Shown piece after piece: positions 1-46,963 of a stretch of DNA of 46,963 nt. The stretch is taken from NCBI GenBank assembly GCA_001767495.1, contig MELA01000082.1, positions 1-46,963 of the forward strand. The letters are read 5' to 3'. Numbering within the stretch: position 1 is the stretch's first letter; each line of letters opens with the position of its first letter. The position numbers were made by a program, and so were the translations under genes. This stretch comes from Acidobacteria bacterium RIFCSPLOWO2_12_FULL_65_11 (lineage in GTDB: Bacteria; Acidobacteriota; Vicinamibacteria; Vicinamibacterales; CAVVIG01). Below the pieces are notes generated by a model that worked only from the letters and a program-made list of their open reading frames with translations, made no database searches and was not told the origin of the DNA.

Positions 1-30
1 AAGGTGCAAGCGTGCCCCGCATGAGCCTTA

Positions 31-164
31 GCACCCATACACCTTGCACCCATACACCTTGCACCCATGCACCTTGCACCCATACACCTTGCACCCATGC
101 ACCTTGCACCCATGCACCTTGCACCCATGCACCTTGCACTCTGCACCTTGCACCTATGCACCCT
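31..164. repeat. 15-bp tandem repeat array, nine units
   Basis: Seven consecutive 15-bp units read gcacccat(a/g)cacctt from 31 to 135. They are followed by a 14-bp unit (136-149) and a degenerate unit (150-164). The only variation between the first seven is A/G at the ninth base. The last unit covers the stop codon of mnmG (154-156, read on the minus strand), so the array begins inside the end of that gene. There are no spacers of unique sequence, so it is a minisatellite and not a CRISPR. The 15-bp period preserves frame, which is why it stays open as a THAPC-type peptide, but I see no reason to call it coding. Confidence 0.9.
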
Positions 165-1949
165 GTAAGTTCCGTCCGACGTAAGCTGACAGAACGGCAA
201 TGGCCGCTGGTGTAATGCCGGGAATCCGAAGCGCGTGGCCCAGTGTGTCTGGACGCACTTGCGAGAGTCGCTGAACGACTTCCCTCGAGAGCCCAGGAAC
301 TCGATCGAAAGCGAAACTTGCCGGGATTCGCCGCCGCTCGTCTTTCGACAGCCGCTCGATCTCGCGTTCCTGTCTCCGCAAGTAACCCGCATACTTGATC
401 GTCGTTTCAACGCTCGCGACGTCGACCGAGGCGGTCGCGCGGTCGCATTCGAAACCGGGAATTTGTCCTTCAGCAAGGAGCCGGCTCAGTCGCACCGCTG
501 GCTGGCGCAGCAGCTGAGTGGCCGCCACGCGGTCCCCAGAAGCCGAACGGACCTGTGCCTGGTCGAGCGCCAGGACGTTCCGCTCGTACCGGGTCTTACG
601 CGCCCTGAACTGTTCCCACCGTTCATCGTCGACGAGGCCGGTGGCCCGGCCCCGAGGCGTCAAGCGCAGATCGGCGTTGTCGACTCGGAGCAGCAGGCGG
701 TGCTCCGCACGCGACGTGAACATCCGGTACGGCTCGAGACAGCCTTTCGTGATGAGATCGTCGACGAGAATGCCGATGTACGCTTCGTCTCGCCGGAGCT
801 CGAGGACTTCGCCGCTTCTGTTGACACGAGCCGCATTGATTCCGGCGACGATCCCCTGCGCAGCCGCCTCTTCATATCCCGACGTTCCGTTGGCTGGATG
901 AAGTCGTACTCGACGGCATATCCCGGGCGGAGCAGCACCGCCTCTTCGAGTCCTGGCAGCGCGTGGACGAGATCGGCCTGGACGTCCCGGGGAAGACTCA
1001 TCGAAAAACCGTTGACGTAGATTTCTCGGGCTTCCAGTCCCTCGGGCTCGAGAAAAATCTGATGGCGTTCCTTGTCGGGAAAGCGAACGATCTTATCTTC
1101 GAGCGACGGACAGTACCGGGGTCCGATGCCGTGGATCTGTCCGTTGAAAAGCGGCGACCGATCGATGTTGGCGCGTACCAGATCGCGAACGCGATCGTTG
1201 GTGTGCAGGAGATAGCAGCTGATTTGGGCGCGCTCAATCGGCGGAGACAGAAACGAGAAGGGCACCGGCGGCTCGTCGCCGCGTTCGACCGTAAATCGAC
1301 CCTCTGCCACCTGACGATCGAAATCGATGCTGTCGCGGTCGAGGCGCGGCGGTGTACCCGTCTTCAATCGACCCCATTCGAAGCCGAACGACTTGAGCGA
1401 CGTGGCCAGCGCTTGCGACGGCGGCTCACCCGCGAGTCCGGCCGGGTGTTGCTCCGGTCCGATGTGAATCAGTCCGTTCAGAAACGTTCCGGTCGTGACG
1501 ACGAGCGCGCGGCACCGGTAAGTATCGCCGTCCTCCATCGCAAGCCCGACAATGCGGTTGTGTTCGACGAGCACGCGGCCGGCTCTCCCGATGAGCCATT
1601 CGATGTTCGGTAGCGCGTCGAGCGCGGCCTTTACAAAACGGCCGTAGATCTTCTTGTCCGCTTGCGCGCGCGGCGACCACACGGCCGGACCACGGCTGCG
1701 GTTGAGCAGCTTGAACTGAATGCCGGTCGCGTCGATGGCGCGGCCCATCAGTCCCCCGAGCGCGTCGATCTCGCGCACGAGATGACCCTTCGCCGTTCCG
1801 CCGATTGCGGGATTGCAGGGCATGTGCGCGACCGTCTCCGTCGAGAGCGTGCACAACCCGACGCGCGCTCCGAGCTGCGCCGCCGCATAAGCGGCTTCAC
1901 AGCCCGCATGTCCCGCGCCGATCACGATCACATCGAACGAATCGCTCAT
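154..1949 (-). pseudogene. mnmG: MnmG (GidA) tRNA uridine modification enzyme, frameshifted by an internal deletion
   Basis: MnmG with MnmE forms the FAD-dependent complex that places the carboxymethylaminomethyl group on wobble U34 of certain tRNAs. The first 354 codons are a normal MnmG start: FAD-binding GAGHAG at residues 11-16, the CNPAIGG segment, and GYAVEYDFIQPT. Reading then has to shift by one base at 886-891 to continue as TSGYEEAAAQG and on to the normal C-terminus with MFTSRAEHRLLL. The family segment ending in GLFFAGQI-N-G between these points is missing, about 64 nt by comparison with E. coli MnmG. The hexamer aacgga at the join would have occurred at both ends of the missing piece (in PTE and in NG). 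The start at 1949 is chosen because MSDSFDVIVIG is the usual N-terminus. It lies 19 bp after mnmE in the same direction. The break may be a real mutation or an assembly error. Confidence 0.88.
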
Positions 1950-1968
1950 GCACCAAACCGATCGATGT

Positions 1969-3333
1969 TCACTTCCCGACACAGAAGCGCGAGAAGATGT
2001 GCGCCAGGAGATCGTCAGTTGCTCGGCGCCCAGTGATCTCTTCGAGCGCCGCACGAGCGTCCTCTAAATCCGCAAGCACGAATTCTTCGGACAACGAACC
2101 ATCTCTTTCTCGCGTCGCCTCGAGCGCCCGTCTCAGCGCGTCGTGCGCTCGCTCGACCAACCGAATGTGGCGCATGTTGGTGATCTCGGGGCGTTCCTCG
2201 AGCGAGTCGACATCGAGCGCCGTCATGATCCGCGCGCGCAGCGCGTCGAGGCCCTCGGTGGTCGTCGCCGAGATGGACACGGCGTCTGCCATGAAGTCGG
2301 ATTCATTCGATGCTGGAGGAATGTCGGCCTTGTTCAAGACTATAAGTCTATTAGAATCAGCTGTTTGAGAGAGCACTCGGCGATCGTCGTCATCGAGAGG
2401 CTGCGAGCGATCGAGCAGCACCAGCGTCAGGTCGGCCACCTCCTGCGCGCGCCTGGCGCGCGCGATGCCTTCGGCCTCGACGTGGTCTGCGCTCTCGCGC
2501 AGACCCGCCGTATCGACCACCGTGACCCGTAAGCCACCCAGATCGATCGCTTCCGTCACAAGATCGCGCGTCGTACCGGGCACGTCGGTGACGATGGCGC
2601 GGGCGGCGCCAACGAGCGCATTGAAGAGGCTCGACTTGCCGACATTGGGTTTGCCGACGATGGCCAGCAGCAGTCCTTCGCGGACAAGTCGGCCGCGTCG
2701 CGCGTCGGCGAGAAGCGATGCTGTGCGATCGCACAACTGTTCGACGGCATCGGCGATCGCGCAGGGCTCGACAAAATGATAGCCCTCCTCGGGAAAGTCG
2801 ACTGACGCCTCCAGCCGGGCGATCAGATCGAACAACGAGAGGTCGATGCCGGCGATGACTTCGGTCAGGGTGCCCTGCAGCTGATCGAACGCGACCCTGG
2901 CTTGCAGCGGCGTCACCGCGTCAATGAGATCCGCGACGGCTTCCGCCTGCATCAAGTCCATTCGACCGTTGAGAAACGCTCGCAGCGTGAACTCGCCCGG
3001 CTCGGCCAGTCGCGCGCCCGAGGCAACTGCTGCCGAGACGATCGCTTGAAGCACCACGGGGCTCCCGTGTGCGCTCAGCTCGACCACGTCGTCGCCGGTA
3101 TACGAGTGCGGGGCAGCGAAGTAGGTGACGATCGCCTGATCGATCGCAGTCGTGTCCGGCTTCAGCCGGACCTTCGTCAGCGTCGCCCGGCGTGGCTCGA
3201 GCGCCGCCTGGTGCGACGTCACCGCACACGCAATCGCGCCGGCATCGGGCCCGCTCAAGCGAACCACACCAATGCCGCCACGTCCAGGCGGCGTCGCAAT
3301 CGCCACGATGGTGTCGGTGGTGGAAAAGCTCAT
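1969..3333 (-). CDS. mnmE: MnmE (TrmE) tRNA modification GTPase
   Basis: This is the GTPase partner of MnmG in wobble-uridine modification, 454 aa and full length. The N-terminal tetrahydrofolate-binding domain begins TIVAIATPPGRGGIG. The central G domain carries the P-loop GKPNVGKSS, the DVPGTTRD switch and the DTAG motif, with NKAD for guanine recognition. The C-terminus ends FCVGK, a conservative variant of the family CIGK cysteine motif. A loop of the N-terminal domain contains the peptide VRLKPDTT, encoded by a palindrome whose copy is found at 26397-26414. That loop is variable in the family, so function is probably kept. It is upstream of mnmG and downstream of khpB, the common origin-proximal order. 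Confidence 0.96.
   Translation of the reverse strand: MSFSTTDTIVAIATPPGRGGIGVVRLSGPDAGAIACAVTSHQAALEPRRATLTKVRLKPDTTAIDQAIVTYFAAPHSYTGDDVVELSAHGSPVVLQAIVSAAVASGARLAEPGEFTLRAFLNGRMDLMQAEAVADLIDAVTPLQARVAFDQLQGTLTEVIAGIDLSLFDLIARLEASVDFPEEGYHFVEPCAIADAVEQLCDRTASLLADARRGRLVREGLLLAIVGKPNVGKSSLFNALVGAARAIVTDVPGTTRDLVTEAIDLGGLRVTVVDTAGLRESADHVEAEGIARARRAQEVADLTLVLLDRSQPLDDDDRRVLSQTADSNRLIVLNKADIPPASNESDFMADAVSISATTTEGLDALRARIMTALDVDSLEERPEITNMRHIRLVERAHDALRRALEATRERDGSLSEEFVLADLEDARAALEEITGRRATDDLLAHIFSRFCVGK
3154..3171. repeat. Palindromic element inside mnmE (copy 1)
   Basis: The 18-mer GTCCGGCT-TC-AGCCGGAC has perfect 8-bp arms around a 2-bp centre. With flanking bases (agtcgt before, ctt after) it encodes VRLKPDTT on the mnmE strand. 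A second copy with the same arms and a TT centre is at 26397-26414 between serS and the M3 peptidase gene. Finding the same palindrome once in a gene and once between genes suggests a dispersed element tolerated as coding sequence. Confidence 0.75.
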
Positions 3334-3350
3334 GGTGGCTGGTGGCTAGC

Positions 3351-3389
3351 GGCTGGTAGCTGGTGTGGTCCAGCCACCAGCTACCAGCC
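3351..3389. repeat. 15-bp perfect inverted repeat between khpB and mnmE
   Basis: The arm GGCTGGTAGCTGGTG (3351-3365) and its exact reverse complement (3375-3389) flank a 9-nt loop. More degenerate copies of the word ctggtggctgg continue on the left to the mnmE start codon. In RNA this would be a long stable hairpin. No T-run follows on the minus strand, so it is not a classic intrinsic terminator. It could moderate khpB-mnmE read-through or be one of the repeated-word spacers seen elsewhere in this window. Confidence 0.75.
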
Positions 3390-3397
3390 ACCAGTCA

Positions 3398-3853
3398 CTA
3401 TTTCCGTAAGGAGATTAGGACGGTTTTCGAGAACGCGTCGCCGACGCTTTCCGTGGTGACGCCCGGAACTTCAGCCACAGCGAGGTGCACCAGCCGACGT
3501 TCGTAAGGATTGAGCGGCCCGACCTGTTGACTGAGTCCGGACTGCTTCACCTTTTCGGCGAGGAACTTCGCCATCTGTCGAAGCTCGGTATCTTTTCCCT
3601 TGCGGTAGCCGAGCGCATCGACAAACAGTCGCTGGTTCTCGGGCAGCTTGCGACCGAACGCCACGTCCACGACGTGCTGTAGCGCCTTCAAGGGCTCTCC
3701 GCGATGACGTACCAGAAGCTCGACCTCGGCGCCGTCCATATTGAGTCGCGGGCCGTCTGCCGTCTGTTCTGCGATCACCGTGGCGGAGATCCCGAGCGCC
3801 GACGAGAAGCGCTCGAGGAATTCGACAACGGGTCGCGCGACGTCGTCTGTCAT
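3398..3853 (-). CDS. khpB: KhpB/Jag RNA-binding protein (KH and R3H domains)
   Basis: At 151 aa this is a short member of the Jag/SpoIIIJ-associated family. A KH-like segment (about residues 35-80, with LNMDGAEVELLVRHRGEPL) is followed by an R3H domain (about 85-150, with LNPYERRLVHLAV). The N-terminal Jag_N domain found in many Firmicutes members is absent. Family members bind RNA and affect cell elongation and division; in this lineage the targets are unknown. It lies 24 bp after yidC in the conserved rpmH-rnpA-yidD-yidC-jag-mnmE order. Confidence 0.92.
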   Translation of the reverse strand: MTDDVARPVVEFLERFSSALGISATVIAEQTADGPRLNMDGAEVELLVRHRGEPLKALQHVVDVAFGRKLPENQRLFVDALGYRKGKDTELRQMAKFLAEKVKQSGLSQQVGPLNPYERRLVHLAVAEVPGVTTESVGDAFSKTVLISLRK

Positions 3854-3877
3854 AACGCGTGAAGCCCTGCCCTACGA

Positions 3878-5614
3878 CTAGTCCTTGTTGTGTGCGTCGG
3901 CCGCCTCGGTCTTCCCGCCCCCGACGCGTTTGATGCGACGCTCGGCCGGCGGCCGGATGGTCGGCACCGTGGGCGGCCCGATAAGCGAGTTCGTGACGTA
4001 CTGCTGGCCGATACCGAAGACGTTCGCCATCAGCCAGTAGAGCGCCACGCCCGATGGATAGCCGAGGAACAAGACGGTCATCATCACGGGCATGATCAGC
4101 ATGATTTTCTGCTGCGTCGGATCCATGCCGGCCGCCGGCGTGATGAGCTGCTGCCAGAGCTGGCTCGCGCCCATCAGAATCGGCGTGACGTAATAGGGAT
4201 CGGGTTGCGACAGATCCTGGACCCAGCCCATGAACGGCGCGCCGCGAAGCTCGATGGCGACCGTCAGCAGTCCGTAGAAGGCGAATACCAGCGGAAGCGT
4301 CAGCAGCATCGGGATGCAACCGCCCGCCGGGTTCACGCCTCGCTCGCGATAGAGCGCCATCAGCTCTTGGTTCATCTTCTGCTTGGCCGGATCGGTTGTC
4401 TTGAGCTTTCCGTAACGCTCCTGGATGCCCTTGACCTGTGGCTGCAGCTCCTGCATCTTCCGCATCGACACGACCTGTCTGTGCCGGAGCGGAAGCATGA
4501 TCACGTTGAGGATGGCCGTCAGGATGACGATCGACCAGCCGTAGTTGCCCACCAGCCCGTTGATCCAGTTGAGTGTTCTCAGGAGCGGTACGACGATGAA
4601 CGAAAACATGCCGAAATCGATCGCGCGCACCAGGCCGCGATCGATCGCGGACAGCGCCTCGAGTTCCTTCGGCCCCACGTAAAACTTGACCGCGCCGTCG
4701 CGCCGTGCCGGCTCGATGGAGTACGACATCAGCTCGCGGGCGGGATCGGCGGAGCCCTCTGGTGGCGGAATGGCGGCCGGCTCGTACGACACCTTCGACA
4801 TGCCCGGGCCCAATGCAATCGTCATGAAGTAGGTATCGTCCACGCCCACGTACTCGAAGTTCTGCTCGTACACCGGCTGCTTGACGATGTCGGCGGTCAC
4901 GATGCGCTCGACGTCCCCGCCCGACGACAACAGCGCCCTGGGCTTGACGGCCCAGCGGCTCACCACCGCTTTGGTGTCCGCCAGCCCGGGGCCCCATACG
5001 ATGGCCGGCGCGAGCGTCTGGTCGCCGTCGGTCACCGCCGCGCGGAAAGAGACGAGGTAGGACGAAGGCTCCAGGCGAAATTCCTTGACGGCTCGAAGAC
5101 CCGCGTCGTTGCGGTATTCAAAGGTCAGCTGTGTCGGCGTGGAAACCGCGTTCGGATCTGCCGCCGCACCGCTTGCCGAATACAGCGCGTCGTTGAGCGT
5201 GGCTGTCATCGCTCGGTCCGGAAGCCTGAGCGAAAAGGGAAGCGCCTGGGTGTCGGCCAGCTCGCCGGCAACGAGCTCGAGCGGTTCGTTGTCTTCGTCG
5301 AGGTAGTGCTTGAGCCGCCAGCTCTTGAGCCGGGCGCCGCGATTGGTGAACACCGCGACCACGTCCCGCGTCTCCACGCGGATGTCGCGCTCGACCGCTT
5401 CGCCAACAATCGCGGCCGCCCTCGTTGGCGCTACCGCTTCCGCCGCCGCGGCCCTCGCCGCGCCGGGCGGTGGCGCGGGTGTGGCCGTGCTCGCGGTACC
5501 CCGCTCGACAGCAGCTCCCGGCGTCGGTCGCGGCACGGGCCTCACGAACAGGGCTTGCCAGCCGTACAGAACGAGAAACGCGAGCAGGGCGGCGATGATG
5601 AAGCGGCGTTCCAT
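3878..5614 (-). CDS. yidC: YidC membrane protein insertase
   Basis: The 578-aa protein inserts and folds inner-membrane proteins, alone or with SecYEG. It opens with an uncleaved transmembrane anchor (RRFIIAALLAFLVLYGW). A large periplasmic beta domain follows (about residues 80-345), typical of Gram-negative YidC. The conserved core then carries the remaining membrane helices, with GNYGWSIVILTAILN and the cytoplasmic loop that includes QELMALYRERGVNPAGGCIPM. The start at 5614 is chosen because MERRFIIA begins the anchor and its ATG overlaps the yidD stop as TAATG, indicating coupled translation. A Pro/Ala-rich linker follows the first helix, also usual in this family. Confidence 0.97.
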   Translation of the reverse strand: MERRFIIAALLAFLVLYGWQALFVRPVPRPTPGAAVERGTASTATPAPPPGAARAAAAEAVAPTRAAAIVGEAVERDIRVETRDVVAVFTNRGARLKSWRLKHYLDEDNEPLELVAGELADTQALPFSLRLPDRAMTATLNDALYSASGAAADPNAVSTPTQLTFEYRNDAGLRAVKEFRLEPSSYLVSFRAAVTDGDQTLAPAIVWGPGLADTKAVVSRWAVKPRALLSSGGDVERIVTADIVKQPVYEQNFEYVGVDDTYFMTIALGPGMSKVSYEPAAIPPPEGSADPARELMSYSIEPARRDGAVKFYVGPKELEALSAIDRGLVRAIDFGMFSFIVVPLLRTLNWINGLVGNYGWSIVILTAILNVIMLPLRHRQVVSMRKMQELQPQVKGIQERYGKLKTTDPAKQKMNQELMALYRERGVNPAGGCIPMLLTLPLVFAFYGLLTVAIELRGAPFMGWVQDLSQPDPYYVTPILMGASQLWQQLITPAAGMDPTQQKIMLIMPVMMTVLFLGYPSGVALYWLMANVFGIGQQYVTNSLIGPPTVPTIRPPAERRIKRVGGGKTEAADAHNKD

Positions 5615-5874
5615 TAGTGCTTCACCGGGACTGGATCGTGGCCGGCGGTGCAGAAGGGGTGGCAGCGCGCGAGCCGCCTGGCGGCCAGCCAGCTTCCGCG
5701 GATGACGCCGTAGCGACTGATGGCCTCGGCAGCGTAGTCCGCGCACGATGGCAGAAACCGGCAGGAGCCCCTAAAATACGGTGAAATAAAGAGCTTATAG
5801 CCCCTGAGCGCGATCAAGGCGATGCGGACGGACACGGCGTTCGAGGCTGGTGCGGTAATCGGCTTCAAGGACAC
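5614..5874 (-). CDS. yidD: YidD membrane protein insertion efficiency factor
   Basis: This is a short basic protein of up to 86 aa that aids YidC-dependent insertion at the inner membrane. It has the family core LIRGYK-type amphipathic start (here [17 protein letters not shown]) and the conserved cysteines in CRFLPSC and HPFC. The stop overlaps the yidC start by one base. The first ATG (5874) lies deep inside rnpA, giving an 80-bp overlap. A GTG at 5838 would shorten the overlap and fit the usual YidD length better, so the exact start is uncertain. Confidence 0.93.
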
Positions 5875-6157
5875 TCAGACTGGCTTCGAGCAACTCGCGT
5901 CTGGGAATAACGACGATATCGAAACCCGACGCGATCTTGTTACGACGGAAAACCTCTCGTATCAGGCGTTTAGCTCTGTTTCTCTCAACGGCGCCACCGA
6001 GCTTCTTGGTCGCCGCAATCCCCAGACGTCCGACCTGGCGCTTGTTCGGCAGCACGAACAGTGTGGCAAATCGTCCACCGATTCGGGCCCCGTGCTCGTA
6101 GACCTGCTGGAACTCCGCACGCCGATGGATCCGCTCGTGGGACTGGAACCGAGCCAA
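5795..6157 (-). CDS. rnpA: Ribonuclease P protein component
   Basis: The 120-aa basic protein assists the RNase P RNA in removing tRNA 5' leaders. The family motif is clear: [14 protein letters not shown], preceded by [14 protein letters not shown]. The start is a TTG at 6157, two bases after the rpmH stop; no in-frame ATG is available near the N-terminus, so translational coupling to rpmH is likely. The C-terminal 25-30 residues overlap yidD in another frame. Order and spacing match the standard origin locus. Confidence 0.94.
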
Positions 6158-6159
6158 AC

Positions 6160-6309
6160 CTACTCGCTGCTGACGGTCAGGCGCTTGCGGCCTTTCGCGC
6201 GTCGGCGCTTGAGGACCAGTCGCCCGTTCTTTGTGCTCATGCGCACGAGAAACCCGTGGGTCCGCCGACGGTGGCGGTTGTTCGGCTGGAACGTGCGCTT
6301 TCCCTTCAT
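6160..6309 (-). CDS. rpmH: 50S ribosomal protein L34
   Basis: A 49-aa, strongly basic protein reading [20 protein letters not shown] and continuing through the [14 protein letters not shown] tail, as in other L34 proteins. It belongs to the large ribosomal subunit. It is the first gene of the leftward operon and starts with ATG, preceded by AAAGGGA as a Shine-Dalgarno-like sequence. A good sigma-70-type promoter lies about 30 bp upstream (6341-6368). Confidence 0.97.
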
Positions 6310-6340
6310 GAGATCCCTTTACGAGAAATGAACCGCTAAT

Positions 6341-6368
6341 GTTATAGAAGCGGTTCCCAAAGTGTCAA
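6341..6368 (-). promoter_or_regulatory. Probable sigma-70 promoter of rpmH operon
   Basis: Read leftward, TTGACA (6368-6363) and TATAAC (6346-6341) are separated by 16 bp. This is a strong consensus match placed correctly for rpmH, whose start codon is 31 bp further on. It would drive rpmH-rnpA-yidD-yidC and probably khpB-mnmE-mnmG. Confidence 0.7.
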
Positions 6369-6463
6369 TCGCAGTGGTTTGTGTGTTAGAGTCGGCGTCT
6401 TCCGCGAGGTTCCTGATTTCCCACAGCCCGGCTGGCGCATGTGTGTTTGGTCTCTTCCCAAAG

Positions 6464-6495
6464 TTTTCCACACCTGTGGAAAAAACTGTGGAAAA
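6464..6495. promoter_or_regulatory. DnaA box cluster upstream of dnaA
   Basis: Three copies of TTTTCCACA, matching the TTWTNCACA consensus, occur at 6464-6472 (plus strand) and at 6475-6483 and 6487-6495 (minus strand). They sit 77-108 bp before the dnaA start. They could serve dnaA autoregulation, form one half of a bipartite origin, or both. The rest of 6369-6571 shows no gene. Confidence 0.8.
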
Positions 6496-6571
6496 TCGCC
6501 GAAATTAAAGCCTGGCCGGCCAAATTTCTTCGAAATGCCATGCATTTCTGGCGGGGCGAAGGCGTAGCGAA

Positions 6572-7903
6572 ATGAACCTTTGGGACGAGATTCTGGCGCG
6601 CATTGAAACCAAGGTGAACAGGCACAGTTTCTACACCTGGTTCAAGCCGACGACTTTCGTGACGGAAGACTCCACCTTGGTCACCGTGCGCGTCCCGAAC
6701 ACCGTGTTCAAGGACTGGCTGACAAAGAACTATGCGGGAGTGATCGGCGAAGCGATGCGCGAGCTGAAGCGGCCGAATGTCACGGTGAAGTTCGTCGCCG
6801 ATCCTCAGACTGAGATCGGCGCGCTGCAGCTCAGTTCGGACGAAGCCGCTGCGCTCGAGAACCAGCTCGCGCTCAGTGCGCCAGGCCCGGTGGGTCTCAA
6901 TCCCAGATACACATTCGATACCTTCATCGTCGGTTCTTCCAACCAGTTCGCACACGCGGCGTGCCGCGCGGTCGCCGAAGCCCCCTCGCGCTCGTACAAC
7001 CCGCTGTTTATCTACGGAGGTGTGGGGCTTGGGAAGACGCACCTGATGCATGCCATCGGACAGTACGTGCTGCAGCACGATCCTCGGTTGAAGCTTACCT
7101 ACATCTCGTCGGAGCGATTCATGAACGAGATGATCAACGGCCTTCGCTACGATCGCATTCTCGACTTCCGAGAGCGATACCGGACGGTTGACGTGTTGCT
7201 TGTCGACGACACGCAGTTTCTGTCGGGAAAAGAAGGGACCCAAACCGAGTTCTTCCACACGTTTAATGCGCTCTACGACTCACAGAAACAAATCGTCCTC
7301 AGCAGCGATTGCCCGCCCCATGAAATCCCGTCGCTTGAGGAGAGGCTCCGATCGCGCTTCGAGTGGGGACTGATTGCAGACATTCAGTCGCCGGATCTCG
7401 AGACGAAAGTTGCCATTCTGAAGAAGAAGGCCGACGCCGAGTCGGTGCCGCTTCCCGACAACGTGGCCATCTACATCGCAGGAAAGATCAAGTCGAACAT
7501 CCGCGAACTTGAAGGGTCGTTGATTCGACTGATTGCGTACGCGTCTCTGACCGGCCAGGAAATCTCACTACCTTTAGCCCAGGATGTGCTCAAGAACCTC
7601 CTGGGGCACGACGAGAAGGCCGTGACGATCGAGATTATTCAAAAGTTCGTGGCGGACTACTACAACCTGAAACTCGTCGATCTCAAATCGCGTAATAATT
7701 CGAAGTCAATAGCGCTGCCGAGACAGATTGCCATGTACTTGTGTAAGTCGCTGACCCGTGCGTCGCTTCCTGAAATTGGACGGAGTTTCGGCGGGAAACA
7801 TCACTCAACGGTGATTCACTCCATTCGCAAGATCGAAGATTTACGCAAGAAAGAGGGTGAGTTTAATCAGTTGATTTCAAATATTGTCGAGCAGTTTAGA
7901 TAG
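6572..7903 (+). CDS. dnaA: DnaA chromosomal replication initiator
   Basis: The 443-aa AAA+ protein binds DnaA boxes and melts the origin. Domain I is at about residues 1-75 (NLWDEILARIETKVNRHSF onward) and a short linker spans 80-110. The ATPase has Walker A GGVGLGKT at 149-156 and Walker B LLVDD at 209-213. The C-terminal helix-turn-helix ends with SFGGKHHSTVIHSI, the DnaA signature that reads the box. Boxes flank the gene on both sides, so the protein probably controls its own expression and acts in the adjacent intergenic region. Confidence 0.98.
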   Translation: MNLWDEILARIETKVNRHSFYTWFKPTTFVTEDSTLVTVRVPNTVFKDWLTKNYAGVIGEAMRELKRPNVTVKFVADPQTEIGALQLSSDEAAALENQLALSAPGPVGLNPRYTFDTFIVGSSNQFAHAACRAVAEAPSRSYNPLFIYGGVGLGKTHLMHAIGQYVLQHDPRLKLTYISSERFMNEMINGLRYDRILDFRERYRTVDVLLVDDTQFLSGKEGTQTEFFHTFNALYDSQKQIVLSSDCPPHEIPSLEERLRSRFEWGLIADIQSPDLETKVAILKKKADAESVPLPDNVAIYIAGKIKSNIRELEGSLIRLIAYASLTGQEISLPLAQDVLKNLLGHDEKAVTIEIIQKFVADYYNLKLVDLKSRNNSKSIALPRQIAMYLCKSLTRASLPEIGRSFGGKHHSTVIHSIRKIEDLRKKEGEFNQLISNIVEQFR

Positions 7904-8165
7904 CAGACTTGGGGTTTTCCACAGCTCGGTTGCCCCTCTTTGTGGAAAACGTCTAGCTCCACTGAGCCTGAGACTGTTGTGTCTGAGCCCCACGTAAAGA
8001 TTAGAATTTATCCACAGGGTAAATACCTGTATGTAAATAACTTACTTAACAATAATACTTTTCCACGCACCTTCTTTTCTTATATAATTTCACCTTCTCG
8101 AATCTCTCCTCCCCTAAAGAGGATCGCGGGCTCAAAAACCCCCGCTTTTCGAGGTCACCGCAGCC
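7904..8165. other. Probable replication origin (oriC) between dnaA and dnaN
   Basis: This 262-bp gap holds DnaA boxes at 7915-7923 (TTTTCCACA), 7941-7949 (same, minus strand) and 8008-8016 (TTATCCACA, the perfect consensus), plus a near match at 8059-8067 (TTTTCCACG). An AT-rich stretch from about 8017 to 8062, in an otherwise GC-rich sequence, lies directly beside the perfect box and is a good candidate for the unwinding element. Position beside dnaA, divergence of gene direction at rpmH/dnaA, and box density agree with an origin. Activity is inferred. Confidence 0.8.
8060..8088 (+). promoter_or_regulatory. Candidate dnaN promoter overlapping a DnaA-box-like site
   Basis: A perfect TATAAT (8083-8088) lies 17 bp after TTTCCA (8060-8065), a 4/6 match to TTGACA. 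The -35 hexamer is inside the near-consensus DnaA site at 8059-8067, so DnaA binding could compete with RNA polymerase. The dnaN start is 77 bp downstream. A short GC hairpin followed by TTTT (8126-8149) lies in the leader. Confidence 0.5.
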
Positions 8166-11812
<3,647 letters not shown>

Positions 11813-11813
11813 T

Positions 11814-11913
11814 GGGATTCAGGACTTGGGATTGGGGATTCGGCGTCAGGAGCATGCGCCAGTCCCACGGCCCTAATCGCTCCAAGTCCCAAACCCCGAA
11901 TCCCGAATCCCGA
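11814..11913. repeat. gggattcgg/gggacttgg word repeats, inverted across the gyrB-gyrA gap
   Basis: The left part (11814-11843) repeats words such as gggattcagg, acttggg, attgggg and attcgg. The right part (11881-11913) contains the same words in reverse complement (ccaagtccc, ccccgaa, tcccgaatcccga). The two parts can pair imperfectly into a hairpin around 11844-11880. The right part runs to 2 bp before the gyrA ATG, so that start codon has no purine-rich Shine-Dalgarno sequence. Confidence 0.75.
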
Positions 11914-11915
11914 CC

Positions 11916-14396
11916 ATGACCGAGCTCGTGCCGGCACTGCATCCCGTCAACATCGAAGACGAAATGAAGCGGTCGTACATGGATTACGCCATGAGCGTGA
12001 TCATTGGACGAGCGTTGCCCGACGTGCGCGACGGCCTCAAGCCGGCGCACCGCCGCGTGCTGTACGGGATGCGGCTGATGGGCCTGGGCCCAACCCGCAC
12101 GTACCGCAAGTGCGCCAAGATCGTCGGGGAGGTGATGGGGAATTTCCATCCCCACGGCGACGCCTCCATTTACGATACGCTCGTCCGGCTGGCGCAGGAC
12201 TTCAACATGCGCTACCCACTCGTCGACGGGCAGGGCAATTTCGGCTCGATTGACGGCGACCCGCCGGCGGCGATGCGCTACACCGAGGCGCGGTTGCAGG
12301 CGCTCGCCGACGAGATGCAGGCCGATCTCGATCGGGAAACCGTCGACTTCGTGCCCAACTACGACGAGACGACCGAGGAGCCGACGGTCCTCCCGGCGCC
12401 GTTCCCCAACCTGCTGGTCAACGGCGCGGCCGGCATCGCGGTCGGCATGGCGACCAACATTCCACCGCACAACTTGCGGGAGGTCATCGACGGCTGCATC
12501 TGGCTGATCGAGCAGACCTACCTCAAACCGGCCGATGAGTTCGTTGCGCGGAGCGAAAAGCTCAGACAGCTCCTGCGGCTGGTGCCAGGCCCCGACTTTC
12601 CGACCGCCGGCCTCATCGTCGGCCGAAGCGGCATCGTGCAGGCCTACACGACCGGCCGCGGGTCGATTCTGATGCGCGCGCGCTCGACGGTCGAGACCAA
12701 CAAGAAGGGCGATCGGGTCTCGATCGTGGTCACCGAGATTCCCTATCAGGTCAACAAGGCCAAGCTGATCGAGCGCATGGCCGATCTGGTGCAGGAAAAG
12801 ACGATCGAAGGCATCTCGGATCTGCGCGACGAATCGGACCGCGAAGGCATGCGGGTGGTCATCGACCTCAAACGCGGGGAAGTGCCGGAGGTCGTGCTCA
12901 ACAATCTCTACAAGCACACGCCGCTGCAGTCGAGTTTCGGCATCATCATGCTCGCAATCGTCGGCGGCCGCCCGAAGGTGCTGAACCTGCTGGAGCTCGT
13001 CGAGGGCTTCGTCGAGTTCCGCCGAGAGGTCGTCGGCCGCCGCACCGAGTTCGAGCTGAAGAAGGCCGAGGCGCGCTATCACATCCTCGAGGGGCTGAGG
13101 ATCGCGCTCGATCGGCTCGACGCCGTGATCGCCCTGATCCGGGGGTCGAAGACGATTCCGGAGGCCCGCGAAGGGCTGATGACCGGGTTCGGGCTCACGC
13201 CGCCGCAGTCCCAGGCCATCCTCGACATGCAGCTGCAGCGGCTGACCGGCCTCGAGCGGCAGAAGATCCTCGACGAGCTGGCTGAGCTGCTGAAGACCAT
13301 CGAGCGGCTGCGCGCGATTCTAGCCAGCGAGCGGCTGCTGATGCAGATGATCGTCGACGAGTTGCGGGCGGTTCGCGACACGTTCGGCGACGACCGCCGG
13401 ACGGAGATCGTCGAAGGCGAATCGGTTGAGATCAGCATTGAGGACCTGATTGCCGAAGAAGACATGGCGATCACGGTCAGCCATACCGGCTACATCAAGC
13501 GGACGGCCATCTCGACCTACCGCAACCAGCGGCGTGGCGGCAAGGGCCGGATTGGCATGCGGACGCGCGACGAGGATTTTGTCAGCCACCTGTTTGTGGC
13601 CTCGACGCACGCCTACATCATGATTTTCTCCGACCGCGGCCGCGCCTACTGGCTGAAGGTCCACGAGATCCCGGACGTGGGTCCCGGCGGCAAGGGGAAG
13701 TCCATCGCGAACATGGTCTCGATGGAGGAAGGCGAGAAGATCGCGGCGATGGTGGCCGTGAAGGAATTCGAAGAGACGAGATTCGTCGTCATGGGTACGC
13801 GGCGCGGTGTCGTGAAGAAGATGGCGCTCTCGCTGTTCAGCAACCCTCGCGCCGGCGGCATCATCGCCATGGGTGTGGAGGAAGGCGACTCGGTGATTGC
13901 CGTTCAGGTCACTGAGGGAAACGGCGAGATCTTCATCGGCACGCGCGTCGGCATGGCGATCCGCTTCGCGGAGAGCGACGTGCGGGCGATGGGCCGCACG
14001 GCCTACGGCGTTCGCGGCATCACGCTGCGGGAGGACGATTACGTGGTCGCCATGGAGGTCGTCAGGCCGGGAGGTACGCTGCTGACGGTCACCGAACGCG
14101 GCTACGGGAAGCGCACCGAGATCGAAGAGTACCGCGTGCAGTCGCGCGGCGGCGTGGGCGTCATCAACATCGGCACGAGCGAACGCAACGGCCAGGTCGT
14201 CGGCATCGCCTACGTGCAGGACGGCGACGAATTGCTCCTCATCACCGAGCAGGGCATGATTCTGCGGATGCAGGCCAACGACGTCCGCGCCATCGGACGC
14301 GCCACGCAGGGCGTGCGTCTCATCGACATCGAGGGCGAGGACAAGGTCGTCTCGATCGCCAGGCTCGTCGAAAAGGAAGAAGTCGAGCCGGGCTAA
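11916..14396 (+). CDS. gyrA: DNA gyrase subunit A
   Basis: The 826-aa breakage-reunion subunit of gyrase. The catalytic tyrosine is Y122 ([10 protein letters not shown]), in the same numbering as E. coli. The quinolone-determining region reads [10 protein letters not shown], with Ala83 where E. coli has Ser and with Asp87 retained; mycobacterial GyrA has the same Ala. The C-terminal beta-pinwheel carries the GyrA box QRRGGKG, which distinguishes it from ParC. It ends with an acidic/basic tail and converges on the next gene one base away. The upstream spacer is made of repeats and gives no recognisable ribosome-binding site. Confidence 0.98.
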
Positions 14397-14397
14397 A

Positions 14398-14886
14398 CTA
14401 GCGCCGCAGCGTCTCCATCGCCTCCGCACGTGCCACCACCCACTCGCCCTCGCGCTTGGCCATCGTGATCGTGGCCTCGCGCGCATCGACGATCGATCCA
14501 CCGGCCGCGTCGCGGCTCGTGATCGTCGCGGTCAGATAGATCTCCGCGCGCGAGGCATCTTCGCCGACCGCGACTTGCACGTCGACGAATTCCACGGTGA
14601 CACCTCCCGGCTGAGGTCGCCAGAGGCCAATGGCGGCGAGAAGAGACTCGCGCGACTCGATGGTAAGTTCGCCATGGCGCACTCGGACGTCAGCGGCAAG
14701 GTAGCCGGCGAGCCGCGGCAAACGCGCGACACGTTCGAGGTCGCCCTCGACGGCGGGAACCGACGCGGCGGCGGCCAGCTCATCGAGACGACGTCTGATG
14801 ACGCGCTCATCGCTCGACCACCACGAGTAGGCGAGCACGAGCACGATCAGCACGGAGACACCGCCGATCGCACGATTGATCGTCAT
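14398..14886 (-). CDS. Membrane-anchored protein of unknown function, NTF2-like candidate
   Basis: I do not recognise the 162-aa product with certainty. An N-terminal hydrophobic segment (about residues 5-23, IGGVSVLIVLVLAYSWW) would anchor or export it. The remaining soluble part has a helix (ERVIRRRLDELAAAASV) followed by alternating strands ending in EGEWVVARAEAMETLRR, an architecture reminiscent of SnoaL/NTF2-like folds. It lies 5 bp after the helicase gene, so it is probably the last gene of that operon. Its role is unknown. Confidence 0.75.
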   Translation of the reverse strand: MTINRAIGGVSVLIVLVLAYSWWSSDERVIRRRLDELAAAASVPAVEGDLERVARLPRLAGYLAADVRVRHGELTIESRESLLAAIGLWRPQPGGVTVEFVDVQVAVGEDASRAEIYLTATITSRDAAGGSIVDAREATITMAKREGEWVVARAEAMETLRR

Positions 14887-14891
14887 CAGAA

Positions 14892-17141
14892 CTAGGCAGG
14901 CTCGAGCCGTGCGTATTTTGCCCTGAGCGTCTTTCGTCCCACCGCCGAGAAACTGACCACGAGCTTGGTATCGTCGGCCAGCGCTTCGACGCTCAAGACG
15001 CTGCCGACGCCAAACAGGGGGTGGCGGACGCGTGCGCCGGGACGGAGCAAGAGATCTTTCGACTGATCTTCGTCTTCGTAGGCATAGTTCGGTGCCTCGT
15101 CTCTGACGCGACCGCCACGTGGTTTGCGTCCGTACGGGTTGGCCTGGAGATCGTCATGTCGAAAGCTGCCTTGACGTGGTCCCTGGTACGACGAGACCTG
15201 GAACGAGGGAACGATCTCGACGAGCTCTGATGGGACTTCGCTGATGAAGCGTGACGGTTCGCTCGGCTGGTACTCGCCGAAAATTCGCCGCCGGGCGGCG
15301 CCGGTGAGCGCCAGACGTGCGCGCGCCCGGGTCATGCCGACGTAGCACAGCCGGCGCTCTTCCTCGAGCTCCTCTTCGTCGTCGCTACTGCGTGAATGCG
15401 GGAACAAACCCTCTTCGAGGCCAGCCATGATGACGACGGGGAACTCCAGACCCTTTGCACTGTGCAGCGTCATCAGCCACACCCGGGCATCGATCGCGCC
15501 CTGCGCCTCGTCGGTGTCGGAGAGAAGTGAGAGTCGATCGACAAATCCCGCGAGCGTGGGCTCGGACTCCAGGCTTTCATATTCCCGTGCCGCCGACACC
15601 AGTTCCGCGAGGTTTTCCATGCGGCCTTCGGCCTCCTCGCTGCGCTCGTCCCGCAGGTCCTGGAGGTACCCGCTCCGGTCCAGCATTTTGCCGATGGCGA
15701 TCGACACCGGCTCCTGTCGCGCCATGTCCGTGAGACTGACGATCAGGTCGCGAAACGCTGCGAGCGACGCCGCCGCCCGCGCCGGAAACAGTCGCTCGTC
15801 AAGGCCGCGAACCATGCGGGCCCACAGTGAGTTGACCGCGGGCGAGGGCTGCAGAAGAGCGGCCAGCAAATCCATGACGCCTTTGCCGATGCCGCGCGCG
15901 GGCACGTTGACGACTCGCCTCAAGCTCACGTCGTCGTGGGGATTGACCACGAGACGCAGGTACGCCAGGGCGTCTTTGATCTCTTTGCGTTCGTAGAACC
16001 TGACGCCGCCAATGATCTTGTAGGCGATCCCTTCGCGCATCAGCGCGTCCTCGATCGTGCGCGACTGAGCGTTGGTCCGGTAGAGGACGGCAACCTCCAC
16101 GCCCTCCGAAGCGCTGTCGGCAAGTGCGGCACGCGCCGTCCGCGTAATGAACGCGGCCTCCTCGAGATCGTCCGCGCCGCGGAAGTACAGAATGCGGGCG
16201 CCGCCGGCGCGATCGGTCCACAGGCGCTTGTCCTTGCGGTCGCGGTTCAATCTGATCACCGCCGAGGCGGCGTCCAGGATGATCTCGGTCGAGCGGTAGT
16301 TCCGTTCGAGCTTGACGGTCTTTGCTTCTGGAAAATCGCGCTCGAAGTCGAGGATGTTCCGCAGGTCGGCGCCCCGCCATTTGTAGATCGATTGGTCCGG
16401 ATCGCCGACGACGCCGAGGTTGCGATGGAGTTCGGCCAGCCGGCGCACGAGCAGGTATTGCGGCCGGTTTGTGTCCTGGTATTCGTCGACCATGACAAAC
16501 CGGAACTGCTCGGCATATCGGGTGCGGACCGTGACCGACTGTTCGAACAGTTCCACGGCCTTGAGCAGCAGGTCGTCGAAGTCGAGCGCGTTCGCCTCCT
16601 TGAGCGTCTTCAGGTAGTACGCGTACACCTTCGAGATCTGCTCGTCCCTCCGGATCCAGGCGCCGGCCTCCACGATCGCTTCCGGCCCCTCCATCCGATT
16701 CTTGGCGTGGCTGATCCGCCCGAGCGCCGCTCGAGGCTGCACGAGCCCGTCGTCGATGTGGAGTTCCTTGAGAGCCTGTTTGACGACGGCGAGCTGATCG
16801 GAGCTGTCGTAGATCACGAAATCGCGCGACAGGCCGATGGCGGGCGCGTCGCGCCGGAGCAGCCGCGCGCACAGCGCGTGAAAGGTTGACACCCACAGTC
16901 GGCTGCAGTCGCTATCGAGCAGCGCCGCGACACGGGCGCGCATCTCCTCGGCCGCCTTGTTGGTAAACGTGACGGCGAGAACTTCCTCGGGTCGCGCGTG
17001 ACCGCCGGCGACCAGGTACGCGACGCGACTGGTGATGACGCGCGTCTTGCCCGAGCCGGCGCCCGCAAGAATCAACAGCGGGCCGTCGATGTGCAGCACG
17101 GCTTCACGCTGTTCGGGATTGAGGGTCTCTAAGAACTGCAA
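14892..17141 (-). CDS. pcrA: UvrD/PcrA-type 3'-5' DNA helicase
   Basis: The 749-aa superfamily 1 helicase unwinds DNA in repair and removes proteins from replication intermediates. Walker A AGAGSGKT is at residues 26-33. Motif II is DEYQDTN, followed by GDPDQSIYKWRGAD, and the later motifs include LMTLHSAKGLEFPVV and YVGMTRAR. The C-terminal tail (PGARVRHPLFGVGSVLSVE) is the Tudor-like RNA polymerase-binding module of PcrA/UvrD. The start is TTG at 17141, 11 bp after the glmS stop, and the family N-terminus (LNPEQREAV) follows closely, so a longer protein is unlikely. Confidence 0.95.
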   Translation of the reverse strand: MQFLETLNPEQREAVLHIDGPLLILAGAGSGKTRVITSRVAYLVAGGHARPEEVLAVTFTNKAAEEMRARVAALLDSDCSRLWVSTFHALCARLLRRDAPAIGLSRDFVIYDSSDQLAVVKQALKELHIDDGLVQPRAALGRISHAKNRMEGPEAIVEAGAWIRRDEQISKVYAYYLKTLKEANALDFDDLLLKAVELFEQSVTVRTRYAEQFRFVMVDEYQDTNRPQYLLVRRLAELHRNLGVVGDPDQSIYKWRGADLRNILDFERDFPEAKTVKLERNYRSTEIILDAASAVIRLNRDRKDKRLWTDRAGGARILYFRGADDLEEAAFITRTARAALADSASEGVEVAVLYRTNAQSRTIEDALMREGIAYKIIGGVRFYERKEIKDALAYLRLVVNPHDDVSLRRVVNVPARGIGKGVMDLLAALLQPSPAVNSLWARMVRGLDERLFPARAAASLAAFRDLIVSLTDMARQEPVSIAIGKMLDRSGYLQDLRDERSEEAEGRMENLAELVSAAREYESLESEPTLAGFVDRLSLLSDTDEAQGAIDARVWLMTLHSAKGLEFPVVIMAGLEEGLFPHSRSSDDEEELEEERRLCYVGMTRARARLALTGAARRRIFGEYQPSEPSRFISEVPSELVEIVPSFQVSSYQGPRQGSFRHDDLQANPYGRKPRGGRVRDEAPNYAYEDEDQSKDLLLRPGARVRHPLFGVGSVLSVEALADDTKLVVSFSAVGRKTLRAKYARLEPA

Positions 17142-17152
17142 ATCCCGAATCC

Positions 17153-18997
17153 CTATTCTACTGTCACCGACTTGGCGAGGTTCCGTGGCTGGTCGACGTC
17201 GCAGCCGCGCCGGACCGCGATGTCGTAGGCGAGCAGTTGCAGCGGCAGCACCATGATGAGCGGCGTCAGCAGCTCGGGCGCGGGCGGCAGGTCGATGACG
17301 AAGTCACGCGCGCGATCGAGAATCGACCACAGTTTGTGATCGCCGCGGGTCGCGAGCGCCACAATCGATCCGCCGCGCGCCTTGGCTTCCTGCATGTTGC
17401 CGATCATCTTCTCGAAGACGTGATCCTGCGGCGCGAGCGTGACGACTGGCATTTGCTCGTCGATGAGCGCAATGGGCCCGTGCTTCATCTCACCGGCGGG
17501 GTACCCCTCGGCGTGGATGTAGGAGATCTCCTTGAGTTTGAGGGCGCCTTCGAGCGCGATCGGGTAGTTGATCCCGCGGCCGAGGTACAGGAAATCGGTG
17601 CGAGCGTGGAAACGCGCCGCGATCTCTTCGACCTCAGGAGCGGTCTTCAATGTCTCCTCGAGCAGGTGCGGCAGCAGAAGCAGCGCGTCCACGTGAGGCT
17701 TTGACGCCTCGAGCGAAAGCGTTCCACGGACCTGGCCCAGCCTCAGCGCCAGCAGGTACAGCGCCACAAGCTGCGAGGTGAACGCCTTGGTCGACGCAAC
17801 GCCGATCTCGGGGCCGGCGTGTGTGTAGATGGTGCCGTCGGTTTCCCTGGTCGCCATACTACCGACGACGTTGCAGATCGAGATGCTGCGGGCCCCGCCC
17901 TGCTTGGTCGTGCGCAGGGCGGCCAGCGTGTCGGCCGTCTCGCCGGATTGCGTGATGACGACGGCGAGCGTTTTCGGCGTGACAATCGGCCCGCGATACC
18001 GGTATTCGGAGCCGTAATCGACTTCAACCGGCAACCGAGCGAGTTGCTCGATGAGGAACTTGCCGACGAGGCCCGCGTGCCAGGACGTGCCGCAGGCGAG
18101 GATGGTTGCGCGCTCGAAGCCTCTGAGCTCGGTGTCGCCGAGCTTCATCTCCTCGAGAAAGACCTTTCCAGAATCCTGCGAGACGCGGCCGAGGATCGTC
18201 TCGCGAGCCGCAGTCGGCTGCTCGAAGATCTCCTTGAGCATAAAGTGCTTGTAGCCGGCCTTCTCGGCCATGATCGGGTCCCAGAGCACCCGCTGCGTCG
18301 CCTTCTGGAGGGGCCGCCCCGAGAAATCCGTGAACAAGATGCCGGTGCGGGTGACCACAGCCATCTCTTCGTCGCCGAGGAACACAACGTCCCGCGTGTG
18401 GCTCAAGATCGCGGGGACGTCGGAGGCGACAAAGAACTCATGGTCACCCAGGCCGGCGACGATCGGCGGCCCGTTTCTGACCGCGACGATCTTTTCCGGA
18501 TCGTCGGCCGACACCAGGACAAGCGCGAAGAGCCCCCGCATCAGCTTGAGTGCACGACGCACGGCGTTTTCCAGACCATCGGCCTTCGTCTCGCGCTCGA
18601 CCAGATGCGCGACGATCTCCGTGTCGGTCTCCGTGACGAACGTGTGGCCCTGCTGCTGAAGCTCGTGCTTCAGATCCAGGTAGTTTTCGATGATGCCGTT
18701 GTGGACGACGACGATTTTGCCGGTGCAGTCGCGATGCGGATGGGCGTTCTCTTCGGTCGGCCGGCCGTGTGTGGCCCAGCGCGTGTGGCCGACGCCATAG
18801 TCGCCCGCCAGCGGATCGGCGTGAATCACCTCCTCGAGGTTCGCCAGCTTGCCGGCGCTTCGCCGCAGGGCGACCGACCCGTTGCGCACGACGGCCACGC
18901 CGGCCGAGTCGTACCCGCGGTACTCGAGCCGCCGCAAGCCGTCGATGAGGACCGGAACGACGTCCTTCGGCCCGATGTAGCCGATAATCCCACACAT
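17153..18997 (-). CDS. glmS: Glucosamine-6-phosphate synthase (glutamine-hydrolysing)
   Basis: GlmS makes glucosamine 6-phosphate from fructose 6-phosphate and glutamine, the first step to UDP-GlcNAc for peptidoglycan and lipopolysaccharide. The protein is full length at 614 aa. Cys2 (MCGIIGYIG) is the glutaminase nucleophile. The N-terminal domain has HTRWATHG and the two sugar isomerase (SIS) domains follow, with the substrate loop [11 protein letters not shown] and the C-terminal KSVTVE. The ATG overlaps the glmU stop as TAATG. Because it is directly coupled to glmU there is no leader room for a glmS ribozyme. Confidence 0.97.
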
Positions 18998-20415
18998 TAC
19001 TTTTTGCCCTTTGTCTTGGTCCTTTTAAGTTTTTCCTTTTGCCTTTTCACTTTCTTCTCGGCCCAGCCTTCGATGTTGCGCTGGCGGCCCGCACTGACGG
19101 CCAGGGCGCCGGCCGGCACGTCCTCGCGCACGGTGGTCCCGCTCCCGACGTACGCGCGCTTGCCGACCGTGACGGGGGCCACAAGCTGCGTGTCGCTTCC
19201 GATAAAAGCGCCGTCCTCGATGGTCGTGCGGTGCTTGCGCTGACCGTCGTAGTTGCACGTGATGGTACCGGCCCCGACGTTGACGTTTTGGCCGATCACC
19301 GCGTCGCCGAGATAGGTGAGGTGCCTCGACTTCGAGCCCGCGCCGAGCACCGTGTTCTTCAGCTCGACGAAGTTGCCGACCTGCGCGTGCTCGCCGATGC
19401 GCGCCTCGGGTCGCAAGTGGGCGAAGGGACCGATCTGGGCGTCGCTCTCAATCGTCGCGTCGGTCATCACCGTGTGATTGAAGATCGTCACGCGATCCCC
19501 GATCCTCGAATCGATGATGCGAACACCGCTATGAATCTCGCAGCCCGCGCCGATGGTCGTTCGGCCCTCAATCGAGACGCCGGGATGGATGACGCTGTCT
19601 GCCGCGATCTCGACCGAGCCGTCGATATAGGTCGTCAACGGATCTTCGATTGTCACCCCCGACGCCATCAGTTCGGCATTCTTCTGCTGTCTCATGATGC
19701 GGCTCACATCCGCCAGCTCTGCGCGGCTATTGATCCCTCGAATCTCATCAAGATTGGCGACCCTCATCGTCTCGACGCCACGGCCACGCTGCCGGTAGAT
19801 GGCCACGAGATCTGGCAGGTAGTACTCGCGTTGCGCGTTGATGGCCGCGATGGACCGGAGCGCGTCGAACAGCCCGTCGAGGGCGAACGCGTAGATCCCT
19901 GAATTGATCTCACGAATCTCCTTTTCTGCCGTGCTGGCGTCGCGCTCCTCGACAATCTGAGCGATCTCATTGGCCGACCGAACGATGCGACCGTACCCGC
20001 GCGGATCGTCGACCACGGCCGTCATCACCGTGGCGGCGGCGCCGCTCGAGCGGTGACGATCCACAAACGACTTGAGCGTGCCGACCGACAGCAGCGGAAC
20101 ATCGCCCGACAGGAGCACCATCATGCCGGCGGCGCCACGAAGTGCCGCCTCGGCCGACAGCAGCGCATGACCTGTCCCGAGCTGAGGCTCCTGCAGCACG
20201 AACGTGAGGCCGGCCCGGCCGGCAAGGAGCGCCTTGACCTTCTCTGCCTGATGGCCCACAACCACCGTCGTCGAGCGCGGGTGAAGTGACGCGGCCGTCC
20301 CCAGGACGTGCTCGATCATCGGTACGCCAGCGACACGATGCAGCACCTTGGCGGTCGCCGAGAGAAGGCGCGTGCCCTTGCCGGCGGCAAGGACGACGGT
20401 GTGGACGTCAGACAT
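18997..20415 (-). CDS. glmU: Bifunctional GlmU (GlcN-1-P acetyltransferase / GlcNAc-1-P uridyltransferase)
   Basis: This 472-aa enzyme makes UDP-GlcNAc in two steps. The N-terminal uridyltransferase has [18 protein letters not shown] (residues 9-26). The C-terminal left-handed beta helix carries hexapeptide repeats (IGAGCEI, IGDRVTI) and the acetyltransferase histidine in [10 protein letters not shown]. The start at 20415 is chosen because [12 protein letters not shown] is the normal beginning; an upstream ATG would add seven unrelated residues. The last ~20 residues are an odd Lys/Arg/Thr tail encoded by a low-complexity A-rich stretch (about 19000-19056) after the end of the conserved fold. 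It is coupled to glmS. Confidence 0.96.
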
Positions 20416-20443
20416 GAGGGGCCCGAGGCCCACCAATTATCGC

Positions 20444-21115
20444 CTATCGCGTGAAGCGAGTGCGGACGAGACGGCGCCGGTCCACGCCGCGGGAGCCGGC
20501 CGCGGTGTCCACCGCCGTACGGAACGTCTCGTTCCCGCGGAGGGGCTCGAGATCGGGGTCCGTGCGGGCCAGGGCGCGGTTCTCCGGATTGAGCGTGATG
20601 GCCCGCTCCAGATGCGCCAGGGCTTCGGCGAGATCGCCGCGCTGGGCGTGCGCCACTGCCAGCATGTACAGCGCGTGATCGTTGTCAGGGTCTTCATCAC
20701 GGACCAGCCGGAGGTTCACGATGGCCTGATCGTAGTTGCCGCCGTTGATGGCGAGCGTAGCGGCGTACAAGCGTTCGTCCAGCGTCTGCGGGATCGCTTC
20801 ACGGGGCGCGGCCTGGCGCTGACAGATGTTCAGATACAGGCGCACGCGCTCGTGGAGCTCTTTCTCCTCGGGATACTGCCGCAGCACCGACTCAAAAAGA
20901 TCCGCCGCCACCTGAAAATCGTGGCGCTGGAGTGCTTCGAGACCCCGCTCGTAGATGACGACCGCCTCGATGTAGGTCGAACGGCGCGGGCGGACGGCGT
21001 GTCGGGTTGGGGCGGCCGCCGTGCCGGAGGGGGCCGGTCCGGCAGGTCGTGCAGCCGACGGGCGAACGGGCGCCCTCGCGGACTTGGGCGACGGGGACCG
21101 CCCTTTCTTCGCCAT
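20444..21115 (-). CDS. Tetratricopeptide repeat protein
   Basis: The 223-aa protein starts with about 45 basic, Ala/Pro-rich residues. It continues with TPR-like helices: AVVIYERGLEALQRHDFQVA, then LYAATLAINGGNYDQAIVNL, then ALYMLAVAHAQRGDLAEAL. No signal peptide is visible, so it is probably cytoplasmic; the basic N-terminus could contact nucleic acid. TPR modules mediate protein-protein contacts and the partner is unknown. A promoter-like sequence lies 30-60 bp upstream and an AGGAG ribosome-binding site is 8 bp before the ATG. glmU follows after 28 bp. Confidence 0.88.
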   Translation of the reverse strand: MAKKGRSPSPKSARAPVRPSAARPAGPAPSGTAAAPTRHAVRPRRSTYIEAVVIYERGLEALQRHDFQVAADLFESVLRQYPEEKELHERVRLYLNICQRQAAPREAIPQTLDERLYAATLAINGGNYDQAIVNLRLVRDEDPDNDHALYMLAVAHAQRGDLAEALAHLERAITLNPENRALARTDPDLEPLRGNETFRTAVDTAAGSRGVDRRRLVRTRFTR

Positions 21116-21145
21116 GGAACTCCTCTATGCGGTGAGGCGGCGGAT

Positions 21146-21174
21146 AACTTAACAAAATGCGGTCGAACGGTCAA
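21146..21174 (-). promoter_or_regulatory. Candidate promoter of the TPR-glmU-glmS operon
   Basis: Read leftward, TTGACC (21174-21169) and TAAGTT (21151-21146) are separated by 17 bp. This places a promoter 31 bp before the TPR gene start, in the only sizeable gap (21116-21205) of the leftward gene run. Confidence 0.5.
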
Positions 21175-21205
21175 GCTGCGTGCGCCGCCAAAACTCCGAC
21201 ACGTG

Positions 21206-22063
21206 TTATTTCTGTCTATTAACCAATTTCTTAGCCCTCTCAATGGCTCGATAGACCTCATTGGGAGGCATATCATGGCGTCTAGCCAGAGCGTTGACTG
21301 CTTGCCTCCTCGAGAGACCGCCATATTTTGTCGTTTCACCAAATTCAGATGCGAGTTCTGCGTCTGACGGCGGCGCGATGACCGGCAATTCTGTCTTATG
21401 ACCAATCGATGCGACCACAGTGAACTCCCCACGGCTGGCCGAGAGCCTTTTGATCGCGTCTGATATTGGTCCTCTAACCAATTCTTGATGGGTTTTCGTC
21501 ATCTCACGGCATAAGACGACTGGGCAGTCGCCTGCGAGGCGCTGAAGATGGGCTAGTGTTTCCCGGATTCTGTGGGGCGCTTCAAAGAAGATAACGGTGC
21601 CACCCACCATCAGGAGGCGATCGAACCATTCTTTTCTGGCTTTTGACCGAGTTGGTGGAAATCCGAAGAAACTGAAGGTATCGCACGGCATCCCGGAAAC
21701 ACTCAATGCCGCCAACAAGGCACTCGGTCCGGGAATCGGCTCAACGGGTATGCCCGCTTCGATGCTCTGGCGAATCAGTTGCTGGCCCGGGTCGGAGATG
21801 GTGGGCGTCCCAGCATCGGAAACGAGCGCCACGGCGTCGCCGCGCTCTAGTCGCGCGATGAGCGCGGAGGACTTCTGTCCTTCGTTGTGCTCGTGAAGGC
21901 TCGTGGTGGGCGTCGTAATCGCGTATCGTGCCAGCAGACGGGCCGTCCGTCGCGTGTCCTCGGCGGCGATGACCGCGACTTCCCTCAGGACACCGAGCGC
22001 TCGGGCCGTGATGTCTTCGAGGTTGCCGATCGGCGTGGCGACCACGAACAGCGTGCCCGGCAT
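21206..22063 (-). CDS. rsmI: 16S rRNA C1402 2'-O-methyltransferase RsmI
   Basis: RsmI methylates the ribose of C1402 in the decoding centre using S-adenosylmethionine. The 285-aa protein has the tetrapyrrole-methylase fold: PGTLFVVATPIGNLEDIT at the start, AEDTRRTARLL, VSDAGTPTISDPG and the FFEAPHRIRETL segment. The start at 22063 is preferred because MPGTLFVVATPIG is the typical N-terminus; an upstream start at 22087 adds eight residues. The C-terminal helical region (LSRRQAVNALARRHDMP) is normal. It is divergent from the DUF885 gene with about 31 bp between the starts. Confidence 0.95.
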   Translation of the reverse strand: MPGTLFVVATPIGNLEDITARALGVLREVAVIAAEDTRRTARLLARYAITTPTTSLHEHNEGQKSSALIARLERGDAVALVSDAGTPTISDPGQQLIRQSIEAGIPVEPIPGPSALLAALSVSGMPCDTFSFFGFPPTRSKARKEWFDRLLMVGGTVIFFEAPHRIRETLAHLQRLAGDCPVVLCREMTKTHQELVRGPISDAIKRLSASRGEFTVVASIGHKTELPVIAPPSDAELASEFGETTKYGGLSRRQAVNALARRHDMPPNEVYRAIERAKKLVNRQK

Positions 22064-22094
22064 CGAACGCGTCGCATATTGTACCATCGCGCAG

Positions 22095-23756
22095 ATGATT
22101 GCGTGCGAGCCGCTTCCACACTTCGTCGACAGTCTGCTGGCCTACCTGCATGAGCGGCACCCGACGCAGGCCGCGCTCGACGGTGTCCACGCGTACGACG
22201 ATCTGCTCGATGACGTCAGTCGGCAGGCGATCGAAGCCGAGGTCCATGCGCTGACGGGTTATCTGCGCCGCCTGGGCGACATCAGCCCGGATGGGCTTAC
22301 CGCCACCGAGCGGCTCGAGCACCGGATGCTCGCCGCCAATCTCAAGAGCCGTGTGTTCGACCTGGAGCAGGTGCGGACCTGGGAGCGCAATCCGCAGTAC
22401 TACTCGGACCTGCTGGCCTCGAGCCTGGCCGGCCAGGCGTTGTTCCACTACGCGCCGCCGGCCGATCGCGCCCGCCGCGTCCTGTCCAAACTTCGCCAGA
22501 CACCACGGCTGATTCAGGCCGCGCGAGACAACGTCAAGGATCCGCCGGGAATCTTCGTCAAGGTCGGCATCGAGACGATGCGGGGCGCGCTGACCTTCAT
22601 TGAGCACGACCTGCCGCGCGCGCTCTCCGATGTCGACGATCTGCATCTGCTCGGTGAGATCGCCGACGCGCAGGCCGAAGCGGCCCAGGCGGTCGGGGCG
22701 TACGTCCAGGACCTCGAGAGCGAGGTGGCGCCGCGGGCGCGCGCGTCGTTTCGGCTGGGCCGCGACACCTTCGAGCAGAAACTGAAGCTCGACGAAGGGC
22801 TGGCGATGCCGGTCGATCGGCTGCTCGCTATTGCCACGCGCGAGCTGAAGGCGACGCAGGACGCCTTCAAGAGTCTGGCCGGTCGGATGAACGGCGGCGA
22901 CCCGATCGAGACGTGGGTGCGCACCAAGGCCGACCATCCCGCGCCGGGCGAACTGGCGAGCGTCGCGCGCCAGCAGGTCGATGAGCTGGCCACGTTCCTC
23001 GAGCGACAGTCGATCGTGACGCTGCCGCCGGGTGAACGCATCACCGTCGCGCCGACGCCTGAGTTCTACCGGTGGTCGTTTGCCAGCATGTGGACGCCCG
23101 GGCCCTTCGAATCCAAAGCGACCGAGGCGTACTACTACCTGACCGACGTCGATCCCTCATGGCCGAGCGAGCGGCAGGACGGGCACCTGCGCGACTACAA
23201 CTACCCGACGCTCTGGTCCATCTCGATTCACGAGGTGTATCCGGGTCACTTCCTGCACTTCCAGCACCTGCGGCGCGTCGAATCGAAGGCGCGCAAGTCG
23301 ATCATGTTCGCCCCGATGTCCTTCGTGGAAGGGTGGGCGCACTACTGCGAGCAGATGATGATCGAGGCGGGATTCGGCCGTGAGGACCGCGGCGTCGAGC
23401 TCGGCCAGCTCGCCGAAGCGCTCATTCGGCTCGCCCGGTTCATCGTGTGCATCAAGCTGCACGCCGAGGACATGTCGGTCGAGCAGGGCATGCGGTGGTT
23501 CCGCGACGAAGCGTTCATGGAGGAGGCGAGCGCGCGCCGCGAGGCGGAGCGCGGCACCTTCGACCCGACGTACCTCGTGTACAGTGTCGGCAAGCTCATG
23601 TTGCTCAAGCTCCGGCAGGACTACAGACAGCAACAGGGGAAGGGGTTTTCGCTTCGCGCCTTCCACGACACCCTGCTCGGTCAGGGCACGGCGCCCTTCT
23701 GGCTCCATCGCCAGCTGATGCTCGGCGGCGATGGAGGCGGCGACCTGCTCGAGTGA
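22095..23756 (+). CDS. DUF885 family protein, putative zinc metallopeptidase
   Basis: The 553-aa protein matches the DUF885 (PF05960) pattern: a mostly helical protein with HEVYPGHF, a metal-binding motif of the HExxxGH type, followed downstream by FVEGWAHYCEQMMIEAG, whose Glu could be the third ligand. Members are thought to be peptidases but few are characterised. No signal peptide is seen, so it is probably cytoplasmic. The start is set at the ATG at 22095 because the frame stays open upstream only across the opposing rsmI gene. An FmdB-like gene follows after 12 bp. Confidence 0.9.
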   Translation: MIACEPLPHFVDSLLAYLHERHPTQAALDGVHAYDDLLDDVSRQAIEAEVHALTGYLRRLGDISPDGLTATERLEHRMLAANLKSRVFDLEQVRTWERNPQYYSDLLASSLAGQALFHYAPPADRARRVLSKLRQTPRLIQAARDNVKDPPGIFVKVGIETMRGALTFIEHDLPRALSDVDDLHLLGEIADAQAEAAQAVGAYVQDLESEVAPRARASFRLGRDTFEQKLKLDEGLAMPVDRLLAIATRELKATQDAFKSLAGRMNGGDPIETWVRTKADHPAPGELASVARQQVDELATFLERQSIVTLPPGERITVAPTPEFYRWSFASMWTPGPFESKATEAYYYLTDVDPSWPSERQDGHLRDYNYPTLWSISIHEVYPGHFLHFQHLRRVESKARKSIMFAPMSFVEGWAHYCEQMMIEAGFGREDRGVELGQLAEALIRLARFIVCIKLHAEDMSVEQGMRWFRDEAFMEEASARREAERGTFDPTYLVYSVGKLMLLKLRQDYRQQQGKGFSLRAFHDTLLGQGTAPFWLHRQLMLGGDGGGDLLE

Positions 23757-23768
23757 GAACGATCCTTC

Positions 23769-24131
23769 ATGCCCCTGTACGAATATCACTGTGACGCCTG
23801 CGGCCGGCGGTTCGAGCTGATCCGGAAGTTCTCGGATCCACCGCTCGACGCCTGCCCGTCGTGCGGCGGCGTGGTGCGCAAGCTGTTCTCGTCGCCGGCG
23901 TTTCAGTTCAAGGGTTCCGGCTTTTACATCACCGACTACCCGAAAAAAGATCAGCCGGGCACCGACAAGACCGACAAGGCCGAGCCGAGCAAGACGGACA
24001 CTTCAAAGACCGAGGCAGCCAAGACCGACACGGCGAAGGGCACTGGCGGGGCGGCTTCGGAGACAAAGGCTGAGAAGAAAGCTACCGCAGCCGACTCCCC
24101 ATCAACGTCGGCGCCGCCGGCCAAGACCTAG
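23769..24131 (+). CDS. FmdB family zinc ribbon protein
   Basis: The 120-aa protein begins MPLYEYHCDACGRRFELI, with Cys pairs CDAC (residues 8-11) and CPSC (about 29-32) that should bind one zinc. This is the small FmdB regulatory-protein family, whose biochemical role is not established. After SPAFQFKGSGFYITDYPKK the sequence becomes a hydrophilic Lys/Thr/Asp/Ala-rich tail of about 60 residues, likely disordered. Its stop codon overlaps that of galU on the opposite strand: the four bases CTAG hold both. Confidence 0.92.
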   Translation: MPLYEYHCDACGRRFELIRKFSDPPLDACPSCGGVVRKLFSSPAFQFKGSGFYITDYPKKDQPGTDKTDKAEPSKTDTSKTEAAKTDTAKGTGGAASETKAEKKATAADSPSTSAPPAKT

Positions 24132-25027
24132 CGTTTTGCGGTTGTCGCCGATAGGTCGAGCGAGGCCAGGTACGCCGAGAACTTCTCGGCGAGATCCGGG
24201 CGGCGGAGGGCGAAGTACACAACGGCTTTCAGGAAGCCCAGCTTGTTGCCCGTGTCGTGGCGCACACCCTTGACCTCGCACGCGTAGAGCGGTCGTGACT
24301 TGAGCAGATCGCGGAGGCCATTGGTCAGCTGAATCTCGCCCGTGCGATCGCGCGTCGTGGCGGCAAGCGAGGGGAAGATATCCGGCGTCAACACGTAGCG
24401 CCCGATGATCGCGAGGTCGGAGGGCGCCTCCTCGCGCGGCGGCTTCTCCACCAGGTCGCGCACCTGGTAGATGCCGTCGCCCAAGCGCGCAGAGGGATCA
24501 ACGGCGATGACCCCGTAGTTCGAGATCTCCTCGCGTGGCACCCGCTCGACGGCCAGCACGGGCCCCTTGACGCGCATGAAGACATCGATGAGCTGCCTGG
24601 TCGCCGGCGTCTCGGCGTCGATCACATCGTCGCCCAAGATGACGGCGAACGGCTCGTCACCGACGAGGTCACGCGCGACGAGCACGGCGTGGCCCAGACC
24701 GAGCGGCTCGCCCTGGCGGACGTACGCGAAGTTCAGCATGTTCGAGATCTTCCGGACCTCGTCGAGCTGCTCGCGTTTGCCCCGGGCTTCAAGAAACGAC
24801 TCGAGCTCGATCGACACGTCGAAGTGATCTTCGATGGCGTTCTTGCCGCGGCCGGTGACGAGGATGATGTTGTCGATGCCGGACGCGACGGCTTCCTCGA
24901 CCCCGTATTGAATGATGGGCTTGTCGACGAGCGGCAGCATCTCCTTCGGCTGAGCCTTGGTGGCGGGCAGGAATCGGGTGCCGAGGCCGGCAACGGGAAA
25001 GACGGCCTTGCGGACGATGGTCGTCAC
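24128..25027 (-). CDS. galU: UTP-glucose-1-phosphate uridylyltransferase
   Basis: GalU makes UDP-glucose, a precursor for cell-surface polysaccharides and storage sugars. The 299-aa enzyme has the nucleotidyltransferase motif GLGTRFLPATKAQPKEMLP near the N-terminus, QGEPLGLGHAVL in the middle, and EKP and the GYVLTP-type strand (here GRYVLTPDIF). A GTG at 25027 is chosen as start; the frame remains open far upstream across antisense serS, which is not real coding. It converges with the FmdB gene with overlapping stop codons and is divergent from serS. Confidence 0.94.
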   Translation of the reverse strand: MTTIVRKAVFPVAGLGTRFLPATKAQPKEMLPLVDKPIIQYGVEEAVASGIDNIILVTGRGKNAIEDHFDVSIELESFLEARGKREQLDEVRKISNMLNFAYVRQGEPLGLGHAVLVARDLVGDEPFAVILGDDVIDAETPATRQLIDVFMRVKGPVLAVERVPREEISNYGVIAVDPSARLGDGIYQVRDLVEKPPREEAPSDLAIIGRYVLTPDIFPSLAATTRDRTGEIQLTNGLRDLLKSRPLYACEVKGVRHDTGNKLGFLKAVVYFALRRPDLAEKFSAYLASLDLSATTAKR

Positions 25028-25078
25028 GACCCTGCATCGTAGCAGAGGAGTCGGCGGCAACGGAATACAATGCTCTCC

Positions 25079-26380
25079 ATGCTTGACCCCGCATTCGTGC
25101 GCGACCATATCGAGGAGGTCCGAGCCGGCCTGAGGAACCGCGGCCTGGATCCGGACAAGGCGCTCGAGGAGATTGCCACGCTCGAAGCTGCGCGCCGCCG
25201 GCTGATTCCCGAGTTGGAGGGGCTCAAGCGGCAGCAGAATACCTCGGGGGACGAGATTGCGCAGGCGAAGCGGCGGGGCGTGGATACGGCGAGCATCCAG
25301 GACGCCAATCGCGCGCGCGCCCAGCAGATCAAGCAGGGCAACGTCCATCTCGACTCGATCGAGCATCAGCGGAACGAGGCGCTGCTGGCGCTGCCGAACC
25401 TGCCGCACGCCAGCGTGCCCGCGGGCAGAAGCGCTGCGGACAACGTTGAAGTGCGGCGGCATGGCGATCCGCGGACGTTCGATTTCGAGCCGCAGCCGCA
25501 TTGGGACCTCGGGCCGGCGCTCGGCATCATCGACTTCGAGCGCGCCGCCAAGATCTCCGGCGCGCGCTTCTCGGTCCTGAGCGGCGCCGGTGCGCGGCTC
25601 GCTCGCGCCCTCATCAACTTCATGCTCGACCTGCACACGCGCGAGCACGGGTATCGCGAGGTCGAGCCGCCGTTGATGGTCAATTCGGCGTCGCTGATGG
25701 GCACCGGGAACCTGCCGAAGTTCGAGGCCGATCTGTTCAAGATCGCGGGAGATTGGGACCTCTATCTGGTGCCGACGGCGGAAGTGCCGCTCACGAACCT
25801 CCATCGGGGCGAGATTCTGGACGGGCGCGACCTGCCGATCCACTACACGGCGTACACGCCCTGCTTCCGGAGCGAAGCCGGGTCCTACGGCCAGGACGTG
25901 CGAGGTCTGATTCGTCAGCATCAGTTCGATAAGGTCGAGCTGGTGAAGCTGGCGACGCCAGAGCAGTCGTACGAGGAGCTGGAATCGCTCGTCGCGAATG
26001 CCGAAGAGGTGCTCAAGCGCCTCGATCTGCCATACCGCACCATGCTGCTGTGCACAGGTGACATGAGTTTTGCGTCGGCGAAGACCTACGACATTGAGGT
26101 CTGGCTGCCGAGCCAAAAGGCGTACCGCGAGATCTCTTCGTGCAGCAACACCGAGGCTTTCCAGGCCCGGCGCGCAAACATCAAATTCCGCGCGGGCGGC
26201 ACGGGCAAGACCGAGTTCGTTCACACACTCAACGGGTCGGGCCTCGCGGTCGGCCGCACGCTCATCGCGATTCTCGAGAATTATCAGCAAAAAGACGGGT
26301 CGGTGGTGATTCCGTCGGCGCTCGTGTCGTACATGGATGGCCGCGAGAGAATTGAAAAACAGTCGCTGAGACAGTCGTAG
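25079..26380 (+). CDS. serS: Seryl-tRNA synthetase
   Basis: This class II synthetase (433 aa) charges tRNA-Ser; two of its tRNA substrates are encoded in this window. The N-terminal helical arm (about residues 25-110) is a long coiled coil that grips the variable arm of tRNA-Ser. The catalytic domain has motif 2 ([21 protein letters not shown]) and motif 3 ([16 protein letters not shown]). The start [10 protein letters not shown] is typical; an ATG nine bases upstream (25070) is an alternative. The stop codon lies in the first of two 14-bp direct repeats that precede a palindrome. Confidence 0.97.
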
Positions 26381-26414
26381 TCGAGACAGTCGTAGTGTCC
26401 GGCTTTAGCCGGAC
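26368..26414. repeat. Direct repeat plus palindromic element after serS (copy 2)
   Basis: gagacagtcgtagt occurs twice with one base between (26368-26381 and 26383-26396). Directly after it is GTCCGGCT-TT-AGCCGGAC (26397-26414), with the same 8-bp arms as the palindrome in mnmE at 3154-3171. On the minus strand this copy also reads VRLKPDTT, although it lies between genes. The palindrome is 21 bp upstream of the M3 peptidase gene and could act as a hairpin at the serS 3' end. Confidence 0.75.
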
Positions 26415-26435
26415 TTAACCGTTAGAATGTGACGC

Positions 26436-28334
26436 ATGCGCACACTGATGACTCGCCTCACGTCTCGGTCCGGCGTCGTGGCCCTGGTACTCGTCGCGCT
26501 GACGCTCACCGCTGTCGCGCAGGAGCGCGACCGGACGAAGATTCCGGACACATATAAGTGGAACCTCGCCGACATCTATCCAAGCGAGGCCGCCTGGCGG
26601 GCGGCCAAGGACAAGATCACGGCCGAGCTGCCCCAGCTCCGCCAGTTCCAGGGCAAGCTGGCGACCTCGGCCGCCACGCTGGCCGACGCCTTGGAGAAGA
26701 TGTCGGCGTTCGACAAGGAGCTGTCGCGCCAGTACGTCTACGCGAGCATGCTGTCCGACCAGGACACACGCGATGCGCAGCATCAGGGCATGCGTCAGGA
26801 AATGTCGCAGCTCTATTCGTCGTTTGGTGCGCAGGCGGCGTTCATCGAGCCGGAAGTCCTGCGTTTCGAGAGGGGGACGGTCGATCGATTCCTCGCCGCG
26901 GAGCCGCGGCTGAGGACCTACCGCTTCTACCTTCAGGACATCGTGCGGCGCGCGGCGCACACGCTGACGGACTCCGAAGAGAAACTGCTCGCCGATCTGG
27001 GCCCGCTCGCCGAAAGCCCGAGCGGCGTGTACGGCATCCTCGCGAACGCCGACTTCCCCTTTCCCACGGTGACGCTGAGTGACGGTCGGTCCGTCAAGCT
27101 CGATCAGGCCGCCTTTGCGGATCTGCGCGCCCTGCCCACTCGCGCGGATCGCGAGAAAGTGATGTCGTCCTTCTTTGGCGCGCTAGGCAGCTACGGCCGG
27201 ACGTTTGGGACGACGATGAACGGCGAAGTGCAGAAGGTGCTGTTCTTCTCGAAAGCGCGGAAGTACCCGACCGCGCTCGAGCTCGCGCTCGACGGGCCGA
27301 ACATCCCGGTGTCGGTCTACTCGCGTCTCATCGACGGCGTGAACCGTAATCTGCCGGCGTTTCACCGCTACCTCCGGCTGCGCAAGCGGATGATGGGCGT
27401 CGATGAGCTTCACTACTACGATCTCTATGCGCCGCTTGTCGGCTCTGTGAACCTGCAGTACACGCCCGAAGAGGCGCAGAAGCACGTGCTGGCTGCGGTC
27501 GCCCCGCTCGGGTCCGAGTACGGGGCCGTGATCCAGCGCGCGTTTAACGAGCGCTGGATCGATCTGTTCCCCAATGACGGTAAGCGTTCGGGGGCGTATT
27601 CGCAGGGCGGCGCCTACGACGTCCATCCGTACATGCTCATCAACTACAACAGCAAGTACAACGACGTCAGCACGCTGGCGCACGAGCTTGGCCACACGAT
27701 GCAGAGCTATCTGTCGAACAAGACCCAGCCCTATCCGCTCTCGAACTACCCGATCTTCGTCGCCGAAGTCGCGTCCACGTTCAACGAGTCGCTGCTCATC
27801 GACTACATGCTCGCGAACATCAGAGACGACGACACGCGGCTGTCGTTGCTCGGCAACTATCTCGAGGGCATCAAGGCGACGGTGTTCCGGCAGACGCAAT
27901 TTGCCGAGTTCGAGCTGCGCATGCACGAGATGGCGCAAAAAGGACAGCCGATCACCGGCGACGCGCTGGCCAAGCTGTACTTGGACATTACGAAGAAGTA
28001 CTACGGTCACGACCAGGGCGTCTCGGTGGTCGACGCCTACATCGCTCACGAGTGGAGCTACATCCCGCACTTCTACCGCGATTTCTACGTGTACCAGTAC
28101 GCGACCTCGTTTAGCGCGTCACTGGCGCTCGCGGAAAAGGTAAAGGCGGGCGACGCGGCGGCCAAGCAGCGCTACCTCACGTTCCTGAACGCCGGCGGCT
28201 CGAAGTACCCGATCGACCTCCTCAAGGACGCCGGTGTCGACATGACGACCGACGAGCCGCTCGACCTGACGATCAAGGCCATGAACCGGGTGATGGACGA
28301 AATGGAAACGCTGCTCGCCCGCCGCACGCGGTAG
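26436..28334 (+). CDS. pepF: Exported M3 family oligoendopeptidase F
   Basis: The 632-aa zinc peptidase hydrolyses short peptides. The HELGHTM motif (zinc and catalytic residues) occurs near residue 415 in VSTLAHELGHTMQSYL, with the M3 downstream glutamate in FVAEVASTFNESLL. The sequence starts with a basic n-region and a hydrophobic stretch (GVVALVLVALTLTAVAQ), a probable signal peptide, so unlike the cytoplasmic Firmicutes PepF it should be periplasmic. The rest follows the PepF layout, including KWNLADIYPSEAAW. The stop overlaps the start of the acyl-CoA synthetase remnant as TAGTG. Confidence 0.93.
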   Translation: MRTLMTRLTSRSGVVALVLVALTLTAVAQERDRTKIPDTYKWNLADIYPSEAAWRAAKDKITAELPQLRQFQGKLATSAATLADALEKMSAFDKELSRQYVYASMLSDQDTRDAQHQGMRQEMSQLYSSFGAQAAFIEPEVLRFERGTVDRFLAAEPRLRTYRFYLQDIVRRAAHTLTDSEEKLLADLGPLAESPSGVYGILANADFPFPTVTLSDGRSVKLDQAAFADLRALPTRADREKVMSSFFGALGSYGRTFGTTMNGEVQKVLFFSKARKYPTALELALDGPNIPVSVYSRLIDGVNRNLPAFHRYLRLRKRMMGVDELHYYDLYAPLVGSVNLQYTPEEAQKHVLAAVAPLGSEYGAVIQRAFNERWIDLFPNDGKRSGAYSQGGAYDVHPYMLINYNSKYNDVSTLAHELGHTMQSYLSNKTQPYPLSNYPIFVAEVASTFNESLLIDYMLANIRDDDTRLSLLGNYLEGIKATVFRQTQFAEFELRMHEMAQKGQPITGDALAKLYLDITKKYYGHDQGVSVVDAYIAHEWSYIPHFYRDFYVYQYATSFSASLALAEKVKAGDAAAKQRYLTFLNAGGSKYPIDLLKDAGVDMTTDEPLDLTIKAMNRVMDEMETLLARRTR

Positions 28335-29023
28335 TGGGCACGAGCTACCGCCACCGCGGCGGCGAGGCGCCCCTGCTCGGCGCGACAATCTCCGAGCACT
28401 TCGCGCAGGTCGCGAGCCGGTTCGCCGACCGCGAGGCGGTCGTGGGCCGGCCCCAGCAGCGGCGCCTCTCGTACGCGCAGCTCACGGCGGCCGTCGACGA
28501 GCTGGCTCGGGGCCTGATCGGCATCGGGTTCGGCAGGGGCGACCGCATCGGCGTCCGGTCGACCAACAACATCGAGTGGCCGCTGCTGCAGATGGCGACC
28601 GCGCGCATCGGCGCGGTGCTCGTCACCATCAATCCCGCCTACCGCACGCGCGAGCTTCAGTACGCGCTGAGCAAATCAGAAGTGCAGGGGCTGTTCCTGG
28701 TCCCGTCCTTCAGGACCAGCGATTACGTGGCCATGCTCATCGAGCTGCTGCCGGGGCTGAAAGCATGTCCTGCGGACGGGCTGCGGGCCGGGGAGTTCCC
28801 GTCGCTGCGACGCGTGGTCCTGTTCGATCCCCAGCGGTTGGCGAGTACTGAACGCCCGCACCAGGGATTCCAGCTGTGGCATGAAGTCATCGGCGCGGGA
28901 GCGGCGGTCGGCGGCGACGTGCTCGACCGCGTGACCGCGACCCTCGATCGCGACGACCCCATCAACATCCAGTACACATCCGGCACCACCGGCTTTCCCA
29001 AGGCGGTGGTGCTCACTCACCAT
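28334..29023 (+). pseudogene. Truncated AMP-dependent acyl-CoA synthetase (N-terminal part)
   Basis: The first 230 codons are a good fatty acyl-CoA synthetase start: RLSYAQLTAAVDELARGL, the core VLVTINPAYRTRELQYAL, and the A3 phosphate loop YTSGTTGFPKAVVLTHH. The normal protein is about 550 aa, but homology stops exactly after THH at 29023. Beyond this the sequence is antisense to a metallo-beta-lactamase-fold gene. The catalytic C-terminal half, with the A5-A10 motifs, is missing, so the product cannot adenylate. The GTG start overlaps the pepF stop. Confidence 0.88.
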
Positions 29024-29535
29024 CAGAAGGTTGTCAATCGTCGTGAGGAACTCGATGGCGCTCCCGCCGCCCGGATAGTCGATGACCGGCATGCCATCGA
29101 TGATCAAATCGCCGAGATGGACTGTCTTCAGATCCGGAAAGTAGATGATGGTGTCGCCGTTCGTGTGGCCGCGCCCGAACCAGAACATCTGCACTTCGAC
29201 GCCGCCCAGATAGATGGCTCCCTGATCCGCGAACGTGATGTTCGGCTCGCCGCGCTGGTTGATCCGCAGGAAGTTCGCCCGGATGTTCTTGTGGGCGATG
29301 ATGTCGATGCCGAGCTGATCGCGGACGACCTGGTTGCCGCTGACGTGATCGCCATGGTGGTGGCTGTTGAGGACGTACTTGATCGGCAGCGGGCTGATCG
29401 TCTTGACGGCCGCGAGCACGTCGGGAGCCTGGGGAGGATCTCGACATCCTGCCTGAGCGGGAATTGCTGCGTCAGCGGCGCGATGCTGAAGAGGCCGAAC
29501 AGGGTGGCGAGGGCGAGCGTCAGTCTGAGTCTCAT
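29024..29535 (-). pseudogene. Broken metallo-beta-lactamase-fold hydrolase
   Basis: On the minus strand, a signal peptide (MRLRLTLALATLFGLFSIA) and QDVEILP are followed by a frame change near 29430. The reading then continues with APDVLAAVKTISPLPIKYVL and the metal motif HHHGDH, GHTNGD and HLGDLIIDGMP. The usual segment of roughly 35-40 residues between the N-terminal strand and PDVLAAV is absent and out of frame. The C-terminal third, which should hold the last metal-binding histidine, is also missing because homology stops at LTTIDNLL at 29024. Related intact proteins are exported beta-lactamase-fold hydrolases. Confidence 0.8.
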
Positions 29536-29611
29536 GGACCTTGAACAAGATGAAGCTGCGTAGACGAGCGAGACGCATACAGGCGGTCATTCAGCTGTTC
29601 GGACCGTACCT

Positions 29612-30937
29612 CTAAGGAGCCTCCGCAAAAAGACTTGTACAACTGTGGTGAGTTCGGTACCCTGCCTCCGTGGTCAGCACGGAGGGATCCCGGGAGCGGT
29701 TGGCGACCGTGCTGCCGCACCTGAATGAGCGCCAACGGCGATTGACCGCGGCCGTCGAGGCGCGGGCCTTGGGCTATGGCGGCGTCTCCGCGGTCGCCAA
29801 CGCGACGGGATTCTCGCGCGGCACCATTCATCGGGCGCTGAGAGAACTCGCGCATCCACCGACGACGTTGGCCCACGCGCAGATCCGTGTGCGTGGTGCC
29901 GGGCGACCGCGTCTGGTCGACCAGCAACCTGACATGCAGCAGCGGTTGCAAGCGCTGGTGGAGTCGAGCACCCGCGGTGACCCGATGTCGCCGTTGTTGT
30001 GGACCTGTGCGAGCACGACGCAGTTGGCCACGGCCCTGTGCCGCGAGGGCTATCCGATCAGTCCCGACACGGTCGGGCGTGTGTTGACCCACATGGGCTA
30101 TAGCCTCCAGGCCAACATGAAGAGCCTGGCGGACGGCGCGGATCATCCCGAGCGGGATGACCAGTTTCGGTATCTGACGAAGCTGGTGCGGCGCTTCCAA
30201 ACGGGGCACGAGCCGGTCATCTCGGTGGACACGAAGAAGAAGGAGCTCATCGGGCCGTATCACAATAGGGGCCGCACGTGGCGGCCCCACGGGCAGCCCG
30301 AGAAGGTGAAGATCCACGACTTCATCGATCCCGACGAACCCAAGGCGATTCCCTATGGGATTTATGATGTTGCCCGCAACCACGGCTGGGTGAACGTGGG
30401 CTGTGACCATGACACGGCGAGCTTTGCCGCCGGGAGCATTTACCGTTGGTGGATGGCCATGGGGAGTCGCGTGTATCCTCAGGCGCGCGAGGTCCTCATC
30501 TGTGCAGACGCGGGCGGCAGCAACGGCTACCGGATCCGGCTGTGGAAAGTGGAGGTGCAAGCGCTGGCGGACAAAACGGGGTTGCGCGTGACGGTCTGTC
30601 ATCTGCCGCCCGGGACGAGTAAGTGGAATAAGATCGAGCACCGGCTCTTTTCTCACATCAGTATGAACTGGCGAGGGCGTCCGCTGACGAGCCATGAGAT
30701 CGTGGTGAAACTGATTGGAGCGACCGTGACCAAGACCGGCCTCAAAGTGAACGCTCGCTTGGACAGGCGCAAGTACCCCACGAAAGTCAAAGTCACCGAC
30801 GAGCAGATGCGCGCGCTGAATATCAAGCCCCATGCCTTTCATGGGGAATGGAACTACACCATTGAGCCCAAGAACACTCAAGCCGCCAAACCTAAGAAGG
30901 CATGACTTGTTCAAGTTATTTTACGGTGGCTCCTTAG
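29612..30937 (+). mobile_element. ISAzo13-like insertion sequence
   Basis: One transposase gene is bracketed by imperfect inverted repeats: ctaaggagcctccgcaaaaa at 29612 and, reversed, ctaaggagccaccgtaaaat at 30937. They match at most of about 31 positions, continuing to cttgtacaa versus cttgaacaa. The element is about 1.33 kb and looks complete. I could not find a convincing target duplication in the flanks. The right end is only 20 bp from the 3' end of the exchanger gene. Confidence 0.85.
29670..30905 (+). CDS. ISAzo13 family (Rhodopirellula-type DDE) transposase
   Basis: The 411-aa protein has an N-terminal helix-turn-helix region (about 36-60, GVSAVANATGFSRGTIHRAL) and a DDE catalytic core with D187 (VISVDTKKK), D280 (LICADAGGSNGYR) and E323 (SKWNKIEHRLF). 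These match the Rhodopirellula transposase DDE/ISAzo13 group. The start is GTG at 29670. The frame is intact from end to end, suggesting a recently active element, although activity is not shown. The reverse strand is also open for a long stretch but carries no recognisable protein. Confidence 0.92.
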   Translation: MVSTEGSRERLATVLPHLNERQRRLTAAVEARALGYGGVSAVANATGFSRGTIHRALRELAHPPTTLAHAQIRVRGAGRPRLVDQQPDMQQRLQALVESSTRGDPMSPLLWTCASTTQLATALCREGYPISPDTVGRVLTHMGYSLQANMKSLADGADHPERDDQFRYLTKLVRRFQTGHEPVISVDTKKKELIGPYHNRGRTWRPHGQPEKVKIHDFIDPDEPKAIPYGIYDVARNHGWVNVGCDHDTASFAAGSIYRWWMAMGSRVYPQAREVLICADAGGSNGYRIRLWKVEVQALADKTGLRVTVCHLPPGTSKWNKIEHRLFSHISMNWRGRPLTSHEIVVKLIGATVTKTGLKVNARLDRRKYPTKVKVTDEQMRALNIKPHAFHGEWNYTIEPKNTQAAKPKKA

Positions 30938-30957
30938 GTGCCGCTCCGTATGTGTGT

Positions 30958-31953
30958 TCAGCCCCTCAGCAGATAGGCCAGGCCGACTGCTGTGACATAC
31001 ACGGCCGCGATAGCGCCCGTGTCCCACGCCACGGCGAACCGCTTCGTCATCACGCGATAGGTCAGCCCGATGAGAAACAGCGCGTTCATCATCACAACCG
31101 CGAGAATCGTGACGCCGTGACTGGCGTCCACCTGCGCCAGGAGCGGCCCCTGGCGGTAGAACACATCGTCGAGACCCAGGATCAGCAGATTGAACAGATT
31201 GCTGCCCAGGACGTTGCCGATGCCAAGGTCGAGCGCGCCGATGCGCACCGCGGCGAGCGAGACGACGATCTCGGGCAGGGATGTGGTGATGGCAATGAAG
31301 AGACTGCCGACGAATGCCTCGCCGAGTCCGGTCTGTCGCGCAAGTTCCGCACCGAGCTGTGGCAACCAGAGTGCGGCGCTCACGACAAGCACAGCCGCGC
31401 CGGTGTATCGCAAGGCGGCCGAGCGCACTGAGGTCTCCGCATACCGCAGGTGATCTGCGACCTCCTGAGTCTCCTGCGCCCGCCTGCGCCGTTCGTGTGT
31501 AAAGATCACGCGCATGGAGACGAAGTACAGCGCGATCAGCACCGGCGATGACAGACCGATCCATCCGACCACCGGCAAGCGAGTGCCGGCGAGCAGGGCG
31601 AGACCGGCGACGCCGAGGAGCAACAGGCCGAACCCGATGGACAGGGCGTGACCCTGATGGGCGCGGGCGCTGATCGGCTCGGGCTGGATGGCGTCCATGA
31701 ACGACAAAATGAGCAGGTTGAACATGCAGCTGCCCAGCACGTCGCCCACGGCGATGTCCGGCAGTGCCGAGAGCGCCGTGGAACCGAAGCCGGTGAACAG
31801 CTCGGGAAGACTGGTGGTCGCCGCCAGCAGTACGACGCCGACCCAGCTGCGCCCCAGGCCGATCTTTTCCCCGAGCACGTCTCCGTACCGCGCAAGATGC
31901 ACACCGGCGAAAACGATGACGAGCGCCGCCGCCAGAAACTGTATCCAGATCAT
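30958..31953 (-). CDS. Sodium/calcium exchanger family (CaCA) antiporter
   Basis: A 331-aa integral membrane protein with about ten hydrophobic helices and the two inverted alpha repeats of the CaCA family: LLAATTSLPELFTGFGS near residue 45 and FIAITTSLPEIVVSLAA near 220. These are followed by VGDVLGSCMFNLLIL and IGNVLGSNLFNLLILGL. The acidic residues in TSLPE bind the cation. It should exchange Ca2+ (or a related cation) for Na+ or H+ across the inner membrane. It is divergent from the usp gene with a 77-bp gap, where I found no convincing promoter. Confidence 0.93.
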   Translation of the reverse strand: MIWIQFLAAALVIVFAGVHLARYGDVLGEKIGLGRSWVGVVLLAATTSLPELFTGFGSTALSALPDIAVGDVLGSCMFNLLILSFMDAIQPEPISARAHQGHALSIGFGLLLLGVAGLALLAGTRLPVVGWIGLSSPVLIALYFVSMRVIFTHERRRRAQETQEVADHLRYAETSVRSAALRYTGAAVLVVSAALWLPQLGAELARQTGLGEAFVGSLFIAITTSLPEIVVSLAAVRIGALDLGIGNVLGSNLFNLLILGLDDVFYRQGPLLAQVDASHGVTILAVVMMNALFLIGLTYRVMTKRFAVAWDTGAIAAVYVTAVGLAYLLRG

Positions 31954-32030
31954 CGTTCCATCGCTTGACCGCCCCGGGCGCGGTGGCCTGCGCCGTCTGA
32001 GGTATCCTCATACGGTTGATTGATCGACCG

Positions 32031-32954
32031 ATGTTCACCCTCACCAGTATTCTCGTCGATATTGATGCCGTGGCCACGGATCACCCGGCGCTCGATCAGG
32101 CAGTCGGCCTTGCCGCACACTGCGCGGCGCACGTGAAGATTGTGGACGTGCTGCCCTGGGTGCCGCCGAACGCCAGGCACTTCGTCACCGCCGCCCTCGA
32201 AGCGGAACTCGTCGACCATCGCCAGACGCGGCTGAAGCTCATTGCTGAGAGCGTGAAGGATGTCCCAGTCACCGCCGCCCTCCTCCGCGGTCGGCCGGGG
32301 ACCGCCCTGACCCAGGAGGTGCTTCGTGCCGGCCACGATCTCCTCGTGCGTTCGCACGGCCGCGATCTCGCGACCTCACCCCGGCCCTTCGGTGCCATCG
32401 ACATGGAACTGCTGCGCCAGTGCCCCTGCCCGGTCTGGCTGGTCGGCCATCACGGTTCGCAGGGGCGTCCGTGGCGGATCCTCGCAGCCATCCATCCCAA
32501 CCCGTCGGATACGACTGAACAACGGCTGAACGCGACGATTCTCGAATTCGCGCTGATGCTCAAGGCCTTGGGCGGCGCTGAGTTGACCGTGCTGCAGGCG
32601 TGGAGTGCGTTTGGCGCCGCCCTCCTGAGGTCTCGGATGTCGCCGGAGGAGTTCGTCGAATTCCTTGAAGCAGCACGGCGGGATGCGGAACAGGCGATGT
32701 CTGCCTTCGCCGGGCCATTTAGGGATCGCTTGACAGATGTCACCGTCGAGTCTGTGCAGGGGGAGCCGGAGGAAGTGATCGCGCAGTTCGTGGAGTCGCA
32801 TGGAATCGATCTGGTGGTAATGGGGACGGTCGCCAGGACCGGCATTGGCGGCCTCCTAATGGGGAACACGGCCGAACGGGTTTTGCAGCGCCTCCGAGGG
32901 TCGGTGCTGGCCATCAAGCCACTCGAGTTCGAATCGCCGGTCGCGCGGACGTAG
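32031..32954 (+). CDS. Tandem universal stress protein (UspE-like)
   Basis: The 307-aa protein contains two Usp domains. The first (about residues 1-140) has lost most of the nucleotide signature (LVRSHGRDL). The second (about 145-305) retains VVMGTVARTGIGGLLMGNTAE, the G-2x-G-9x-G-(S/T) type ATP-binding loop. Such proteins sense stress or energy state. The ATG at 32031 is preferred to a TTG 15 bases upstream. It converges on the broken GH15 gene. Confidence 0.92.
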   Translation: MFTLTSILVDIDAVATDHPALDQAVGLAAHCAAHVKIVDVLPWVPPNARHFVTAALEAELVDHRQTRLKLIAESVKDVPVTAALLRGRPGTALTQEVLRAGHDLLVRSHGRDLATSPRPFGAIDMELLRQCPCPVWLVGHHGSQGRPWRILAAIHPNPSDTTEQRLNATILEFALMLKALGGAELTVLQAWSAFGAALLRSRMSPEEFVEFLEAARRDAEQAMSAFAGPFRDRLTDVTVESVQGEPEEVIAQFVESHGIDLVVMGTVARTGIGGLLMGNTAERVLQRLRGSVLAIKPLEFESPVART

Positions 32955-32986
32955 CAGCAGCAGGACCCCTTCTATCGTCACTCCGG

Positions 32987-34599
32987 TCAAAACGCTTGGT
33001 CCCAGCGGACCGACAGGCGGATCGCGGAACCGATCAGCCCGACCATGCTATAGGTCTGCACGAAGTTGCCCCACTGCTCCCTGGTGCGCGGGTCGATGTG
33101 CTCCGCCAAGAGGCCGTGCTGGTTGCGACAGGCAAGCATGTTCTCGAAGAGGGCACGCGCCTCATCCCGTCGGCCGAGCGCGGCCAGCGCGTTGATGTAC
33201 CAGAAGGTGCATACGAGAAACGCATTCTCCGGCTGCCCAAAGTCGTCTTTCTCGAGATAGCGGAACACGAAGTCGCCGCGGCGCAATTCGCGCTCGATCG
33301 CGACTCGGCTCGGCCGCCAAGTCCGAGGTGCGCCGCGATTCTGGCGAGCCTGTCGCACGCGGCCCAGCACATCACGCTGGAGAACGTGTGCACGCGTCTG
33401 ACCCCCCGCAGCTCCCAGATACCGGCATCCGGCTGGTCGAACAGGGCCGCCGCGTGTTCGCCGAGGGCCTCGATGCGGTGGAACAGCGCCTCGTCTCCAC
33501 GTTGGACAAGGCGCTGATCGAAGAACACGTGGGTCGCCGCCAGGATGGCTGAGCCGTAGACGTCGTGCTGGACCTGTCGGTTCGCTTGATTGCCGGCTCG
33601 CACCGGGCCCATGCCGCGATAGCCGGAGAGCGAGTCCACTTCGCGCTCATCGACGGCCTCGCGTCCGCTGATGCCATACATCGGATGCAGCCGGCCGTCC
33701 GGTGCGCTGGCAACAACGTTGAGGATGTACCCGAGATGGCGTTCCATGGTGCGCGTCGCACCAAGCCTGTTGAGGGCGTTGACGACGAAATAGGCGTCGC
33801 GCAGCCAGCAATGGCGATAGTCCCAATTGCGGCCGCTTCCCGCCGCTTCCGGAATCGACGTCGTCATGGCAGCGACAACGGCTCCGGCGTCTTCGAAGAC
33901 GTTGAGTTTCAGCGTGATCGCCGCGCGGATGACTGCGTCCTGCCATTCGAATGGGATGCCGAGGTAGCGCACCCACTCCCGCCAATACGCGGCGGTCTCT
34001 TTCAGGAACCGGCGCCCGACTTTCGAGACGGAATCGTGCATGGTCTCGTCGGGTCCGAGAATCAGGGTGACCCTGTCTTCCATAAAAAAAGGCGTTTCTT
34101 CCAGCAGGGCGGTGATGGAGGCATCTGTCGTCAGGCGCAGCACGAGATCCGCTCCCAGATATCGGATGTGGTGGCTCCCCGAGGTCGATCCCGACGGATG
34201 ACGGCCGTACCCGTTGGCAGGACGAAGACGCACGCGTACCCGAGGGTTCCCGGCAATCCGCCTGATCTGCCTGACCAGCATCATGGGACAGAAGATGCGG
34301 CCGCACTGGCGGAAGCGCGGCGAAAAGTCCGTGATCTCGATGCATCCGCCGTAGCGGTCATGCATGCGGGTCACGAGGATAGGCGTGTTGACGAGATACT
34401 GCTGTTCGTCGCGCGCGTGATCGATGAGATCCACGGCGAAGAAACCGAAATCTTCTTCCCGTGTCCGCTCTCGCAACAAGGAGCAAAATACGGGGTCGCC
34501 ATCGAAGCGCGGGAAACAACCCCAGACGATCTCCGCCCCGGGAGTCACCAGACAACCAATCGTGCCGTTGCCGATCAACGCCAGATCCGGGGACGTCAC
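32987..34599 (-). pseudogene. Frameshifted GH15-type glucoamylase/trehalase-like glycosidase
   Basis: From a GTG at 34599 (preceded by GAGAGAG), the first about 430 codons match GH15 proteins of the GDxxxxGL(I/V) type: SPDLALIGNGTIGCLV, then GSGRNWDYRHCWLRDA and GYRGMGPVRAGNQANRQ with the acid glutamate region altered. Near 33305-33315 the frame must shift, continuing with AIERELRRGDFVFRYLEK, FWYINALAALGRRDEA and EHIDPRTREQWGNFVQTYSM, which carries the second catalytic Glu. About 45-55 family residues are missing at the shift, so this looks like an out-of-frame internal deletion. If real, the enzyme is inactive. Confidence 0.87.
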
Positions 34600-34882
34600 A
34601 ACGCTCTCTCGCGCGATCCGGGGCTCCCTCACGCGATCCCGTCGCGGATTCGATCGAACGAGGCCCAATTTCGCCCGGTCATCAAGGGCGATACAATGGC
34701 AAACGGTTAGGGTGGCGTTGCGGTCGACGGCGATGACACTTCGAGTGACACGGCGTCGGGCTGAAAGTTCTGGCCTACACGGATTTCGCGGATTCGGCCA
34801 AGAATGAGGGCTTCGCGACGGGCATTCTGGCGCAAAATCGCGAGCGCCGAGATCACGCGAATTCTGGCGAGATTTTCGATGC
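34600..34882. other. Non-coding gap before tRNA-Ser(UGA)
   Basis: This 283-bp stretch shows no convincing gene. It contains repeated words such as attctggcg (twice, near 34827 and 34860) and a weak inverted pair around tgacacttcgagtgaca (near 34735). It resembles the repeated-word spacers elsewhere in the window. It may hold promoters for the tRNA (rightward) or the GH15 gene (leftward), but none stands out. Confidence 0.5.
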
Positions 34883-34972
<90 letters not shown>

Positions 34973-34989
34973 GTTCGTCAGCGTCTGTA

Positions 34990-37323
<2,334 letters not shown>

Positions 37324-37338
37324 GGACCTGCATCCCTC

Positions 37339-37662
37339 CTATGCGTCTTCGATGGTGGCCTGCAGGGGGTGCCCGGCCTCGCGCGCGCGCGACAGGAGCG
37401 CGTCGACTTTGGTTTCCGCCACTTCCCACGGGTAGATGCCGGCCACGCCGCGGCCGCCGAGGTGCACCTGCATCATGATGCGGTACGCCTCGGCCGGCGA
37501 TTTCTGGAACACGGCCTCCAGAACGTCGAGGACGAACTGCATGGGCGTGTAGTCGTCATTGAGCAAGACGACGCTGTACAGCGTCGGCTCCTTGGTATTT
37601 TCCTGAACGCGTTCCTTGACCGCCCCGCCGGCCTGGTTCTGGTCGCCCACCCTGTCGGCCAT
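37339..37662 (-). CDS. clpS: ClpS, N-end rule adaptor of ClpAP
   Basis: ClpS delivers proteins with Leu, Phe, Trp or Tyr N-termini to ClpA. The 107-aa protein has a disordered N-terminal extension (about 20 residues). The core is YSVVLLNDDYTPMQFVLDVL (the Asp-Asp-Tyr binding pocket), then HLGGRGVAGIYPWEVAETKV, which matches the usual H-GGxGVxxxY pattern. It is upstream of clpA and divergent from aat, which supplies Leu/Phe to N-termini. Confidence 0.96.
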   Translation of the reverse strand: MADRVGDQNQAGGAVKERVQENTKEPTLYSVVLLNDDYTPMQFVLDVLEAVFQKSPAEAYRIMMQVHLGGRGVAGIYPWEVAETKVDALLSRAREAGHPLQATIEDA

Positions 37663-37679
37663 ACTTAAGAGTAGCGCAT

Positions 37680-38348
37680 GTGACGGACTGGACCACCAAA
37701 CCGCAGCCGGTCGAGGAGAGCCGATGGCGTTTCCCGCTGCCGTCGGAACTGCCCGACGGAGACCTCGTCACCCTCGGCGGCGATCTTGATCCCTCGACGA
37801 TCGTGAACGCCTACCGCCGGGGCATCTTCCCGATGGAGGTGACCGCCCTACCGGGCGTGCTCTGCTGGTGGTCTCCGGATCCGCGGGGCGTTCTGCCGCT
37901 CGATCGGCTGCGCGTCACGCGGTCGATGCGGAAGAGCGCGAAGCGGTACGAGATTCGGGTCGACACCTGTTTCGCGCGCGTCATCCGCGGGTGTGCCGAC
38001 CCGTTGCGCGAGGACGGCTGGATCAGCGAAGACTTCGTCGCGGCCTACACGAGGCTGCACGAGCTCGGCTGGGCGCACAGCATCGAGGTCTTCGATCGTG
38101 ACGGGCAACTGGCTGGAGGGCTGTACGGCGTTCGCGTGGATGGCCTCTTCGCCGGCGAGTCGATGTTTCACCTCCAGCGGGACGCGTCGAAGGTCGCGCT
38201 GATGGCGCTCGTCGACTTGATGCGGACGAGCGGGATGACCTTGCTCGACGTGCAGTGGTGCACGGATCATCTCGCGTCGCTCGGCGCGGTCGCCATTCCG
38301 CGCCAGGAGTACCTTGCACGGCTGGCGGACGCCAGGCCGGGTGTGTAG
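37680..38348 (+). CDS. aat: Leucyl/phenylalanyl-tRNA-protein transferase
   Basis: Aat adds Leu or Phe to proteins with N-terminal Lys or Arg, making ClpS substrates. The 222-aa protein has RWRFPLPSELPDGDLVTLGG, AYRRGIFPM, the core LCWWSPDPRGVLP and the C-terminal GMTLLDVQWCTDHLASLGA. The GTG start is at 37680, only 17 bp from the divergent clpS ATG. No later start preserves the conserved N-terminal strand. Its promoter therefore must overlap clpS, or the mRNA may have almost no leader. Confidence 0.96.
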   Translation: MTDWTTKPQPVEESRWRFPLPSELPDGDLVTLGGDLDPSTIVNAYRRGIFPMEVTALPGVLCWWSPDPRGVLPLDRLRVTRSMRKSAKRYEIRVDTCFARVIRGCADPLREDGWISEDFVAAYTRLHELGWAHSIEVFDRDGQLAGGLYGVRVDGLFAGESMFHLQRDASKVALMALVDLMRTSGMTLLDVQWCTDHLASLGAVAIPRQEYLARLADARPGV

Positions 38349-38386
38349 AATACGCGCGACATGCACCCTTTCACCTGGAGGGAGTG

Positions 38387-39436
38387 ATGAAGAAGTCCCT
38401 TGGTGTCCTGACCGCTGCACTGGCCGCGGTCGTCCTCATGGCAACGGCCGTCGAGTTCGTCCGTGCCGCCGATGGCTCGCCGCCGCCGTGGGCGTACGGC
38501 TTCACCACGCCTCCGCCGCCGACGCCTCCGGGCGGGCAGCCCGCGGCCGGCGGCCGCGGAGCCGGCGGAGGGCGAGGCGCCGGAGCGGCGGCGCCGGTAG
38601 ATACGACGCTTCACAACCTGGCCGGCAGCGACAAGCAGTTCACGCTGACGCAGATTCGCGACGGGTTCGGCCCTGCCGACTGGTTTCCGGGCGATCACCC
38701 GGTGATGCCGGCCGTCGTGTCGAACGGGCGGATGCCCGACGTCCGTGCCTGCGCGTTATGCCACTACCCGAACGGAAAGGGCCGGCCCGAGAACGCCGGG
38801 ATTGCCGGTCTCCCCGATGCGTACTTCATCCAGCAGCTTGTGGACTTCAAGAACGACAACCGCAAGAGCGCGGATCCGCGCAAGAACAACACGAACATCA
38901 TGATCACGATCGCCAAGGCGATGACCGACGAGGAGATCGAAGCGGCGGCCGAGTACTTCGGGTCGATGAAATGGACGCCGTGGATCACGGTCCGGGAAAC
39001 GGCCACGGTGCCGACGCCGCGCATCGCCGGAGGCATGTTCCTCTCGCTCGGCAATGGCACGACCGAGCCGATCGACGATCGGATTATCGAGATGCCGGAG
39101 AAGACGGAAAACACCGAGACGCTGCGCGACCCGAGGTCGGGGTTCATCGCCTACGTCCCCATGGGCAGCATCAAGAAGGGCGAGGATCTCGTCACAACGG
39201 GCGGCAACGGCAAGACGACCAAGTGCGCCGTGTGCCATGGCGCAGACCTCAAAGGCCTCGGCCCGGTGCCTGGCCTAGCCGGGCGCTCGCCCAGCTACAC
39301 GGTCCGCCAGCTGTACGACATGCAGAGTGGCTCGCGCAAAGGGTTGTGGGCAGATCTGATGAAGCCGGTCGTCGCCAACCTGACAAACGACGACCTGCTG
39401 GCCATCGCCGCATACACTGCGTCGCGCACGCCATGA
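38387..39436 (+). CDS. Exported diheme cytochrome c
   Basis: The 349-aa protein starts with a clear signal peptide (MKKSLGVLTAALAAVVLMAT), followed by a Pro/Gly/Ala-rich linker up to residue about 70. Two heme c sites are present: C122-x2-C125-H126 (CALCH) and C280-x2-C283-H284 (CAVCH). Each is set in a class I-like c domain, with SYTVRQLYDMQSGSR near the C-terminus. It probably carries electrons in the periplasm. The ATG is preceded by GGAGGGAG. No neighbouring oxidoreductase gene identifies the partner. Confidence 0.94.
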   Translation: MKKSLGVLTAALAAVVLMATAVEFVRAADGSPPPWAYGFTTPPPPTPPGGQPAAGGRGAGGGRGAGAAAPVDTTLHNLAGSDKQFTLTQIRDGFGPADWFPGDHPVMPAVVSNGRMPDVRACALCHYPNGKGRPENAGIAGLPDAYFIQQLVDFKNDNRKSADPRKNNTNIMITIAKAMTDEEIEAAAEYFGSMKWTPWITVRETATVPTPRIAGGMFLSLGNGTTEPIDDRIIEMPEKTENTETLRDPRSGFIAYVPMGSIKKGEDLVTTGGNGKTTKCAVCHGADLKGLGPVPGLAGRSPSYTVRQLYDMQSGSRKGLWADLMKPVVANLTNDDLLAIAAYTASRTP

Positions 39437-39479
39437 GATTGCGCGGCGACCGCTGTCACTTTCGCGATCGAATCGGGAT

Positions 39480-40274
39480 TTGAGTCTGGGGCGTGGGGGC
39501 GGCGACGATCGGTTCGAGCGCTGGATGGCGGCGCTCGAAGCGAGGCATCTCGCCGACCTCACGTTCGAGCAGGTCGCGCGTGCGCTCCGCGCGCTCTCCT
39601 CAACCTATGTCGAGCGGCGCCGGCGGCTGGCCGAGGGCGCCGCGCTCGACGGTGCCGGCAAACGGGCGGCGTTTGCGCTCTTCTACGGCCCGCTCCACTA
39701 TCTGCTGGTTCGCTCGATCGTATTGTCGCTGCCGCATGCCGCTGACGGCGTTGGCGCGCCGGTCACGCTCCTCGATCTCGGATGCGGGACGGGCGCCGCG
39801 GGCGCGGCGTGGGCGACGTCGTCTTCGACAGCGCCACGGGTCGTCGGCATCGATCGGCATCCGTGGGCGGTAGGCGAAGCCGCGTGGACGTATCGTGCAT
39901 TTGGCTTGAGGGCGCGAGCCACGCAGAATGAAGTGGCGAAGGCGAGCTGGCCGAACGATCCCGCGTCGATCCTCGCAGCGTTCGTCCTCAACGAGCTGTC
40001 CGATTCGGCCCGCGACGCAGTGCTCGCGCGCGCCGTCGATCGTGCGACAGGCCGGAAGGGAAAGAGAGACGGCGATCGTCTGCTGGTTGTCGAGCCCCTC
40101 GCCGGCTTTGTCGCACCGTGGTGGGACCGCTGGCGGGCGGCGGTCACATCGGCCGGTGGCCGCGCCGATGAGTGGCGCGTTCGCGTCGAGCTGCCGGCGA
40201 TTGTGGCCAAGCTCGATCGCGCCGCTGGCCTCGATCATCGGGAGTTGACCGGGCGGTCGTTGTGGTTGGCGTAG
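39480..40274 (+). CDS. SAM-dependent methyltransferase, Rsm22-like candidate
   Basis: The protein has up to 264 aa. Motif I of class I methyltransferases, LLDLGCGTGAAGAAW, lies near residues 98-112 after an N-terminal helical region containing ALRALSSTYVERRRRLAEG. Later come VVGIDRHPWAV and FVLNELSDS. The order and spacing resemble the Rsm22 family linked to small ribosomal subunit assembly, but I cannot confirm this. The start is TTG at 39480; an ATG at 39525 is an alternative. Confidence 0.8.
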   Translation: MSLGRGGGDDRFERWMAALEARHLADLTFEQVARALRALSSTYVERRRRLAEGAALDGAGKRAAFALFYGPLHYLLVRSIVLSLPHAADGVGAPVTLLDLGCGTGAAGAAWATSSSTAPRVVGIDRHPWAVGEAAWTYRAFGLRARATQNEVAKASWPNDPASILAAFVLNELSDSARDAVLARAVDRATGRKGKRDGDRLLVVEPLAGFVAPWWDRWRAAVTSAGGRADEWRVRVELPAIVAKLDRAAGLDHRELTGRSLWLA

Positions 40275-40283
40275 AATTCCTCT

Positions 40284-41651
40284 ATGACGCACCTGATACT
40301 CGCGCTGGCCGTCCTGACGCTGCGCGTCGACTACTATCACACCGGCAACGCCGCTGAAGAGCGCTTCAGCCTCGACCGGGTGGTCGTCGAGCCGCTCTCC
40401 TGGCCCGGGAATCCCGCCAAACCGGTCGACGACACCAATCTTGGCAAGTACCGGTTTGCGGTTGTGGATGCGGCGAGCGGCACGACGCTGTTCTCGCGGG
40501 GCTTTGCCTCGATCTTCGGAGAGTGGGAGACGACCGCCGAGGCGATGGCGATGAATCGGACCTTCTCCGAATCGCTGCGCTTTCCATCTCCCGACAAGCC
40601 GGTACGGATCACGCTCGAGAAGCGCGACGCGAGAAACCGGTTTCAGGAAGTCTGGACCTTCACGATCGATCCCGCCGATAAGTTCGTCGCACGCGGCATG
40701 GCGGCGCCCGATGCCGGCCCGCTCATGAAGCTGCACGAGGCCGGCGATCCGTCGGAGAAGCTGGATGTGCTGATCCTCGGCGACGGCTACACGGCGCGCG
40801 AGCGCGGCAAGTTCGAGCGCGACGCCAAACGGCTCGTCGCCGCGCTGTTTGCGACCTCGCCGTTCAAAGAGCGGCAGGGCGACATCAACGTCTGGGGTCT
40901 GTCCCCGCGCGCGGCGCAGTCGGGCGTGTCGCGGCCCTCGCAGCGCATCTACCGGCGATCGCCGCTGGGGACGACCTACGACGCCTTAGACACGGAACGC
41001 TACATCCTGACGTACGAGAACAAGGCGTTTCGTGACGTTGCCGCCAACGCGCCGTACGACGTCGTGGAGATTCTCGTCAACAGCACGACCTACGGCGGCG
41101 GCGGCATCTTCGGGTTGTACAGTACCGTGGCGGCTGATAGCGCCTGGGCCGCATACGTGTTCGTGCACGAGTTCGGCCATCACCTGGCGGGGCTGGCTGA
41201 CGAGTACTACACCTCCGCCGTCGCGTACCTGCCGCCGGCCGAGCGCATCGAGCCATGGGAGCCCAACGTGACGGCGCTGCTCGATCCGGCATCTCTCAAG
41301 TGGAGGGATCTCGTCGGGGCGGGGACGCCGGTGCCCACGCCGTGGCCGAAGAGCGAGTTCGAGGAGCACAGCAGGAGTATCCAGGAGAGGCGGCGCGAGG
41401 TTCGCGCGGCCAACCGGCCTGAAGACGAGATGAATGCGCTCTTCCGCGAGCAGCAGGCGCGGGAATCCGCCCTTCTGGCGAGCGGCCCATGGGGAGGGAA
41501 GGTCGGCGTGTTTGAAGGGGCCAACTACGAGGCGCGCGGCTACTATCGTCCGCAGCAGGACTGCATCATGTTCACGCGTGACGAGGTGGGCTTCTGCGCG
41601 GTGTGTCGGCGCGCGATCCAGGTGATGCTCGACCTGTATAGCCGGATGTGA
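40284..41651 (+). CDS. M64 family metallopeptidase
   Basis: The 455-aa protein matches the M64 (IgA metallopeptidase-related) pattern: an N-terminal beta domain (about 15-140, with RVDYYHTGNAAEERFSLDRV), then LDVLILGDGYTARERGKFE and the zinc motif HEFGHHLAGLADEYY, where the two His and the Glu-Tyr end bind the metal. A C-terminal cysteine region (CIMFTRDEVGFCAVCRRAI) is typical of the family. The short hydrophobic start (HLILALAVLTL) may be a signal peptide, although it lacks basic residues. Substrates are unknown in this setting. Confidence 0.92.
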   Translation: MTHLILALAVLTLRVDYYHTGNAAEERFSLDRVVVEPLSWPGNPAKPVDDTNLGKYRFAVVDAASGTTLFSRGFASIFGEWETTAEAMAMNRTFSESLRFPSPDKPVRITLEKRDARNRFQEVWTFTIDPADKFVARGMAAPDAGPLMKLHEAGDPSEKLDVLILGDGYTARERGKFERDAKRLVAALFATSPFKERQGDINVWGLSPRAAQSGVSRPSQRIYRRSPLGTTYDALDTERYILTYENKAFRDVAANAPYDVVEILVNSTTYGGGGIFGLYSTVAADSAWAAYVFVHEFGHHLAGLADEYYTSAVAYLPPAERIEPWEPNVTALLDPASLKWRDLVGAGTPVPTPWPKSEFEEHSRSIQERRREVRAANRPEDEMNALFREQQARESALLASGPWGGKVGVFEGANYEARGYYRPQQDCIMFTRDEVGFCAVCRRAIQVMLDLYSRM

Positions 41652-41663
41652 CGCTCGCGGACT

Positions 41664-41697
41664 TCTCCCTTGGGAACTCTCCCTGGGAACTCTCCCT
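41664..41697. repeat. tctccct(t)gggaac repeat, 2.5 units
   Basis: tctcccttgggaac (41664-41677), tctccctgggaac (41678-41690) and tctccct (41691-41697) make an imperfect 13-14-bp tandem repeat between the M64 gene and the H1-like gene. The rest of the 118-bp gap (41652-41769) shows no other motif except the ribosome-binding site before 41770. Confidence 0.65.
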
Positions 41698-41769
41698 TGA
41701 CGCGCGAAGCGAGGTTGGTCAGACTAAACGCGCGCAACTCAACGCAACTCTCAGATTGGAAGGCGCATC

Positions 41770-42114
41770 ATGAAGGACGACTTTGACAACGGACTTGGAA
41801 TACCCGACGACGAACTGACGGGCGGCTCAGCAATCTCCGATTTGTCTGACGTCGCGGGCAGCGGCCCGGAGGGTGACCTGCTCGGCGACCTTAGCCAGCC
41901 GGCGGGGCGGCCCTCGGGCGGGGCACGGGCGAGGAGGTCCCCGAGCGCACCTCGGGCGGCCAGTAGCGCCCGCAAGCCCGTGAAGAACAAGCCCGCGAAG
42001 AAGACGGGCCCCAAAAAGGTCGCGAAGAAGGCCGCCAAGAAGAAGAGCGCCGGCAAAGCCAAGCCGGCGCGCAAGAGCGCAAGAAAGCGCGCCCGCAGCG
42101 GGAAGAAGAAGTAG
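41770..42114 (+). CDS. Histone H1-like basic protein
   Basis: The 114-aa protein has two opposite halves. Residues 1-45 are acidic (DDFDNGLGIPDDELTGGS, then DLSDV, EGDLLGDL). From about 50 the sequence is Lys, Ala, Pro and Arg only, with repeated KPAKK, KKVAKK and KKSAGKAK blocks, ending SARKRARSGKKK. This resembles the C-terminal tail of histone H1 and bacterial Hc1/AlgP-like proteins, which bind DNA or RNA by charge. The acidic part could regulate that binding. GGAAGG precedes the ATG by about seven bases. Confidence 0.85.
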   Translation: MKDDFDNGLGIPDDELTGGSAISDLSDVAGSGPEGDLLGDLSQPAGRPSGGARARRSPSAPRAASSARKPVKNKPAKKTGPKKVAKKAAKKKSAGKAKPARKSARKRARSGKKK

Positions 42115-42147
42115 GTATTCTGGACGGGCGACCCAGCGACTAGGAGA

Positions 42148-42241
42148 GGTGAGGTGGCCGAGTGGCTGAAGGCGGCGGTTTGCTAAACCGTTGTACGGGC
42201 CAAAACCTGTACCCAGGGTTCGAATCCCTGCCTCACCGCCA
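42148..42241 (+). tRNA. tRNA-Ser (anticodon GCU)
   Basis: The acceptor GGTGAGG (42148-42154) pairs with CCTCACC (42231-42237), followed by G and encoded CCA to 42241. The anticodon arm GCGGT-TTGCTAA-ACCGT gives GCT. The long variable arm (tgtacgggccaaaacctgtac) and GGTTCGAATCC are characteristic of a serine tRNA. Confidence 0.96.
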
Positions 42242-42278
42242 GCGCGGCGTCTTTCGCCGCGCCGCGGCCTGGGGTGCA

Positions 42279-43292
42279 GTGCTCGTCGGCCTGTTGGTGA
42301 CAACCCCCGCGCCGCGCGGCCATGGCGCGCACGCGCAAGGCATCACGGCGGTTTCGCAGTTTGCGTGGTTCGACCGGACCGGCAGGCGTCTCGGGACGTT
42401 TGGTGAGCTGGCGGACTACCTCGGCATGGAACTGTCGCGCGATGGCAGGCGCCTCGCCGTCCCGGTCCTCGATACGTCCCTCGGCACTCACGACATCTAT
42501 ATTTTCGACGTGGCCAGCGGCCGCCGCACGAGGCTCACCTCCCACCCGGCCGACGAGAACTGGCTCATCTGGTCGCCTGACGATCGCCGCGTCGTGTTCA
42601 ACTCGACGCGCAGCGGACGCAGCCTCGATCTGTTTCAAACGACGTCGACTGGTGGTGGTGCCGAGGACGTGCTGCTGGCCGACAATGTGGCCAAGTGGCC
42701 TGTGACCTGGTCGCCTGACGGCCGACACATTCTCTACGTGACGAGCCCCGGCACTGGAGACGTCCCGAATAACGATATCTGGGTACTGCCGCTCGTCGGC
42801 GATCGCAAGCCGTATCCGTTCCTGGCCACAGCGGCCACGGAGAACTGGCCCGCCTTTTCGCCCGATGGAAAATGGGTCGCATACAGCGCAACCGGCCAGG
42901 GAGAAGTGGTGCCTGGAGGACCGCAGGGACCGCGCGGAGAGCTCGAGCTCTACGTGGCGCAGTTTCCGCCGACGGGTCTCAAGTGGCAGATTTCGAGCGG
43001 CGGAGGATTCCAGGCCCGGTGGCGGCGCGACGGCAATGAGTTGTTCTATCTCACGCCCAGCCGAACCTTAATGGCCGCGACAGTGAACGCCTCGGGATCC
43101 AGCTTCGAAGTACGCTCCCGGCAAGTGCTGTTCGAGGCGCGATTCGCGTACGCGTTGTACCACGCCTACGACGTGTCGCCGGATGGTCAGCGTATCCTCA
43201 TCAACACGGCCGTCCTCTCGCCCGGCGGACCGGCGACCAACGCCAGGCTCTTTTGGACGCCGAAGACGCTCGCTCAAGTCGACTCGCCATGA
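42279..43292 (+). CDS. PD40/TolB-like beta-propeller, probably a headless fragment
   Basis: About 337 aa from a GTG at 42279, containing repeated PD40 blades: DDRRVVFNSTRSGRSLDLF, TWSPDGRHILYVT, AFSPDGKWVAYSA, and DVSPDGQRILIN. WFDRTGRRLGTFGELADY near the start normally occurs in the middle of longer Acidobacteriota proteins, after a kinase or DNA-binding domain, so the N-terminal half looks lost. The frame is open back through the tRNA-Ser, and a signal-like stretch (RRAAAWGAVLVGLLV) starts just after the tRNA 3' end without a good start codon. The start is therefore uncertain. Confidence 0.75.
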   Translation: MLVGLLVTTPAPRGHGAHAQGITAVSQFAWFDRTGRRLGTFGELADYLGMELSRDGRRLAVPVLDTSLGTHDIYIFDVASGRRTRLTSHPADENWLIWSPDDRRVVFNSTRSGRSLDLFQTTSTGGGAEDVLLADNVAKWPVTWSPDGRHILYVTSPGTGDVPNNDIWVLPLVGDRKPYPFLATAATENWPAFSPDGKWVAYSATGQGEVVPGGPQGPRGELELYVAQFPPTGLKWQISSGGGFQARWRRDGNELFYLTPSRTLMAATVNASGSSFEVRSRQVLFEARFAYALYHAYDVSPDGQRILINTAVLSPGGPATNARLFWTPKTLAQVDSP

Positions 43293-43350
43293 CCTACCCA
43301 GAAATTCTTCGTGGCGCCGATGCACGCCGAGCTCACGCGTCTAGGAATCC

Positions 43351-43701
43351 ATGCCTCAACTGACCGTGGAAGGTTTTGGCACGGTCGACGTGCCTTCGAA
43401 TAAGCGACTCGTGCTCGCCGTCGAGCAGGATGCCCATGTGGACATTCTGCACGCGTGCGGCGGCAACGCACGCTGCACGACATGCCGCGTCGAGTTCGTG
43501 TCCGGCGAGCCGTCGAAGATGACGGCCGCCGAGAAGGAGCGGCTCACCGCGAAAGGCTTAAGCGGCGTGAGGCTGGCGTGCCAGATTCTCTGCGATCAGG
43601 ACATGACGGTCCGCGCGATCAGCCGGCTCGAGGGCAGCGGCCGCCCCGATCCGGGCCGCACACCCGAGGAGACCATCACGCCGCCAGCCGTGTGGGTGTA
43701 G
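43351..43701 (+). CDS. 2Fe-2S ferredoxin
   Basis: The 116-aa protein has the four iron-sulfur cysteines C36, C42, C45 and C77, in ILHACGGNARCTTCRVEF and RLACQ, the plant/adrenodoxin-type spacing C-x5-C-x2-C-x31-C. It transfers single electrons; the partner enzyme is not adjacent. The C-terminus is an extra Pro/Gly-rich tail of about 25 residues. gltX follows after 56 bp. Confidence 0.93.
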   Translation: MPQLTVEGFGTVDVPSNKRLVLAVEQDAHVDILHACGGNARCTTCRVEFVSGEPSKMTAAEKERLTAKGLSGVRLACQILCDQDMTVRAISRLEGSGRPDPGRTPEETITPPAVWV

Positions 43702-43757
43702 ATTCAGCCACACACCGAGTGGCATCCCGCGCGGGCGATCCGCTAACCTCAGCCCTC

Positions 43758-45218
43758 ATGGCTCCGCGCGTCCGCTTCGCTCCCTCTCCCACCGGCTACC
43801 TCCACGTCGGCGGCGCCAGAACGGCGCTCTTCAACTGGCTCTTCGCCCGCCGCCATGGCGGCGTGTTCGTCCTGCGCATTGAGGACACCGACGTCGAACG
43901 CTCGTCGGCCGAAATGGTGGACGGCATTCTCGCCGGCCTGCGCTGGCTGGGCTTGAACTGGGACGAAGGACCCCAGGTCGGCGGACCGTTTGGGCCCTAC
44001 TTCCAGTCCGAGCGGCTCGATCGCCATCAGGCGATGGCCGCCAGGCTCGTCGCTGGCGGCAGCGCCTACTACTGCTACTGCACGCCGGACGAGTTGAAGG
44101 GCAAGCGCGAGGCGGCCGGCGGCACATCGATCTACGACCGCACCTGCCTCCGGCTCACGACCGACGAGATGGCCCGCCGCGAGCGCGACCGGATGCCCAG
44201 GGCGATGCGGTTCAAGGTCCCGTCTGGTGAGGTTCGCTTCGACGATCTCGTCCACGGCTCGATCGAGGTCGATGCCGTCACCATCGAAGACTTCGTCATC
44301 GTCCGCTCCGACGGCCATCCCACCTATCAGCTCTCCGTTGTGTCAGACGACGTCGAGATGAAGATCACGCATGTGGTGAGGGGAGACGATCACATTTCCA
44401 ATACGCCGAAGCAGATACTGCTGTATCGGGCGCTTGGCGCGCCGATTCCCCAGTTCGCGCACGTGCCGCTGATTCTCGGTCCGGACAAGAAGCGATTGAG
44501 CAAGCGCCACGGCGCGACCTCTGTGATGGAGTACGCGCAGCAGGGGTATCTCCCCGAAGCGATGGTGAACTTCCTTGCGCTCCTCGGATGGTCGCCAGGC
44601 AGCGGCAATCAGGAGCTCTTCACACGGGACGAGCTGGCAAGGGTGTTCGCGCTCGAAGGCATCAGCGGAGGAAACGCCGTCTTTGGTCCCGAGAAGCTCG
44701 ACTGGTTCAACCAGCAGTACATCATGCGCCTTGCGTCCGACGAGCTCGCGAAGCGGATACAGCCGTCATTTGAAGCGGCCGGTCTGTGGGATGTGTCGCT
44801 GCTGGGAGATCGCCGCCGGTGGTTCTTCTCCGTGCTCGACTTGCTCAAGCCGCGGGCGAAGCGAATCGGCGACTTTGCCGCGCAGGCCCGGTACTTCCTG
44901 ACCGATCGGATCGAGTACGACCATGCTGCGGTCGAGAAGCACGTCCGCGCGGCGGGGATGGGCCAGCATCTGCTGGCGCTTGATGCCGCGTTTGGGGAGC
45001 TGTCGGCGTTTGACGCCGCGTCACTCGAGGCGGCGCTCCGCGCGGTGGCCGACCTTCGAGGCATCAAGGCGGCGGCGCTCATTCACGCGACGCGAGTTGC
45101 GGTGACCGGCACGTCGGTCAGCCCGGGTCTATTCGAGGTGCTCGTCCTTGTCGGCTGCGATCGGGTGCACGCGCGGCTGCAGGCTGCGCTGCGGCTGATT
45201 GCGCCAGCGCCGGGCTAA
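43758..45218 (+). CDS. gltX: Glutamyl-tRNA synthetase
   Basis: This class I synthetase (486 aa) charges tRNA-Glu, or tRNA-Gln in organisms using the amidotransferase route. The N-terminal catalytic core begins RVRFAPSPTGYLHVGGARTA, with HVGG as the HIGH motif. The second signature KKRLSKRHGA matches KMSKS. The C-terminal anticodon-binding domain is full length. The ATG at 43758 is chosen because MAPRVRFAPSPTG is the usual start, and the frame remains open upstream only by chance. A tRNA-Gln gene follows. Confidence 0.97.
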   Translation: MAPRVRFAPSPTGYLHVGGARTALFNWLFARRHGGVFVLRIEDTDVERSSAEMVDGILAGLRWLGLNWDEGPQVGGPFGPYFQSERLDRHQAMAARLVAGGSAYYCYCTPDELKGKREAAGGTSIYDRTCLRLTTDEMARRERDRMPRAMRFKVPSGEVRFDDLVHGSIEVDAVTIEDFVIVRSDGHPTYQLSVVSDDVEMKITHVVRGDDHISNTPKQILLYRALGAPIPQFAHVPLILGPDKKRLSKRHGATSVMEYAQQGYLPEAMVNFLALLGWSPGSGNQELFTRDELARVFALEGISGGNAVFGPEKLDWFNQQYIMRLASDELAKRIQPSFEAAGLWDVSLLGDRRRWFFSVLDLLKPRAKRIGDFAAQARYFLTDRIEYDHAAVEKHVRAAGMGQHLLALDAAFGELSAFDAASLEAALRAVADLRGIKAAALIHATRVAVTGTSVSPGLFEVLVLVGCDRVHARLQAALRLIAPAPG

Positions 45219-45262
45219 TCGATATACTTGCGGTTTCGTCCCGCCGCTTCAGCGCTGGCTAT

Positions 45263-45336
45263 TGGGAGGTCGTCCAACGGTAGGACACATGGCTCTGGAC
45301 CATGGTATCGGGGTTCAAATCCCTGCCTCCCAGCCA
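45263..45336 (+). tRNA. tRNA-Gln (anticodon CUG), integration site
   Basis: The acceptor TGGGAGG (45263-45269) pairs with CCTCCCA (45326-45332), followed by G and encoded CCA. The anticodon arm CATGG-CTCTGGA-CCATG gives CTG. The T-arm contains GGTTCAAATCC. An integrase gene ends 11 bp beyond the 3' end, which marks this as an element attachment site. Confidence 0.96.
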
Positions 45337-45347
45337 CTTATCTCGTT

Positions 45348-46469
45348 CTAGGACTTCAACTTCCTATCGCGGCCTTCAGCCGTCTCCAGTATTTCTCCAC
45401 GTCCGGATTCAGCCACTCTCGATTCCAACAACCGAACCGTGTCGATCAACGCGGCCGGACTCAGGTGCGAATACCGCTGGGTCATCGTCAGATCCTGGTG
45501 GCCCACCAGTTCCTGCACCGACCGCATCGCCGCCCCTCGCATCACCAGGTGCGAGCAGAACGTGTGACGCAGGATGTGAACGCCGGTCGGCACATTCGCC
45601 CGGTGCGCCGCGTAGCGAACGCGCGACCAGGCGCCTTGCCGAGTGATCGGCTTCCCATCGTCCAGGCACAGCACGCGTGGGCTGCGAAGGTGACGCTGCT
45701 TGCGAAGAGCCGTCGCTACCCGCTCGGTCATCGCTACGAACCGACCTCTGCCGCTCTTCGGGCTCGTCAGCTGGCCGCGCCAATCCGAGTGGCGAATGCT
45801 GATCTGTCGCCGTTCGAGGTCGATGTCGGCCCATTCCAACGCGACGATTTCGCCGGCTCGCATCCCGCCTTCACCGCCCAGCAAGGCGATCACGTAGGTC
45901 CGCCAATCGATCGAACGCGCCCCTTCGAGTAGACGTTCGTACGCCTCGAAATCGTGGAACGCCGCATCACGACGCGCAACGGGCAGCAAGCGGATCGAAC
46001 ACGGAAGTTGGTCGATCATCTCCCACTCCACTGCGGTCTTCAGCATGACATTCAACACAGTCAGCACGTTGTTCACGGTCTTGGCCGCTCTGTCCTTCAA
46101 GTGCAGCTTCAATCGCTGCACCTGTGCGTTTGAGATCGCGTCGAGCTGCTGCTCCCCAAGCACCGGGATCAGGTGGATCCGGAGGATTGTTTCCTTCGAC
46201 GCGACGCCACTCGGCTTGTGCCTGTCCGCTTTGGCGTAACCCTCCAGGAACTTCGGCGCGAACTCCTCGAGTGTTGGCACCTCCTTCTTTGCAGGCTCGG
46301 GACCGTGTTGCAGCAGATGCCGCTCGCGGTCCTGGCCCCAGCGCAACGCGCCGGATTTTGATTCAACGGGCGCCTTGTACCGTTCCCGGTGACGCGTCCC
46401 GTCGGGGAGGCGGAACTGAATGTCCACCTCCCACCCTCCGTTTCGATACGGTCGTAATTTCACGCTCAT
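45348..46469 (-). CDS. Tyrosine recombinase (phage-type integrase)
   Basis: The 373-aa protein has an N-terminal arm-binding region (VKLRPYRNGGWEVDIQFRLP, residues 3-22), a core-binding domain (about 65-160) and the catalytic domain. The catalytic set is complete: R204 (GMRAGEIV), K238 (SPKSGRGR), H298 and R301 (HILRHTF), H324 (LVGHQD) and the nucleophile Y333 (QRYSHL). It should cut and rejoin the attachment sites. It ends 11 bp from tRNA-Gln, and an excisionase-like gene lies just upstream (7 bp gap). Confidence 0.95.
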   Translation of the reverse strand: MSVKLRPYRNGGWEVDIQFRLPDGTRHRERYKAPVESKSGALRWGQDRERHLLQHGPEPAKKEVPTLEEFAPKFLEGYAKADRHKPSGVASKETILRIHLIPVLGEQQLDAISNAQVQRLKLHLKDRAAKTVNNVLTVLNVMLKTAVEWEMIDQLPCSIRLLPVARRDAAFHDFEAYERLLEGARSIDWRTYVIALLGGEGGMRAGEIVALEWADIDLERRQISIRHSDWRGQLTSPKSGRGRFVAMTERVATALRKQRHLRSPRVLCLDDGKPITRQGAWSRVRYAAHRANVPTGVHILRHTFCSHLVMRGAAMRSVQELVGHQDLTMTQRYSHLSPAALIDTVRLLESRVAESGRGEILETAEGRDRKLKS

Positions 46470-46475
46470 CGCCGA

Positions 46476-46673
46476 TCACTCCTTCGGCGATGGCGCGCGC
46501 TTCTGGTCCAGCCAGTGTAGCAAATCGTCCGCGCGCAGGAGGACTCGCCGGCGAACACGAATCACGCCCGGGAGTTGCCGGCGCTCGATCATCGCGTAGA
46601 TGGCTCGTCGGGTGGTGCGCAGAAGCTCGGCCGCTTCGTCCACGGTGAGCAGAACGGGTAGCGTGCCTCTCAT
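46476..46673 (-). CDS. Excisionase-like helix-turn-helix DNA-binding protein
   Basis: The 65-aa protein has the MerR/AlpA-type winged-helix pattern: LLTVDEAAELLRTTRRAIYA, then MIERRQLPGVIRVRRRVLLRADDLLHWL. These small proteins commonly direct the integrase toward excision or repress element genes. The gene is 6 bp upstream of the integrase gene in the same direction, so the two are probably co-transcribed. Its ATG overlaps the start of a divergent reading frame by two bases. Confidence 0.9.
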   Translation of the reverse strand: MRGTLPVLLTVDEAAELLRTTRRAIYAMIERRQLPGVIRVRRRVLLRADDLLHWLDQKRAPSPKE

Positions 46674-46963
46674 GACACGACCTCCGTCCCGCCTCCACGC
46701 TGTCCTTCCCGAACGTCCGAGGCGATATCACAAGAGGTCCAATCTTCTTGGGCGGACGCTAGAAGCGAACGACATTGTTGTCGAGGTGTCTGGTGGGAGC
46801 AAAGGTCAACCGGTCGGGCGCTGCCTGTTCGTTTCGCGCGAGCTGCTGAGGGCCTTTGCCGACGAACCAGTAATGTGTGCGAGCTTCTGCAAACGAGTGC
46901 GTCCAAACCCGGATGCATACGCTCCTGAGCTCTTGTACTTGTCGCTGTTGGAGGCGTACGACT
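46672..46963 (+). CDS. Partial unrecognised gene at the window end
   Basis: From the ATG at 46672 the frame is open for 97 codons to the end of the window, reading TRPPSRLHAVLPERPRRY..., then VVEVSGGSKGQPVGRCLFVS and ELLRAFADEPVMCAS. I recognise no family. The sequence is richer in A and T than the flanking chromosome, and the codons do not favour G/C in the third position, consistent with element cargo of foreign origin. The start could be further inside, as this ATG overlaps the excisionase start. Confidence 0.45.
   Translation, partial: MTRPPSRLHAVLPERPRRYHKRSNLLGRTLEANDIVVEVSGGSKGQPVGRCLFVSRELLRAFADEPVMCASFCKRVRPNPDAYAPELLYLSLLEAYD

Follow-up and report, generated by a model that had tools for sequence, protein, structure and literature searches.

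The left end of a probable tRNA-Gln-specific integrative island with type I restriction-modification cargo in an acidobacterial genome

Islands that stand in tandem at an RNA gene have been described in Dehalococcoides, where the ssrA islands are bounded by 20-bp repeats of the 3' end of that gene, with a conserved motif beside the repeats and an integration module adjoining attL (PMC3146451). Some of these islands are without integration genes and were considered possibly cis-mobilizable (PMC3146451). In E. coli, anti-phage genes occur on mobile elements integrated at tRNA genes (PMC10121019), and restriction-modification (R-M) systems are carried by ICEs, prophages and other mobile elements (PMC4176335). 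Such carriage of R-M systems is reportedly also the subject of Furuta et al. 2010.

The locus considered here lies at the right end of the window, by which we mean the whole stretch of DNA analysed. The window is the entire contig C82 (46,963 bases) of a genome in 153 contigs (3.55 Mb, 98% complete by estimate), so that the sequence stops where the contig ends. With a probability of about 0.82, we conclude that its last 1.6 kb are the left part of an integrative island that is specific for tRNA-Gln and carries type I R-M genes.

The tRNA-Gln(CUG) junction and the genes beside it

The gene order at the right end of the window is gltX, tRNA-Gln(CUG), integrase (minus strand), HTH gene (minus strand) and a divergent frame (plus strand). 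The features are as follows.

43758..45218, plus strand: gltX, glutamyl-tRNA synthetase, on the chromosome side of the junction (tRNA-synt_1c, E 8.1e-98, and Anticodon_2; start codon approximate)
45263..45336, plus strand: tRNA-Gln(CUG), the target gene (ARAGORN)
45320..45336, plus strand: presumed attL core TCCCTGCCTCCCAGCCA, the tRNA 3' end, which recurs at the right ends of sister islands
45337..45350, plus strand: left-end motif CTTATCTCGTTCTA, directly 3' of the tRNA and overlapping the integrase stop codon
45348..46469, minus strand: tyrosine integrase of the Gln clade, 373 aa (Phage_integrase, E 1.4e-27, with an N-terminal SAM-like domain)
46476..46673, minus strand: excisionase-like HTH protein, 65 aa (TIGR01764, 45.5 bits, cut-off 28.8; HTH_17)
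46720..46963, plus strand: piece of hsdS, which encodes the specificity subunit of a type I R-M system (PADLOC Specificity_I, E 5.9e-16)

The integrase and the HTH gene had both been pointed out in the earlier note on this DNA, as a complete tyrosine integrase 11 bp from the tRNA 3' end and an excisionase-like gene, and both descriptions hold. The gap between tRNA and integrase is indeed 11 bp (45337-45347), and R204, K238, H298/R301, H324 and Y333, the residues of the tyrosine recombinase motif, are all present (the motif strings were located in the protein). The HTH protein scores above the curated cut-off of TIGR01764, and copies 47-95% identical to it occur in relatives of the same order. 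An assignment to the methylation-associated defence system MADS, through its mad1 HTH protein, was rejected at 28.8 bits against a curated cut-off of 80.

The form NYTANNNNRTTCTA of the left motif adjoins the RNA end in 8 of the 19 rows compared, namely those of the window, three other Gln, two Ser, one Asp and one tmRNA site. It is absent or poorer in the other 11, among them that of G040, the closest relative.

The same note had also marked a divergent, AT-richer frame. The frame is there and holds the hsdS fragment; its AT-richness is weak, since its GC content is 59.0%, while 290-bp windows average 64.0% (sd 4.3) and 9% of them are as low. The hsdS homology begins at 46720 and covers positions 264-342 of a 440-position model (in another model it starts at 51 of 405), meaning that the 5' part is missing, while the 3' side is cut by the contig end. 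The divergent frame had no match in Pfam and NCBIfam, and the hsdS piece none among solved structures. A search of 198 genomes, the window's own included, returned one match to the piece besides itself, antisense to an HTH gene. The remainder of hsdS is absent from the assembly, and no other hsdS of its type was found in the genome. We examined C41 and C4, each with a type I locus, as candidates for a cargo contig in the same genome and dismissed both, neither locus being a fitting hsdS cut at a contig end.

Within 46671-46720, the start codon of the HTH gene overlaps a possible ATG of the divergent frame, an arrangement that leaves no space for a promoter of the hsdS fragment.

Because the hsdS fragment is without its 5' part, decay may have reached the cargo, at its edge if not further in. 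The whole locus might even be a relic, in which an old pair of integrase and HTH genes stayed behind at the tRNA after the rest was lost or rearranged, with the hsdS piece as a leftover; no matching right end was found in the assembly, and in several relatives the integrases are split or contain stops, both of which would suit such a history. However, the integrase is full length with its catalytic-type residues in place, the HTH gene is intact, and an integrase 86% identical at the same tRNA in another family suggests movement. We therefore consider a relic unlikely.

A second possibility is that the assembly joined the end of an element to an unrelated hsdS. At the DNA level, similarity to the nearest HTH homologue, that of G089, ends 20 bp before the start codon, and the hsdS homology sets in 27 bp further on, as would suit a false join. 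But in none of the nine relatives compared does the similarity continue further upstream, as expected if variable cargo starts there, and type I R-M genes are found in the majority of the long sister islands (see below). A chimera is thus very improbable, and we retain the reading of an island whose cargo begins with hsdS.

Integrase relatives and the cargo of their islands

The integrase family was found in 28 of 100 related genomes (E <= 1e-40, the window's own genome included). From 38 places in that search and five loci in a named-genome collection, 29 loci (28 distinct) were analysed by script; they were chosen by length of contig, and the counts that follow are therefore possibly biased. 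An RNA gene lay in the stretch at 25 of the 28 distinct loci and was convergent with the integrase at all 25, the targets being tmRNA (8), tRNA-Gln (5), Ser (5), Asp (3), Gly (2), SeC (1) and Lys (1). The nearest integrase piece was at most 200 bp from the RNA gene in 24 of these and 690 bp away in one.

In a tree of 22 integrases, all six tRNA-Gln members, including that of the window, formed one clade with a support of 100/100 (three of these six rows are partial). Closest to the window integrase was that of G040 (86%), which belongs to another family of the same order and uses the same tRNA, and G019, from the window's own family, was placed in the other half of the clade. This is a pattern that horizontal transfer would be expected to leave, and we infer that the window's own copy is mobile too.

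The integrase matches PHROG integrase families, and temperate phages typically have a tyrosine integrase directed at a tRNA gene together with a small HTH excisionase; both would suit a prophage or phage satellite with its left end here. Close relatives are nonetheless missing where such an origin would place them. Among phage records, 1087 matched the integrase, none at 60% or more, with 26-28% among the matches listed (8); viral contigs gave matches at two loci, of 25-26% only; and the 797 plasmid records that matched were all below 60%. Furthermore, a Pfam scan of ten ORFs of the island in G069 detected no relaxase, conjugation or phage structural family. A phage origin is accordingly very unlikely. 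In the named-genome collection, the three closest relatives were all in Acidobacteria MAGs; of the two distant ones, a Polyangia MAG had one (42%) and Streptococcus mitis the other (25%).

The result of the ORF scan also suggests that cell-to-cell transfer of the island probably depends on other elements.

That the locus is the left end of an island, as the earlier note had proposed, is supported by the intact integrase, by the sequence adjoining the tRNA and by the same-clade sister in G069, which is bounded by a repeat of the tRNA 3' end. This tRNA-Gln island measures 17.5 kb from tRNA core to direct repeat and carries HsdM, HsdM, HsdS, HsdR, a DRT4/6-like reverse transcriptase and a YaaC-like protein. 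The note's guess that the cargo would include defence genes has likewise gained support: the first cargo gene in the window is the hsdS fragment, and of the eight sisters whose integrase is intact and whose cargo can be read over 9.9 kb or more, six have type I R-M genes.

HsdM, HsdS and HsdR are all present in five of these sisters, in G069, G040, G023, G041 and G079. The genes of G040 run R, S, M, M, and compared with those of G069 its HsdR is 89% and its HsdM 72-77% identical, its HsdS only 36%; this element appears to extend over two contigs, the cargo contig ending before the integrase contig starts. The order is S, M, R in G023 (14.8 kb, tRNA-Ser), M, S, R in G041 (20.9 kb, tmRNA) and again M, S, R in G079 (tmRNA), where HipA, TIR and a PDC-S21 candidate are added. 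The sixth sister, G036 (tRNA-Gly), has HsdR at its contig end. The HsdM proteins of the sisters had different best PADLOC models.

The searches for HsdM and HsdR used a panel made of the sisters' own proteins and two loci of the window's genome, on ORFs that a simple script, not a gene caller, had extracted from the relatives. Neither protein was found in G084 and G068, which have an intact integrase and long cargo (in G084 with an AlbA-type protein), in three sisters whose cargo is 3.6-4.8 kb long, or in three more whose integrases are truncated or contain stops. Ten chromosome-side flanks (70 kb), taken as a control, gave no HsdM or HsdR either. The remaining stretches that had been fetched, 49 in number (701 kb, with overlaps among some), gave two matches, both on one tRNA-Gln contig of G060; ten of the 49 had been chosen for bearing or adjoining a right arm.

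The position of hsdS in these islands bears on a further alternative, in which the integrase would invert an adjacent hsdS of a phase-variable type I system, the inversion breaking the contig. In the window, 250 bp separate the integrase from the hsdS piece and the contig ends inside hsdS, and in G023 the distance from hsdS to integrase is about 320 bp. In G069, however, hsdS is about 9 kb away; 25 of 28 loci have the integrase beside an RNA gene, with varying cargo; and the window's genome has no other hsdS of that type. We regard a shuffling enzyme as extremely improbable.

Four elements of this integrase family (L105:15721-16740, L019:1046-2161, L068:12836-14020 and L067:7096-7992) share a protein that is about 300-390 residues long, with 42-69% identity among its copies. 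It had no match in PHROGs (three copies tested), Pfam (two) or PADLOC (one), and it is perhaps a core gene of some of these elements.

Right ends and integrase-less segments

Of the 100 genomes, the window's own included, 73 contain the tRNA-Gln core of 16 bases, and the same pattern written backward, as a control, matches in one. In 19 genomes (20 contigs), the core is found at least twice within 35 kb of the same contig, and all copies on a contig then share one strand. The stretches fetched contain 64 such sites, 29 of them at recognised tRNA genes.

An attR-type repeat of the RNA 3' end was found in the sisters G069, G023, G041 and G068. At the right end of the G069 island about 150 bp are conserved, which recur in G040, G058, G050, G023, G068, G013, G019 and others, and this right arm is conserved whichever RNA end comes after it. 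Its motif, CAGAAGTCG(C/T)GCGCCATCA, was seen in 16 distinct copies (five of them placed by eye), each before an RNA T-loop and 3' end, at a distance of 26-28 bases in 15 and of 24 in one. Several copies had been found with a query that contained the core, and six (L216, L220, L222, L234, L240 and L242) with just the motif. Among 162 genomes of the order, 20 contain the exact motif, with 23 copies in all, of which 15 were inspected; exact matches alone were counted, the 19-mer at up to two mismatches not being clean (the control matched in many genomes). A clustering of right-hand flanks, which put 33 of 35 sites in one group, was left unused.

On four contigs (G058:C10, G058:C12, G050:C1 and G031:C99; L197-L200, L203) such arms are fused to RNA 3' ends. 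Neither HsdM, HsdR nor a relative of the integrase was detected in the 5.6-25.6 kb upstream of these arms, suggesting that R-M cargo tracks the integrase-bearing islands and not every arm-bearing segment; this weighs slightly against our reading of the window's island. In G050, two right arms lie 8.4 kb apart.

Repeats in tandem were seen at tRNA-Gln and at tmRNA genes. At G069:C35 88018-118985 (L104, L105), a tRNA-Gln gene and four same-strand repeats are spread over 31 kb, and between two of the tRNA-Gln repeats (90554-88033) is a 2.5-kb segment with an AbiEi/AbiEii pair as its sole recognised cargo. No integrase was seen in this segment, yet its right end matches in type the one belonging to the integrase-bearing island. 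In the one-contig genome G041 (C1 2275956-2313969; L165, L159, L069), five repeats (23-30 bases) of the tmRNA 3' end extend over 38 kb, and three of the right ends there are 84-96% alike across about 200 bases. Segments of 2-3 kb from tRNA-Gln to repeat occur at G023:C64 5266-8047 (L123) and G090:C150 7231-9335 (L116); their ends are alike on the left and on the right, no integrase was seen in them, and they carry a subtilase or a DUF7685/7686/7713 protein.

In the genome to which the window belongs, a 166-bp right-end query matched only the tRNA itself, and the right-arm 19-mer with up to three mismatches gave four matches against five for the control. Two isolated tRNA-Gln 3' ends with no tRNA were found in this genome (G000), one at C73:4141-4156 (L008), exact over 17 nt, and one at C102:4130-4145 (L009), with a change. 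Neither served as the missing right end, since against the arms of G069 and G040 they scored 14-18, within the range of the shuffles (300 per flank comparison). With the core left out, the C73 flank matches sites in G090, G023, G027 and G012 (scores 69-101, shuffle maxima 23-29), and that of C102 matches weakly (best score 38). Both are probably ends of another element type; they suggest that the tRNA-Gln site is used by more than one type of element. C73 has a ParDE toxin-antitoxin pair on the presumed element side.

Proposed function and relation to known systems

If the island works as its parts suggest, the integrase would recombine the tRNA-Gln(CUG) 3' end borne by the element (the attP core) with the chromosomal tRNA gene, which would keep the tRNA whole and place a repeat, at least 16 bases long, at the other end of the island. 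The reverse reaction is probably under the control of the excisionase-like HTH protein, and the arms flanking the core may bind both Int and the HTH protein and set the direction. The R-M cargo would defend the host as well as the island and may stabilise the latter. For the window's copy, recombination activity, the control of direction and the rest of the cargo are predictions from the comparisons above; that cargo is most likely a defence module including a type I R-M system, of which the assembly holds only the hsdS fragment.

A wider model, possible in our view though tentative, is that of a modular element family spread through the order, in which the right arm and the integrase/excisionase pair would be kept and the attachment core swapped among tRNAs and tmRNA. 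Integrase-less segments with the same arm, for which we draw on the AbiE pair between tRNA-Gln repeats in G069 and on the arm-bearing contigs of G058 and G050, would accumulate in tandem and be mobilised in trans, making up an array of defence cassettes at an RNA gene. Swapped cores beside a constant arm would let the change of integrase target be studied. The right arm followed by an RNA 3' end offers a sequence signature for delimiting such islands in draft genomes, and one integrase lineage of a little-studied order is now linked to repeated carriage of type I R-M and other anti-phage genes.

Among the matches listed from open-literature titles and abstracts, there was no account of this integrase or island family. 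The islands form a new family of a known kind, islands at RNA genes, defence genes at tRNA sites and R-M systems on mobile elements all having been described.

Like the Dehalococcoides ssrA islands (PMC3146451), those of the present family stand in tandem at RNA genes, are bounded by repeats of the 3' end of the RNA, have a conserved flank and can have neighbours that lack an integrase. The Dehalococcoides islands, however, have an integrase of the serine recombinase family, tmRNA as target and reductive dehalogenase cargo (PMC3146451), whereas ours have a tyrosine integrase, several RNA genes as targets and recurrent type I R-M. The carriage of anti-phage genes on a tRNA-integrated element is shared with the E. 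coli defence elements; the latter are P4-like satellites and IMEs (PMC10121019), while no close relative of the present integrase was found among phage, viral-contig or plasmid records. Compared with R-M systems on mobile elements in general (PMC4176335), what distinguishes the present case is that one integrase family repeatedly carries type I systems.
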